A DNA stretch of 64,000 nucleotides, from NCBI RefSeq assembly GCF_950295315.1, contig NC_080171.1:111493593-111557592 (forward strand), given 5' to 3'. Below the pieces are notes generated by a model. The model had not been told where the DNA came from, did no database searches, and worked only from the letters and a program-made list of their open reading frames with translations. The DNA comes from Erinaceus europaeus. Taxonomy: Eukaryota > Chordata > Mammalia > Eulipotyphla > Erinaceidae. The translations under genes and the position numbers were made by a program. Positions 1-64,000 of this stretch are shown piece after piece. Numbering within the stretch: the first letter of the stretch is position 1; each line of letters starts with the position of its first letter.

Positions 1-167
1 AATGACCGCACAAGAGATTTCTATAAAATACATAGCTACCTTACTGTATAGCAGACAAATTCTGTAGAAGCTTCCAATTCCATAGTAGATGATTATTAAG
101 GAAATGTGTGCCTAATGGGTCAAGATTAAATCAAATTAATATTTATTTGCTTTTCAAAGTTATTCTT

Positions 168-442
168 GACAGGCTGAGGGTATGAACCAACGTACCAATA
201 TCCATGTCCAACAGAGAAGCAATTACAAAAACAAAAACTCACACCTTCTGCATCTTAAAAAAGAATTTTGGTTCATACTCCCATGGGGAAGAAATGATAG
301 GGTAAGATGACCAAAGGGCTCTGAACTCTAATTCCATCTGGAACAGGAGAGAGAAGAGGAAAAAGTGAGGGTATGGTAATAGGTTTATGTGTGACTTGGA
401 AAGGAAAGGAGATAGGATGATAAAAAGGGGCAGTAAATACAT
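168..442 (+). mobile_element. Old L1 3' UTR fragment, left part
   Basis: It carries the L1 3' UTR landmarks seen elsewhere in the window: a GGCTGAGGGTATG stretch, CATGTCCAACAGAGAAGCAATTACA, and a TTTTGGTTCATACTCCC segment. The element is split by the younger L1 insertion that follows, and its 3' end resumes after base 1120. Confidence 0.55.
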
Positions 443-1120
443 ATAAATATCAATAGAAAATGAAATATCAATGAAAAATGATGAATGAAATAGTGGGGGT
501 TGTATTGCTAAATGGGAATCTGGGGAATGTTATGCATGTTAAAAATAAAAAAAGAAGTAGAAACGCAAAGCAGAAATTGCCTGAGTTTGGAGTATGGCAC
601 CAAAGTAAGAAAGCAGAAGTATACTAGAGTTTGCAGTGAGTACCCCCCTAATACTTCCTCTCCACTTTTCCAAGCTTTGGGTCCAGGATTGCTCAACAAT
701 TTGTTTGGCTTTGTATGTTAACTCTCTTTTCAGTCACCAGGTTCCAGGTGTCATCAGGATGCCGGCCAGACTTCCCTGGATTGAAGACCCCACCAATGTG
801 TCCTGGAGCTCAGCTTCCCCAGAGACCCACCCTACTAGGGAAAGAGAGAGGCAGACTGGGAGTATGGACCGACCAGTCAACGCCCATGTTCAGCGGGGAA
901 GCAATTACAGAAGCCAGACCTTCTACCTTCTGCAACCCTCAATGACCCTGGGTCCATGCTCCCAGAGGGATAGAGAATGGGAAAGCTATCGGGGGAGGGG
1001 GTGGGATATGGAGATTGGGCGGTGGGAATTGTGTGGAGTTGTACCCCTCCTACCCTATGGTTTTGTTAATTAATCCTTTCTGTAATAAAATAAATAAATA
1101 AATAAATAAATATCAATAGA
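443..1120 (+). mobile_element. 5'-truncated L1 3' UTR insertion with target-site duplication
   Basis: The 15-base sequence ATAAATATCAATAGA occurs at 443-457 and again at 1106-1120, right after an (AATA)n tail, so this looks like a retroposed L1 3' end. From about 609 to 1090 it parallels the 3' UTR of the larger L1 at 36673-37150. The left part is odd: about 490-554 resembles the very end of another L1 3' UTR type (compare 49690-49800) including a short A-rich tail, and 555-607 resembles the start of the 3' UTR (compare 35835-35886). The copy is therefore a mosaic or carries a large internal deletion. There is no coding capacity. Confidence 0.75.
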
Positions 1121-1300
1121 TAGTTGTAAAAATAATAGTTAACCCATATCTGCAACCTTAAGAGAACTGCTATAGTTTACAATGGAGGGACTGGGGATAC
1201 AGAACTCTGGTGGTAGGAATGGTGCAGTTATAGCCCTGTTATCTTGTAATTTTCTAAATCAATATTAAATCACTAATAAAATTAAAAAGAAATACAAGTT
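1121..1300 (+). mobile_element. Old L1 3' end, right part
   Basis: It contains GGGACTGGGGATACAGAACTC, the TGGTGGTAGGAATGG motif, CCCTGTTATCTTGTAATTTT and the terminal AAATCACTAATAAAA of the older L1 3' UTR type. It is the continuation of the fragment at 168-442. Confidence 0.65.
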
Positions 1301-1317
1301 ATTCTTAAGCATACTTT

Positions 1318-1555
1318 TCTTTTTTTAATATGATTTTAAAGAAAATTTTATTATCCTTTTTTATTGAATGGAGAGAGCCAGAAATTGAGAGGGTAGGGGG
1401 TGGTAGAGAGAGAGAGAAAGAGAGACCCCTGCAGCACTGCTTCACCACTTACAAAGCCATCCATCCCCCTGCAGGTGGGGACCAGGGGCTCGAACCTGGT
1501 CATCCTGCACTGTAACATGTGCCCTCAACCAAGTGCACCACCACCTAGCCCTGCA
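1318..1555 (-). mobile_element. SINE-A2
   Basis: On the minus strand it reads from a head rich in GGTGGTGCAC, through box B (complement of GGCTCGAACCTGG at about 1488), to a CT-rich body and a T/A-rich tail at the left end. It is several mutations away from its relatives, so it is an older copy. Confidence 0.8.
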
Positions 1556-1560
1556 TTTTA

Positions 1561-1948
1561 TTTTCTATGATTGATTCATCTATACTGTTCCTAATCTGTT
1601 ATGCTTGATTTGTCAGGCATTTTATAAGCTTCCTTTCTCTCTTCCACTCAGTGCAGAGTCACAAGTATTAAATTGTCACAAATATAAGCAAGTACATAGA
1701 AATACAGTGCCAGCACTGTTAGTGCTTTATTTAAGAAATCCATGTAACCTACCTGGAGTCCTGAAACTCTGGTCTAAAAGCTCTCGTTTGTAGCTTTTTT
1801 TCTTTTGTGCCTTAAATCCATCTGAGACTGATTTTTGTGTATATTTTGTGATAGGAGATAGTATATTTCTCTCACTATGGATATATCACTGTGCCAGGAC
1901 CATTGATTAATGATATTATGCTACTTTTCCTTTTAATTTTTTAAAACT
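1561..1948. other. No feature recognised
   Basis: AT-rich sequence with no coherent reading frame or repeat that I can name. Confidence 0.5.
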
Positions 1949-2160
1949 TAAAAAAAATTATCTTTATTTATTTATTGGATAGAGACAGCCAGAAACCAAG
2001 AGGGGAGGGGGTGACAGAGAGGGAGAGAGAGACAGAAAGATACCTGCAACCCTGCTTCACCACTTGCAAAGCTTTACCCCTTCAAGCAGGGTCCAACCCA
2101 GGTCCTTGTGCATTTTAACATGTGTGCTCAACCAGATGAGCCATCACCAAGCATCCCCCC
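1949..2160 (-). mobile_element. SINE-A2
   Basis: It has a (TTTA)n tail at the left, then GGATAGAGACAGCCAGAAA, a GA-rich body, CCCTGCTTCACCACTTGCAAAGC and a degraded head ending GAGCCATCACCAAGC. The box B region is mutated (GGTCCAACCCAGG complement). Confidence 0.8.
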
Positions 2161-3090
2161 CAACTCTTCCTTCATCAGTATATAATATTATTACATGGGC
2201 GGGACCTATTTGTGAAGTTTAATTTGATTGGTTTTCTTGACTCTGCCTGTGTAACATAATTACTATAAATTAAAAATAAATGTTGACAACTCTATTTAGT
2301 CATATCTTGGCTATTTTTCATATTAACAGTTTTCATTTATAAATTTTAAAATCAACTTCTTAAATGTCCCATAAAAATGGTACTCTTTATTGATAGTGTT
2401 CGTTGGAAGAAATTAATGTATAATAGTTAGAATTTCAGTTAAAGAACATTTTCAGTTATTTGGTCTCTTCTATCAGTGTTGTTCAATAGTTTTTACTACT
2501 TGTTTACATCATATGGAAGTTTTCTCTGTGACTTCTTAACTAAGTTTTTGGACATTTGATTTTGTTCTATGAAAGGTAGACCTTTTTTTGTAAATACCAT
2601 TATTTTTAGCCTTTTATTGTTTTTATATGCAAATACAATTATATCTTTTCTACTAAATTTGTTTCTAGTAAGTTTCACAAACCTTTGTTGATTGCAATTG
2701 TTAATCTTAGATCGGTTTAGATTAAGTGCTTATAAAACCATTTCATATACTAACAAATATTATTTGGATTATTTCAAGTCCTATCCATCAATCCTTGTAT
2801 CTTTTGCTTATTTTTAAATCTATTATTACTATTACTTTTTTGAAATCAGAATACTGTTCACCCCTGGCACATGGTGCTACCTATTCTTGTAACTGTCTTT
2901 CTTTCCTTCCTTCATTCTTTTGTTTTCTTTTGCTTAATGGAGTGATTAGTATCTTCAATATAATGACTAAAAGCAGTATGCATTTTTTAAAAAAAATTCT
3001 AGATCTAAGTAGCAAAATTAGCTATATTCATTTAGAAATGTTAACTAGTGACCTGAGTTCATTTTTGAAATCTAGCTCATTTACTGAGAA
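2161..3090. other. No feature recognised
   Basis: AT-rich DNA. A short leucine-rich frame that runs into the following pyrimidine tract is produced by the repeat and is not a gene. Confidence 0.5.
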
Positions 3091-3321
3091 TTTCTTTTTC
3101 CTTTCTCTTCTCCCTCTCCCTTCTCCTCCTCCTCCTCCTCTTCCTCTTCTTCTCCTTCTTCTTCTTCTTCTCCTTCTTCTTCTTCTTCTTCTTCTTCTTC
3201 TTCTTCTTCTTCTTCTTCTTCTTCTTCTTCTTCTTCTTCTTCTTCTTCTTCTTCTTCTTCTTTTTCTTCTTCTTCTTCTTCTTCTTCTTCTTCTTCTTCT
3301 TCTTCTTCTTCTTCTTCTTCT

Positions 3322-3364
<43 letters not shown>
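3091..3364. repeat. 274-base pure pyrimidine tract, (TTC)n then (CT)n
   Basis: Every base from 3091 to 3364 is C or T. The left part is an irregular C/T mix, the centre is a long (TTC)n with few interruptions, and the right part is (CT)n of about 20 units. Such homopurine-homopyrimidine stretches can adopt triplex DNA; long GAA/TTC arrays are known for this. Poly-leucine (plus strand) and poly-lysine (minus strand) frames across it are repeat artefacts. Confidence 0.95.
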
Positions 3365-3370
<6 letters not shown>

Positions 3371-3584
3371 TGCCAAATTCAACTCTAGCTTGTAATGGTG
3401 GTGGGGTGTAGGGGAATGGGGAAGATTGAATCTGATACTAAAGTCTTTTTGCATGACCATTATGCTGTTTCTCCCATTTCTTATATTTTATGTGTAATAA
3501 ACTTAATTTCCAATGACTTTTTTGACTTTATGAAATAAAGATTCCCTCAAAAACAACATCGGACACAAATGTTATTGTCATAGT

Positions 3585-4085
3585 CTTCCATTTATTTTAT
3601 TTTATTTGTGATTTAGTAATAATCATCGACAAGATTGTGGGATAAGAGGGGTACAATTCCATACAATTCCTACCACCAAAGTCCCATATTCCCTCCCCTC
3701 CACTGGAAGTTTCCCTGTTCTTTATCCCTGTGAGAGTATGGACCAAAGATCTTTATGGGAAGCAGAAAGCAGGAGTTCTGGCTTCTGTAATTGCTTCTTC
3801 CCTGGACATGGGCATTAACAGGTCGACCTATACCCCCAGCTTGTTTCTGTCTTTTCCTAGTGGGACAGGGCTCTGGGGAAGTGGGGTTCCAGGACATACT
3901 GGTTAGTTTTTCTGTCTAGGGAAGTCAGGGTGGCATCATGGTAGCACTTGCAACTTGATGGCTAAAAAGCATTAAGCTATAAAGCAGAACGAATCATTTA
4001 ATAATCAGGAAAATAAAGGTAAGAATATAGCAGATGAGATTTGGGATCTTTGTGCTGGAAAAAGCTAGGAAGTCTGTTTTAGGTA
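3585..4085 (-). mobile_element. L1 3' UTR, antisense
   Basis: It begins with the reverse of an A-rich tail, then GGATAAGAGGGGTACAATTCC, ATACAATTCCTACCACC, TTATCCCTGTGAGAGTATGG, GCTTCTGTAATTGCTTC and CTAGTGGGACAGGGCTCTGG, all in the order of other L1 3' UTR copies in this window read backwards. It is 5'-truncated and only 3' UTR remains. Confidence 0.8.
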
Positions 4086-4087
4086 AA

Positions 4088-4280
4088 TTGATAGATACAG
4101 AGAGAAAGAAAGAAAGGGGAAATAGGGAGGGAGAGAGAGAGAGAGAGAGAGAGAGACTGACTTGAAACACTGCTTTACTTCTCCTGAAGTGTCCCCCTAT
4201 AGGTGGAGACCAAAGATTTGAACTTTTGTCCTTTGCAACATGTATGTTGTACCAGGTACACTACAAGACCTCTTGCCATT
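4088..4280 (-). mobile_element. SINE-A2, degraded, with (GA)n expansion
   Basis: It shows the reverse SINE body (GATACAGAGAGAAAG, CTGCTTTACTTCTCCTGAAG, CCCCTATAGGTGGAGACC) and a mutated head. A (GA)n run has expanded inside the GA-rich body. Confidence 0.7.
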
Positions 4281-4374
4281 TTCAGTTCTTGTGATACTCA
4301 CACAACTCCAGCCCAGGTACGGAACTCTGAGATATCTACCACTTGATAGGCTCCCCTAGATCCGATTTTTACTT

Positions 4375-4536
4375 TCAAAAATTATTCATTTTTAGTGTGT
4401 GTGAGAGTCATGAGCACTGTGCCACTATTTATGATAAGCTATTTCTGTCTGTCTTGTTCACAGTGCTGGCAATCAAATCCACAGCCTTAGGCATGTAAAG
4501 CACGAGACCTACTACTGAGCCACTTCCCTGGCCCAG
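4375..4536 (-). mobile_element. SINE-D like tRNA-derived element
   Basis: The right end reads GAGCCACTTCCCTGGCCC and the centre GCAATCAAATCCACAGCC, which on the minus strand resemble a tRNA-like head and a mutated box B. This is a pattern-level call and the family is not known to me. Confidence 0.5.
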
Positions 4537-4539
4537 CAT

Positions 4540-6040
4540 CACATTTTCATTTCACACAGTCAGCCAATAGCTCCATTATTTGGGAAACTACAAAATTGCC
4601 TATAAGAGTAAAGCATTCTCCAAAGTTTAAATCTTCAAAACATATGGAAAGTTTTGTTTGTTTGTTAGCAGAAGACACTGAAATTTTATGGGCTACTCTC
4701 TCAGTTAGTTAAAAAAAAAAAAAAAAGATGTTTCTGAGACACCAGACCAGAACTGCTAATAAATTGACCCAGATATCCTGGTAATATGGCATGACTCACA
4801 AAATTTTACTGCTGTCACCATGATGATATTTTCACTGTTTTCCCAGATATTTTGCAACATTTTTCTAAATACCATTCATTCTGAATGATACACTTACCCC
4901 TAAATGTGCATTGCTTAAAAGTTTTGGTTTGTGTTTATGGGTCTAACCTGGAATATTAATTCAATAGTGTTGTTTTTATGTGTAAAATTGAGAGAAGGAG
5001 GAAATGGAATAGATTATCTGCTTCTGGTGAACAGTTGAGACCTTCTCACCATTCTCAAACCATTAAAATGAGCAGTCAACTTTCAAAAGTTGATTGGAAC
5101 AAAATCTTCCATTATTGTTGTTGACCACTGTCATGATATGTAGTATAGTCAGGAAAAGTTTATTAGAGAGATCTTTAGAATTAGGAAATCAAATAATCTA
5201 TTTAAAGCAAAACATAAAGGATAGGTGTTTATACCACTCTAATTACACAGTGTTTCCTTACACTTAAGACGTTACCTAGAGTAAAATGCTGAACTTAAGT
5301 GGGCTGATGGGATCATGATAGTCCTCAACTTGTTTTGCCCAGTGTAACTTATTGCCATATACATACATACTTACAAATTTATTTCAAGAAAGATATTTTG
5401 TGTATGTATTGTATGTATGTGTGTATCACAGAGAGAGACACACACATTCAGAGACCAGAGTGCCAACTTGCCCTAAGTGGTATTTGACATTGAACCGAGA
5501 GCAAAGTGTTCATACATCTCTTCCAACATTTTGGCAACAGTTTTCCAGCCTGTTCAGCAAGGTCATAAAAGAAAAACTCCTTCTCATCCATCAACATTGC
5601 TGAAACGCGTATTCGAATATTTACAAGTCTTACTGTTCTACTTATCATTCAGAGGATAGCACTTCAAAAGAGAACTTGCTCACTCAGGGATCATGTAAAA
5701 AGTTAAGTTAAAAAAAGTTATGTTCAGAGGACACTTTTGTTGAGTAACTTCTGGAATTTTTTTTTGTATAACTTTTGCATTTGTTATATATATATTTTTT
5801 TTACATGATAATGATGACCTGATACTTTGAAGATATACTTAATCTTTTGAAAAGACGGTACAATATTACTTCCTTTTATTATTATCTAGAACTACAGAAA
5901 CTATGTTCTGGGCATTAAAGTACAAGAAAAAAAAAGTCCCATTACTTTGAAAAGTGGGTCAAGAGATAATGTGACAAAGAGAAAGAAGAAACTTTACAAC
6001 CCATTTCTCTCTTATGTGAAGGCAAATTCACGTTTTCTTT
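4540..6040. other. No feature recognised
   Basis: About 1.5 kb of AT-rich sequence with small A runs. Short overlapping frames near 5350-5650 on both strands have no recognisable domain and look random. Confidence 0.5.
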
Positions 6041-6049
6041 TCTTCTTCT

Positions 6050-6257
6050 TTTTTTTTTTTTAGTGCTTTATTTTATTAATGTGGGATCAAGACAGAGAAA
6101 TTGAAATGGAAGGTGGAGATGAAGAAGAGAGCAACTTCTGCAGCACTGGTTCACCACTTGTAAAGCTTTCACCACTACAGATGGGGACAAAGAGCTTGAA
6201 TATGTCCTTGTACATTGTAGCATGTCCACTCTACTGGGTGTGTCACCATCCAGCCCC
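6050..6257 (-). mobile_element. SINE-A2, old
   Basis: It has a T-rich tail on the left, AAGACAGAGAAATTG, GCAGCACTGGTTCACCACTTG and the end GTGTCACCATCCAGCCCC, matching the reversed SINE-A2 order with many substitutions. Confidence 0.75.
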
Positions 6258-6594
6258 TAACTGCTCATTTTCTTTGACTATTATAAGCAACAGAAAATAT
6301 TTCCCTACTAACTGTATGGATTTTGTTCATGACAGATGTATTTAAATAAGTCAGAGTCTTAGGTCAGAACCATTTAACTTTGGACAAACCATAAACATGT
6401 AAAGCTCTTTAAATCAATGGGAGATTCAACAAGATCACACCGTAGAGCAAAAATAAATGTTCCTGGCTGAGTTAACATTTACAGATGACTTCCCTCATGG
6501 CAGTGGCAGAAATTAACTGAGCCCAGTGCCAAAATCCAGAGCTAATGCTTCAGGCCTTTTCCTGTTTTCTAGTCTTAAATCACCCTCCTTTAAT

Positions 6595-6678
6595 GTTATT
6601 ACTTCTCCTTTCACATCTACCTTGGGTTTTCCCCTCTGTAACTCAGCTGCCCGTAGATGTGAAAGGAGAAGTAATAAC
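6595..6678. repeat. 26-bp perfect inverted repeat with 32-nt loop
   Basis: Bases 6595-6620 and 6653-6678 are exact reverse complements over 26 bp. With a one-base bulge the pairing extends further outward through TTTAAT / ATTAAA. The 32-base loop (6621-6652) is unrelated. The arms match none of the SINE or L1 families here. It could be a templated inverted duplication from repair or a hairpin-forming transcript. Confidence 0.9.
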
Positions 6679-6771
6679 AATTAAATAATGGCAGAGACTA
6701 ATTGTACATATAATATACCTGAAGATCAAATAGGTTAATTCATGTGGTGGTTTCAAACATGGTATTTAGAG

Positions 6772-6910
6772 ATGATGATGATGATGATGATGATTTACTA
6801 GAACACTGCTCAGCTCTGTTTTATGGTGGTGCAGAGGTTTGAACCTGGGATTTTGGAGCTTCAGGTATGTGAGTCTTTTTGTATAACCATTATGCTATCT
6901 ACCCTTGCCC
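6772..6910 (-). mobile_element. SINE-B with (GAT)n tail
   Basis: It reads ACACTGCTCAGCTCTG, GGTTTGAACCTGGG (box B complement) and CATAACCATTATGCTATC (box A complement) in reversed SINE-B order. The A tail has been replaced by a (GAT)n array at 6773-6794. Confidence 0.8.
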
Positions 6911-8058
6911 ACTCAAACATGGACAGTAACTAGATAATGATAATAATAACCTTACTAGATAATTTTTAAAAATGCTCTTACTTTGGTATTAGCTCTTAAC
7001 AGAGTTTTTCACTACCTGTTAAATTTAATCATTTTATTTTAGTTCCTTTAAAATGAGCACTTCACTTTAGATCAGAAGCTCCTAAAACTGTCCAGAGTGT
7101 GACGTCCTTGTCTCTTCATGCAGCTTCTTGATGCAACAGATTGTCTCCCTTTTCTACTACTGTTTAAATTGTATCTGTGTTTCATTTCTCACTTCCTGTT
7201 CTTGTTCTATTCTTTGTATATACATTTGCACAACACAACACATGAAGTATATGCCTTTGTACAGCAATTTAAAAATTCTACTGATATTAATAATGATTTA
7301 CAAGATTATAACTCCAGGGTTGTAATCCCACACCACACCCACCAATAAAGTTCTGTGACTCTCCCCCGTGTACATGTTTACATGTTTACATGTTTCTATT
7401 ATGTATGTTTCATGTGTACACATGAGTAAGGTTGTACCCCCTTGAAGAACATTACATATGCTGCTTTCATCCAGTCTAGATATCTAGAAAAAAATATATA
7501 TGTATTTAAACTTATGATAAAATTTGTTGAGTCATCCATGAAATTTTATTTCTAATGATTGGGAGATCATAATCATGTACTTCCCATGTTTTATTTCTTA
7601 ATTTATAGCCTTTAGGATGACTTTTATTTCGGATTTTTTGTTTTGTTTGCTATAAGAACCTTGGCTCTATTCGACTTTAAACATTGTTCATCCTTTTGCA
7701 TGTTTGTACAGTGAGCTACCAAAAAAGTCATTGTCTGAATCACAGCGAGATTCACAAATTGTTTTCAGAGTAAAATGAAACAGGACAAAGATTCATTTTA
7801 GAGACCTTAAAGCAATGATGCATATTAATTCATGCCACCACCCACTTGGAGAGCCTTCTGTTGAGTAAACTACCCTCACAGAAAACAATGTGCTCAGTTC
7901 TCAGCTCTCACAGGAAACTCATCAGCCTCCTGATATTTTCATTATTATCTGCTTCATTTACCAACAGAAGAGCAACTATCACATGTTAGTCATCACAAAG
8001 GTGTCAACACATCTAGAAAGAAACTTTCACTTGATAAAATATGATGACTACATTCACA
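6911..8058. other. No feature recognised
   Basis: About 1.1 kb with no repeat I can name. A short ACATGTTT triplet repeat lies near 7370-7393. Confidence 0.5.
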
Positions 8059-8412
8059 GGGTTTTTTTGTTTGTTTTCTTTCTTTTGTTTTCGGGGTTAT
8101 TGCTGGGGCTCAGTGCCTGCACTACAAACCCACTGCTCCTGGAGGCCATTTTTTCCCCTTTTGTTGCCTTTGTTGTTTATCGTTGTTATTATTATTGCTG
8201 TCTTTGTTGCTGGATAGGACAGAGAGAAATGAAGAGACAAGGGGAAAACAGAGAGGGGGTAGAGAAAGGTAGACACCTGTAGACCTGCTTCACCGCTTGT
8301 GAAGCCACCCCCATGCAGGCAGGGAGCCAGGGGCTCGAATCCGGTTCCTTAAGTCGGTCCCTGCGATTTGTGCCATATGCGCTTAACCCGCTGCGCTGCT
8401 GCCCGACCCCCA
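8059..8412 (-). mobile_element. SINE-A1, long form
   Basis: From left to right it shows the T-rich tail, the 3' module (GGGTTATTGCTGGGGCTCAG to CTCCTGGAGGCC), the (TTG/TTA)n stretch, GGATAGGACAGAGAGAAATG, the body, a near-intact box B complement (GGGCTCGAATCCGG) and the head end CTTAACCCGCTGCGCTGC. It appears full length. Confidence 0.9.
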
Positions 8413-8742
8413 CACTCAAAGTTCTTAAACAAATTCTATTTCAAAATCCCAAAATCTCCAGTTTTTTTTTTTGTTGTTGTTGTTAAATGATAAAGATTGG
8501 TGTTAAGATAGTTTCTTCATCTCAGAATTAAATTCCTGTGAATGTTGGAACTTGTTGGAAAGTACCTGAACAGCGAACTGCACTGAAGAGATAATCTACA
8601 GAAACACACTTCAATAAAAGATAACCTCAGAGGTCCTGCATCAATGACATATGCTCTTCCTTTTGTGTGAGGTACTAAGCTGTCGAGTGACTTCATGGAC
8701 GGACAGGAAATAAAAGTTGTAGTTTACAAGAACTTTGACTAA

Positions 8743-9140
8743 CTGCAGTTTATTTTATATTTTATTTTATTTTATTTTATTTTATTTTATTTTATTTTAT
8801 TTTATTTATTTTGCCTCCAGGGTTATTGCTGGGGCTCCGTGCCTACACTAGGAATCCAACTACGAATCCACTGCTCCTGGAAGCCATTTTTTCCTTTTTG
8901 TTGCCCTTGTTGTTTATCGTTGTTGTTGTCATTATTATTCTTGTTATTGCTGGATAGAACAGAGAGAAATGGAGAGAGGAGGGGAAGACAGAGAGGAGAA
9001 AGATAGACAACTGCAAACCCACTTCACTGCTTAGGAAGCGACCCCGATGGGGAACCAGGGCCTCTAACAGGATCCTTATGCTGGTCCTTGAGCCTCACAC
9101 CATGTGAGCTTAACCTTCCCCGCCCTCTGCAGTGTATTTT
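8743..9140 (-). mobile_element. SINE-A1, long form, with target-site duplication
   Basis: CTGCAGTTTATTTT at 8743-8756 and CTGCAGTGTATTTT at 9127-9140 form a 14-base target duplication with one mismatch. The tail has expanded to a (TTTTA)n array at about 8755-8806. Box B is damaged (CCTCTAACAGGATCC region). Confidence 0.9.
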
Positions 9141-9327
9141 TAATGTTATCATATAGTTGGGAAGGCCAGGTAGATGTATTTCCCATATTCAAGAGACTAT
9201 AAAAAAATAGGTTCGTAGTTATTACTATTCTCTTTTAGCATCCAGTGCTCATACCATTGTTTTTAGTTTCCTTGTTATTTTTGTCGATTGATAAATATGA
9301 AGTGAGAATATAAAAATTGACATTGTG

Positions 9328-9640
9328 GGAGTCAGGCGGTAGCATGGGGGTTCTGGCTGTAGCACAGTGGGTTAAGCGTACGTGGCGCGAAGCACAAGAA
9401 CCGGCATAAGAATCCCAGTTGGAGCCCGGGCTCCACACCTGCAGGGGAGTCGCTTCAAAGATGGTGAAGCAGGTTTGCAGGTGTCTATCTCTCTCTACTC
9501 CTCTCTGTCTTCCCCTCCTCTCTCCATTTCTCTCTGTCCTATCTAACAACGATGACATCAATAACAGCAACAATAATAGCTACAACAACAATAAAAACAA
9601 GGACAACAAAAGGGAAAATAAATAAATAAAATTTAAAAAT
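9328..9640 (+). mobile_element. SINE-A1, short form, with partly duplicated head
   Basis: The head begins GGGAGTCAGGCGGTAGCA and then restarts within about 20 bases as TGGCTGTAGCACAGTGGG, so the 5' end is duplicated. Box B is mutated to AGTTGGAGCCC. The body and tail ((CAA/TAA)n, AATAAATAAATAAA) are complete. Confidence 0.9.
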
Positions 9641-9799
9641 ACCTGGTGTGCTAGACCATTTTGGAGAAATAGGTATAACTATTATTTCCTAGAGTATTCC
9701 TTCAGACTCATTTGCATTCTTCTATCCATCCAGAACCCTAGCAACAATAGTGTTTAATATCTTATAGACCCACAGGCAGCTGAGATCCCATTATTTTTC

Positions 9800-10175
9800 T
9801 TTCTTTCTTTTTTTAGATGCTTAATTTTGTTGTTTCGAGTTTTTATCTTATTTTATTTTTTGCCTACAGGGTTATTACTGGAATTCCATGTTGACACTAC
9901 AACTCCATGGCTCCTGGCAGCCATTTTTTCCCCCATTTTATTGCATAAGACAGAGAGAAATTGAGAGGAGAGGGGTGGGGAGATAGAGAGGGAGAGAAAA
10001 AGACACTTGCAAACCTGCATCGCTGCTTGTGAAGCATCTTCCCAGCAGATGGGGAGTTGGTGGGTTGAACACGGATCTTTGACTTAGTACTGTGTATACT
10101 TAGTACTGTGTATACTTAGTACTGTGTATACTTAGTACTGTGTATACTTAACCAGTTGCACCACTGCCTTGTCTC
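9800..10175 (-). mobile_element. SINE-A type, long form, expanded by a minisatellite
   Basis: It has the 3' module (GGGTTATTACTGGAATTCC to CTCCTGGCAGCC), AGACAGAGAGAAATTGAGAG and a body, then a head interrupted by a 4x16-bp tandem repeat before CTTAACCAGTTGCACCACTG. Confidence 0.85.
10083..10146. repeat. Perfect 4 x 16-bp tandem repeat inside a SINE head
   Basis: CTTAGTACTGTGTATA is repeated exactly four times with no mismatch. It lies where the tRNA-like head of the surrounding minus-strand SINE should be, between the box B region and the 5' end, so it is an in-element expansion. Confidence 0.97.
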
Positions 10176-10319
10176 CTTATTTCAACTTTACTTCCACTAA
10201 ATCATTTTTTTCTTTTTTGCTTCTACTGCCATTCATATTCATTCAATGTTTTATTTTGGTTATTTAATTTATTTATTTATTATTTTTGCCATTCTGAATG
10301 TGAGGTTTTATCATTCTGA

Positions 10320-10500
10320 GTTGACTTATTAATTTAAATATAGTGATACAGAGAATAGACAGACAGAGAGAGGGAGAGGCACCATAGCACCAGAGTCTAC
10401 CTCAGTTCAATTGTCTCCCATGTGACTGCAGAGCTAGAACCTGGGCCATGTGCACAGCAAAGCAATATGCCTGATTACTTTCCAGAACTCTCTTTCCAGT
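10320..10500 (-). mobile_element. SINE-D like, old
   Basis: It has GATACAGAGAATAGACAGACAGAG, a GA-rich body, GCAGAGCTAGAACCTGGGCC (box B-like complement) and a degraded head. The order fits a reversed tRNA-derived SINE. Confidence 0.5.
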
Positions 10501-11720
10501 CCTGGTTATCGTCATCGTTAGGTATGAATTGCCACTGCACTCTTCTTACAAATGGTATTCTATAACTTTATTGGAACCCATTTCTTACTTATTTTTAACA
10601 TGTTCACAATTGTTCACTGATATTTTTATGACGATTGTTTTGAAATATTTGCCAGACATTTCTACCCCTGTCTGTTATCTTAGTGCTAGCATCTGTCAAT
10701 TGTCTTTCATCACACAACTCCGGATTTCTTTGATCCTTGATATGTTGCATTTTGATTGAAATCTGGACATTTCACAGAATGTTATAAATCCTGGATCTTA
10801 CTCAAACTTATTTTAGCTGGTTTTGTCTGACACTATTTACCAGTGAGAAGAAGATGGTTATTAGCACTTAGTCACCTACAGTTGAGAGTAGAAGCTCAGA
10901 TTATATAGTTGACCTCCCCTGACCCTCAAGAAATAGATGAAGGTAAGATTGCCCAAGGCTTTTGGTGCCAGGGGCCGGCCCAGGCCACAATTATTCAAGA
11001 TTCTCTGAAGGGAAGGGGAGTTGGCGATGAGAAATACTATTCTCTTTGTTTCAACTGTGTGTGTTGGTTAGCATATCTTTTTTGAAGCTCAGTCTAACAG
11101 CTTTTCTTCTTAATCCATTCTTGGATTAAGTAACACTTTTCTAATATCTAGCAAACTGTCTACCTAAAGAAATTTTCTGCTATAAAGTAAGCACATACCA
11201 TGAGGGCTCTCTTCTAGCTAACCTTTGAATATGTAAGTGTTCACTAACTTTTGCCTATATGAAGGTTTACTAACTTTTACTCATTAACCCTTACATTAGC
11301 CATTTAACTACACGACTTCTATATTCATCATAGATGCCTGTAAGTTAGGCAGGGGCTTGTGGGTGAGGGTAAGCAATAGGGCCTCTATATAATTAGGTGA
11401 AGAACACAGTCTGTCACTCATACTATAAACCATCCGTAATTTTGGCTATAGGTCTGAGTCTAGCTAATTGAGAAGCTGTAGTGGTGACAAGTAGCTCTTT
11501 TTCTGAAAGCCTTTCAATGGGTACAGCGGCTTCTGCTAGGCCATTTTGGTCTTATCACACTCACTGCCATAATTGCTGTCACTATGTACTTTCCCTGGGA
11601 TCTCTTTCTATTGTCCCCCGGGTATATTTGTGTATTTTCAGTATAGCTAATAAGTCCTCAAAATATCAATGTAATTAAAAACAAATAACTTTGGTTTAGT
11701 CTAGAACTTCCTGCTCTGCA
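10501..11720. other. No feature recognised
   Basis: 1.2 kb of non-repetitive-looking sequence. No convincing frame; segments such as GGCCATTTTGGTC near 11540 hint at an old L1 5' end or LTR but I cannot support either. Confidence 0.45.
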
Positions 11721-11724
11721 GGAG

Positions 11725-11900
11725 GTTCCAACCTGTTTGGACTTTGTCTGGCAACAGACGTGATGTCACCTTCACCATTACACAAAAAGGATGAATAGTT
11801 TCAGTTTGGTACTGGCATGTTCAGACTTTGTCTGATAGCAGCCGTGATGTCGCCTCCACCATTTTGGAGTGAATTTGGACATGTTGACATTTAAGTTGCA
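11725..11900. repeat. Imperfect ~84-bp direct repeat
   Basis: GACTTTGTCTG at 11740-11750 recurs at 11824-11834, and the following CAGACGTGATGTCACCTTCACCATT parallels CAGCCGTGATGTCGCCTCCACCATT with the same 84-base offset. The unit matches none of the other families here. Confidence 0.8.
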
Positions 11901-12044
11901 GATTTCTGGCCTGCAGAACTCCAGATGTCCTAAATTCTACTCTGAAAACTTTTTAATGTAGTCACAGGGAATAAATGCAGTTGACTCTGTAGAAAATCAA
12001 ATGAAAATTGCACAAAATCTACTTAGTTTAGCATTATATAATTT

Positions 12045-12665
12045 ATAAATCAGTAATTTCTATATAAATTAACAACAAACAAAAATTAAATGAAACATTT
12101 AAGGACTAAATTGACAAAAGAAATAAGAGACCTATACAGTGAAAATTGTAAAGCACTGAAGTAATAATTTGAGATCTAAATAAGAGGAAAATTAGACAGT
12201 GTTCATGGATTGGAAAGCTAAATTTTGTTAAGACATCAACTGAGATTCAATCCCAAAAAATGACTGACAGGTCTTTGTTTCAACCAGAAGCAGTAATTCT
12301 AAATTTTATATGAACAAGTAAGAAGGTCAAATGGTTTTTGAAGGGATGAATAGAGCTGGGGAAAAATAGTTATTTAATTAAAATATCTTTAAAACTGTAA
12401 CAATTCAAATTAATCAATGGAACAGAGTGGAGTGACCCAAAAGAAACCTACACATTTGTAGGTAGTTTTGTAGGGAAACAGTAGTCATTTCAACAAATAA
12501 TTATTTAACTATTCAATAACCATTAAAAGACAAAACAAAACAAAAAACTTGGTTTCATGACATTATGTATTTGTAAAAACTAAACAAAAGAGATCATAAT
12601 CTTAGACAGAATTATAAATTATCTAAGGAAAAACAAATTTTAAAATCTTTGTAATTTTCTTTAGA
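12045..12665 (+). mobile_element. Ancient L1 ORF2 fragment
   Basis: The order of degraded motifs follows L1 ORF2 past the reverse transcriptase core: AAGAAATAAGAGACCTATACAG, GTTCATGGATTGGAAAGC, AAAATATCTTTAAAACTG, ATCAATGGAACAGAGTGGAG and TTTCAACAAATAATTATT. No frame is open for any length, and it is older than the L1s with recognisable 3' UTRs here. Confidence 0.65.
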
Positions 12666-12729
12666 CAATATTATCTCGGTTATGATACTCACCCCTCCCC
12701 CACCCCCATCCCTCTCCATTAAATCCACT

Positions 12730-12875
12730 ATTATGACCTAGAGGCCATTTTTTTTATTATAGGATATGACAGAGGGAAATTGAGAAAGGAGGGGAATATA
12801 GAGAGGGAGAGAGAAAGACAGACACCTGTGGAAGAACTGTTTCATGCCTTGTAAAGCAACCCCCTTGTAGGTGGT
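12730..12875 (-). mobile_element. SINE-A fragment, head missing
   Basis: It has AGAGGCCATTTTTTTTATTA, GACAGAGGGAAATTGAG, a GA-rich body and CCCCCTTGTAGGTGG, then stops before the head. Confidence 0.7.
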
Positions 12876-12879
12876 ACTG

Positions 12880-13125
12880 ACCTCCTCCCCAACTCCTTCC
12901 TCATCCTCCTCCCCCTAGCTTATCTTTCAACTTTCCTTTGATAGAACAAAGAGAAATTGAGAAAATTTGAGTGGACAGAGAGAGAAAATGATGCCTCCAT
13001 CACTGTCTCACTAATCATGAAGCTTCTCTTCACCCCCCCCCCAAATGTGGACACCAGGAGCTTTAACCTAGTCCTTTTTCATGCTTACCTGTGTATCCAG
13101 CCAGGTGTGCCACTCTCCCATCCAA
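12880..13125 (-). mobile_element. SINE-A2, degraded
   Basis: It follows the previous fragment tail to head. It shows TAGAACAAAGAGAAATTGAG, a GA-rich body, CACTAATCATGAAGCTTC and the head end CCAGGTGTGCCACTCTCCCA. Confidence 0.7.
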
Positions 13126-13149
13126 GTTATCTAAAAAATTCGAGTTTAA

Positions 13150-13305
13150 AAACATGCCAGTGATCCACGAGATGACACAGTGGTAAAGCTTTAGGCTTGG
13201 AAGCTTGCCAACACGAGGTCCTGAGTTCTATCTTTGACACAACATATTCCAGAGTGCTGCTCTAGTTCTTTCTCTGTAGCTAGTGAAATAAATAAATCTT
13301 TAAAA
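13150..13305 (+). mobile_element. SINE-C
   Basis: A tRNA-like head (GAGATGACACAGTGGTAAAGC, then GAGGTCCTGAGTTCTATC as a degraded box B) is followed by CCAGAGTGCTGCTCTAGTTC, TCTTTCTCTG and an AAATAAATAAATC tail. The same element occurs reversed at 23190-23330. Confidence 0.75.
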
Positions 13306-13850
13306 TAAAACAAGTTAAACAAAATGGCAATTTGCTTCCCTGGAGTAGTTTAAATAACCCAGTCCAAGGTAGTCTATTACTAAAAACAAACTCATATGAA
13401 GAAATGTGTTGTTACTGATCTGATACATTCCCCGAGGTGTTGACTTTGTTAAATAGACACTAAAAACACTCATAGGTATATTCCTAACAGAATTATAAGC
13501 ATAATAGCATTTGCTACTTAGTGATAGTGGCTTAGACTCAGATCTAATTCAGCTTCCTAATGAATCTCAAAATGGAGAAGGATACAAGGGAAATCAACCC
13601 AGAGAAATGTGGATGGTATCAGAAAGCTGTACAATTTAATAAAATTTTTCTTTTAATTCTGAAAAAAAAATAGCAGAAGAGACCTTTTCCGTCTATCAAA
13701 AGGGATGGTCATAAAACTACATAAAATCTGTAAATCAATGTTGAGACGATTTGTTTTCAGTAAGGAAAAATCAGATGAAAGGCCACAGTAGTTCTTCCCA
13801 GTGAAAGATCTGCCTAGTGAAGTGTTAATATTAGTGACTATCTTTCTTCT
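13306..13850. other. No feature recognised
   Basis: AT-rich sequence with no named repeat or plausible gene. Confidence 0.5.
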
Positions 13851-14045
13851 TTTCTTAATATTGTATTTATTTGTTTATTTTAGATAGAGACTAAGAGAAA
13901 TTGAGAGGGAATAGAGAAATAGAGCATGAGAGAGAGAGAGACACTTGCAGTGAAGCTTCCTCCCAGCAGGTCGTGATCAGGATCTTGAACACTGTCCTCA
14001 TGCACTGTATTGTGTTCATGCCACCAGCTGTACCATCACCTCTTC
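13851..14045 (-). mobile_element. SINE-A2, internally deleted
   Basis: It has a T-rich tail, GATAGAGACTAAGAGAAATTG, a GA-rich body and GACACTTGCAGTGAAGCTTCC, where part of the usual CCTGCTTCACCAC stretch is missing. The head is degraded. Confidence 0.7.
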
Positions 14046-14304
14046 TTTGATCTATAATTTTTTTCTTGAAAAGACATTTGTCTATCTAAAGCAATAAAAT
14101 GATGCTGGGTAGTCAGTTTTAGGATTTCTAAATAAATAAATAAAACATATAGCATCAATAGTGCAAAAAATAGGAGTGAAATGGATGATATTTCTGAAAT
14201 TTTCTTATGATTTTAGTAATACATATATTGTCCCTCCGTTGTCTCATTACACTGAGGAAAGTACAATTTATCCCCTGTATAAATCCAAGTAAACACCAAG
14301 TACT

Positions 14305-14500
14305 AGGGGGTTGGGGGATGGCATACCCCATAGTGTACAGGTCACCATGCACAAGGACCGTGGTCCCAATGTAGGGAGGAAGCTTTATAAATGGTGAAAA
14401 CAGTGCTGTAGTTTCTTTTTCCCTCTCTTTCTCCCTCTCTATCTTCCCTTTCCCATTTCAACTTCTCTTTCTCTAAAAAAAAAAACAAAAAACACAGGCA
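14305..14500 (+). mobile_element. SINE-A2, old
   Basis: It reads GGGGGTTGGGGGATGGCA, CACCATGCACAAGGACCG, GGTGAAAACAGTGCTG and a CT-rich body, ending in an A run at 14476-14486. Box B is eroded. Confidence 0.65.
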
Positions 14501-15163
14501 TTTATCACTTACCATTTATAAGCTTAATTGCCAGACACAAAGCTACAGTCTTTTATTGTTTGCTGAGAAAAAAATCCTACAGAAATGACTTTCAATTCAT
14601 GACCCAGAGATTCCTGGTAATCCTTAGAAAAAAATTATAAATCTTGGTAAATAGTTTCTGTAGCTTATGGAACACTAACACATATTCATTTCTTTGTTAA
14701 GAAGTAATGATAGTCTAATTAATGAAGCAAGCTCATAGTTTTTGTCACTAATTTTTTTTATTCCTTTGAGAATGGACTCCTTATATCAAAATGCTTGGGA
14801 ATCACATTGTTCTAGATGATTACCAGCTGTCATCATTACTGAATGCCAATACAACAGACTGTTTCCAGGCAAGAGTGAATTCAGATATTTTTAAAGTCAA
14901 ATAAATTATTTTTTTTTGGCATTAACATCTTACAAATTCTTAAACTTAAAAAAATATCAAAGCAATTTTCTTATTGGCAGAAATCCAATTATCTGGGCAG
15001 GAAATACCAAGATCATTTTGAGTTCTTGATATAATTGCCAAATTATCCTCTGGTCAATTTGTTTAGGGTCTATTCCTCTCTGATCACCATTCATTATTCT
15101 TCATAGTATTTTATTAAGTTTTTAGAATATATATTTGATATTTATTTAAAAAAACAGTTCATT

Positions 15164-15165
<2 letters not shown>
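14501..15165. other. No feature recognised
   Basis: AT-rich sequence with no identifiable element. Confidence 0.5.

Positions 15166-15167
<2 letters not shown>

Positions 15168-15246
<79 letters not shown>
15168..15246. repeat. Compound microsatellite (CA)n(TA)n
   Basis: A perfect CA run switches to a perfect TA run at about 15213. Both are alternating purine-pyrimidine, so the tract is prone to length variation and non-B structure. Confidence 0.97.
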
Positions 15247-15249
<3 letters not shown>

Positions 15250-15306
15250 GTCATCATTTCTCCTTTGGTTAATTCTGCTTCTAAAGACCCCTTCTGTTTC
15301 TATCCG

Positions 15307-15610
15307 TGTTGGTCATCACATCAGGTTCCCATGCATTGCCTGATGCTGTGATCTATTTACATAATCACTGTCTTACCTGAGACCTGCCCTGCCTGCAGGG
15401 TATTAGTTTAATCCCCACTGCTTAGACGGAAGCTTTCTATGTTCTGTTCATGCTCCGCCCCCTCTCCTAGTCATTTCCTTTTCCCTTGCCACTTCCGGTG
15501 AAGAGATACATAAAAGGTGATGTATCTGATCAATAAACGAGGGCATATTGTGTTCCCACTAAGCCACAAATTCCTGGTCTCCTCTCTCTCCAGCAATGCT
15601 AACCTGAAAA
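15307..15610 (+). mobile_element. LTR, family 1, 3' end eroded
   Basis: It starts TGTTGGTCATCACATCAGG and runs parallel to the complete solo LTR at 31296-31653: CCCTGCCTGCAGGGTATTAG, GCCCCCTCTCCTAGTCATTTCC, a TATA-like ACATAAAA at 15508 and an AATAAA at 15532-15537. After TTCCTGGTCTCC it diverges, so the U5 end and the right target duplication are not identifiable. No retroviral gene lies beside it. Confidence 0.75.
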
Positions 15611-15639
15611 TATATATTACCTTATTGGGATGTTAACAG

Positions 15640-16010
15640 TTGACATTACAGTTGTTGACATATGGGTACAATTTCTCATCTCCCCATGATTGGTGTCTAT
15701 AGAACACTTATCCCAACTTAAGGCCCTTACCATTATCACATACCAGAACTCCAGTGCCATCTATACCTCTCTCTTGCCTTCCTCCCCTACAATCTTTTAT
15801 TCTGCTGCAACATACCATATCCAGTCCAAGTTTAATATTGTGTTTTCCCTTTCTCTTCTTGTTTCTTAATTTCCATGTATAAGTGAGAACATCCAGTATC
15901 CCTGCTTCTTTTTGTCTTGTCTCACTTAGCAGGATCCCTTTAAGTTCCATCCAAGATTTAAACAATGAAGATAACAACATCACTTTTATTTTATTATTGT
16001 TTTAGTATTT
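15640..16010 (-). mobile_element. Old L1 antisense: ORF2 end and start of 3' UTR
   Basis: On the minus strand it encodes the weak remains of the conserved end of ORF2: the plus-strand marks are TTTTGTCTTGTCTCACTTAGC and TTAAGTTCCATCCAAGAT, the region just before the ORF2 stop. The left part matches an older L1 3' UTR. Multiple frame breaks. Confidence 0.65.
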
Positions 16011-17283
16011 GGTTGTTTATGAGATCACAGGCTAAGACAGACTTCAGATCCCTCTCTTTTTATTTTATTTTTATTAGTTATTTAATATTTATTTACAAAA
16101 TTATAAGATAATAGGGGTATAATTCCATACTGTTCACACTACCAGCGTTCTGCGTCCCCGTCTCCTTCACTGGAAACTGTAGTTCTCCCAAGGTCACTGA
16201 TATGTGTTGATTCTGTATCTATCTGTCATCTATCTATCTATCTATCTATCTATCATTTATCTATATCTACATATATTTCCCTGTTTTTTAAACAGTTCTG
16301 CTTTCACTTCCTTTCTAGTTAATTTATACACCTATTACTACTTGCAAGTATCTTTCCTTTTTTCCTCTTTTCTCCCAAATAAGTTAAACAATGCCTGGCT
16401 TCCTCTGGTGTTTTTGAGATTCAGTTTCCTTTCATTAATAGTATAAAACCTGGTGACAAACATTTTGAGTCCTGGTCTAATGGGAATAGGACCTCTCTGG
16501 TTTACTTCCCCTATCACTTACTTCTCTGGGACAATGGACCAAAATTCTTTTTGGGGTACAGAAGGTGGGAGTTGTGGCTTCTGTAATTGTTCTCCACAGG
16601 ACATTGGTGTTGGCAGGTTGATCCAGACACCAGCCTATTTCTATCTTTCCCTAGTGGGGTAGGGCTCTGGTGAGGCGAGGTTCCAGGAAGCATTGGTGAG
16701 GTCATACACATAAGGAAGTTAGGATGGAAACATAGTAGCATCTACAAATTGGTGGCTGAAATGCAGTTATATGGAAAGCAGGACAAGATATTTAATGAAC
16801 AGGAACCATAAAGTAGGAATATAGCAGATGAAAAGAGGGAATTTAGAAAGAAGCTAGGAAGGAATGTTCCTAGGAACCCATGTCTTAAACATCTTTGCTT
16901 GAGCTTAGTAGCTAACATGAGGTAGACTAGAAATATTATCTGGGAAGATGATATCAGAGTTAAAAGTAGAACTAGGAAGCAGGATTAGGGCAGAGAGTTG
17001 CTTGCAAACTTGAAATTATATAAATGCAATTAACTGTTTACCACAACAATCTAATCCAGGACACATATATATTCATATTTAGCACTGGAGCCTGTACAAC
17101 TTCCTAGTCCCTGTCAGACTGAGCTCACAATCCATAGTCATAGTTGGGAATATTCTAGGCTGCACTCACTTCAGAAACAGTCTTCTTCAAGTGGCAGAGT
17201 AGGATGACCCAGCTTTCCTTTGGAGAATGTGTCACTCCCAACTATTACTAGTTCATAGTGAGGTTATAGTCCTGCAAAAAGTT

Positions 17284-17555
17284 ACAAAAGGTCTTTATAT
17301 ATATATATATACTCACCTGCTTTTAAAAAATTTTTTTAAAAATCTTTACTGATTTTGAATAGAAACATAGAGAAATTGTGAGGGAAGGGGGAATAGTGCA
17401 GAAGAAAGACAGAGACACCTGCACCCCTGCTTCACCACTTGTGAAGCTTTCCCCCTGCAGGTGGGGACCAGGGACTTGAACCCGGATCCTTGCGCACTGT
17501 AATGTGTGTGCTTAACCAGGTGCGCCACCACCTGGCTCCCACAAAAGGTCTTATA
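17284..17555 (-). mobile_element. SINE-A2 with target-site duplication
   Basis: ACAAAAGGTCTTTATA at 17284 and ACAAAAGGTCTTATA at 17541 flank the element. It has a well preserved box B complement (GACTTGAACCCGGATCC) and the head end GTGCGCCACCACCTGGC. It sits inside the antisense L1, so it is younger than that L1. Confidence 0.88.
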
Positions 17556-18094
17556 ATGATGTTCCCAAAGGATGTGATCATTGGTCATAGAGAGAGGTAT
17601 ATATTAGAGGTCTAGGCCCATAGTATCTTTGAGGGAATCCAAGGATGCCCCATCTGGGACCCCAATGATGGAGTGGCCTGATAGCGACCAAACTGGCCAT
17701 CATAAGTGAGCCAGTATCTTGCCCTTATTCAGATTTTTGTAGTTCCTTCTTTATGACAATATTATATTTTCTCCCAGTTGTTAAATCATTGAGTGTCATT
17801 TATTGTATCCAAACCAGTATTAGGTTTATGGGATCTAGCCTGAAGTTATGGAGGAAACAGACCTAGAATTTCAGTGGAGTCGTAGTTGGCGTCAAGTTTT
17901 TCTGCATTAACTGGTTTTGATGATTCTAATAAAGGTTGTCATAGGGACATTAATTGTCCTTTACTTGATCTATAGTTTTGGGCAGTATATCTCTTGGCCA
18001 ATTGTATAGTGTTTTTTCTAAAGCTTATTGAGGGATAACAATAATGATGATACTCTATCAGAAGAAATTTAAAAAGATGGAAGACTATATCTTC

Positions 18095-18310
18095 CTTTCT
18101 TTTTTTCTAATATTTTATTTTTACTTATTTATTGTTAGATAGAGACAAAGAGAAATTGAGAAGGGAATGGGAGATAGAGGGAAAGAGACAGAGAGACACC
18201 TGCAGCCCTACTTCACCACTTATAAAACTTTCCCCCTGAAGATGGGGACCAGGGTGGTGAACCTTGGTCCTTATGCACTGTAATGTGAGCACTTAATCAG
18301 ATAAGGCCAT
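18095..18310 (-). mobile_element. SINE-A2
   Basis: It shows the T-rich tail, TTAGATAGAGACAAAGAGAAA, a GA-rich body, CACCTGCAGCCCTACTTCACC, CCCCCTGAAGATGGGGACC and an eroded head. It is inserted in the antisense L1. Confidence 0.85.
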
Positions 18311-18429
18311 TTCCTTTGCTTTTATATAGTTAACTGAGTAGATAAAGTGATTGAGGTAAGTGGAGTAAGGGTTAGGAGTGGAGGGTGTCTAGGCCTAGGT
18401 AATAAATATTTGATTAGAGTATTTATGGT

Positions 18430-18650
18430 GTTGGGGCTGCATGTTGGTGCACCTTGTTGAGTGCAGGTGTTACAGTGAGCAAGGACTCAGGAGGAGAGCT
18501 CTGCAGGTAGTGAAGTGATGCTGCAGGTATCTCTCTATTCTCTCTCCCCTCCCTTTCAATTTCTAGTTGTCTCTATACATATATGATACATACATAATAT
18601 TAACTAAAAAAATTTTAATTTAGTATATTTTTTTAAAAAAAGGAAATGTA
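18430..18650 (+). mobile_element. SINE-A2, box B altered
   Basis: The head GTTGGTGCACCTTGTTGAGTG and GTGTTACAGTGAGCAAGGAC are clear. Where box B should be the sequence reads CAGGAGGAGAGCTCTGC, so the internal promoter is lost. A CT-rich body and an irregular A/T tail follow. Confidence 0.8.
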
Positions 18651-19334
18651 TGGTGTCTTCTTTAGGCCATTCTACTAGATTGCCAAGCTTATTAGGTCTA
18701 AGTCTAACCATTAAGCACTTTTCCTTTGAGGTATATCATTACCCCTTGCTTATGAATACCTGTATGCATGTACCTAATACCCACCCTAGTCCCTAGCCTG
18801 TATCTAGTATCTGTAACTGTGTTAGAAAATATGCTGTCTGTAATAGAACTAGGTAGTCCCATGTGTTAGGAAAGATCTCACCAGATTAGAGCAGTTGGGA
18901 GGTTGAAATCTCAGGCTTGACATCTCTGGAGAGATTCTTCAATAACAAGTCAGTTAGCAACATGGTGGCATGGTGCACTGGTAGTGTTGATTTAGTTGAG
19001 GGAAATTCATTTTGTATTTTCCCTTTCTGTCCTTGTTTCTTAACTTTCATGTATAAATGAGATCATCCGGTATATGTCTTTCTTTGTGTCTTGTTTCACT
19101 TAACAGTATTCCTTTAAGTTCCATCTAAAAGTTAGACAACAGATAACTTGTCACTTTTAATAACTGAGTATGATTCTATTATGTATGTATATGCCACAAT
19201 ATATTTTTTATATAAACTAGTCAATTGTCTTCTTGAGCTTTTGTTCAATTTCTGAACAGTGAGTTTATGCTGTCCTTCAACATATCATCAAAACAGGAGT
19301 TCCCAAGCAGCTGTCACCTGACAGAGTATAATTA

Positions 19335-19640
19335 CTATTAAAACTTATTTATTAATTGATTTGTATTTTTACTGCCATCAGGGTTATTATTGGAACTCAG
19401 CCTACATGATGAATCCACTGCTCCTGGTGACCATTTTTTCCTTTTGTATTTCTGTTTTTTTGGTAGGACAGAGAGAAATTGAGGGGATGGGAGAGAGAGA
19501 GAGAAGACAGAGAGAAACCAGCATTCCTGCTTTACTGCATGTGAAGATTCCCCTCTCACTTGTAGGTGGAGACTGGGAGTTGAACCCAGGTCCTTGCACA
19601 TGGTAACATGTGCACACAATTGGGTATTCTATCACCAATC
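19335..19640 (-). mobile_element. SINE-A2-type head with long-form 3' module
   Basis: It has the 3' module (GGGTTATTATTGGAACTCAG to CTCCTGGTGACC), AGGACAGAGAGAAATTGAGG, the body and the box B complement GAGTTGAACCCAGG. The head is of A2 type (ATGGTAACATGTGC complement), showing that the long module is also joined to A2-like bodies. Confidence 0.8.
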
Positions 19641-19649
19641 ACAATTTTT

Positions 19650-19988
19650 CTTTTCTCCAAGGTTATCACTAGGGCTCATTGTCTGCATTATGAATCCACT
19701 GCTCCTGGAGGCTATTTTTTCTTTTTTGTTGCCCTGGTTGTTTTATCATTGTTGTGGGTATTATTATTGTTGTTATTAATGTGCTTGTTGTTAGATAGGA
19801 CAGAGAGAAATGGAAAGAGGAGAGGAAGACAGAGAGGAGGAGAGAAAGACACCTGCAGACCTGCTTCACCGCTTGTAATGTGACCCACCTGCAGGTGGGG
19901 AGCTGGGGGCTCAAACCGGGATCCTTATGCCAGTTGGTGTGCTTTGTGCCATGTGCGCTTAACCCACTGTGCTACCGCCTGGCCCCCG
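19650..19988 (-). mobile_element. SINE-A1, long form
   Basis: It has the module (AAGGTTATCACTAGGGCTC to CTCCTGGAGGC), the (TTG/TTA)n stretch, GATAGGACAGAGAGAAATGG, the box B complement GGGCTCAAACCGGG and the head end CTTAACCCACTGTGCTACC. It directly abuts the previous SINE in the same orientation. Confidence 0.88.
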
Positions 19989-19994
19989 CACAAA

Positions 19995-20115
19995 ACTATT
20001 TTTTTTAAATTTAAATTTATTTTAAAAAGGAGACATTAACAAAACCATAGGATAGGAGGGGACAACTCCACACAATTCCCACCACCAGATCTCCGTATCC
20101 CATCCCCTCCATAAC
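19995..20115 (-). mobile_element. L1 extreme 3' end, antisense
   Basis: A reversed A-rich tail is followed by CAAAACCATAGGATAGGAGG, CACACAATTCCCACCACC and CTCCGTATCCCATCCCCTCC. Only the last ~110 bases of the 3' UTR remain. Confidence 0.8.
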
Positions 20116-20930
20116 AATTTTTTAAAGAAAGTTCTAAACATGTTATACTTTGAAAATCATGAAGTACTTGAGGATTGAGTACTGACTGTCTCCAAAGTGT
20201 TAAAATCAGACAGCTTCTGGCAGTCCATGGCTGATGGTATCACGGAGTTATCTGCTTGCCTCCATGTGAATTGTTCTAGCACTGAAGATTATTTTGTGGG
20301 CTGAGTCGAAATAAGAAAGTTCAACATCATCAGTGACTACCTCTAACAACTAAAATCTAAGACGTAAAGTCTTCTAATGCTCTCACTAAATTACCTATTA
20401 CAGTGACTACCTATACTCTTCTCATCTGAGGGCTGGGTTCCTTTTTGTGTCTCCAAACAGATTTTGAGAGAGAGAGAGAGAAAAAAGAAAAGAAAAAGAA
20501 ATCCAACATCAAGAGTGTCACTGTTAATTAGTGGCTCCTGAGTGCCGTTTCCTGCCTGAGGTGTTTGCTATACCATGCCAGGCCCTACAGGGACTAGCAG
20601 AAAATTCTTGTTTACCCAGCGTGGTTCTCATGCTGGTATTACTTGATGGCATTATGAAAAAGGACTCATCAACATCTCTCTGCAGGAGTGAAAGTCAATT
20701 ATATCTGTGGTGAGAACTTCACCTAAGCTAATCTTAGAGTGATGAATGCTCAGCTGAACATAAAATTTTTGCAGGGGGAAGAAAAGAAAAGAAAAAAAAA
20801 CTGTGAGTTGAATTATCAGGCAACTTATAAATTACAAGCAGTGCAAACACTTCCATTGAGTTATCTTTGTCAATCTATTTTTATTTGATGTCATCTCATA
20901 CTTTCTTATTATTTCTTTTCCCTCTCTAAA
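20116..20930. other. No feature recognised
   Basis: 815 bases with no named repeat. A 60-codon frame at 20531 has no recognisable domain. A (GA)n(A)n patch lies at 20467-20500. Confidence 0.5.
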
Positions 20931-21252
20931 ATATTGGGCTGTAGGAGTCAGGTAGTGCAGTGAGCTAAGCGCAGGTGGCGCAAAGCGCAAGGACTGGAGG
21001 AAGGATCCTGGTTGCAACCTCCTGCTCCCCACCTGCAGGTGGGTTGCATTACAAGCGGTGAAGCAGATCTGCAGGTGTTTTATTGTTGTTTCTTTCCCCT
21101 CTCTGTCTTCCCCTCCTCTCTCAGTTTCTCTCTGTCCTATCTAACAACAACATCAGTAACAACAACAATAACCACAGCAGCAACAACAACAACAACAACA
21201 ACAAGGCCAACAAAAGGGAAAATAAATAAATATAAAAAAGCATATTGGGCTG
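20931..21252 (+). mobile_element. SINE-A1, short form, with target-site duplication
   Basis: ATATTGGGCTG at 20931-20941 and 21242-21252 is a perfect 11-base duplication. The head is well preserved (AAGCGCAGGTGGCGCAAAGC) but box B is altered (GGTTGCAACCTCC). The CAA stretch has expanded. Confidence 0.93.
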
Positions 21253-21771
21253 CTTCTCGTGAGAAAACCAACTTTCTGAGGAAATTGGTATGACTGTCTT
21301 TACGGACATGGGAGATAGTTCTTGAAATTTCTTCTCAGAGTGTATGTAGACTCTAACATAATGCTAATGTGCCCAATAAAGCCACAGTTTTCATGGATTT
21401 ATTAATTTTTTCCATACCATGTTTTCTTCTCCTGGTAATAGAATTCACATCCAGAGGCAGGCATACAAGCTACTTGATGAAATCCACTGTGAGCTTACTG
21501 GGGGTCTTTACAGCAGCATTGGGATGAGAGGGAACTTTTTCATTATAATTATATTAAATTTTGCCAATTATGTCCCAATAAAGCTGTGGAAAAAGAAATG
21601 TGTACAGATGCCTACATGGGTATGTGTGTTCCACATATCCATACAGATGTACATGCGCATATATAGAACTTGAAACAACAAAAAAGGAAAAGGAATAATT
21701 TGTCTTAATGTATAACCGAGGTGATAAAGAAAACAGTCGAAGAAAATTAGAGAAGTAATATTTACATCTAC
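21253..21771. other. No feature recognised
   Basis: 520 bases of AT-rich sequence with no named element. Confidence 0.5.
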
Positions 21772-22056
21772 TTTGCTTTATTTTTTTACTTTTTAATATT
21801 TATTTATTTATTCCCTTTTGTTGCCCTTGTTGTTTTATTGTTGTAGTTATTATTGATGTCGTCGTTGTTGGATAGGACAGAGAGAAATGGAGAGAGGAGG
21901 GGAAGACAGAGAGGAGGAGAGAAAGATAGACACCTGCAGACCTGCTTCAACGCCTGTGAAGCGACTCCCCTGTAGGATCTATCTGCCGGTCCTTGCTTTG
22001 CGCCACCTGCGCTTAACCCTCTGTGCTACTGCCCGATTCCCTTTTGCTTTATTTTT
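21772..22056 (-). mobile_element. SINE-A1, short form, box B deleted, with target-site duplication
   Basis: TTTGCTTTATTTTT at 21772-21785 and 22043-22056 is a perfect 14-base duplication. The body is close to other A1 copies. Right after GCGACTCCCCTGTAGG the sequence jumps to ATCTATCTGCCGGTCCTTGC, removing the segment that contains box B. Confidence 0.93.
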
Positions 22057-22208
22057 AAAAAGTATGTATAGAAATTGTTTTTCAAAATTATCGCTATCTT
22101 AGGGGCACAATTTCACATTCTGCAAAATGTGTGACAGCACACCTCATCCACTACTACTACTTCCCTCCACCACCGGGCACTGGGCTCATGCCCCTTTTAC
22201 CACAATCA

Positions 22209-22212
<4 letters not shown>

Positions 22213-22258
<46 letters not shown>
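22213..22258. repeat. (CT)n microsatellite
   Basis: Uninterrupted CT dinucleotides over about 45 bases. Confidence 0.97.
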
Positions 22259-22260
<2 letters not shown>

Positions 22261-22349
22261 TTTCTTTTCAGCTTTCAGCATGTAGAGGAACTGATGCTTC
22301 CTAAGATCATGAGCCTTTCTGAGAATTCACCTAAAGAAGTGAAGTCGGG

Positions 22350-22455
22350 TTCTATATGATGCATCACCCCAAGCCAGAGCTGAGCAGTGCTCTCATGTTA
22401 CACGCTGGGTACTAGGCTCCATGCATAGTGCCTTACTGAGCCTTCATGGTCCTCC
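22350..22455. mobile_element. Possible fused SINE-B and SINE-D fragments
   Basis: AAGCCAGAGCTGAGCAGTGCTC at 22372 is the plus-strand SINE-B 3' motif. Immediately right, GCTGGGTACTAGGCTCC and CCTTACTGAGCC resemble a minus-strand tRNA-like head. Low confidence because both parts are short. Confidence 0.4.
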
Positions 22456-23189
22456 CATGAAGAAAATAACACATTTTTTTTTCTTTTTAAAATAGGTGTA
22501 AATTCGTCAGGCTATGGGCACAATGAGAAAGTTGCCTTATTCATACCTGGAAAGGCTGGTGCCAGAGTCCGTGATTTCATCCTTAGGTAAAGCTGAAACA
22601 TCTCAACAACAGGCTAGGCCAATCTGGAAGCCTAAAAGTAAGGTTGGGCAGAAGTCATTCACTAGTCTTTAGATGTCTGACCATCCCTCCTTGTTCCCTG
22701 ATTTCATTGAGACCATAGCACTCTCTCTATGCATAGAATCTGATCTGTTTCATAGTTTTCTTGTTCACAGAATAGAATTCAAGCACCTTCCTGTGTCATA
22801 CCAAGAAAAAAAAAATCAATTTTTGAAATTACAGCTCTACTGCCGATTTTTATAGAAAATGACTGAACTCATATTACTTTTGTGCAGGATGACAGGCAGA
22901 TAGTTTCCCATATGCTTAATATCACTGGGTATTGACATAAAGAAGTGATTTCTCAAACACCCCCGGAACACTAAAAGTGCTGTCTGCCCTGTGACATTTA
23001 CAACGAAAGTAACTAGTGCTCATGCTTTTTCTCACTTCCTGACATGGAGGTATGTAAAACTTTGTAAACGACAGCAATTAGTTTACAGACTCCCTTTGCT
23101 TCTTTTTGAATCTCTGGTCTTCTTGTTTGAGTTTGTTAAGTCAGAAATCAGTTTTGCCAAAGGACTAGACTATTGGCTCTCCTTCTTTC
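22456..23189. other. No feature recognised
   Basis: About 730 bases with no named repeat or gene. Confidence 0.5.
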
Positions 23190-23330
23190 TTTTTAAAGAT
23201 TTTATTTATTAATTAATGTGAAAGGAGGAGAGAGAGAAAGAACCAGACGTCACTCTGGTACATGTGCTGCCAGGGATTGAACTCAGGACCTCATGCTTGA
23301 GAGTCCATTGTGGCACTTCCCAGACCACTT
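23190..23330 (-). mobile_element. SINE-C
   Basis: It shows AAAGATTTTATTTATTAATT (tail complement), CACTCTGGTACATGTGCTG, GGGATTGAACTCAGGACC (box B complement) and GAGAGTCCATTGTGGCAC. It matches the plus-strand copy at 13150 in reverse. Confidence 0.8.
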
Positions 23331-23360
23331 TGTTTCTTTCTTGTGTGGATCCTACTCAAC

Positions 23361-23510
23361 TTCCTTCCTCCCTCCCTCCCTCCCTCCCTCCCTCCCTTCC
23401 TCCCTCCCTCCCTCCCTCCCTCCCTTCCTTCCTTCCTTCCTTCCTTCCTTCTTTCCTTCCGTCCTCCCTTCCTCCCTCCCTCCCTTCCTTCCTTCTTTCC
23501 TTCCTTTTTT
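23361..23510. repeat. (TCCC)n / (TTCC)n pyrimidine tract
   Basis: Tandem CCCT and CTTC tetranucleotides run to 23506, pure pyrimidine apart from one G (23461). Proline/serine-rich and Gly-Arg-Glu-rich frames across it are repeat artefacts. It may have grown from the tail of the adjoining SINE-B. Confidence 0.95.
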
Positions 23511-23636
23511 TACTACAGCACTCACCGATCAGCTCTGGTTTTTGGTGGTGCAGGAGGGACTGAACCTGGGACTTTGGAGCCTCAGGCATGAGAGTCTTTC
23601 TGCATAACCATTTTGCATAATCTACCTTGCACCCTA
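23511..23636 (-). mobile_element. SINE-B
   Basis: It shows TACAGCACTCACCGATCAGC, GGTGGTGCAGGAGGGACTG, GAACCTGGGACTTTGGAGCC and CATGAGAGTCTTTCTGCATA in reversed SINE-B order. Confidence 0.8.
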
Positions 23637-25295
23637 GTCAGCTTCATTAACCTTACTGAGTCTTGGGTTCTTCTTGCTGAGACTTTGGAAAATAAAAGCA
23701 TCACGCCGAATGACTGGTGAATAAACTAGAGGGAGGTTAACACAGTCACTGATACCTAGTATATGAATGAAGAAGAGAAATCACTGCTGCTCTTTGCATT
23801 GTCTATTCTTGGGGTGATGCCTACAGATGCTTATCCTTGGGCTTGCAAGGACTTTCTATGCAAACTCCACCTTCACTTTGCTGATCATCCCCCCCCCTTT
23901 TTCTCTATGTGGTGATAGGGACACCTTGAAAAGTGACAGGTGCTTTGTCCTACCCTCTAAACAGTCAGAGATACAGTAAAATAGACAAGGAAGGGGACAC
24001 AGTAGGCTCATTGCTTAGATTTGATTCTACAGAGAGTAATGAAGGGCTAGGTTTGAGATGGTAGGAAGAAGGATCACAGACTGAGCACACATGGTTCCAG
24101 GAGGGTTGGATGGATATTTGAAAATAGCAAAGATGTTTTGAACTATTGCAGATATTGCCACGACCAACTCCTCTTATCTAAGAAAATGGTTTTCAGCTCT
24201 GGTATGAGCCATGCTGTATCTCGAAGGTTAGTGGGCTGCAGAGTTTGGCCAGGGAGATGCCATGAAGCCTCAGAGGGAACCTCAGGAGACCAACAGGAAT
24301 AAGAAGATCTTATTATCTTTGCAGTTGCAGGTTTTAGAATATAATACAACCAAAATTAACCCAAGTGGTAAAATACTTCAAGAGAAGTCATAAAAGCCAT
24401 CCAAAAAAAAAACCTGAAACTTTACGAGGCTATGTTTAAGGTTGAATTCAGTGACCTCTTTTAACAAAAAACTATGGCTATTACCTTTAAACTGTTTTGC
24501 CTTAAAGAAAAAAAAGAGCTATGTGCTATGATCTCTGTGATAGGAGGAAAGATGATCAACTTATGTGTCTAGTTTACCAAATAATGATGATTAATCTATA
24601 CTATATGAAAAAATAGTAATATCTAAGGCTATAAAAAGATATAACTACATGAAGGTAATGATGACATTTCCGAAGGGTACACTCAATTTGGCAGTTCTCT
24701 CCAAACTGATAAATTTAATATACTCCTAATACAGATTCTGAGAACATTTTTTATGAAACTTGACAAGCTCATTTTAAAATTCTTACTTAGGAGAAAATGC
24801 AGAAAATCAGCTAAATAAATGATGGGAAAAGAAAAATGATGGGTATCTATTCAGCAACTATATCACAACTTACATCAAACACATAAAGAAATAAACATAA
24901 AAATAAGAATAAATAAATAATTCATGAAATCAAGCAGAAAATTCAAACATACACACAGGATATTTTTACCATCTGCTCCTGCCATGTTTAATATCTGCAC
25001 ATCACGGTGTGTCAGTACAGTGATGGATATGGAAAAAGTCTAACATGTCTTGACAAAGAGGATGAACTTGGCAGATCCAAGAGGGATATACTCCTGTGTA
25101 CTTCCAAGCTTTTGAAATGTTCATATCAAGAAATATGTTAGAAGTTGAGTTATGCAATTCTAAATGCATTTGACCGGTTTTGTATATTTTCTGTTTATTC
25201 ATTTATTTTACTATTGCATTTGTTTTGTAAAAGGAAGGCAAGAATTTTGAGAGCCTTCCTTAGACTCAATTATGATTATTTCCTGCCTATCCCAT
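23637..25295. other. No feature recognised
   Basis: 1.65 kb without a recognisable repeat; one of the longest apparently single-copy stretches here. Short random frames only. Confidence 0.5.
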
Positions 25296-25299
25296 TTTG

Positions 25300-25405
25300 C
25301 GGTTATGGAGTCCTGGTGAGTTATTTTACCTTTATCTGTCTCGTGCTTCTCACTTATAAAATAGACCTAATAGTTTTCTATGTGACTAATAGGAAGCCTA
25401 AATGA
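25300..25405 (+). mobile_element. Possible MIR fragment
   Basis: GTCCTGGTGAGTTATTTTACC, then CTTCTCACTTATAAAATAG and AATAGTTTTCTATGTGAC, follows the MIR core order (gtgacc-ttgggcaagt, cctcatctgtaaaat, then the 3' part). It is heavily diverged. Confidence 0.45.
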
Positions 25406-25984
25406 ATTATGCTATCTACTTAGAATGGATACTAATGAAGTTGTTTATGTTAGCATGATTCTTGTGATGAACAGAAGATAAGCATAACTGCAAGTGTGGG
25501 AGGTTGTACAGTGGTGCCAAGAGAAATATTTCAGATTTCAGAGGGAAAGGCAGTGGGAAGAATTAACATATTTCTGTCAACGATAACCTATACCATCAAA
25601 TTTGTCATTTTAAGAGATTTCCTTGGTAGAACATGTTATTGCATTATAACTCATTCCATTTTATATATTTAGTTAAATCAGTCATTTATAATTAAATCTT
25701 TTGTAGACAATATGCCAAAACTCCTAGTTATATACAGTAAGAGGAATAGTATATAAAGGAATATGTTTTTAAAAATCTGCTATGTAAAATTATGACAATC
25801 ACTTCTCCCTTTGTGACTTGCTTGGTTATCTCAGGGCAATTGAGTTTTGTAGTCCAAGGGCTTAATTTTGACCATATCTGAAAAGTTCTAGGAACTCAAG
25901 TTTGTAACAATCTAATCCTAAAGGACAACAACCAGATGGTTGTGGTCATAACTGGAATGCAGATGACAAATGGATTTGGGAATG
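25406..25984. other. No feature recognised
   Basis: 580 bases with no named element. Confidence 0.5.
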
Positions 25985-26475
25985 AGGAGATCCATGGTGT
26001 GCAAAAAAGACTTTCATGCCTGAGGCTCAACCCCAGGTTCAGCCCCTTGCACCACCATAAGCCAGCACTGAGCAGTGTTCTGTGTTAAAAATTCGGAAGG
26101 CTCTTGCTAGCCAGGCTAGCTTCATGGGCGGGTAACAGAGATGCGGAGACATCGGCTGGGCAGGGAAGCTGTATTTCTTTATTCATGAACAATGATTCAT
26201 AAACTAAACCAAACTAATCACCAAACAGAACTCTGTTGTCTCTTTGCAGTGGCGCAAGCACTCTCTCTCACTCTCCAACTCTGGAACTCCCAGAACTCTG
26301 TAACTCTGGAACTCTGGCGGGGGTCCCTCTCCAACTGTGGAACTCTCTAACTCAGGCGGGGTTCCTAGGGGCGGGGCCAAGCAGGCCTGCGAAACTAACT
26401 AGACTGATCTAATTCTCTTAGCAGGGGAGAACTAGAACCCAATGTAAAGCATACAACAGTTCTGGTAGAAAAAAG
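25985..26475 (+). mobile_element. SINE-B interrupted by a solo LTR
   Basis: The left piece (to 26082) carries the SINE-B body: AAAGACTTTCATGCCTGAGG, box B remnant CAGGTTCAGCCCC and CAGCACTGAGCAGTGTTCTG. The right piece (26459 on) resumes GTTCTGGTAGAAAAAAG, the end and A tail. The shared GTTCTG is the target duplication of the inserted LTR. Confidence 0.85.
26083..26458 (-). mobile_element. Solo LTR, family 2, 376 bp, 6-bp target duplication
   Basis: The insert starts TGTTAAAAATTC and ends CATACAACA, so both strands have TG...CA ends, and it is flanked by GTTCTG at 26077-26082 and 26459-26464. On the minus strand an AATAAA lies at 26183-26178, followed downstream by a GC-richer U5-like part, which sets the orientation. 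A 6-bp duplication and ~370-bp length suit a class II (betaretrovirus-like) endogenous retrovirus. No internal viral genes remain. The element has intact ends and is probably a recombined solo LTR. Confidence 0.88.
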
Positions 26476-26518
<43 letters not shown>

Positions 26519-26520
26519 TA
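26474..26520. repeat. (TA)n microsatellite
   Basis: Alternating TA grown from the A tail of the SINE-B. Confidence 0.95.
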
Positions 26521-26689
26521 ATTTTCTAAATTGCTGTAAAGTCATTAATTAAAAAAGGGCCATGTATATTTCTTTCTCTTTTTATTCTAAGCTTTAACTT
26601 TCTCATTTTTACTGCCCTCAATATTTTAAGAAGCATCTTGTTAAAATATACCACATACTTATGTGTAAGTTTTTAAATCTTTGTTTGTT

Positions 26690-26815
26690 TGTTTTAACTA
26701 GAGAATGCTCAGCTCTGCTTATGGAAGTGCTGGAAACTGAATCTGGGACTTTTGGTGCCTTGGGCATGAAAGTCTTTTTTGCATAACTATTATGCTATTT
26801 CCCCAGCCCAAGCTT
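26690..26815 (-). mobile_element. SINE-B
   Basis: It shows GAATGCTCAGCTCTGC, GAAACTGAATCTGGGAC, CATGAAAGTCTTTTTTGCAT and AACTATTATGCTATTTCCCC in reversed SINE-B order, with a (GTTT)n tail complement. Confidence 0.8.
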
Positions 26816-26974
26816 GAGTATTTAATTTAAATAGATTAGATCAGTTGAGTTTCTGAATAGATATTGAAAGTTGCAAAGGAATTGCTTTGCATAGTAAGAT
26901 ACTTAATAAATGGAATCCATTTCAAAATCTCAGCAAATTGTTTTTAATTTACATACATGTATTCTCTCTCTTTT

Positions 26975-27330
26975 ATTAACTTTTTTTTTATTTTAAAAAA
27001 TTACATGTCAACAGGAGTTTAAATCCATATCTTTCCCACTACCAGAGTTCTAAATCTTCAGTCTCCTCACTGCTATCCACCACAGTTCCCCTAAGGTTAT
27101 AGACATGGGCCAACCATCTTCTCTCCAACTATCTGTCCATGTTTATGTATAATTGTCTCCTTTTTCCCCTGGTCCAGTCCTCTCTTCCCCTCCAAGCCAC
27201 TCATGACAGTATTACAGCCTCCATCTGTCCCTCTCCTTTTCCTTCTCTCTCTCTGGGTGCTGATGCAGTTGGTGTCTGAAGAGGCAATGTTAATAATGTC
27301 TTCACTGAGTTTAAACATATGTTAAGTCTT
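26975..27330 (-). mobile_element. L1 3' UTR, older subfamily, antisense
   Basis: A reversed A-rich tail, then CCACTACCAGAGTTCTAAATC, CACCACAGTTCCCCTAAGG and ATAGACATGGGCCAACC, resembles the left end of the antisense L1 at 16065-16200. The right edge is uncertain. Confidence 0.6.
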
Positions 27331-28026
27331 ATGGTGTGGAGGGCTTCCTTCCTACTAGGGCATTTGTTTACAATGACTTGTTTTCCTTGGTCTTTGACAT
27401 TTTAATTTCTCTGTAACATTTGTTGAGGAGGTAGAGAAAAACAATTCCCCTTTATGATCCTAGGTAGAGAAAATATTTCTCCTGGAAAAAAAAAAAGATC
27501 TTGATGTAACGGGTATTTGTTCATAGAAAGTAAACACAGAGATAGTAATGTAACTATTGAACTAAGAGAACAGATATTAGAAGGTTGGAAGGATAATTTT
27601 ACTCATAGTTTTGATGCTAAGAAAGCAGGTGACAATAACACAGAGCATACTATTAAATACTCATAGATATATTTACTGATTGTTTTAAAGGAAAATAAAG
27701 GGACTACAAGGCATATAATTTGGACATTTATGGTAGCTCACACAAATAGGTAGTCTTAAATTTGTTAGGGAGAAGTTCAAGTCAGTTCTGCTCTTTTAGG
27801 ATAAAGAGTGATTATATGTCTGAAATCCATAATCTCAGTCCTGGTAAATGAGATTGTATCTGCCTAGATGAAGATGCAAATAGTGATTTTATTTAAATTT
27901 TGTAAAATTTAGTGAAATCAGATGCTATACAAAGTAGTCTCCTAAGTTCATTTATCTGTACATTTCATCTCTATGAGTAGTATTTTTTACATTAATTTTC
28001 TTATGAAGGAGTCAGAAAATGAGAAT
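27331..28026. other. No feature recognised
   Basis: 700 bases with no named repeat; the left part may be more L1 3' UTR. Confidence 0.45.
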
Positions 28027-28374
28027 AGTTTCATTTTCTTTATTTCTTTTTTTTTGCCTCCAGGGTTATTGCTGGGGCTCAGTGCCTACACCATGCAGCC
28101 ACAGCTCCTGGAGGCCATTTCCCCCGCTTTTGTTGGCCTTGTTGTTATTATTGTTATTGTTGATGTCCTTCGTTGTTGGATAGGATAGAGTGAAATGGAG
28201 AGAGGAGGGGAAGACAGAGAGGGGGAGAGAAAGACAGACACTTGCAGACCTGCTTCACCGTCTGTGAAAGTGACTCCCTGCAGATGGGGAGTCTGGGGCT
28301 GTAACCGGGGATTCTTATGCCAAGTGCATTTAACCAGCTGAGCTACCACCAGACCCCCCACAGTTCCATTTTCT
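28027..28374 (-). mobile_element. SINE-A1, long form, with target-site duplication
   Basis: AGTTTCATTTTCT at 28027-28039 and AGTTCCATTTTCT at 28362-28374 flank the element. The 3' module, body and head (CATTTAACCAGCTGAGC) are present; a few bases are lost from the head. Confidence 0.92.
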
Positions 28375-28668
28375 ATAGTGTCAGGAACATAAACAACAGC
28401 ACAGAATCCAGACCCACATGTGTGCAAAGCATGTGCTCAACTATTGAGCTACTATTCTCACTCATGATAAACGTTGTTGTGCATTTTCCCTGTTTATTTA
28501 TATTTATTGGAATAAAATATTTACAAGAAGCTGACATATTTTTATATAGTGTATAGATTTTATACAACTCTAATAGAAACACAAATAATATATTGAATTA
28601 TTTGAAATGGATAAAACATTTGGAGGATATCTATAAACTTGCCCACTAAAAGTTCAGATTTTTCTTTT

Positions 28669-29037
28669 CCATGATACTTTTTTTTTTGCGTTCAGGGTTA
28701 TTGCTGAGATTCCACGCCTGCACCATGAATCCACTGCTCCTGGAGGCCTTTTTTTTTTCTTTTCCCTTTGTTGCCTTTGTTGTTGTAGCCTTGTTGTGGT
28801 TATTATTGTTGTTGTTGATGTTGTTCATTGTTGGATAGGACAGGGAGAAATGGAGAGGGGGGGAAGACAGAAGAGGGTGAGAAAGAGAAACACCTACAGA
28901 CCTGCTTCACCGCCTGTGAAGCGACACTCCTGCAGGTGAGGAGCCTGGGGCTCCAACAGGGATCCTTAAGCCAGTCCTTGCTCTTTGCGCCACATGCGCT
29001 TAACCCGCTGTGCTACAGCCAGAACCCCCATGATACC
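28669..29037 (-). mobile_element. SINE-A1, long form, with target-site duplication
   Basis: CCATGATAC occurs at 28669 and 29028, flanking a full-length element with the 3' module, the (TTG)n stretch, body, box B complement (GGGCTCCAACAGGG) and head end CTTAACCCGCTGTGCTAC. Confidence 0.92.
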
Positions 29038-29319
29038 TTTTTAACTTAGACACTACTGGTCATTGGTAGATTGAGTGATTATAAAATCATGTATTATAAT
29101 TTTTATAATTATTATTGGCTTAATCATCCGTGTGTTATAATGTGAAATCTTTTGTCAATGAAATGTTCTTAGCTTATTTTTGAAGAATATTAATGACAAA
29201 TGCCTGGAAATAGTCAGCTCCACTCACACTAAGCCTTCTCTCTTCCTAGAGTAGCCCATGCAAACAGCAAAGTTTTGGATATGCCTTTAGACTATTTATT
29301 TTTAATTTGTTTTTCTTGG

Positions 29320-29500
29320 GAGGGGGCTGCAGGATATAGTTCACCAGACAGAGCACTTGTTCTGTTTTGTGTGAAGCTGTAGGACTGAGAGCCTCAACAT
29401 CACATTGTGGTGTAGGGGAGATGGAAGGGGGGTTAAGCTAAGGAGTTACAGGTTCAGGGCCCTCTAACATAAAAGAAATAGCCCTTGAAAAAATGATATA
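29320..29500 (+). mobile_element. Possible SINE-D
   Basis: GGCTGCAGGATATAGTTCACC, GACAGAGCACTTGTTCTG and the later ACATCACATTGTGG suggest a tRNA-like head; a (TA)n tail follows at 29496-29514. Weak call. Confidence 0.4.
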
Positions 29501-29565
29501 TATATATATATATAATTTTTTTCCTAGAAGCAGTGGAATTACTTATGTCTGATGACCTGCCACAT

Positions 29566-29846
29566 TAAAAATTAATAAATAGCAAAGTGCAAGGACCAGC
29601 GTAAGGATCCCGGTTCGAGTCCCAGCTCCCCACCTGCAGAAGAGTTTCTTCACAGGTTGTGAAGCAGGTCTGCAGGTGTCTGTCTTTCTCTCCCCCTCTC
29701 TGTCTTCCCCTCTCTCTCCATTTCTCTCTGTCCTATTTAACAATGATGACATCAATAACAACAGCAATAATAACTACAACAATAAAACAAGGGCAACAGA
29801 AGGGAAAATAAATATAAAAATTTTTCTTTAAAAATTAAGAAATAAA
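29566..29846 (+). mobile_element. SINE-A1, 5'-truncated, with target-site duplication
   Basis: TTAAAAATTAATAAATA (from 29565) and TTAAAAATTAAGAAATA (from 29829) flank it. The element starts inside the head at GCAAAGTGCAAGGACC, so box A is missing while box B (GGTTCGAGTCC) is intact. Confidence 0.88.
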
Positions 29847-29871
29847 GTCTCTCTTTAGAAAATGAAGGGTG

Positions 29872-30008
29872 TAGGCAGGAGGAGATAGCATAATGGTTAT
29901 GCAAAGAGACTCTCATGCCTGAGGCTCCAAAGTTTCGGGTTCAATCCCCCACACCACCATCCGTAAGCTAGAGCTGAGCAGTGGTGCTAAAAAAATTTTA
30001 AAAATAAG
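29872..30008 (+). mobile_element. SINE-B with intact box A and box B
   Basis: Box A TAGCATAATGG is at 29886-29896 and box B GGTTCAATCCC at 29938-29948, followed by GCTAGAGCTGAGCAGTGG. It is the cleanest SINE-B in the window. Confidence 0.87.
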
Positions 30009-30440
30009 GGGGGGGGGGAATGTGAATAAGTGAAGTGATGGACCTCAGCACCAGTGTCAGTAGGGTAGCTGTGTTTTACACTCATTAGCTGTCTTTGATG
30101 TATTTTGAGCTAATTCTTTTCTTAATTATGAGGCTCCAGACTGATTATTTGACACACTGGTTTTCCCACTATTATTTGAGGAAGAGACTACACATTCCGC
30201 GTAGAGTGGTCTTGGCCCATTATGAAAAAAATTGATCCGTAAATATGTAGATACATTTCTATAGTCTCAAGTAGATTCCCAGGATCAATGTACCTATTCA
30301 TCTATAAGTTCTACACTGTTTAAAAATCATAATTATAAGGCCTTCAAGGCCTTATTAACATTATTTTGGTGTAAACTGGACATTATATAATCGCAAATAT
30401 TTTGCTACTACACTGAAGTCAAAATGATTAAATTTATATA
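30009..30440. other. No feature recognised
   Basis: About 430 bases with a G run at the left edge and nothing else recognised. Confidence 0.5.
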
Positions 30441-30655
30441 TATTTTATTTTATTTATTTATTTATTCCCTTTTGTTGCCCTTGTTTTATTGTTGTAGTTA
30501 TGATTGTTGTTGTTATTGATATCTTCATTGTTGGGTAGGACAGAGGGAAATGGAGAGAGGAAGGGAAGACAGAGAGGGGGAGAGAAAGATAGACACCTGC
30601 AGACCTGCTTCACCGCCTGTGAAGCGACTCCCCTGCAGGTGGGGAGCCGGGGGCT
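30441..30655 (-). mobile_element. SINE-A1, short form, head missing
   Basis: The tail, body and GGTGGGGAGCCGGGGGCTC are almost mutation-free, then the element stops inside box B. AAATTTATAT-like sequence on both sides is a probable target duplication, so this is 5' truncation at insertion. Confidence 0.9.
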
Positions 30656-30679
30656 CTAAATTTATATTTATAATGATTA

Positions 30680-31289
30680 AATTTATATTCTTAAATTCTA
30701 TTCTACCTTAATCATCTTTCATATATGTGTATCTATATACGTATCATGTATAAACCTATTCTTTTTCTCTTTTAAGAAGCTCCCCTTTTATTTTGCTGTT
30801 ATTTTCCTATTGACATTTCAATTCTTATTTACATAAATGACATTTTTATGAATTTAGTAGACTTTCAACTTTCATGTGAAATGTCCCTTTATTTCATCAT
30901 CCTTTCAATTTTGATGTAGAAATGTTGAAATCTTTATGACTTGAATTTTATGCTTTATCTAAGACATGAAAGTTTTCAACTTTCCAGATAGGCCTCCTTT
31001 TTATTTTTAAATTGTTGAGTCACTGAAACTTCTACTGAAATTAACAGTAGTACAGAGATTCTTTAGTTTTTTTCCAACTAAGGAAGCAGTTGGTATAGGA
31101 AGAAGCTCAGATCGCAATCATGTATTACCCTTTAATATGTGGATTTCGTGATCTGTTTTAAAAGTTGATTAGGAAGATTATGCACTTAGACAAGTATACA
31201 GCCTGATGAATTTCCACAGAAAGAATACTTCTTTACAACCAGACCAAGTTCAATAGCAAAACTTTACCAAAATAGCAGGCATCCTCTTC
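30680..31289. other. No feature recognised
   Basis: 600 bases of AT-rich sequence. Confidence 0.5.
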
Positions 31290-31295
31290 ATCATT

Positions 31296-31653
31296 TGTTG
31301 GTCATTATGCCAGGTCCCCTGTATAGCTTGATGCTGTGGCCTGTTTACACAATCATTGTTTTGCCTGAGACCCGCCCTGTCTGCAGGGTATTGGTTTAAT
31401 CCCCACTGGTTAGAACCTTCACAACAGCTGCTCTGGAAGCTTGCTACCTTCATGCTCTTTTCTTCTCTCCACCCCCTCTCCTAGCCATTTCCTTTTCCGA
31501 ACTGCCACTTCCATTTCAAAAGATATAAATGCATTTTCTCTGATCAATAAAGGCATTGCATTGCTTCCCACTCAGCCACGAGTTCCTGGTTCCTCTCCTG
31601 CGTCGCTGAGTAAGCAGCAGCCCAGGTTGGCTCCCATGAGAAGCAACCCGACA
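31296..31653 (+). mobile_element. Solo LTR, family 1, 358 bp, 6-bp target duplication
   Basis: It starts TGTTGGTCATTATGCC and ends CAACCCGACA. ATCATT flanks it exactly at 31290-31295 and 31654-31659. A TATA-like TATAAAT is at 31524-31530 and AATAAA at 31546-31551, giving a U3-R-U5 order on the plus strand. The 6-bp duplication and TGTTGG start fit a class II endogenous retrovirus LTR. No internal genes are present. Related copies lie at 15307 and 44283. Confidence 0.9.
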
Positions 31654-31659
31654 ATCATT

Positions 31660-32060
31660 CCTCTCACCAGGGACTTTTCCCTTAAGGGGAAACCTCTACT
31701 TTAGTTGCTAATATCAGACACTACTTTTGCCTAACTTGCAATTTTATACCAATGGAATTATATAGACTCATACTTCTGTGTGTCTGGTTTCTGTTTGACT
31801 TCGTGTTTGGCATCTCATCCACCTAATTATGTGCATTTAGTCCACACATTTCTGTTACACACTGTATGCAATTGTATAAACACATCCCATTTATCTAGTC
31901 TACTGATGATGGACATTTGGTTAGATTCTAATGTGGGAACTATTAAAAACATACATACCTTTTGTTGAAATTATGTACATATTTCTGTTGAGTGTAGAAC
32001 TTCAGGGTTCTGGGAAACATGATTAGTTTTAATAAAGATATTCAAAAAGCTTTGTAATAA
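31660..32060. other. No feature recognised
   Basis: 400 bases without a named element. Confidence 0.5.
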
Positions 32061-32148
32061 AGCCATATTTATTTATTTAAAATTATTTATTTATTTGGTA
32101 GCACAGAGAAAAGCCAAGATGGGGAAGGTAGATAGAAAGGGAAAGAGA

Positions 32149-32466
32149 TGGCTTAAGCGCACGTGGTGTGAAGCACAAGGACCAGCATTAGGATCCCGGT
32201 TCAAGCCCCTGGCTCCCACCTGCAGGGGAGTGGCTTCACAGGCAGTGAAGCAGGTCTGCAGGTGTCTGTCTTTCTCTCCCCTTCTTTGTCTCCCCTCCCC
32301 TCTTGATTTCTCTCTGTCCTATCCAATGACAGCAACAACAACAACAATAATAATAACCATAACAATGATAAAATAAGGGCAACAAAAGGGGAAAAAATGG
32401 TATCCAGGAGCAGTGGATTCGTGGTGCAGGCAGGAGCCCTGGCAATAACCTTGGAGGCAAAAAAAA
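32149..32466 (+). mobile_element. SINE-A1, long form, nested
   Basis: AGAAAGGGAAAGAGA at 32134-32148 and 32467-32481 is a perfect 15-base target duplication. The head is truncated to TGGCTTAAGCGCACG, so box A is incomplete, while box B (GGTTCAAGCCC) is present. The 3' module ends CCTTGGAGGC before an A run. Confidence 0.92.
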
Positions 32467-32518
32467 AGAAAGGGAAAGAGAAAGAGAAAGCGACATCTGC
32501 TACACTCCTTTAGTACTC

Positions 32519-33329
32519 TATCTTGGCGTTACTCTCGATCGCACTCTGTCATTTCACGAACATCTCATAAAAACTGCAGCAAAGGTGGGCGCGAGGAATC
32601 ACATCATTGCAAGACTGGCCAGCTCCTCATGGGGCGCAAGCGCTTCCACACTACGATCATCTTCTCTGGCATTATGCTATTCCACTGCAGAATACTGTGC
32701 CCCAGTATGGTTCCGTAGCCCCCATGTCCACTTGGTTGATTCCAAATTATATTCCTCCATGAGGATAATTTCTGGAACCATCCGTTCCACCCAGGTCCCA
32801 TGGCTGCCAGTTCTTAGCAACATGGCCCCGCCAGATATTCGTTGGGGTGCGGCATCATCTAAGTTCATTTCCCACGTCTACGCTCGACCGGACCTGCCAA
32901 TATACGCGGATATCTTTGCCCACCCTGTCCAACGCTTGACATCTCGTCACCCAATCTAGTCCCCTACGCCTACACTGAACTTCTCTGTTCCAAACTCTTG
33001 GAAACAGAGTTGGCAGTCAGCTGAGGTAAAGAACAAACACCTCATCACAGACCCCTGCAAGCGTCAACCCGGCTTTGACCTAGCACATTATGATTGGGCC
33101 CTCCTCAATCGCTATCGAACAGGCCATGGCCGGTGCGCAGCTATGTTCCATCGCTGGGGAGCCAGAGACTACCCGAACTGCTCCTGCGGCTCCAGACAGA
33201 CTATGACCCACATAGTCAACGACTGCCACCTCTCCAGATTCAAAGGAGGTTTCGAAACCTTACATCAGGCTCAACCAGACGCTGTTGACTGGCTACGGAA
33301 GAAGGGCAAACGCTAGAAGAAGAAGAAGA
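32519..33329 (+). mobile_element. Non-L1 LINE fragment (C-terminal part of a reverse transcriptase polyprotein)
   Basis: This 811-bp insert is flanked by AGTACTC at 32512-32518 and 33330-33336. One frame stays open from the first base to a TAG at 33314-33316 except for a single in-frame TAG at 32957-32959; there is no frameshift over about 265 codons. The product begins YLGVTLDRTLSFHEHL, a motif following the RT core in APE-type LINEs, continues with ALCYSTAEYCAPVW and NKHLITDP, and ends with a Cys/His motif (CSCG at 33179-33190, His at 33209, Cys at 33224). The stop is followed at once by (AAG)n, so the 3' UTR is almost nil. Base composition is GC-rich with many CpGs, unlike the surroundings. 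From memory this type resembles jockey/CR1-like proteins from arthropods such as ticks; it is clearly not L1. The clade is not resolved. Confidence 0.85.
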
Positions 33330-33432
33330 AGTACTCCTGAAGTTTCCTCCTGCAGATGGGGACTGTGGACTTGAACCTGGGTCCTTGTGCATGATAATGT
33401 ATGTGTTCTAGCTTGTGCAGCAAGGCCTAGCC

Positions 33433-34410
33433 CCCATACTGATTTATAAGCCTTTATAACTACCTGGGTTTCATTTATTTCATATCTTTAGAGACACTAT
33501 ATATTGTCAGTATTTCCATTTTACTTATTATGTTCATTAAATTGTAGTATTGTAGTAAAATTTTGTTTCTCATCTAGAGATGATTCACATTTTCATGTTT
33601 TTTTGGCTATTTAGTTCTCTATTTTCTATTCATTTCTCTCTTGCTGATTTTAGAAGTAGTCTGTATTTTCTTTCTGTCAGATACACATTTCAATTTTTTT
33701 TCTATTTTTGTCTGTCTTGTGGAGTGTTTTCTTTGTTTAGTTTTTCACTTTCAGTTTAATGTAATCCGCTTGGCTCCACTGCATTGAAGAAAGCTTTGAT
33801 ACTGTGGGCTTTCTGTCCTACCTTCTTTCTCCCCTTCCCTTCCCCCTTCTCTCTCCTGCTTCTCTCTGTTTCTCTACCTTTTGTTTCTTGCAAAAACCAA
33901 AAAGATATATTATCGATTAAGTGTAATAAAATTCATCAAATTTTTTTCTAAATGTTTAATATATTTTTGTGTGTCCTTATTAAGATCTCTTGATCTAGTC
34001 TAAGGTCAATACAGTGTTTCTTTCCTTTTGCACTGAGATCTGCTGTTGTTTATTCTTTTCAATGTGAGGTAGAGGTCAAGATGAACTTTTCCAAACTGAT
34101 ATTGAGATGGGTCAGCACTGTTTGTTGGAAAGGCTCTTTCCCCCCCTGCATTGCAGCATTAGTAATGTAAATCTGCTTCTTAACTATGTTTTCTTTTCTT
34201 TTCTTTTTGGTCAGTTTGTGAATCTTTCCACTGATAACCACTCTACCGTTTTTGTTTTTGTTTTTACTTTAGTTTAACTTGATACAATTTGAGAATTATA
34301 AAATACTTTGATTTATAACTGTGGGTTGTCTTTCCTCAAGTAGAAATGCAACAGTATAAGCTATTACAGTCAAATAGTAGCACAGCAAGGTCTCCAGATC
34401 ACTTATAGAA
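33433..34410. other. No feature recognised
   Basis: 980 bases of T-rich sequence without a named element; the last ~100 bases may belong to the old L1 that follows. Confidence 0.45.
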
Positions 34411-34556
34411 AGTAATTTTTTCTCACATCAGCAATAAACATATTCAAAACAAAAAATTAGATTATCAAATGTATCAAGTGTGTGGAAATGATCAAATGCT
34501 TGGAAATAAATCTAATAAAACGAATACATGATCCTTACTCTAAAAACAGAAACAAT
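34411..34556 (+). repeat. 146-bp direct repeat, left copy (target duplication of L1)
   Basis: It is identical to 37169-37314 except for one base (GGAAATGATC here, GGAAATTATC there). The sequence itself looks like degraded L1 ORF2 (CTTGGAAATAAATCTAATAAAA), so the younger L1 landed in an older one. Confidence 0.95.
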
Positions 34557-35819
34557 TGCCAAAACCATCTTAAGGAAAAGAAACAGAAATGGAGGCATCA
34601 GACTCCCAGACCTTAAACTATATTATAAAGCCATCATCATCAAAATAGCATGGTACTGGTACAAAAATAGTCACACAGACCAGTGGAACAGAATTGAAAG
34701 CCCAGAAATAAATCCCCACACCTACAGACATCTAATCTTTGATAAGGGGGCCCAAATGATTAAATGGAAGAAGAAGAAGGCTCTCTTCAATAAATGGTGC
34801 TGGGAAAACTGGGTTGTAACATGCAGAAGAATGAAATTGAACCATTTTATCTCACCAGAAACAAAAATCAACTCCAAATGGATCATAGACCTAGATGTCA
34901 GACCAGAAACAATCAAATACTTAGAGGAAAACATTGGTAAAACAGTTTCCCACCTACACCTCAAGGACATCTTTGATGAATCAAACCCAGTTGCAAGGAA
35001 GACTAAAGCAGAAATAAACCAATGGGACTACATCAAATTGAAAAGCTTCTGCACATCCAAAGAAACTATTAAACAAACAAAGAGACCCCTCACAGAATGG
35101 GAGAAGATCTTCACATGCCATACATCAGACAAGAAACTAATCACCAAAATATATAAAGAGCTCAGCAAACTTAGCACCAAAAAAGCAAATGACCCCATCC
35201 AAAAATGGGCAGAGGATATGAACAAAACATTCACTACAGAGGAGATCCAAAAGGCTAACAAACATATGAAAAACTGCTCCAGGTGACTGATTGTCAGAGA
35301 AATGCAAATTAAGACAACACTAAGATACCACCTCACTCCTGTAAGAATGGCATACATCAAAAAGGACAGCAGAAACAAATGCTGGAGAGGTTGTGGGGAC
35401 AGAGGAACCCTTTTACATTGCTGGTGGGAATGTAAATTGGTCCAGCCTCTGTGGAGAGCAGTCTGGAAAACTCTCAGAAGGCTAGACATAGACCTTCCAT
35501 ATGATCCAGTAATTCCTCTCCTGGGTTATACCCCAAGGACTCCATAACACCCAACCAAAAAGAGGTGTGTACTCCTATGTTCATAGCAGCACAATTCATA
35601 ATAGCTAAAATCTGGAAGCAACCCAGGTGCCCAACACCAGATGAGTGGCTGAGAAAGCTGTGGTATATATACACAATGGAATACTATGCAGCTATCAAGA
35701 ACAATGAGCCCACCTTCTCTGACCCATCTTGGACAGAGCTAGAAGGAATTATGTTAAGTGAGCTAAGTCAGAAAGATAAAGATGAGTATGGGATGATCCC
35801 ACTCATCAACAGAAGTTGA
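34557..35819 (+). pseudogene. L1 ORF2 C-terminal remnant
   Basis: It encodes about 420 codons of the ORF2 protein beyond the RT core: AWYWYKN and DQWNRIES early, [35 protein letters not shown], then the cysteine-rich stretch [18 protein letters not shown] and finally YIYTMEYYAAIKNNE. Two lesions are visible: an in-frame TGA at 35284-35286, and a one-base deletion at about 35534-35537 that moves the end of the protein to another frame until the TGA at 35817-35819. Endonuclease and RT domains are absent, so it cannot act autonomously. Confidence 0.92.
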
Positions 35820-37168
35820 GGAAGAAGATCTGAAAGGGAAACGAAAAGCAGGACCTGACCAAATTGTAACCAGGGCACCAAAGTAATAACCCTGAGGCGA
35901 TGGGTAGACATGCAGCTTCCTGGGACAGTGGGAGGTGGGAGTGGGTGGGAGGGATGGGTCACAGTCTTTTGGTGGTGGGAATGGTGTTTATGTACACTCC
36001 TAGTAAAATGTAGTCATATACATCACTAGTTAATACGAGAGGGGGAAATTTAATTGTATGTCTTGAAGTTTTTCAAAACACAAACTGAATCTTTTCTCAA
36101 TATATGCAGTGTAATTGATATGCAGACTCTCTCAAAAGCCTAGACCAAGTAGATCAGAAGCAACCAATAGCACAGCTATATACAAGATACTGGGTACTGT
36201 ACAGCAAACCCTAACAAAAGGACTTTTCAAAATTAACTCAATTACCAAATAATGTGATGATAACATTAACTATAGATTGTCTTTTGGAACCCTAAGACAG
36301 CAGGAACCTCACATCTCCACTATAGAGCCTCTACTTCCCCCAGTCCTGGAACCATTGGATAGGGCCCACTTTCCCGTATGCCTCTCCCAATCCATATCAA
36401 ATAATATTGCATCTGCCGATCACAACCTAACCAACACAACGATTGCCACCTCGACATGCTTCACTTCAGACTGTGTCCAGAGACTACACATGTGGAATGA
36501 CAACCCTTCAGCTTCATTACTCAGGTGAGACCTTTCCTTTCATAGTATACTCTAATTCCATCCCAGGTGGTTCACTTTCTAACAAAGTCCCAAAACCTAG
36601 ATATACACCAGTTTCTGTGAGAGAGAGCATATGTTCATACGTATCCGTAAACTACTGCAAAATATATACCTGAAAGCAGAAGTACACTAGAGTTTGCAGT
36701 GAGTACCCCCCTAACACTTCCTCTCCACTATTCCAAGCTTTGGGTCCATGATTGCTCAACAATTTGTTTGGCTTCGTATGTTAACTCTCTTTTCAGTCAC
36801 CAGGTTCCAGATGTCATCAGGATGCCGGCCAGGCTTCCCTGGACTGAAGACCCCACCAATGTGTCTTGGAGCTCCGCTTCCCCAGAGACCAACCCTACTA
36901 GGGAAAGAGAGGCAGACTGGGAGTATGGACCGACCATTCAACGCCCATGTTCAGCAGGGAAGCAATTACAAAGCCAGACCTTCTACCTCCTGCAACCCAC
37001 AATGACCCTGGGTCCATGCTCCCAGGGGGATAGAGAATGGGAAAGCTATCAGGGGATGGGGTGGGATATGGAGAATGGGTGATGGGAATTGTGTGGAATT
37101 GTACCCCTCCTAACCTATGGTTTTGTTAATTAATACTTTCTTAAATAAAAAAAATTCTAAAAAAAAAA
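34557..37168 (+). mobile_element. 5'-truncated L1, 2.6 kb, with complete 3' UTR
   Basis: It starts within the C-terminal third of ORF2, ends ORF2 at 35819, then has a ~1.34-kb 3' UTR and an A-rich tail ending at about 37168. Late 3' UTR landmarks (CTGGGAGTATGGACCGACC, GAATTGTGTGGAATTGTACC) match other L1 ends in the window, making this the best local reference for that 3' UTR. The flanking 146-bp repeat marks the insertion. Confidence 0.93.
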
Positions 37169-37314
37169 AGTAATTTTTTCTCACATCAGCAATAAACATA
37201 TTCAAAACAAAAAATTAGATTATCAAATGTATCAAGTGTGTGGAAATTATCAAATGCTTGGAAATAAATCTAATAAAACGAATACATGATCCTTACTCTA
37301 AAAACAGAAACAAT
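37169..37314 (+). repeat. 146-bp direct repeat, right copy
   Basis: It directly follows the A-rich tail of the L1. 145 of 146 bases match 34411-34556. Confidence 0.95.
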
Positions 37315-37440
37315 ATTGACAGAAATTAAAGAAGACAAGCCTATGGAGTCAAGTATGAAGTTAAAAGGCTGATCTTTATAAAAATGTCTAACCTCCCTAA
37401 ATTGATCTATGTAGATTAATTTCAGCCCTAGCAAAAATTC
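37315..37440 (+). mobile_element. Old L1 ORF2 fragment, host of the younger L1
   Basis: GACAGAAATTAAAGAAGAC, AAAATGTCTAACCTCCC, TAAATTGATCTATG and CCTAGCAAAAATTC follow the order of L1 ORF2 just after the RT core. It continues the sequence of the duplicated segment. Confidence 0.65.
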
Positions 37441-37445
37441 AAAAT

Positions 37446-37447
<2 letters not shown>

Positions 37448-37479
<32 letters not shown>
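37448..37479. repeat. (GT)n microsatellite
   Basis: Uninterrupted GT dinucleotides. Confidence 0.95.
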
Positions 37480-37480
<1 letters not shown>

Positions 37481-37497
37481 ACATGGAAACTGAAATA

Positions 37498-37723
37498 GTA
37501 ATTCTTATTTATTTATTTGCTTCCAGAGTTATCGCTGGGGCTTGGTGCCTACACTACAAATCCACTGCTCCTGTCAGTCATTTATTTCCATTTTTATTGA
37601 ATAAGACAGAGAGAAATTGAGAGGGGAGGGGAAGCTAGGGAGAGAGAAAATAGATTGTACTATGTGTTTCTATGTAAGCTCACCTGGTGTGACACTGCCT
37701 GACCCCCTCAAAGGGTAATTCTA
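37498..37723 (-). mobile_element. SINE-A, long form, internally deleted
   Basis: GTAATTCTTA (37498) and GTAATTCTAA (37715) are a likely target duplication. The 3' module is present, but after GAGAGAGAAAATAGATTG the body and box B are missing and only the 5' end of the head remains. Confidence 0.8.
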
Positions 37724-39062
37724 ACCTTTACACAAGTGCTATGAACCAAGAATAACCAAGATTTTAAAAAAGCATGTTTTTTTAAAAAGCTTACATTGAT
37801 TTCAATGCTTATTTGGCATTTTCTATATTTGTGATTTTTAAAATATTTTTGTAATGTATATATTTTTATGTAAATATTTAATATCATATAGTATATATTT
37901 ATATACTATATACGATTTAATATTTAATGTAAATATTTTATAATGTAATTTTAAATATTTTTGTAATGTACCTTATTGATGACAATATATTAAAAAAGAT
38001 ATTGCATTTAAAGAAGTTTTGATACTGTGGTCTCTCTCTCTGCCTCTATATAATAGAAAGGTTTTTTTTTCTTTCTTCTTTTAAATTAGTTTTATTCCTT
38101 TTTTTTCTTGTTAATTACTTTCTAGTGTCTCACACCAGAATAAGAATATATGGTTTAGATGTCCTGCTTTTGACATTACTGAAATTTTTCTCTGAGTTTT
38201 GTGTAGTAGAAATATGTCCATAGTTTTGCCTGCTGGAAACACACACATTATAGTGTTGAGAATCTCTGTCTTTCTCACTTGTCTGTGTGTGCCTGCCATG
38301 TGGGCTGACAGTTAAAGTCTATCACTATTGGTCTGCATCAGTGTCACCTGGCTCTCCTGTCCCTATGGAGTCAGACACATTGTTTTGTTACTAAGTACTA
38401 CCCATTATGGCCTGGTGCTCACTCGATCATGGTTAATAGCATCTGCTTCGAGTCCAGATTCATCAGATGTAAAGATTACAACTACTAATTTTCTTCTTGG
38501 GGATTATTTTACTGTATGTTTGTAGATCCTCTCATAAATATTTTTTCAACTGTTGATAAGAATAGAATACTGTTGGATTCTGATGTTTTTCATCCACTGG
38601 ATCAAGGTAGTTCAATATATATATGGAGAAAAAGAGAAAATAAAAACCTCTGTAAGTAAACGAGGTTTGTCAGTACCAAACTTTTGTTCCAGTCTGGCTC
38701 TCCCCTTCTATCTAAATTAATTTTCTTTTCCCGTACAGTCCTAAGTGAAAGGTGGACTTTACTCTCCCAGTATGCTCCATATTATATTACATACTCATTA
38801 TTCCCCATAAACATGTCAGAAACAGCCCTGTCCACTTTTGTAGCTGAGTCTTTTCCTGTCAATGTTTGTGTTTACCTATGTCTGGGTTTCTGTGCACCTG
38901 AGTCTCTGTGTGTCACTGCATGTGTCTTTCTGTGTGTGAATGTATCTTTGTTGCGTCTGCACCCATGGTCCCTCAGTGTCAATATTTATCCTGGCTTCTA
39001 CCAGTCTGTGTACATTTCTAAGTGCTTTTGGTTTTCCCTTTTAAATGTTCTAAGTTTTGGGG
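37724..39062. other. No named element; contains an AT-rich hairpin
   Basis: Mostly unrecognised. Around 37886-37912 ATATAGTATATA and TATATACTATAT form a near-perfect palindrome inside repeated TAAATATTTAAT sequence. A frame at 38684-39091 has no recognisable domain. Confidence 0.5.
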
Positions 39063-39400
39063 ATTTCAGTATTTTTTTTTTACTTTTTTAAAATACTTAT
39101 TTATTTATTTATTTATTTATTTTCCCTTTGTTGTCCTTGTTGTTTTTTTATTGTTGTGGTAGTTGTTGTTGTTATTGCTGTCATTGTTGGTGGATAGGAC
39201 AGAGAGAAAGGGAGAGAGGAGGAGAAGACAGAGAGGGGGAGAGAAAGATAGATACCTGCAGACCTGCTTCACTGCCTGAGAAGCGACTCCCCTGAAGGTG
39301 GGGAGCCGGGGGCTTGAACAGGGATCCTTAAGCCGGTTCTTGTGCTTCACACCACGTGCGCTTAAACCGCTACACCCGACTCCCGTATTTCAGTATTTTT
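39063..39400 (-). mobile_element. SINE-A1, short form, with target-site duplication
   Basis: ATTTCAGTATTTTT at 39063-39076 and 39387-39400 is a perfect 14-base duplication. The body and box B complement (GGGCTTGAACAGGG) are well preserved and the 5' end is complete. Confidence 0.94.
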
Positions 39401-40591
39401 AAAACGTTTATAAACTCACATTTGCATTTTAAATTTGGGTTTAATTGTTCTTAGAGTCCTACTCTACTACTATTGGAAAAAAGAAGCTGTCTTAGAATTT
39501 AATTTTAATGTTTGTATAACTAACTAGTTAAGAAAAGAAATAGTTCTATTATTTCCCTTTTCCCCCTCTTACTTTGTGTCTGCAGGAACATTAATGTGAT
39601 TTTTTAAATGTATAAACCTCCTGTCAGTCTTGCTAAATTTGATTTATATTATAATTTTTAAATAATTTTGTTAGTCTCACTATTATTATTAGGTTAATAT
39701 AAAACTTATTTTATGCAGTTCTATTTTATTTTGCTATCAAGTTATTTTGCATATTCTACAAATTGAAGGATCGTGGCAATCTGACATGCGCACGTCTATC
39801 AGCTAAACTTTTTCCTACAGCATGTTCTCACTTGAAGTCAGTTTCTGCATTATACTGACAAACTTTGAAATGTTTTAAACTTTTTAAATCAATGCTATAT
39901 CTCTTATTGTGATCAACAGTAAGTGATATTTGATGTTACTACTATCATAGTTTGGAGGCACTATGAGCCATGTCCTTTAAAGATAGTAAAAAAAAAAAAA
40001 AAGAGCAAATGTTATGTGTGTTTACCCTAAGATATTACAATATTGAAATTAGGGAAACTAAGAACCTTGAAATAGCTACAAAGTGTTCAAGTGAAAGAAA
40101 GAGATACACATATCTCATTTTTAAAATAAAAAATGAAACAACGACTAACTGTGGAAGGCATGTGGAAAACTGAAATAAACTTTGCTTGGTCTCTTGAACC
40201 AAACAACAAACCACACTGTGGGTACCAAGCAGTAGTTCTGAGAGGAAATGAAAAGTCCTACTCCAGTGAACACACAAGTGATAAGAAATCAAGATTGCCC
40301 TATTGTTGATATGCAGAAAGTTTTAGTGGTCTTGTAAGAAGATCACCAAGTGATTGATTCTTCGAGGGAAAGACATATAGAGCGCAACTCTAACTCTCTT
40401 CAATACTATGAAGATGAGAGATGTCAGGAGACTGTATAAAATGATCTGAAGTTAGCAGATGTTGGCTCACAAGGTTTAAGGAATGACATACAGGGTGAGA
40501 TAGCAAGTGCTGATGTTGAAACTCTAGCAACTTAGCCAAAAATTCTAGCTAAAATTGTTGATAAGTATTTACTCTCAATGAGAGATTTGGA

Positions 40592-40855
40592 GAGCGACAG
40601 GCTGAGAGCATGACTCGACCTGCCAACACCCATGTTCAGTGGGGAAGCAGTTACAGAAGTCAGGCCTTTCACCTTCTCCACCCCATAATGATCCTGGGTC
40701 CATGCTCCCAGAGGGATAAAGAATAGGAAAGCTATCAAGGGAGGGGGTGGGATAGGAGCTCTGGTGGTGGGAATTGTGTAGAATTGTACCCCTCTTATCC
40801 TATGGTCTTGTTGGTGTTTCCATTTTATAAATAAAATTATAATAATAAAAAAAGA
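40592..40855 (+). mobile_element. L1 3' end in Tigger1
   Basis: It contains ACCTGCCAACACCCATGTTC, GATCCTGGGTCCATGCTCCC, AAGCTATCAAGGGAGGGGG, GAATTGTGTAGAATTGTACC and an A-rich tail, which are 3' UTR landmarks only. Confidence 0.85.
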
Positions 40856-41000
40856 AAAAGGCTTTGAAATAAGAGGCCATCTAGAAATTTTATAACAAGA
40901 GAGAAAGTCAATACTTGGCTTCAAAGTTTTCAAATGACAGGCTGACTCTTACTAGATTTGATGCAGCTGGTGACTTAAAGTTGAGGTCAGTATATATTTA

Positions 41001-41282
41001 CCATGCAGAACTCTTTTTTGTTTTTCATTTTTTATTTATAAAAAGGAAACACTGACAAAACCATAGGATAAGAGGGGTACAACTTCACACAATTCCCACC
41101 ACCAGAACTCCATTTCTCATCCCTCCCCCTGGTAGCTTTCCTATTCTTTACCCCTCTGGGAGTATGGACCCAGGGTTATTAATGGGGTACAGAAGGTGGA
41201 AGGTCTGGCTTCTGTAATTGCTTCCCCACTGAACATGGGCTTTGGCAGGTGGATCCATACTCCCAGCCCATGCAGAACTCTT
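41001..41282 (-). mobile_element. L1 3' end, antisense, with target-site duplication
   Basis: CCATGCAGAACTCTT at 41001-41015 and 41268-41282 is a perfect 15-base duplication of Tigger1 sequence. The insert carries the last ~250 bases of the L1 3' UTR reversed. Confidence 0.94.
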
Positions 41283-41349
41283 AAGGTCCTTAAGAGTTAT
41301 GCTTCTTACCTTTGAGTTACTGTTTATTAAATATTTGTCATGGTTTATA

Positions 41350-41800
41350 TTTTCTCACCTTTTAGACACCAAGATGCAGATGCTACTAGGATTCCATCCT
41401 GATCTCCCCAGGCAAACAACCTCACCAATGCCTCTGAGACCATCACCTCACCCTATCCTTCTAGGGAAAGATAGAAACAGGTTGGGGGTATGGATTGACC
41501 TGCCAACATCCATGTCCAACAGAGAAGCATTTACAGAAGCCAGACCTTTTATGCACCCCTAAAAGATTTTGGTCCCTACTCCCAGAGGGATAAAGAATGG
41601 GGATGATGGGGGTCAGGTGGTAGAGCAGCGGGTTAAGCGCAGGGAAAAAAAAAAAGAGCAGGGAAGCTTCCAATGGAGAACATGGAAAATAGAGCTCTAG
41701 TGACAGCAACTGTACCCCTGTATGGAATATGGAATTGTACCCCTGTTATTTTGAAATCTTACTAATTATTATCAAATCACTAATAAAAATTTTTAAAAAG
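41350..41800 (+). mobile_element. L1 3' UTR, older subfamily, in Tigger1
   Basis: It contains GATGCAGATGCTACTAGGATT, CTAGGGAAAGATAGAAACAGG, TTTTGGTCCCTACTCCCAG and the terminal AAATCACTAATAAAA. A SINE head with an A run interrupts it at about 41609-41655. Confidence 0.8.
41609..41655 (+). mobile_element. SINE-A1 head only, followed directly by an A run
   Basis: GGGGGTCAGGTGGTAGAGCAGC and GGGTTAAGCGCAGGG, the first ~35 bases of the tRNA-like head with box A, are joined directly to A11. Box B, body and normal tail are absent. AAGAATGGGGA before and AAGAGCAGGGA after are a possible diverged target duplication. Confidence 0.8.
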
Positions 41801-41975
41801 TTAAGCTAAGTCTATATCCTTGTACATAATCAATATAGCAGTAATTCTTAGGTTATTGTACATCTGACTGCAAAATTAACTTCTAAACATTTTAAGTCTA
41901 CTATGTAGAATAACTTCTGAGAAAAAATATTACTTTCAGAATGTTACTATTTATTGGAAATGCACTTGATCACTC

Positions 41976-42280
41976 AAGAACTATGATGAGGGAGTTGGGC
42001 GGTAGCGCAGCGGGTTAAGCCAAGTGGATCGCAAAGACTGGTGGAAGAATATTGATTGGAGCCTCGCTCCCCACCTACAGGGGAGTCACTTCACAGGCAG
42101 TGAAGCTGGTCTGCAGGTGTCTTTCTCTCCTCATCTCTGTCTTCCTCTCCTCTTCCCATTTCTCTCTGTCCTATCCAACAACGACGACAGCAATAGTAAC
42201 TACAACAATAAAAAGAAACAACAAGGGCAACAAAAGGGAATAAATAAATAAATACTAAAAAAAAAAAAGAACTATGATGA
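41976..42280 (+). mobile_element. SINE-A1, short form, in Tigger1, with target-site duplication
   Basis: AAGAACTATGATGA at 41976-41989 and 42267-42280 is a perfect 14-base duplication of Tigger1 sequence. Box A is intact (TAGCGCAGCGG) while box B is mutated (GATTGGAGCCTCG). Confidence 0.95.
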
Positions 42281-42369
42281 ACAAGCACAAAGAGCTATAT
42301 TCACATTCGATAACACGGTCTGGCATGAATATATTGATGAATAATTGAGACTTCTAAGATTATTTCTTT

Positions 42370-42652
42370 ACTATTTTTTTCATTGCCACCAGGATTATTG
42401 ATGGGGCTCAGTACCTGCACAACAAATCTACCATTTTGGGAGGCCATTTCTCTCTTTCTTCCTTTTAAAAAACTTTTATTTGATAGAAGATAGAAATTGA
42501 GAGGGGAAAAGTAAGTAGAGAGTGAGGAGAGACACCTTTAGCCCTGATTCACTGTTCTTGAAGCTGCTCCCATTTCCTGCAGGTGGGGAGCACAGGCTCA
42601 ATTGAGCCCAGGTCCTCATACATACTAAACAGGTGTGCCACCACCTGTCCCC
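42370..42652 (-). mobile_element. SINE-A2-type, long form, degraded
   Basis: It shows the 3' module (AGGATTATTGATGGGGCTC), a T-rich stretch, GATAGAAATTGAGAGGGG, CAGGTGGGGAGCACAGGC and the head end GTGTGCCACCACCTGTCCCC. Confidence 0.8.
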
Positions 42653-42659
42653 ATTCCAA

Positions 42660-42955
42660 GATATTTTTTTCGTGCCTCCTGGGTTATGGCTGGTGCTGGG
42701 TGCCTACACTACAAATTCACTGGGAGGCTACTTTTCACATTTTGTTGTCCTTGTTGTTATTATTATTGTTGCCATTGCTGTTGTTGTTGGATAGGACAGA
42801 GAGAAATCAAGAGAGGAGGGAAAGACAGAGAGAAGGAAAGAAAGACACCTGCAAGACTTGACGGCTTGTGAAGTGACCCCCTGGGCTCCAAGGGGATCTT
42901 TGAGCCTGTCCTAGTGTTTTGCCATGTGTGCTTAATCCGCTGGGCTACTACCCCA
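42660..42955 (-). mobile_element. SINE-A1, long form, degraded
   Basis: It shows GGGTTATGGCTGGTGCTGGG, (TTG/TTA)n, GGATAGGACAGAGAGAAATC, a body with a deletion around CCTGCAAGACTTGACGGC, and the head end CTTAATCCGCTGGGCTAC. Part of box B is gone. Confidence 0.82.
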
Positions 42956-43878
42956 AGGTTGCTTTATTTTAATTTTTATTTATAAAGTGGGAATATTGGC
43001 AAGGTCATAGGATAAGAGGGGTACAATTCCACACAATTCCTACCACCAGAACTCTGTATCCAATCCCCTCCCTTGAAAGATTTCCTATTCTTTATCCCTC
43101 TGGGAGTATGGGCCCAGGATCATTATAGGGTGCAGAAGGTAGAAGGTCTGACTTCTGTAATTGCTTTCCAGCTGAGCATGGGTGTTGGCAGGTTGATACA
43201 TACTCCCAGCCTGTCTCTCTCTTACCCTGTGGGGCAGGGATCTGGGTAGTCAGGGTTCTAGGACACAGTCGTGGCATTGTCTTCCCGGGGAAGTCAGGTT
43301 GGCTTCATTGTAACATCTGGAACCTGGTGGCTGAAAAAGAGTTAACATATAAAGCAAAACAATTTGTTGACTAATCATGAACCTAAAGGCAAGAATATTT
43401 CATATGAAAATTTGGAGTCTCCATTTTGGAAAAAGCTAGTAGAACTATTCCAGGTATCTCAAAGGGGCCCATGAATTTTGTAGATTTTTTCTGAGCCTCA
43501 CATCTAATATGCAGATGGACCCAAGTTATTGTCGGGGAAGATGATATCTTAATTGAAAAAAGGACTAGAAAGCTGGCTCAGGGAAGAGAGTAGCTCCCAA
43601 ATATGGGAAAAATATATAAATAATGTTAATTGTAAACCCCATCAATTTGATCTGGGGCCCATATTCAGGACCCTATGTAACCTCTGCATCCCTGTAGGTC
43701 TGATCTTGAATTCTTTGGTCATAGCTAAGAACATTCCAGGCTGCACTAATTTCAGGACCCATCTTCCTCTTCCCTTTGGAGAATACCATTGTTGATCCAC
43801 ATTGAGGGCACCAAGATTTTTTAAAGACAAACTTCGGAGTCTACAGCTGCCACAAATAATAATTCATGGGATGTATCT
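42956..43878 (-). mobile_element. L1 3' UTR, antisense, long
   Basis: It contains AAGGTCATAGGATAAGAGGGG, CACACAATTCCTACCACCAG, TCCCTCTGGGAGTATGGGCC, then a long upstream 3' UTR part with TGGAACCTGGTGGCTGAAAA and CATTCCAGGCTGCACTAATTT that parallels the antisense L1 at 16065-17260. No ORF2 sequence is reached. It interrupts Tigger1. Confidence 0.82.
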
Positions 43879-44282
43879 GGCCAAAGCTTACTGATAACTT
43901 TCTGGAAATGATTCACCATTCTAGATATCATTATGCATATCTATGATTCATAGGAAGTAGAAATAACATTATCAGGGACTTGGAAGAAGTAGGCATCAAC
44001 CCTACAGTATGACTTGGAATATTTTAATGCTACTGTGGAAGGTGTAACTGCAGATATGGTATAAACTGCTGGGAATACTGTGAGAACCAGGTTGAGCATG
44101 GTGAGATTTTTCCCATTGAAAAATGGGGAACTGAGGAAATGAATCTCCCTGTCAGACTCTATTTCTGAGGTTGAGCTTGGGAGATGAATGGACCTCAGTT
44201 TTCTGCCTCCCTGTTAGTTTACTCCCTGACTCCAGAGACCTTGCATTTTTTTTCCTCCAGGGGCTCGGCATTCCTTAAAACA

Positions 44283-44717
44283 TTAAGCCGGCTACCCTGC
44301 CTCACCCTGTATTCCTTGATACAATGGCCCACTGTTTTATTATCTACATATCAGTGTTCTGCTTTGTCTAACAAATGACTTAAGGTTTCTTCCCTATTTC
44401 CCTACCCATTCTACTTATTTGATATATTCTTTTTCTATTCTCAAGACTCTCCCTGCCTGCAGGGTATTATTAATCTTTCCAGTTAAACCCCTCACAACAG
44501 TTGATAAGGAAGTTCCTACCTTTCCCATCCCCTTTTACCTTTCTCCACCCCTTTCCTAACCATGTATGGTATTGTCAAACCACCTCTGTTTCTGACTTGC
44601 CACTTCCATTTTCCAACCTTTAAGAGCTTGGGTGTAGAGATGAATAAAGATTTTTGAACTGCCTTGCCACCACAAGCTCAATTCCTGGGTCATCTCTCTT
44701 GTGTCACTGGCCCAGCA
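44283..44717 (+). mobile_element. LTR, family 1, diverged copy in Tigger1
   Basis: It follows the solo LTR at 31296 through TGCCTCACCCTGTATTCCTTG, then after a stretch of extra sequence CTGCCTGCAGGGTATTATTAA, GAAGTTCCTACC, CTTGCCACTTCCATTTTCC, AATAAA at 44643-44648 and AATTCCTGGGTCATCTCTC. Both ends are eroded, so no target duplication is called. The 44105-44283 segment to its left is unassigned. Confidence 0.7.
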
Positions 44718-44730
44718 ATAAACTACTAGA

Positions 44731-45105
44731 AGTGGGGCTGGGCAGTGGTGCAGCAGGTTAAGCACACATGGTGCAAAGCATAAGGACCTGTGTAAGGATC
44801 ATTGTTCAATCCTCCAGCTCCCCACCTACGGGGGGTTACTTTGCAAGTGGTGAAACAGGTCTGCAGGTATCTATCTTTCTCTCCTCCTCTCTGTCTTCCT
44901 CTCCTCTCTCTATCCTATCCAACAACAACAACAACAGCTATAACAACAATAACAATAACAACCACAACAAGGACAAGAAAATGGAAAAAAATAGCCTCTA
45001 AGAGCAGTGGATTCATACTGCTGTCACCAAGCCCCAGCAATATCCCTGGAGGCAGAGAGAGAGAAAGAGAGAGACAGAGACAGAGAGAGAGAGAGAGAGA
45101 GAAAA
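44731..45105 (+). mobile_element. SINE-A1, long form, with (GA)n tail, in Tigger1
   Basis: It has the head GGGCAGTGGTGCAGCAGG, box B mutated to TGTTCAATCCTCC, the body, (CAA/TAA)n and the 3' module (CTAAGAGCAGTGGATTCA to CCCTGGAGGC), followed by a GA-rich tail instead of poly(A). Confidence 0.88.
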
Positions 45106-45889
45106 GGAATTGCTAGAGAACTAGAGTTGAGATGTTGAGCTAATTGTGACTGACTTACAACAACCTTATCATAGAACATTAGTGGGTGAGAAATGACTTT
45201 GTTTGAATGATCAGTGGAAATGATTGAGAATGAAATCCACACCTGGTGTAGATGCTACAAACATTGTTGAAATGACAACACAACATTTAGACTATTTATT
45301 GTGTAAAGCTAGTTGAAAAGAAGTTGAAGGGAGGATTGACTCTAGTTTTGAAAAAAAGTTTGACTGTTGATAAAATATTTTCAAACAATATCACATGCTA
45401 CTGTGAAAAGAAAAAAGTCAATGTGACAAACTTTATTATTTGTTCTATGAATTTCTTCAACCTTCAACACATACCAACACTGAACAGGAAGTAGTCACCG
45501 ACACTGAGGCATGTTCCACCAGCAAAAAAATTGCAACTCCTGTAGGCTCAGATAAAGGTTGCAACATTTTCAAAATAACATCTTTCTTTGATAAGTCCAC
45601 GGAATTCTTTTAGACATAATTCTAGTGCATATTTTAAATAGACTACAGTGTAGTGTAAAAATGTCTTTCATATGCACTAGGAAACAAAAAAATCTGTAAA
45701 TCACTTTTATTACAATATTAACATTATCTCAGTGTTCTGAAACCAAGCCTGCAGTATCTTCAAAGTTTCCTCAAATATATAATGTCTATATACATTTGTT
45801 TTGATAGCTACATATTAGATAAAAAATGTTGACTCTTGGTTATGTTCATTTAGGTCACTAAGCTCATAATTTTCCCTTGTCCAGGATGC

Positions 45890-46212
45890 TCTCTGATGAT
45901 CAGCATGCTTCCACAGAGCTCTGCCTCACTAGGGAAAGAGAGATATAGGCTGGGAGTATGGATTGACCTGTCAATGTCCATGTTCAGTGGGGAAGCAATT
46001 ACAGAAGTCAGACCTTCTACCTTCTGCACCCCATAATGCCCCTGGGTTCATACTCTGTGAGGGATAAAGAATGGGAAAGCTATCAGGGGAGGGGATGGAA
46101 TATGGAGTTCTGGTGGTGGGAACTGTGTGGAGTTGTACTCCTCTTATCCTATGGTTTTGTCAGTATTTCTTTTTATAGATAAAAATTTAATAGATAAAAT
46201 TTTAAAAAATAA
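45890..46212 (+). mobile_element. L1 3' end
   Basis: It contains CACTAGGGAAAGAGAGATAT, GGCTGGGAGTATGGATTGACC, CAGTGGGGAAGCAATTACAG, GGAACTGTGTGGAGTTGTAC and an A-rich tail. It is 5'-truncated, with 3' UTR only. Confidence 0.85.
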
Positions 46213-46507
46213 TGGATGCAGTGGGTTTGTAATTCAGTCATTTGGTGGTTTTAGTGTTTAGAGGCATGCTCAATTTTTGTCCTCAAATATGCCCTATAAT
46301 TTAATAATTGGACTTCTCAGTTCTTATAATTTTTACACCTATGTTCATAAGCTTTTCAATGCCACCTTTCTTTTAGGAAATAAGACTGTGCTGAGTCTAT
46401 AAAATAAAAGGAGCTACAAGCTCCTTTCCTTACCCATGTGTTATCCATGTACATACCCACAGAGCGGGCAAGGATTCACAGACAACATTCCTTTGCTAAA
46501 AGTACTT

Positions 46508-46700
46508 TCAGGGGGTTAGGTGATGGTGCACCTAGTTGAGAGCACATGTCACAGTGTACAAGGACGTGCATTCAAGTCCCTGGTCCCCACTTCTAGGGGG
46601 AAGCTGCATAGGCAGTGAAACAGTAATGCAGGTCTTTCTGTCCCTATCCTCCCTTTCCTTCTCATATTTTCTTTGTTCTATCCAAAAATTTATATATATA
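46508..46700 (+). mobile_element. SINE-A2
   Basis: It shows GGTGATGGTGCACCTAGTTG, ATGTCACAGTGTACAAGGAC, box B remnant ATTCAAGTCCC, GGTCCCCACTTCTAGGGGG and a CT-rich body, ending in a (TA)n. Confidence 0.82.
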
Positions 46701-46846
46701 TGGTGGCTTTATATTTTCTCATCTCTATGAAAACTGCTCTCTTGAATGTATGTGATTGTTTTGTATTTTGTCAGTAGTCACCTCTGTCCTCTCCCTCAAA
46801 GCACTTAAATTATTTGTATAATGCTGTCTTTAGAATTTACTTATAT

Positions 46847-47035
46847 GGGTTGGGGAGACAGCATAAAGATTATGCAAAAACTTTCATGCCTGAGACTCTG
46901 AGTTCCCAGGTTGAACTCCCAGCACCACCATAAATCAGAGTTGAGCAGTGCTCTGGAATGCCTCTCTCTCTCTCTTTCTCTCCCCCCTATATACCTTTCT
47001 CTCTGTTTTTCTCATTAAAATAAAATAAATATTAA
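46847..47035 (+). mobile_element. SINE-B with CT-rich extension
   Basis: It shows GAGACAGCATAAAGATTATGC, box B GGTTGAACTCC, CAGAGTTGAGCAGTGCTCTGG, then a (CT)n-rich part and an AAAATAAATATTAAAA tail. This copy shows the longer version of the SINE-B 3' end. Confidence 0.82.
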
Positions 47036-48290
47036 AATTACTTAGACTATCATTGATTGTCTTTATTCAAAGACTCCTATGTCTTTGCTAATTTTAGTTA
47101 TTTTTATCTCTCTGTCTTAATAGGGCTCCTGTAGAATTAGTTCTCCTATCTAACTTTACCATCCACCTACCTCATCTATCTTTATATTTCTTTTTATTGA
47201 TGAGTTGATCCTGTTTTACAATATCCATGTAACATATATTAGATCTTACTGTATCATCTGATATTAACTTTCCCTATTTTATACCTTTGGCTATTTGTTT
47301 ATCTTTGCAATTTTAGGGTTGTTTTATATATGAATATATGTACTTGTGGGTCTGTTAGTAATGTGGAAGTCATAGATTCTGTTTTTGGCTTTTGTAGTGG
47401 TTCTTTTTATAATTCCTTCTATCACACTTAGTCTTCTGTGCTGAATTTAGAATGCTCACAGAGCATCTGTTGACTCTGTTATGACTAAGAGAAAATTACC
47501 ATTCTCCCACTTCCTCTCTCTTCCCCCCACCTCCAGACTTTCTTGGTTTTATTCTTATTTTTAGCCTTTCTGGTGGTTCCCCTCTCAGCTTTAAGTGAAA
47601 CTCACAGGCTCCTTGTCTTGGTTTACAGCCTCTGTACAATGAAGGATGAGCAATGACAGTCTTTGCATTTTCTTCTTCCACACTGTTGGCCTTCCTTTCT
47701 GGAGGTTTGCAAAATGTACCCTTTAGAACCAGATTGCCCTCAGAACTTTTGTTTGACTTGTAAAATGAAGTATTCTCCTCCTAGCTACTGCTTCTCTCTC
47801 TGGCATTTCTTTATCTCTTGACTCTCTAGATTTAAGCAGTGATTAAGTATTCCTAATTATGCCCTGTGTGGGAGGTTCCACCTCAAGATGTGCATAGACC
47901 ATAGTTAACCTGCATATAATGTCCAGGGCCCCCATTTCTTTCCTGGAGTATGTCCCACCTTCAACCTGACACCTATATTTGTTTCATAGTGAACACCCAG
48001 GAAAGTCTGCTATATATTACATGCCTTCATCAGTTCTTATTTGTTCCTACAGCCAAATGCTTGTCTTTTTGTTGCTGTTCTGCATGATGACTTTATTTAT
48101 TAGTATGGTTGGCAGAATATCATAGTGTTTCAAGTGTACAATATCATGATTTGATATTAACATATTGTAAAATAATGATCATTAATCTAGTTAACAAACA
48201 TTATTTAATCTTTTTATTTTAAAAATATTATTAGTGACTTTATAAGAATTGCAGGCATATAATTCATCAATACATCTAGAGAAAATATAC
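47036..48290. other. No feature recognised
   Basis: 1.25 kb with no named repeat. The composition near 47500-48030 is less AT-rich but no gene or repeat is supported. Confidence 0.45.
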
Positions 48291-48414
48291 TTTTCACTAC
48301 TAGAGTACTGCTCTGCTCTGCCTTCTGGTGGTGTAGAGAATTGAACCTGGAACCTACGGTGCCTCAGGCATGAAAGTCTACCTATGTAACCATTATGATA
48401 TCTACCCAGCCCAA
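48291..48414 (-). mobile_element. SINE-B
   Basis: It shows GAGTACTGCTCTGCTCTGCC, GAATTGAACCTGGAACC, CTCAGGCATGAAAGTC and GTAACCATTATGATATC in reversed order. Confidence 0.8.
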
Positions 48415-48439
48415 ATAAACATATTTTGAAACTTATTTA

Positions 48440-48590
48440 TGTGGACTTTGAGGTGGTACAGTGGCTGAAGCACTGGATTCTGGAGCATGAGATCTTGTGT
48501 TCAATCTTCATCATAACATGCACTAGAGTGGTGATTTGATTCTCCTTTGTTCTCTCTCGTAATGAATTAATGAATAAATAAATAAATATA
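48440..48590 (+). mobile_element. SINE-C
   Basis: It shows GAGGTGGTACAGTGGCTGAAG, TGGAGCATGAGATCTTGTG, ATGCACTAGAGTGGTGATTTG and a (AATA)n tail. Confidence 0.75.
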
Positions 48591-48621
48591 CACACAGAAA
48601 TAAATAAATACATAACTTCAT

Positions 48622-48992
48622 TAGTCCCAGTATCTTTTTTTTTTTCCCTCCAGGGTTATTGCTGGGCTCGGTGCCTGCACCATAAATCCACCGCTCCTGG
48701 AGGCCATTTTTCCCCCTTTTGTTGCCCTTGTTGTTGTAGCCTCGCTGTGGTCACCATTATTGACATTGTTGATGTTGTTCATTGTTGGACAGGACGGAGA
48801 GAAATGGAGAGAGGAGGGGAAGACAGAGGGGGAGAGAAAGACAGACACCTGCAGACCTGCTTCACCGCCTGTGAAGCGACTCCACGGCAGGTGGGAAGCC
48901 GGGGGCTCGAACCGGGATCCTTAAGCTGGTCCTTGCTCTTTGTGCCACATGCTCTTAACCCACTGCGCCACCACCTGACCCCCTAGTCCCAG
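48622..48992 (-). mobile_element. SINE-A1, long form, with target-site duplication
   Basis: TAGTCCCAG at 48622-48630 and 48984-48992 flanks a full-length element. Box B complement GGGCTCGAACCGGG is intact. Confidence 0.94.
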
Positions 48993-49430
48993 AGGTAATT
49001 TTTAATCAGTTTTATTTTTTGTTGTTGTTTGTTTGTTTGATGTGTGGGGAAGAGGGTCATGACTTGACCTTTAGATTTGCAAACTTTGTTCTTTCACATG
49101 TTTAGAAAAGTTGTTTTGCATAATATTACTCTACTACCTCTTGCCTCTGAAGGTCTCCTTGTGAGCAGACAAACATAACTCACATGCCTGTTCTCCATTA
49201 ATGTCATCTTTTCAAATCACCTGCTCGTCTTTTTTTTTTTTTTCTCTTGCCTTTGTTGAAAAGACACCAAACATTTCCAGTTCATGAGTCACTTGCTTTT
49301 ACAGTTCCTGCTACTTCATCAATCGAGTTGGGGATGTTTTGAAATAATTTTCATCTAATTGTTTTCTTTTCTTATGGAAAAACATCTTACATGTGCAATT
49401 TTATATGTATTTCTTTTTCCTACCCCTTTT

Positions 49431-49437
<7 letters not shown>
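48993..49437. other. No feature recognised
   Basis: 445 bases with T runs and no named element. Confidence 0.5.

Positions 49438-49482
<45 letters not shown>
49438..49482. repeat. (CA)n microsatellite
   Basis: Uninterrupted CA dinucleotides, ending before CGATAAAGG. Confidence 0.97.
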
Positions 49483-49484
<2 letters not shown>

Positions 49485-49599
49485 TAAAGGACAGGGTTTA
49501 GTTTTCAATGTTGAACTTTATGTAGTTTACCCAGATGTTTATATTGATGCATACTTGAAACATATTTAGTGGTACATTGCAATGTTACATTAATAAAAG

Positions 49600-49806
49600 T
49601 AATTACCCTGGTGTACTGCACCCAAGTAAAAGACTCTAGGGTGGAGAGGGGGAGGGCTCAGGTCCTGGCACATGATGGCACAGGGGAACCTAGAGGGGGT
49701 TGAATGGAAATGTGGGAAACTGAGAAATGTTACACATGTACAAACTATTTTGTTTTACTGTTGACTGTAAACCACTAATGTCCCAGGAAATAAATTAAAA
49801 AAATAA
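49600..49806 (+). mobile_element. L1 3' end, second 3' UTR type
   Basis: It contains GTAAAAGACTCTAGGGTGG, CAGGTCCTGGCACATGATGG, GAAACTGAGAAATGTTACAC, ATGTACAAACTATTTTG and CAGGAAATAAATTAAAAAAA. The same type appears in the mosaic L1 at 443-1120. Confidence 0.7.
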
Positions 49807-51180
49807 TTCGCCCACTTATTGTTTTATGTTCTATAGTATTTGTGTAAATACTAAAACGCATTTTCCACATTGCTTGTGTTTGAAATGGGCAGTCTCTTTA
49901 AATTATCTTTTTCTCATGTAGGATGAAAGGATTTTGATACCTCTCTCCTCCTCTCAGGTACTTGGTTTTGTTCCTCTTGGAGTTCTTGGATATCCCTGGG
50001 GTTCTATCAGTTTCCATCCTACCCAAACTCTACCCATAGGTTTTTTTTTCTTTCTTTCTTACTTTTTTCTTTTTCTTTTTTTTTTTTTTTTTTTTTGCAT
50101 TAGAAGAACAAATTTGTGAATGAATAGCTATGACTTCTCTGGATTTGTTAAAGGTTTTACATTAACTTCCTTCAGCCTGTCTGGGTGAAGAGCCTCTTCA
50201 GTGCCTCTTCTGTGATTCCCTACACATTTGCCTTTTGATCCTCCAGTCTATCTTTTGAAGACAGAAAAGTACTGGGTTGTATGTCTACCTGGACTCTTAC
50301 TGCCTTGTCCTAAGTGTTCAGATGCACAAGGCTTTAAGCAGAAAACTGAGAAAACATATAAATGCGGGGTTGGGGGTCCAAGGGGAGGCCACACAAGAAA
50401 TATTTATTTATTTGTTTGTTTATTTATTTATTTCTACTGTGGTCACTCCTATTTCCCACTGACTTTGATAGTTTTCTATAGATTTTATCTGACTAGTGGC
50501 TGTGTAATTTCTTCTGATGATTATCTTTGCTTTTGTGACTTTTCTACTTTTACTCTTCTACTCCAAGGGAAAATGGCAGTAATTGGTGGTAGTGGTGGTG
50601 GTGGTGAGGGGGGGCACTTTCTAGTGATTTCTCAACCCTGCTCAGGACACACCTACTGGACCTTTCTCCCAACTGGGATTATTCATGACTCTCTATTGCA
50701 TCCCCTTCCACTCTCCCCTATCTGATGTAAATCTCAGTTCTCTTCTCAGTTCCCATCAAAGACAAGGTGGTGATACTGTGGCATAATGCCATGCCCATCT
50801 GAAAGATTCATGGAAGTTTCTACATACTCTTGATAGACCCCTTCCACCTCAGCCTTTGTCACCTACATTACCCTTCTTCAGCTGCTCTTCCAGCTACTTC
50901 CTGCCTCAGGACAGCATGTATTCTGTAGTCCTCTGAGTAGGTTTTCCACATGACTCACACTTTATCCTTCTGCTGTACTGTCAAGCACTTCCTTCTTGGC
51001 CATTGGAATGGAACAGTGTTAATCATATATATATCTTTTTTTTCCTCATAGATGTGTTTTCTGAAATGATGTGTTCCACCATACATTTCTGTCTTCTCTA
51101 TTATAATTTTATTTCCTTTGGGAAGGCACTTAGTTCTGCTTCCTGAGTCCCCTCTCTTCTACTGGAATGACCAACATAAA
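49807..51180. other. No feature recognised; contains a T-rich stretch
   Basis: 1.4 kb. Bases 50041-50096 are a T-rich run with C interruptions. A 165-codon frame at 50228-50725 has no recognised domain and is probably random. Confidence 0.45.
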
Positions 51181-51184
51181 GGCA

Positions 51185-52065
51185 GCCCTTGATATCTGCA
51201 GAAAACTCTGATTTACTATGGTTGAAATTATGATTTTTTTTCACTTTATGATTCCATCAAAATGATGCATGTTCAGTAAAAACCCTAATTGGAATTTTGA
51301 ACTCTGATCTTTCTGAGGTTAGTGATATATAGCACAACACTTTCTCATGATGCTGAACAGCACAGCCTATGTTACTCAGGACACTACTATTGGAAACAAT
51401 TGTCTACCACCTATATTCAAGTTTCATCAAAAGAGAGCAATTTATGAGCCTCTCACTGAAACATCCTCAAACTTCAACAATTAAGTTTAGTCTGATGCTT
51501 TAAAATTCTTCAAGTCTAGTGTATCTGTAGACATGTACACTAATGGTGAGAACTCATATTACAATTCTGTTGAATGTTTTCTGTAGTGTTCAATAAACCA
51601 CTCAAGATACTCAATACTTGATTACATGATAAACTTTGTTTTATATTATTTTGTTGAACTATAAATTAATGTATGTATTCTGAGAAAATTTAAGGTAGGT
51701 TAGATATTCTAAATTGCATTTTCTTTTTTAGATTTTTTTGAATATTTATTTATTCCCTTTTGTTGCCCTTGTTGTTTTATTGTTGTAGTTATTATTGTTG
51801 TTATTGATGTCATCGTTGTTGGATAGGACAGAGAGAAATGGAGAGAGGAAGGGAAGACAGAGGGGGAGAGAAAGATAGACTGCAGGTGGGGAGCTGGGGG
51901 CTCAAACAGGGATCCTTACACCGGTCCTTGTGTTTTGAGTCACCTGTGCTTAACCTGCTGTGCTACCGCCGGATGCCCACCTAAATTGAATTTTCAACTT
52001 AAAACATTTTCAGTTCATGGTGTGTTTATGTGTAGCCTCATCATAAATCATGGAAGAACTGTACT
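51185..52065 (+). mobile_element. Old non-autonomous DNA transposon, split by a SINE
   Basis: The left part has CTGATTTACTATGGTTGAAA, then GATTTTTTTTCACTTTATGATT and GAATTTTGAACTCTGATC; the right part has GAAAATTTAAGGTAGG, then after the SINE TTTTCAACTTAAAACATTTTC, GGTGTGTTTATGTG and CATCATAAATCATGGAAG. This order matches an old mammalian DNA element whose termini read like (C)GACTTACGATGG; I recall the sequence but cannot assign the family name. A SINE-A1 lies at 51724-51980. Confidence 0.6.
51709..51995 (-). mobile_element. SINE-A1, short form, internally deleted, with target-site duplication
   Basis: CTAAATTGCATTTTC at 51709-51723 and CTAAATTGAATTTTC at 51981-51995 flank it. The body jumps from GAGAAAGATAGA to CTGCAGGTGGGGAG, a deletion between two CTGCAG copies of the normal element. 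Box B complement (GGGCTCAAACAGGG) remains. Confidence 0.93.
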
Positions 52066-52104
52066 TGACAAATTAATGAATCAAAAGTATCTTATATAAA
52101 TTCA

Positions 52105-52262
52105 TTTGAGGTCAGAGAAATAAAAATCATTGTTAGAATACCAAACTTTCATGCCTAAGTCCCTGATTCAATTGCCAGCATCATCAAAAGACATCTGAGC
52201 AGGTCTCTAATAATCTCTTCTCTTTCTCATAATGATAAAATTAAAAAATTAAAATAAAAAGT
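52105..52262 (+). mobile_element. SINE-B, old
   Basis: It shows GGTCAGAGAAATAAAAATC, CAAACTTTCATGCCTAAG, the box B remnant TGATTCAATTGCC, GACATCTGAGCAGGTCTC and an A-rich tail. Confidence 0.7.
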
Positions 52263-53310
52263 CTATAAGTTCAAAAGACACATTTATGGGTTTATTTTTC
52301 CATGTGGTAAAGGTTCAAAGATAGGTTTCTGACAGGAGGTCAGTTCTGTGGATGAATGATAAAACTTCAGATACTTTTGCACTGCCTTTTCTCTTATTTT
52401 CTTAATAGATATAGTTGTCCACACTATTCATAATTTGTTTCAGCTTGACAATCCCTTTTAAAAGTTAATTGGCTTAACACAACAACTTGCTATTATTTTC
52501 TTAGCATTTTGAGCTGAATTCAGACAAGCTATGTCTCCTTGGAGACTCAAGTCATTATAACATTTAGAAAAAAATTATTTGAATATAAGAAGACACAATT
52601 CAAGGAATGAAAGGTTTTGTTTCAGTCCTTTGATATGTTGAAATGGCGTAAGCATGCAATTATAACATATATTCTTTTTTAACATTGTTTTCTAAAACTA
52701 GTTTTTATTCTGCCTTTGATCAAAACTTGATCAAGTCCACAAATTTGTTTTTCCATGGGTACCATGAAATCCTCTGATCAATAATTACATTTTTCAATAG
52801 AGTATAACTGAAGCTTTGACTGCTTGCCTTTGAAGACAGTCTACATTCTGTAAAGAGATTGAATTCTTTCTCTCGGTGCTAATTCAGAGCCTCTACATCT
52901 CTTTGGCTTTAAGGAAGTGTACTGGGTGCAGGATTTTTTTTTTTTTTTTTGTATGTGCTTAAGATCTCTATGCCTATGGATGCTTTAAACTAAATTATAG
53001 CGTAGTTAGTATTTTTTTATGATCCTTCAACATAAAATCTGTATGTTGACAGTAAAACATTGATAAAACATAGTAATTTAAAATAACCACAATATTACAG
53101 TTAATATCTTTGTTAGCTACAGATTTGGACATCTCTTGGTTAGGTTATTCTTTAGCTCAGGTGTCCTGGATTAGGAAAAGTCTGTATTTGACATTTTGAG
53201 GAAGAAAAATTTTCCCTTTACTCTTCCAACATCTATTTTATAATAGAAGACAAATCATAGAAGAAAATTTAATTATATGCAAACAGGGAGAGTCCCTAAA
53301 TTATGGGACC
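52263..53310. other. No feature recognised
   Basis: 1.05 kb of AT-rich sequence; a T run at 52934-52950. Confidence 0.5.
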
Positions 53311-53311
53311 T

Positions 53312-53378
53312 TAAGATATATATATGTATATATATATACATATATATGTATATATATGTATATACATATATATGTACT
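53312..53378. repeat. (TA)n/(CATA)n alternating tract
   Basis: Alternating purine-pyrimidine TATATA with ATGTATAT and ACATATAT variants; it is self-complementary and could extrude a cruciform. Confidence 0.95.
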
Positions 53379-53414
53379 TTCTGCAAGGAAGAATTTGCAA
53401 GACAAAGGAATTAA

Positions 53415-53827
53415 GACTTATGAAGAAGTTAATAGTCAATAGTTAGGACAAGTGAAGAAGTCAAAACTTGTGTTAAAGATGCTACTATGATGTCATCCTG
53501 ACTTCCCTGGGAAAATGACGTCACCGAAGTGCCCTAAAGTCTTACCTCTCCAGAGCCCTACACCACTAGGAAAATATAGAAACAGGCTGGGGGTATGGAT
53601 CATTCTGCCAATGTCCATGTCCAGTGGAGACCTTCAGCCTTCTGCACCCCATAAGGAATTTTGGTCCATACTCCCAAAGGGATAAAGATTAGGGAAGCTT
53701 CCAGTGGAGGGAATGGGGACACAGAACTCTAATGGTGGGGAATGTATGGAATTGTCCTCCTGTTATCTTACACTATTATTTTTAAATCACTAAAGCAAAT
53801 TTTGAAAAGACTTGTGAAGAAGTCAAT
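53415..53827 (+). mobile_element. L1 3' UTR, older subfamily, with target-site duplication
   Basis: GACTTATGAAGAAGTTAAT at 53415-53433 and GACTTGTGAAGAAGTCAAT at 53809-53827 (two mismatches) flank it. It contains CTGACTTCCCTGGGAAAATG, GAAACAGGCTGGGGGTATGG and AATCACTAAAGCAAA. The UTR lacks the usual GGGGAAGCAATTACAGAAGCC segment (deletion at about 53628). Confidence 0.85.
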
Positions 53828-54285
53828 AAAAATTAGCTCATACAGATTTTCTATCTCTAGAGTCTTTGTCTCTGGTGATAAGATGTCACTCTACCTCTTG
53901 GCATAGGGGAAGCACCTGTCATGGTGGAAATTATCTCTTGTTTTCAGAAGGACAAATGAGGGGAGAGAGTTCTTGCACTGGTGGCTATTTCTCAAGTGGC
54001 TTTATGCTAAGGTAGTCAATATGCCTCTGTCCTGAATCCCTTCACTACCTCATAGGCACTTAATCTCAGCTGATCTCTTACCTGCAGGCTCTATGGCTGA
54101 TATTTATACATACCTATGATTTATAACTCACTCTTCCTCTGTCCCTTGGCATCAACAGTCTCTCTGCTGACATCTGCCTTCATGAGCAGACCCTAAGTCA
54201 ACACTGTAGACTTCTCCTTCCACCTGGGCAGAGCCTCTCAGCTATAGCAAACACTCAAGACATTGTTAACATACATAGATTTTTT
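53828..54285. other. No feature recognised
   Basis: 460 bases with no named element. Confidence 0.5.
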
Positions 54286-54510
54286 TTTGGGGGGGTTGGG
54301 GTAACATGCACAATTTCACTGCTTTGGGTCAACTATTTTTTATTTCATTTCACAGAGAAACAACAAAGATACAGAAATGTCACAGCAACAGAGCCTCCTC
54401 TGGTGCTGGGGTGCTACCATGTGGCTCTAGGGGTTCAAATCTGGGGTAGTATGCATGGCAAAGGGCATGGATGCTACCTGGTAAGCCATTTTCTGGTACC
54501 AACATAGATC
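54286..54510 (-). mobile_element. SINE-D like, old
   Basis: TTCACAGAGAAACAACAAAG, GCTCTAGGGGTTCAAATCTGGG (box B-like complement) and ACCTGGTAAGCCATTTTC suggest a reversed tRNA-derived SINE. Confidence 0.45.
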
Positions 54511-55439
54511 TTTGACTTGTGAAAGTTTGGAAAATGAAGGAACATTTAGGCGACATAAATATCAGCCCATTTTTATAATCTCCTCAGACCTTAGCACACA
54601 TTCAATAACTAAACAAAACAGTGTAAATTTATGACTTAGCTTGTAAAGAAAGATATGCCTGGATGTGACTGCCATGAAAACATTTGTGATCTTGTAACCT
54701 CTATCTCCTGTGTTTCCCTCACTTCCCTTACATATAAACCTGGGAAAAATTAATGCAAATTAAATAAAATAATCAGATACTAGATATATTCCCCTAAATA
54801 GAACAATAGAGATGATCATTAATACACTTGATTAACTTTGCATACATGATCAATCAATTCTGTACTAAAAATTCACTTCTTTCAAATTTTTATATGCCAT
54901 CCATCCATTATATTTCATCTGAAATCTCCTTGTCAGTTTTTTTAAAATCACTTTACAGAGTTAATTATATATTTCTTGATGTGTTGCTCAATCTGTCTAT
55001 CAAAATGTTTTAACCATACCATTTTGATAGTGAAGAGTAAGTGGAGACAATGAATGAGGAAAATGACATATATATATATATGAATCTTAAAAGACCACAT
55101 TAGTTTAACGAGTTTAATTTTTGAAATTTCATGTTAAAGATCATTATTCTGCAATATCATGTGACTTGTCATTAACTCAAAATCTACAATGAAACTGTTG
55201 AGGCGTAGGCAACTGAAATGACAGTGTTGTTTTTCAGACAGTGCCTTAGATGTCATCAAAGAAAATATGCTGGGTTCGCAAAATGTGTATAATAGAATTC
55301 ATCTAAGGCGCATAGTAAATTAATGGGTGTAGGTCACATTTGCCTTCCCTGAAAGAGTTTGGGTTGTGAAAAATGTATCAGGTCAAATTATGAGCCACTC
55401 ATCCATTTATTATATTTTTATTAAAATATTTGTTCATTC
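54511..55439. other. No feature recognised
   Basis: 930 bases of AT-rich sequence. Confidence 0.5.
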
Positions 55440-55645
55440 ATTCAACCAGAGTGAATGAAACTCGCAGGACACTATGAAAAGAGCCTCACTCTGAAGTGAC
55501 CAGACATGAACTTTGATCCCAGTAGCTTTTTAGCTATCAGAGGAAGTAATTTTCATCTGAACCTTGGTTACTTTTTCTGTAACATGACACTGATTCCTTC
55601 TGGTGCTGCTAAGAGGACTGTGTGAGATCAATGTTTCCCATTAAA
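55440..55645 (+). mobile_element. MIR
   Basis: The MIR order is recognisable: CTCTGAAGTGACCAGACATG, TTGATCCCAGTAGCTTTTTAGC, AACCTTGGTTACTTTTTCTG, TAACATGACACTGATTCC and TAAGAGGACTGTGTGAGATC. It is diverged, as expected for a repeat that predates placental mammals. Confidence 0.75.
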
Positions 55646-56760
55646 GGCAATATCACCTCCAATGCATTGAAAGAATGGGGTCTGGGGTTCTAGATACCTG
55701 CATCAACTAAAATTCTTCAGTATGTTTCTATACCTCAGATAGCCAGATTGTGTTTTCTCCAGTACTCTTGAATGTCCCAATGAAAATGATCATAATGGAA
55801 AACCTAAATCTAGGATTTACTCCCCTTTTAAGTGTTTAAGTGAATGTGTGTGAACAGCTGTCATGAGTACTAAATTATCTAGAAGTGAATCTAACAGTAT
55901 ACCTTATTCTCTTGTATCTCACTAAATTTTATTCTTTATTTTGGGAAATCATGCTAATATCAAAATTTTATAGTTTTTTTTATTAATAAAGCATACTTCA
56001 CAGGTATATATTTGTGGCTATCATATTTATAATATTTCTACACACAAAAATATAAACGGGCAAATTTAGCCCTTATTTAAAATGTTAAATATAAAAAGTG
56101 ATTAAATACTCAGCTGGACATTTAGTCTTACCTCAATAGTTACTCTTCAAAGAATAATAAAACTACAAATTAGGCATTTCAAAAGGCACTGGTAAGGCTG
56201 TTAAAAATATACCACATTTTCAACATGTACATAAGTTATTTGAAAAAAAATACTGAAATTGAAAAAATTGAAGTCATTTTTGATCAGAAGGAAATGAATA
56301 TATTCCTTCTCATTGAAAACCACAAATGGATTTTAAAATATGGCCAAATCTCAGTATTAGAGAGACATAGTCTGATTAGCTATGTGAGTGATCACTGAAA
56401 CAGAAAGATGAAAAGAAATGCAAAGGAAATAATTTTTTTCCCTGCAATGTAATTATCATGTTTAGGATGAACTGTGAGGTGGAAAAAGATTAAAACACAG
56501 CTTTCAAATGAACCTCAGCTAAGCACATTTTCATTAAAAGTGAGTAAATATATCTTGTGTGATAATGAAGCTTTGCTATTTGCATAAGTTAAGTTTCTGA
56601 AGCATGAGAAGAAATTATATTGAAATTGCAGATAATGGATTTTAATTTTTTTTCCAATAACAAATTCTAAAAGCTCATAAAAACAATCCATCTTTCAGAA
56701 TCATTCTTCAATGCCAGATAGTGAAGCGGCCGGTAAACCAGGTAGTGGACTTCAAAGTAC
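55646..56760. other. No feature recognised
   Basis: 1.1 kb of AT-rich sequence without a named element. Confidence 0.5.
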
Positions 56761-56763
56761 CTT

Positions 56764-57060
56764 TAAAAATTGGGATTTGGGCAGTAGTGCAGTGGGTTAA
56801 GCTCAGGTGGCGCAAAGTACAAGGACCGGAGTAAGGATCCCGGTTCAAGCCCCCAGCTCCTCACCTGCAGGGGAGTCGCTTCATACACAGTGAAACAGGT
56901 CTGCAGGTGTCTACCTTTCTCTCCCCCTCTCTGTCTTCCCCTCCTCTCTCCATTTCTCTCTGTCCTAGCCAACAATGATCAACAACAACAATAATAATAA
57001 CTACAACAATAAAAAACAAGGGCAACAAAAAGGGAATAAACAAATATTTTTTTAAAATTG
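56764..57060 (+). mobile_element. SINE-A1, short form
   Basis: It shows GATTTGGGCAGTAGTGCAGTG, CTCAGGTGGCGCAAAGTAC, box B GGTTCAAGCCC, the body, the CAA/TAA stretch and AAGGGAATAAACAAAT. TTAAAAATTGG before and TTAAAATTGGC after are a probable target duplication. Confidence 0.93.
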
Positions 57061-57352
57061 GCAAAGATGCTTTAGTAACTGCGCCAGGTGTTTCAGCAAA
57101 CACTTGCACCAGATGTTTTAGCAATAGTTTGTCTTTTGCTCTGCAATACTATGCTGCCAAGAATCACAAGGAAAGGTCAACAGAAAGGTAACTGTCAGTA
57201 CCCTTAATGATGCAGAGTAATCGCTTGAGCATTGGGTTATTTCATCATTATTTAGTGACAGTAAAGGGATGTTTGTCTTATTTACACCACAAAGAAAGTA
57301 GCTCTCCAAAGGAGATTGATTCACTCTAGAAAAACAAACAAACAAACAAATA

Positions 57353-57545
57353 AATGGCCAGCTGGTGGCACACCTGCTTAAGTACACACATTACAGTGTA
57401 CAGCTTCTAGGTTTAGGCCCATGGTCCCCACTTACAATGGGAAAGCTTTGTAAGTGGTGATGCAGGACTGCAGGTGTCTCTCTGTCTCCCCCTCCCCTCT
57501 CAATTTCTCTCTGTCTCTACCCAATAATAAATAAGTAAATAAAGT
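57353..57545 (+). mobile_element. SINE-A2
   Basis: It shows AATGGCCAGCTGGTGGCACAC, CATTACAGTGTACAGCTTC, box B remnant GGTTTAGGCCC, TGATGCAGGACTGCAGG, a CT-rich body and AATAATAAATAAG. Confidence 0.85.
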
Positions 57546-57570
57546 TATTCCATAAAGAAAAATAAATAAC

Positions 57571-57690
57571 TGGGGAGATAGTATATTTTTGATACAAAAA
57601 TACTTCCATTCTTGAGGCTCTGGGGTCCCCAGTTCAATCCCCAGCACTACCATAAGGCAGAGCTGAGAAGAGATAGGCTAAAAAGAAACA
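57571..57690 (+). mobile_element. SINE-B
   Basis: It shows CTGGGGAGATAGTATATTTTT, CATTCTTGAGGCTCTGG, box B AGTTCAATCCC and CATAAGGCAGAGCTGAGAAG. Confidence 0.8.
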
Positions 57691-57777
57691 CAAAACAGAA
57701 AAAAAGGGAGGAGATATCCAAGGAAATAAAAGAAATAAAAAAAAAAGAAGGAAAGAGATCCTATTTCTTATTTGTTT

Positions 57778-58027
57778 ATTATTTTTAATTACCCACAGAA
57801 CTGTTGCTGGGGCTCTATAAATCCACTGCTCCCAGCAGCCATTTTCCCCCATTCCCCCCACCCCTTTTTATTTTACTTACAGAACAGAGAGGAACTGATA
57901 GGACAGAGGTAGAGAGAAAAATAGACACCTGCATACCTGCTTCACTGCTCATGAAGAACTACCTCTCCAGGTTTGAACCCAGGACCTTGAGAATGGTAAT
58001 GTGTGAACTCACCACTGCCTGGCCCCC
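57778..58027 (-). mobile_element. SINE-A2-type, long form
   Basis: It shows the 3' module (GAACTGTTGCTGGGGCTC to CTGCTCCCAGCAGCC), ACAGAACAGAGAGGAACTG, GACACCTGCATACCTGC, the box B complement GGTTTGAACCCAGG and the head end CACCACTGCCTGGCCCC. Confidence 0.83.
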
Positions 58028-58399
58028 AAGACCATATTTCTTACTGGGCCTATAGATAACATCCTGAAACAAAAAGGAGTCTGTTGGAATTATTCAGGCA
58101 TGGATCCCCAATGGTGATCTTAGTGACAAAAAAATTGAGACAAAGGAAAAAACAAGATTGTTCCATATTTGGTGATATTGGGTGATTTTCAAATTTAATG
58201 ATTAAAAATGATATACAAAACTATAACTTTAAGAAAAAAAATGCTTCTTTAAATTACTAAATGTACCTTCCCAAGTTATAAGAAAATAAAATGGATGTTC
58301 TTAAAGTGAAGTAGATTATCATGGCAATTATCATGTGGATGTACTTAAAGATTCTGATTTGGAAGTAGATAACATTTCAATGTAGAAAGAATTCATTTA
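58028..58399. other. No feature recognised
   Basis: 370 bases of AT-rich sequence. Confidence 0.5.
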
Positions 58400-58715
58400 A
58401 TGATATCATGGATGGAACCGTTGGTGATTGTACTTAGTGAAATAAGTAAAGAGATGAAAAACAACGATTGGGTGGGTTCACCATCCAATTTAGAGAACGA
58501 TTTATATGAACTTGCAAAAAGAAGGAGAAGAAGATGAAGAAGAAGAAGAAAAATAAAGAAAACAGAAGCAAAAAAGATGTGATATCTCTAAGGCTTTGTG
58601 AGAACTGTGGTGGTGGTCAGTGGGAGGGTAGGGTCACAGGACTTTGGTATTGGGTGCAGTGTGGAGCTATAACCCATACCATGACAATCTTTTAATCACA
58701 AATAAAAAATATCAA
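58400..58715 (+). mobile_element. Old L1: end of ORF2 and short 3' UTR
   Basis: It contains ATGATATCATGGATGGAACC, TACTTAGTGAAATAAGTAAAG (the ORF2 end), a purine-rich (GAA)n patch, GAACTGTGGTGGTGGTCAG, GCAGTGTGGAGCTATAACCC and a tail TAATCACAAATAAAAAATA. Its 3' UTR is much shorter than that at 35820-37168. Confidence 0.7.
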
Positions 58716-59692
58716 TTTACTGTATCAGATAATGCTATGAATTTAACCTGGTTAAAGAACGAATTAAATATTTGCAAGGCATTAGATAAATTAGGGCTCT
58801 GAAACCAAAATATACTTTAACTGGTATATTTAGAAAAGATTTTGGTTTCAAGAGTTTCCCACACACTCATTTGGAAAGAAGCTAGATTTCTTAGTTATTC
58901 CCATTTCTAACTCTGTATTTTTCTAAAAATGGCTTCCATATGGTAAGGCGGTTACTAAGAAAAAAAAAAAAAGGAAGAAAAACAAAAAAGCACTGAAGCC
59001 AGTTGCAGCGTCCTGGCTTTGAGATTTGAGATTCATTTTAGCAATGAGAAAGCTAAATATCAAGTTACTGGAATCACATTAAACATAATGGTTGTAGTGG
59101 ATCTCATCAACTAAGTTTGCTTTAAAAGTATTTTGCCCCATATAGAATTACATATACACAGATATACATATATACATACATTCATACTCATCTCTATCTC
59201 AATCTGTCTATCCATCTATCTGCTCATCTATCTCTATCTCCACAGTGATCAGCAGGCTATATTGTGGAAAAAAAAATGCCGATAGGATAGATTTATAGGA
59301 TGCCACAGTCTGTCAATTTGATTTGATCACTAAGATCTAGCTCCTCATGTAAATCTGACTGCTTATTTCTTTTTCTTTGACTTATTGTTACCAATCAAGA
59401 TGAAGGTCCTCATATGTGGTCCAACTTCAAGAAAGATAGATATAAAGTTGGGATCTCTCTTTGGCTAAGCTAAAATAATATAGTCTTATTTCAGAACTAA
59501 TTTTTGTACATATATCTAGCTCATGTGTACCAATTTTGTGCCTTTCCATTTTTTCCCCTTGTTTTATCAGTCTGTAATTTACCAGCAGTTTATACTAAAG
59601 TATTTCAATTAGGAGTATTTTTTTTATTTTATCCCACACAATCTACTCCATAATTTTTATGTTGATAAATTTTGACAACCACATGGATGTAG
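58716..59692. other. No feature recognised
   Basis: 980 bases. An A-rich patch lies at 58960-58990 and an imperfect (ATCT)n near 59195-59240. Confidence 0.5.
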
Positions 59693-59964
59693 AATTAGAA
59701 AATCTTGGGAATCAAGCAGTAGCGCAGCGGGTTAAGCACATGTGGCACAAAGCTCAAGGACCAGTCTAAGGATCCCGGTTCGAGCGCCCGGCTCCCCACC
59801 TGCAGGAGTTGCTTCACAAGTGGTAAAGCAGGTCTGCAGGTGTCTATCTTTCTCTCCCCCTCCTCTTTCCATTTCTCTCTGTCCTATCCAACAATGACAT
59901 CAATAATAACTACAACAAAAGGGAATAAATAAATAAATATTTAAGAAAAGAATTAGGAAATCTT
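59693..59964 (+). mobile_element. SINE-A1, short form, with target-site duplication
   Basis: AATTAGAAAATCTT at 59693-59706 and AATTAGGAAATCTT at 59951-59964 flank it. Box A (TAGCGCAGCGG) and box B (GGTTCGAGCGCCC, one base off) are nearly intact. The body has two small deletions. Confidence 0.95.
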
Positions 59965-60484
59965 AAGACTACTCTCTTCCATCTATTATCAATGGCAAGT
60001 TTGAGGGTTCCTACCACCTGCTTCAAGTTCAATGACTCATTAGAAGGACACACTAAAATCACTGAAAGCTGTTACACTCACTCTTACATTCACATACAGT
60101 AAAATATACAGGTTTACTTCAGTCAGTGGAATAGTTAAATGAGGCAATGTCTGAAATAATATAGCTAGTAAGCTTCCTGCTCTACCAGGGGGACATAAAC
60201 AGTAGCAACTCCTTCTTCTAAGTGGTGAGTGATAGTTGATTTAAAGAGGAAAACTAGTTGTAGTGTTTTTGTACCTGGATTTTTCTTTTGTCATAACCTG
60301 GTCAGAACATCACCTGTTGAGGCTGACTTTATCAGAAAGAAAGAGAGACAGGCATGGCAGGTCAGCAGACACAGTGCATACACTACTATGTATGAGGACC
60401 CAGGATACCTTCACCACATGGGAGTGTCTAGAGAGGAGAAAGCTGCAGGAATCATGGAATAGACCTATTCAGCATGGAGTCACA
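59965..60484. other. No clear feature
   Basis: 520 bases. The part at 60330-60470 has TGTATGAGGACCCAGGATACC and CACCACATGGGAGTG, which hints at a tRNA-derived SINE but is too weak to call. Confidence 0.4.
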
Positions 60485-60655
60485 GAGATAACTATGGTGG
60501 TAAAATGAGAGACAGAGACTGAGGAAGAGAGAGAGAGAGAGAGAAATATACCACAACACTGAAGCTTTACTCAGTGTAGTGAGGAAAGGCTGCAAACTGG
60601 GTCTTATGCAGAGCAGAATGGATACCTGCCCAAGTGAGGCATCTTGTCAGCCAAC
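60485..60655 (-). mobile_element. Possible degraded SINE
   Basis: AGAGACAGAGACTGAGG, a (GA)n, CACAACACTGAAGCTTTAC and AAACTGGGTCTTATGCAGAG resemble a reversed SINE order but boxes are not readable. Confidence 0.4.
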
Positions 60656-61207
60656 AACATCTGGATCTATTTTCACAAGGACTTGACCAAATAGTTGTCA
60701 ATTTGTCCCACAACCACAAGTCATTTTCATTAATACCCGACTTGGCTTCAAGACCCTAGGTAAATACTAACATTCTTCTTAGGCAAAACATTCTAAGGTC
60801 CTAGAAATTATCTCCCAAGAACTGAATGAATGAACAAAACTTGATGCAGGCCAGTTACTTACGTACCAGATAATAGGATTCAGTGCAATGAAGGGATTAT
60901 CATGACATTTATTCTGAAAAGGAAGCTTCAGTCTGATGCACTGGGAACCAGTAGGTGAAAACATGCAGGGATACAAGTGGCTAAGTGCTGAGAGAGGTGC
61001 TGTTGAGTGGTCAGTCCTTTCATAATCATCACTAAATCTGTAAGTGCGCCTCATTAACGACTGTGTGTATTCCAGCTACTGCCGAACCTCTTTGAACAAG
61101 GAAAGCAAGAGGGGGTGATCTCTTCTGTACTGTATGTGGCAGCAGATCTACAGTGTGTGATGAAACATTGACTATGGAGTAAATGATATACATGTATTCT
61201 CTATGCT
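60656..61207. other. No feature recognised
   Basis: 550 bases with no named repeat; a 91-codon minus-strand frame at 60779-61054 has no recognised domain. Confidence 0.5.
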
Positions 61208-61459
61208 TGCAGTTTCATTATTTTATTTATTTATTTTTAACATTTTATTTATTATTGGAGAAACTGAGAGTGGTTGGGGAGACACACACACACACGCACA
61301 CACACACACACACACACACAGAGGGAGAGAGAGAGAGACTCGTAACTCTGCCTTACCACTCATGGAACTCTCTCCCTGCAGGTGGAGGCCAGGGGCGTGA
61401 ACCTGTGTCCTTGTGCACTTGACCAGCTTCACCACCACCTGGCCCCTGCAGTATCATTG
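61208..61459 (-). mobile_element. SINE-A2 with internal (CA)n, with target-site duplication
   Basis: TGCAGTTTCATTA (61208) and TGCAGTATCATTG (61447) flank it. The GA-rich body has turned into (CA)n at about 61282-61320. The head end CACCACCACCTGGCCCC is clear and box B is mutated (GCGTGAACCTG). Confidence 0.9.
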
Positions 61460-61845
61460 TTTTTTATACCCAAAGAAACAAAAATCAGTGTGTCCATTTA
61501 AATCATTGTAGCAAAGGTTTTATTTTGTGATGTCAGAAGCAGAATATTTTTCTGTATACATCTGCTCCGTTTCAAGTTGACAGCAGGAAAAAAAATGTAA
61601 GAATATTAGGAACCATCTCTTAGACTAGAGATAAAAAGTTAGATGCTACAAGAGATTCATCCAACCCCAGTGTATCTATAACAACTTATTTTTCTCTACT
61701 CCCGTACTAAGGAAATTAATCTGACTTTATTAAATATCAACCAAAGTAAAGTGTATATTTCATCCTAAATTAGTGTGACATGATGAAAATGTGGTGTTTT
61801 AGGCAGTAAAAATCTAGTAGTAAGGTGTCCGGGGATGTAAACCTT
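61460..61845. other. No feature recognised
   Basis: 385 bases without a named element. Confidence 0.5.
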
Positions 61846-62167
61846 AAGAAGCAAGGGTAGGGGAGTCGGGCTGTAGCGCAGCGGGTTAAGCGCAGGTGGC
61901 GCAAAGCACAAGGACCGGCCTAAGGATCCCGGTTCGAACCCCGGCTCCCCACCTGCAGGGGAGTCGCTTCACAGGCGGTGAAGCAGGTCTGCAGGTGTCT
62001 ATCTTTCTCTCCTCCTCTCTGTCTTCCCCTCCTTTCTCCATTTCTCTCTGTCCTATCCAACAACGACGACAACAACAATAATAACTACAACAATAAAACA
62101 ACAAGGGTAACAAAAGGGAATAAATAAATAAAATAAATATTTTTTTTAAAAAAAGAAGCAAGGGTAG
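61846..62167 (+). mobile_element. SINE-A1, short form, best preserved copy, with target-site duplication
   Basis: AAGAAGCAAGGGTAG at 61846-61860 and 62153-62167 is a perfect 15-base duplication. The element begins GGGAGTCGGGCTGTAGCG. Box A TAGCGCAGCGG is at 61874-61884 and box B GGTTCGAACCC at 61931-61941, both intact, so pol III could start here. The 3' part holds AATAAA motifs and an eight-T run (62140-62147), like the T-plus class of tRNA SINEs. It is probably the youngest SINE in the window. Confidence 0.97.
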
Positions 62168-62221
62168 GTACATATCACCATACAAAAATGGTTCTTCCAA
62201 AACCATTGAATGTATAGCACT

Positions 62222-62335
62222 GAGCTGGGATGATAGAGTAATTGTTATGCAAAAAGCCTTTAATGCATGAGGTTCCAAGTTCAATCCCCAGCATCATCAA
62301 TAAGCCAGAGCTGAGCATGACACTTGTAATATATA
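62222..62335 (+). mobile_element. SINE-B
   Basis: It shows GCTGGGATGATAGAGTAATTG, TTATGCAAAAAGCC, box B AGTTCAATCCC and CAGAGCTGAGCATGAC, ending in a (TA)n. Confidence 0.83.
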
Positions 62336-62363
62336 TTATGTAATTATTATATATATAGCATTA

Positions 62364-62516
62364 AAAGTGAATTCTGGTGATGGACAGATAGCTCAATAAG
62401 CAGGCTGTGTGCCTTGCAATGTCCAAGTTCAAATCTAAGTGGAGAGTCATGGGCGGCAGTAGGGGAAGTTCTTATACTGATACATCTCTGTCTAGCTGAA
62501 TACAAAAAAGTGAATT
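62364..62516 (+). mobile_element. SINE-D, tRNA-derived, with target-site duplication
   Basis: AAAGTGAATT at 62365 and 62507 flanks an element with the box A-like ATAGCTCAATAAGCAGG, box B-like AAGTTCAAATC, GAGTCATGGGCGGCAG and the end GATACATCTCTGTC. Confidence 0.65.
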
Positions 62517-62774
62517 ATAATATAAATTATGGTACATTCACAATGATGACAATGAGATAGGTTTAGTAATTGTAATGTGTGTACCATGATGGTGACGGAT
62601 GATGATGTGGGGGAAACTGCATGTGCAAGATAAGTGGATGTATGGGAAACCCCTGTGTGTTCTACAGAATCTTTCTAAGTGAAATTCTACATAACACAAA
62701 CTGCTATAAAACAAAGTCAATTAAAACTGAGAATGAGGAAGAAGGTTTAATAACATATCAGAATAAAAACATCT

Positions 62775-62940
62775 TGAGCTAGCGAAATAGCTCAGTTGGG
62801 TAGCGTGCTATTTTGCCATGTGTGAGACCCAGGTTTGAGCCCAGCCCCCATCACAATGAAGGGAACATTAGTGCGGTGGTTTCTTTTCTCTTTTCTGCCT
62901 CTGTGCCCCTCTTTCTAGACCTAGAAAAATGACTCATAAT
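62775..62940 (+). mobile_element. SINE-D, tRNA-like head well preserved
   Basis: GAGCTAGCGAAATAGCTCAG, TTGGGTAGCGTGC and box B GGTTTGAGCCC form a tRNA-like 5' part; a CT-rich part follows (TTTCTTTTCTCTTTTC, CCTCTGTGCCCCTC). A full tRNA gene is ruled out by the imperfect acceptor pairing and the SINE body. Confidence 0.65.
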
Positions 62941-63369
62941 AAGCATCAATGTACCTATTCTCAACAGAGTGGTAAAGAAAAGAATTAAGTGAATCCAGAT
63001 TTATTAATGCCATAAAATGATGCCTCCTATACAGTAGAAAATTATGCATTGTTTAAAACAATTAGACTGATTAAAAATAAGTTACATAAAATCATGGGTG
63101 AATTATAAATTCATATTGTTAATGAAACAAGCCAGTGCATTAAAAACTATATATAGTAAAATTCTAATTATATAACATTTTAGAAAGGAAAATGCACAGA
63201 GACAGTAAACAGCTCAGTGGTTTCCAGGACTCTAAAGAAGTAGGGCACGAAAGTAAACCACAAGAAAATTTTCAGACTCGTTAAATTACTGTGTATAATA
63301 ATTACCCACACCTATAGTGATGGAATCAAACCACTGTCACTTGACAAAAAAGATTACTGGCATAAAGAA
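62941..63369. other. No feature recognised
   Basis: 430 bases of AT-rich sequence. Confidence 0.5.
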
Positions 63370-63430
63370 TGAATCTTTTATTTTTTTGCTGGGGCTTCGC
63401 TAACTTTTCCAAATAGACAAAGAGAGAGAG

Positions 63431-63465
<35 letters not shown>

Positions 63466-63582
63466 ACAGCACTGAAACTTCCCATAATGCTATGTGTGTG
63501 TATATCAGGACTTGAACCTGTTTCCCATGTATGTCAAAGCAGGTGCCTGCCCAGGTCAGTTATTGTACTGACCCATAAATAG
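63370..63582 (-). mobile_element. SINE-D like with (GA)n
   Basis: ATAGACAAAGAGAGAGAG with a (GA)n at about 63420-63462, CACAGCACTGAAACTTCCC, GGACTTGAACCTGTTTCCC (box B-like complement) and GTGCCTGCCCAGGTCAG are in reversed SINE order. Confidence 0.6.
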
Positions 63583-64000
63583 TGAATTTTGTGCAAACAG
63601 ATTTAAAATCATTTAGAAGTCTGGAAGATTCAAACTGTAGAATAAAACATAAACTGTGAGAAACACTCTAATTATATTGCCAATATATGAAATAACTTTA
63701 CTGAATGGATGGTAGAAAAATCTAGTATTCTACAGAAGCCTGGGAATGAATGGAAAATTTACTAGTGAAGGCAAAAGAAAGTATATATAGGCACTTTACA
63801 CTAGATTTTTAAAAAATTCTTCCTTAAAATAGAGTGAGTTAAGACTTTTGACACTGCCATCTGTGTATACTGAAATGAAAAATTAAGTAAATGAATGGAA
63901 GCTGATGAGAGTCAGATTTTTTTCTATTGAAGTGGGAAATTAGACCAAAGCAATGTAAGGAAGTTAAAATAATGAAGGGAGCCTTCCAAAGACATGATTA
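63583..64000. other. No feature recognised
   Basis: 418 bases of AT-rich sequence to the window edge. Confidence 0.5.

Follow-up and report, generated by a model that had tools for sequence, protein, structure and literature searches.

HDV-like ribozymes fold as a nested double pseudoknot of helices P1, P2, P3 and P4, completed by a CNRA motif in J4/2. Their cleavage site is described as the first base of P1 (PMC4908430), and R2, R4 and RTE elements are reported to carry such ribozymes at their 5′ ends (PMC3774820). For R2, self-cleavage sets the 5′ end of the RNA, and extra non-templated bases are found at insertion junctions (PMC3774820). The trypanosomatid L1Tc/ingi elements begin with the Pr77 HDV-like ribozyme, which cuts on the 5′ side of base +1 (PMC4035085). 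In mammals, one text maps HDV-like ribozymes to CPEB3 (PMC4908430), and a self-cleaving ribozyme described as twister-sister-like has been proposed for human LINE-1 (PMC11620745).

That hedgehogs harbor Vingi retrotransposons has been known since 2011, and a horizontal-transfer reading of their presence is in print. The clade is defined by a single open reading frame (ORF) that encodes an endonuclease (EN) and a reverse transcriptase (RT) with no RNase H, a domain present in Ingi and absent in Vingi, and these non-LTR retrotransposons, those of hedgehogs included, were reportedly published by Kojima, Kapitonov and Jurka in 2011. One source gives Vingi as known from hedgehogs and reptiles and, by a cited title, as an Ingi-related clade (PMC5753468); a 2011 paper regards Vingi in hedgehogs as likely horizontal transfer and counts 311 copies of Vingi-1N3_EE at <1% divergence (PMC3183009). 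A 2025 study of Atelerix albiventris, which does not call them Vingi, reports 4,476 'I-Jockey' copies over 2.2 Mb (PMC12026660).

The stretch analyzed here, which we call the window, comprises 64,000 nucleotides of Erinaceus europaeus DNA and contains an insert that is an ordinary truncated copy of a hedgehog LINE family that is likely a known one. Like hedgehog Vingi-1, the window family is a recently expanded non-L1 LINE in a hedgehog-type host, and as for Vingi it encodes EN and RT with no RNase H match. What appears to be new, judging from the sequence, is a predicted HDV-like ribozyme at the 5′ end of the LINE; in the literature searched, which does not extend to Kojima et al. 2011, we found no mention of Vingi and a ribozyme together, and a search for Erinaceus and ribozyme found only papers unrelated by their titles and the openings of their abstracts. 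As with L1Tc/ingi, the ribozyme stands at the 5′ end of the element, measured in trypanosomatids and predicted in the hedgehog LINE, although the host and the sequence are different. A resemblance to R2 may lie in extra junction bases, if that is what the T before base 1 of the hedgehog element represents, whereas R2 inserts into 28S rDNA and the hedgehog LINE inserts at scattered sites. The CPEB3 ribozyme likewise has an HDV-like fold in a mammal, but it belongs to one gene and not to a mobile family with 1,156 first-look 5′-end candidates. The human LINE-1 proposal also places a self-cleaving RNA on a mammalian LINE, in that case twister-sister-like by description, in contrast to the HDV-like prediction made here.

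Results

A truncated LINE inside an older SINE

The insert and its immediate surroundings have the following parts (positions are those of the window):

32467..32511, minus strand: left part of the older target SINE, from SINE alignments
32512..32518, plus strand: 5′ copy of the target-site duplication AGTACTC, from the duplication test
32519..33329, plus strand: 5′-truncated, likely Vingi-type LINE copy of 811 bp, about the last quarter of a ~3.07-kb element
32519..33316, plus strand: C-terminal part of the single EN-RT open frame, downstream of the RT active site
33317..33329, plus strand: (AAG)n tail abutting the stop codon, with no 3′ UTR
33330..33336, plus strand: 3′ copy of AGTACTC, the first AG of which is possibly tail
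33337..33410, minus strand: right part of the same older SINE, from SINE alignments

The initial annotation had described an 811-bp insert bounded by an AGTACTC duplication, open in one frame apart from a single nonsense codon, free of frameshifts and ending in a stop codon followed by (AAG)n, and we found the coordinates, the repeats and the frame as it gave them. Frame 1 runs from 32519 up to the terminal TAG (33314-33316), interrupted by a single stop at 32957-32959, and the tail AAGAAGAAGAAGA follows the TAG directly. The AG in the 3′ copy may equally belong to the tail, so that the duplication measures 5-7 bp. The three protein motifs that the annotation quoted are present in this frame, the C-terminal region of which also carries a Cys/His motif, CSCG...H...C. 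The high GC and many CpGs that it had noted in an AT-rich region are reflected in a GC content of ~0.51-0.53 for the insert versus 0.38 for the window and in CpG observed/expected ratios of 0.71 versus 0.18. It had also placed the insert in a SINE as a later arrival, and we agree that the insert is younger than its target, since 27 of 33 HSPs between the empty site, made by joining the flanks, and other SINE copies extend across the junction. Pfam gave no match for two window pieces of the insert frame taken alone, nor did Rfam for the 64-kb window at the gathering threshold. There is no second copy of the insert within the window, where its remaining matches are to AAG microsatellites or are short and due to chance.

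A second tRNA-type SINE in opposite orientation (32185-32460) adjoins the target SINE on the left, and the arms 32185-32226 and 33349-33390 show 74% complementarity. A 255-residue open frame at 34519-35286 resembles, as we take it, the end of L1 ORF2, so that an L1 presumably inserted nearby too. The top row of the window self-comparison is a 487-bp repeat pair (609-1095 and 36672-37155, 94% identity), and a 16-base unit is perfectly repeated in tandem, in 4.3 copies, at 10082-10150.

A large and young family

The last 798 bases of the insert returned 5,255 first-look candidates from the hedgehog's own 2.72-Gb genome; 40 of these were scored, the window copy among them, and all match the query end to end, the others at ~97%. 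For counting copies we used a CpG-free 27-base piece near the 3′ end of the element, the reversed form of which gave 0 matches every time. This probe has 19,261 exact matches in the genome, 24,712 with ≤2 mismatches and 25,064 with ≤3, only 352 of which carry exactly three. Arithmetic from these counts puts the mean family divergence at ~1% per site and leaves no old bulk of copies, because at most ~3,000 3′-end copies could be 20% diverged. Twenty copies, which are not a random sample since they come from the 40 sequences that match the window copy best, show 7-12 differences from their majority over ~798 sites. The window copy differs from the same majority at 19 of 798 sites, or at 9 when the 704 non-CpG sites are considered, and at a rate of 2-5e-9 per site and year it would be a few million years old. 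The family is large and young, with copies ~1-2% diverged and no old bulk. Two other identities for the insert were rejected, an old L2/CR1 copy on account of this divergence and a pseudogene or host exon on account of the thousands of copies.

Copy anatomy

Family copies share their 3′ terminus, the stop codon followed by (AAG)n, and differ in where they start, with lengths of 820-2,708 bases in 20 fetched copies. Target duplications of ≥7 bp are present in 15 of 21 copies (window copy included) versus 5 of 420 random starts and hence are not due to chance; they measure 7-12 bp in most copies tested. None of ≥7 bp was found in the other six, one of which, L015, gave 11 bases in a looser test. 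A 601-base query from the middle of the element yielded 818 first-look candidates, as opposed to 5,255 for the 798-base 3′ end. In at least 4 of 12 copies picked by the middle (L034, L038, L039 and L045), a 3′ part is attached to the 5′ part in reverse orientation, and 5′ inversion is known from L1 twin priming. Target-site duplications, 3′-anchored copies with variable 5′ truncation and a simple tail characterize the family as a LINE, and the duplications, the truncation, the 5′ inversions and the 3′-end excess together make target-primed reverse transcription a fitting mode of insertion.

Encoded protein and class

The EN-RT ORF starts at element base 92, 91 bases preceding the start codon, and the whole element is estimated at ~3.07 kb from spacing on two copies, L040 and L042. 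Copy L040 has a 916-residue open frame (P0253) with EN at 30-211 and RT at 492-635 (PF03372/PF14529 and PF00078), and both domains are likewise found, in pieces, in L027. In L040 (48-2795) both ends are present and the one frame is kept, and part of the RT active site, with its motif, has been lost through an internal deletion; this form is possibly non-autonomous. Neither the hedgehog pieces nor the relatives P0121, P0123 and P0154 matched an RNase H family up to E 1. An endonuclease followed by RT in one protein is the arrangement of LINEs of the APE-endonuclease type. L1 elements have two ORFs and a poly(A) tail, and L1 was rejected, as an EN-RT ORF from base 92 leaves no room for a preceding ORF and the tail is (AAG)n. 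The domain order, the tail and the low divergence of the copies bear out the earlier description of a young non-L1 LINE. With its single ORF, EN and RT and no RNase H match, the family is likely the Vingi type published from hedgehogs, a name that rests on host, domain make-up and literature. The 'I-Jockey' copies of Atelerix albiventris would be the same family.

The 5′ boundary of full-length copies

Full-length copies elsewhere in the genome have a common 5′ end that starts GGGATGC. A query beginning at element base 1 found 1,156 first-look candidates, and 20 junctions (L046-L065) were cut from the 40 best matches. The first base is the same G in 19 of the 20, the remaining copy being two bases shorter; upstream, the flanks are unrelated, and no column from -20 to -2 exceeds 0.36 bits, which is close to random (20 junctions). 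At base -1, a T is present in 13 of the 20 junctions, and in L040 one extra T lies between a 7-base duplication, ATGTTAG, and the element G. This T is perhaps an untemplated base. In a less selected check, we took 12 places chosen by the EN/RT (middle) part of the element, three of which (L038, L039 and L040) reach base 1; a fourth, L030/L041, stops no more than a few bases short of it. Beyond base 1, middle-chosen copies share only chance stretches of <~10 bases or inverted element pieces.

A predicted ribozyme at base 1

In the predicted fold of the first 70 bases, P1 pairs 1-7 with 30-36 and is followed by a 3-base spacer, P2 pairs 11-16 with 65-70, and P3 (17-19 with 27-29) directly adjoins P1 and encloses an L3 of UUCCCGU. 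P4 pairs 44-47 with 53-56, and CUGA, a CNRA in the J4/2 position, precedes the second strand of P2. This layout (a 7-bp P1 from G1, P2, a 3-bp P3, P4 and C-N-R-A) is found in 19 of the 20 selected copies, with all 20 pairs and the CNRA kept, and in 2 of 4 less selected ones; conservation among the 20 junctions is expected, because similarity to the L040 5′ end was the basis of their selection. The predicted cleavage position coincides, as a position only, with the element 5′ end in 19 of 20 junctions.

A strict descriptor of the fold, written post hoc after the sequence had been inspected and without a known ribozyme as positive control, matched L039 and L040 exactly at base 1. Elsewhere in the 487 kb of sequence fetched (both strands, overlapping loci) it matched once, and on the two strands of the real window (128 kb) it gave 0 matches. 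With P4 left out, it matched 13 times in 16 Mb of random sequence with a ribozyme-like base composition and 6 times in 16 Mb with that of the window, a background of about once per Mb or less. Single-strand folds compared with shuffles gave z values of -0.63, no better than shuffles, and -2.85, from a program that cannot draw the pseudoknot.

It is conceivable that the 5′ sequence is a conserved promoter or untranslated leader that fits the descriptor by chance, and several observations are of the kind that such a sequence would produce. The Rfam HDV families gave no match to the 5′ end at E≤10, the descriptor is post hoc, and the selected copies are nearly identical, with a single G-U to G-C change, in L058, which leaves too little variation for covariation. 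Of the four less selected 5′ ends, L039 and L040 match the fold, and L038 and L041 have changes in several stems that break it. Against a background of about one match per Mb or less, however, the fold starts on the very first base of the element, every pair is kept in 19 of 20 near-complete 5′ ends, and elements of the Ingi clade have active ribozymes at the same place (PMC4035085). We therefore regard a chance fit as improbable and prefer an HDV-like ribozyme.

Relatives of the protein

Relatives were drawn from three lists, the best 120 each of 1,219, 1,271 and 326 matches. The closest of those listed, P0001 (97% identical), is from a 2,072-bp ENA metagenome contig and is likely hedgehog DNA in a metagenome sample. 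The others are ≤63% identical, the closest full-length ones 56-60%, and many of them, within the best 120 of the 1,219 and 1,271 matches, are full-length EN-RT proteins of ~1,000 residues. Arthropod relatives in the best 120 lists show 45-49% identity. Neither a tick nor a mammalian intermediate is named among the best 120 of each list, though repeat-masked genomes may hide the latter, and P0121 as a query found no relative in viral or genome contigs.

In a tree of 48 hand-picked rows, rooted at the midpoint only and composed mostly of metagenome proteins with no species name, the hedgehog rows join five rows without a species name (100/98) within a 34-row group (100/100) that also holds three eel rows, one coelacanth row and one turtle row. 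Across the 100/100 branch are a sand fly row, a planthopper row, a beetle row and two pseudoscorpion rows. None of the named relatives in the tree carries the label Vingi. The hedgehog rows sit on a long stem (0.5-0.6), by which the donor, if any, is unsampled; the best listed non-hedgehog identity is ~60%.

Discussion

We consider it very probable that the insert derives from a young LINE, likely Vingi, as a 5′-truncated copy placed in an older SINE by what would be target-primed reverse transcription, and that full-length copies of this LINE start with a predicted HDV-like ribozyme. The element RNA would be made within a longer transcript or from an internal promoter, and the predicted ribozyme would cut it just before base 1, setting the 5′ end of the element. 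The ~990-residue protein would then nick the target DNA, and cDNA synthesis would be primed at the (AAG)n tail. Synthesis would usually stop early, leaving short copies like the window insert.

How the element reached hedgehogs can be read in more than one way. The horizontal transfer suggested by the initial annotation is plausible but not new, having been put in print before (PMC3183009). Vertical descent would have Vingi pass from an amniote ancestor, survive at a low level in the hedgehog line, disappear from other placentals and undergo a recent burst. We find this unlikely, but it has points in its favor: Vingi relics are listed in the human genome as X12_LINE (PMC5753468), one pre-amniote Vingi fossil is on record (PMC9004415), a turtle relative lies in the same half of the tree as the hedgehog, and slow survival at a low level would leave few old copies. 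It has to accommodate the scarcity of 3′-end matches with exactly three mismatches (352 of 25,064, with no old bulk), the length of the hedgehog stem (0.5-0.6), and a mammalian intermediate being named nowhere in the best 120 of each protein list, with the proviso on repeat masking given above. Far less credible is the tick or other parasite route that was also raised at the outset, by which an arthropod would have carried the element into hedgehogs. Arthropods do have relatives at 45-49% identity, and there is a general precedent in the nematode RTE of the common shrew (PMC6542046); against this, the tree separates the five named arthropod rows from the hedgehog by a 100/100 branch and groups five named vertebrate rows with it, and the three lists of best 120 name no tick. 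Since most tree rows are metagenome proteins that bear no species name, the parasite route keeps a small probability. On balance we think it more likely than not that the element entered hedgehogs by horizontal transfer, from a source as yet unsampled.

It is probable, in our judgment, that a mammal carries a young and mobile family of HDV-like ribozymes, that full-length hedgehog Vingi copies start at the ribozyme cleavage site, and that the ribozyme spread and arrived together with its LINE, probably horizontally. If this is true, it would add to the single CPEB3 gene the first HDV-like ribozyme that is mobile in a mammal, and it would link the ribozyme to an ancestry shared by the Ingi and Vingi clades. 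The predicted ribozyme offers a concrete answer to how a LINE this compact, whose start codon is preceded by 91 bases, would fix its own 5′ end in a mammal, and it provides an RNA marker for tracing the source of the element. A mammalian genome would also have been seeded with many self-cleaving RNA motifs.
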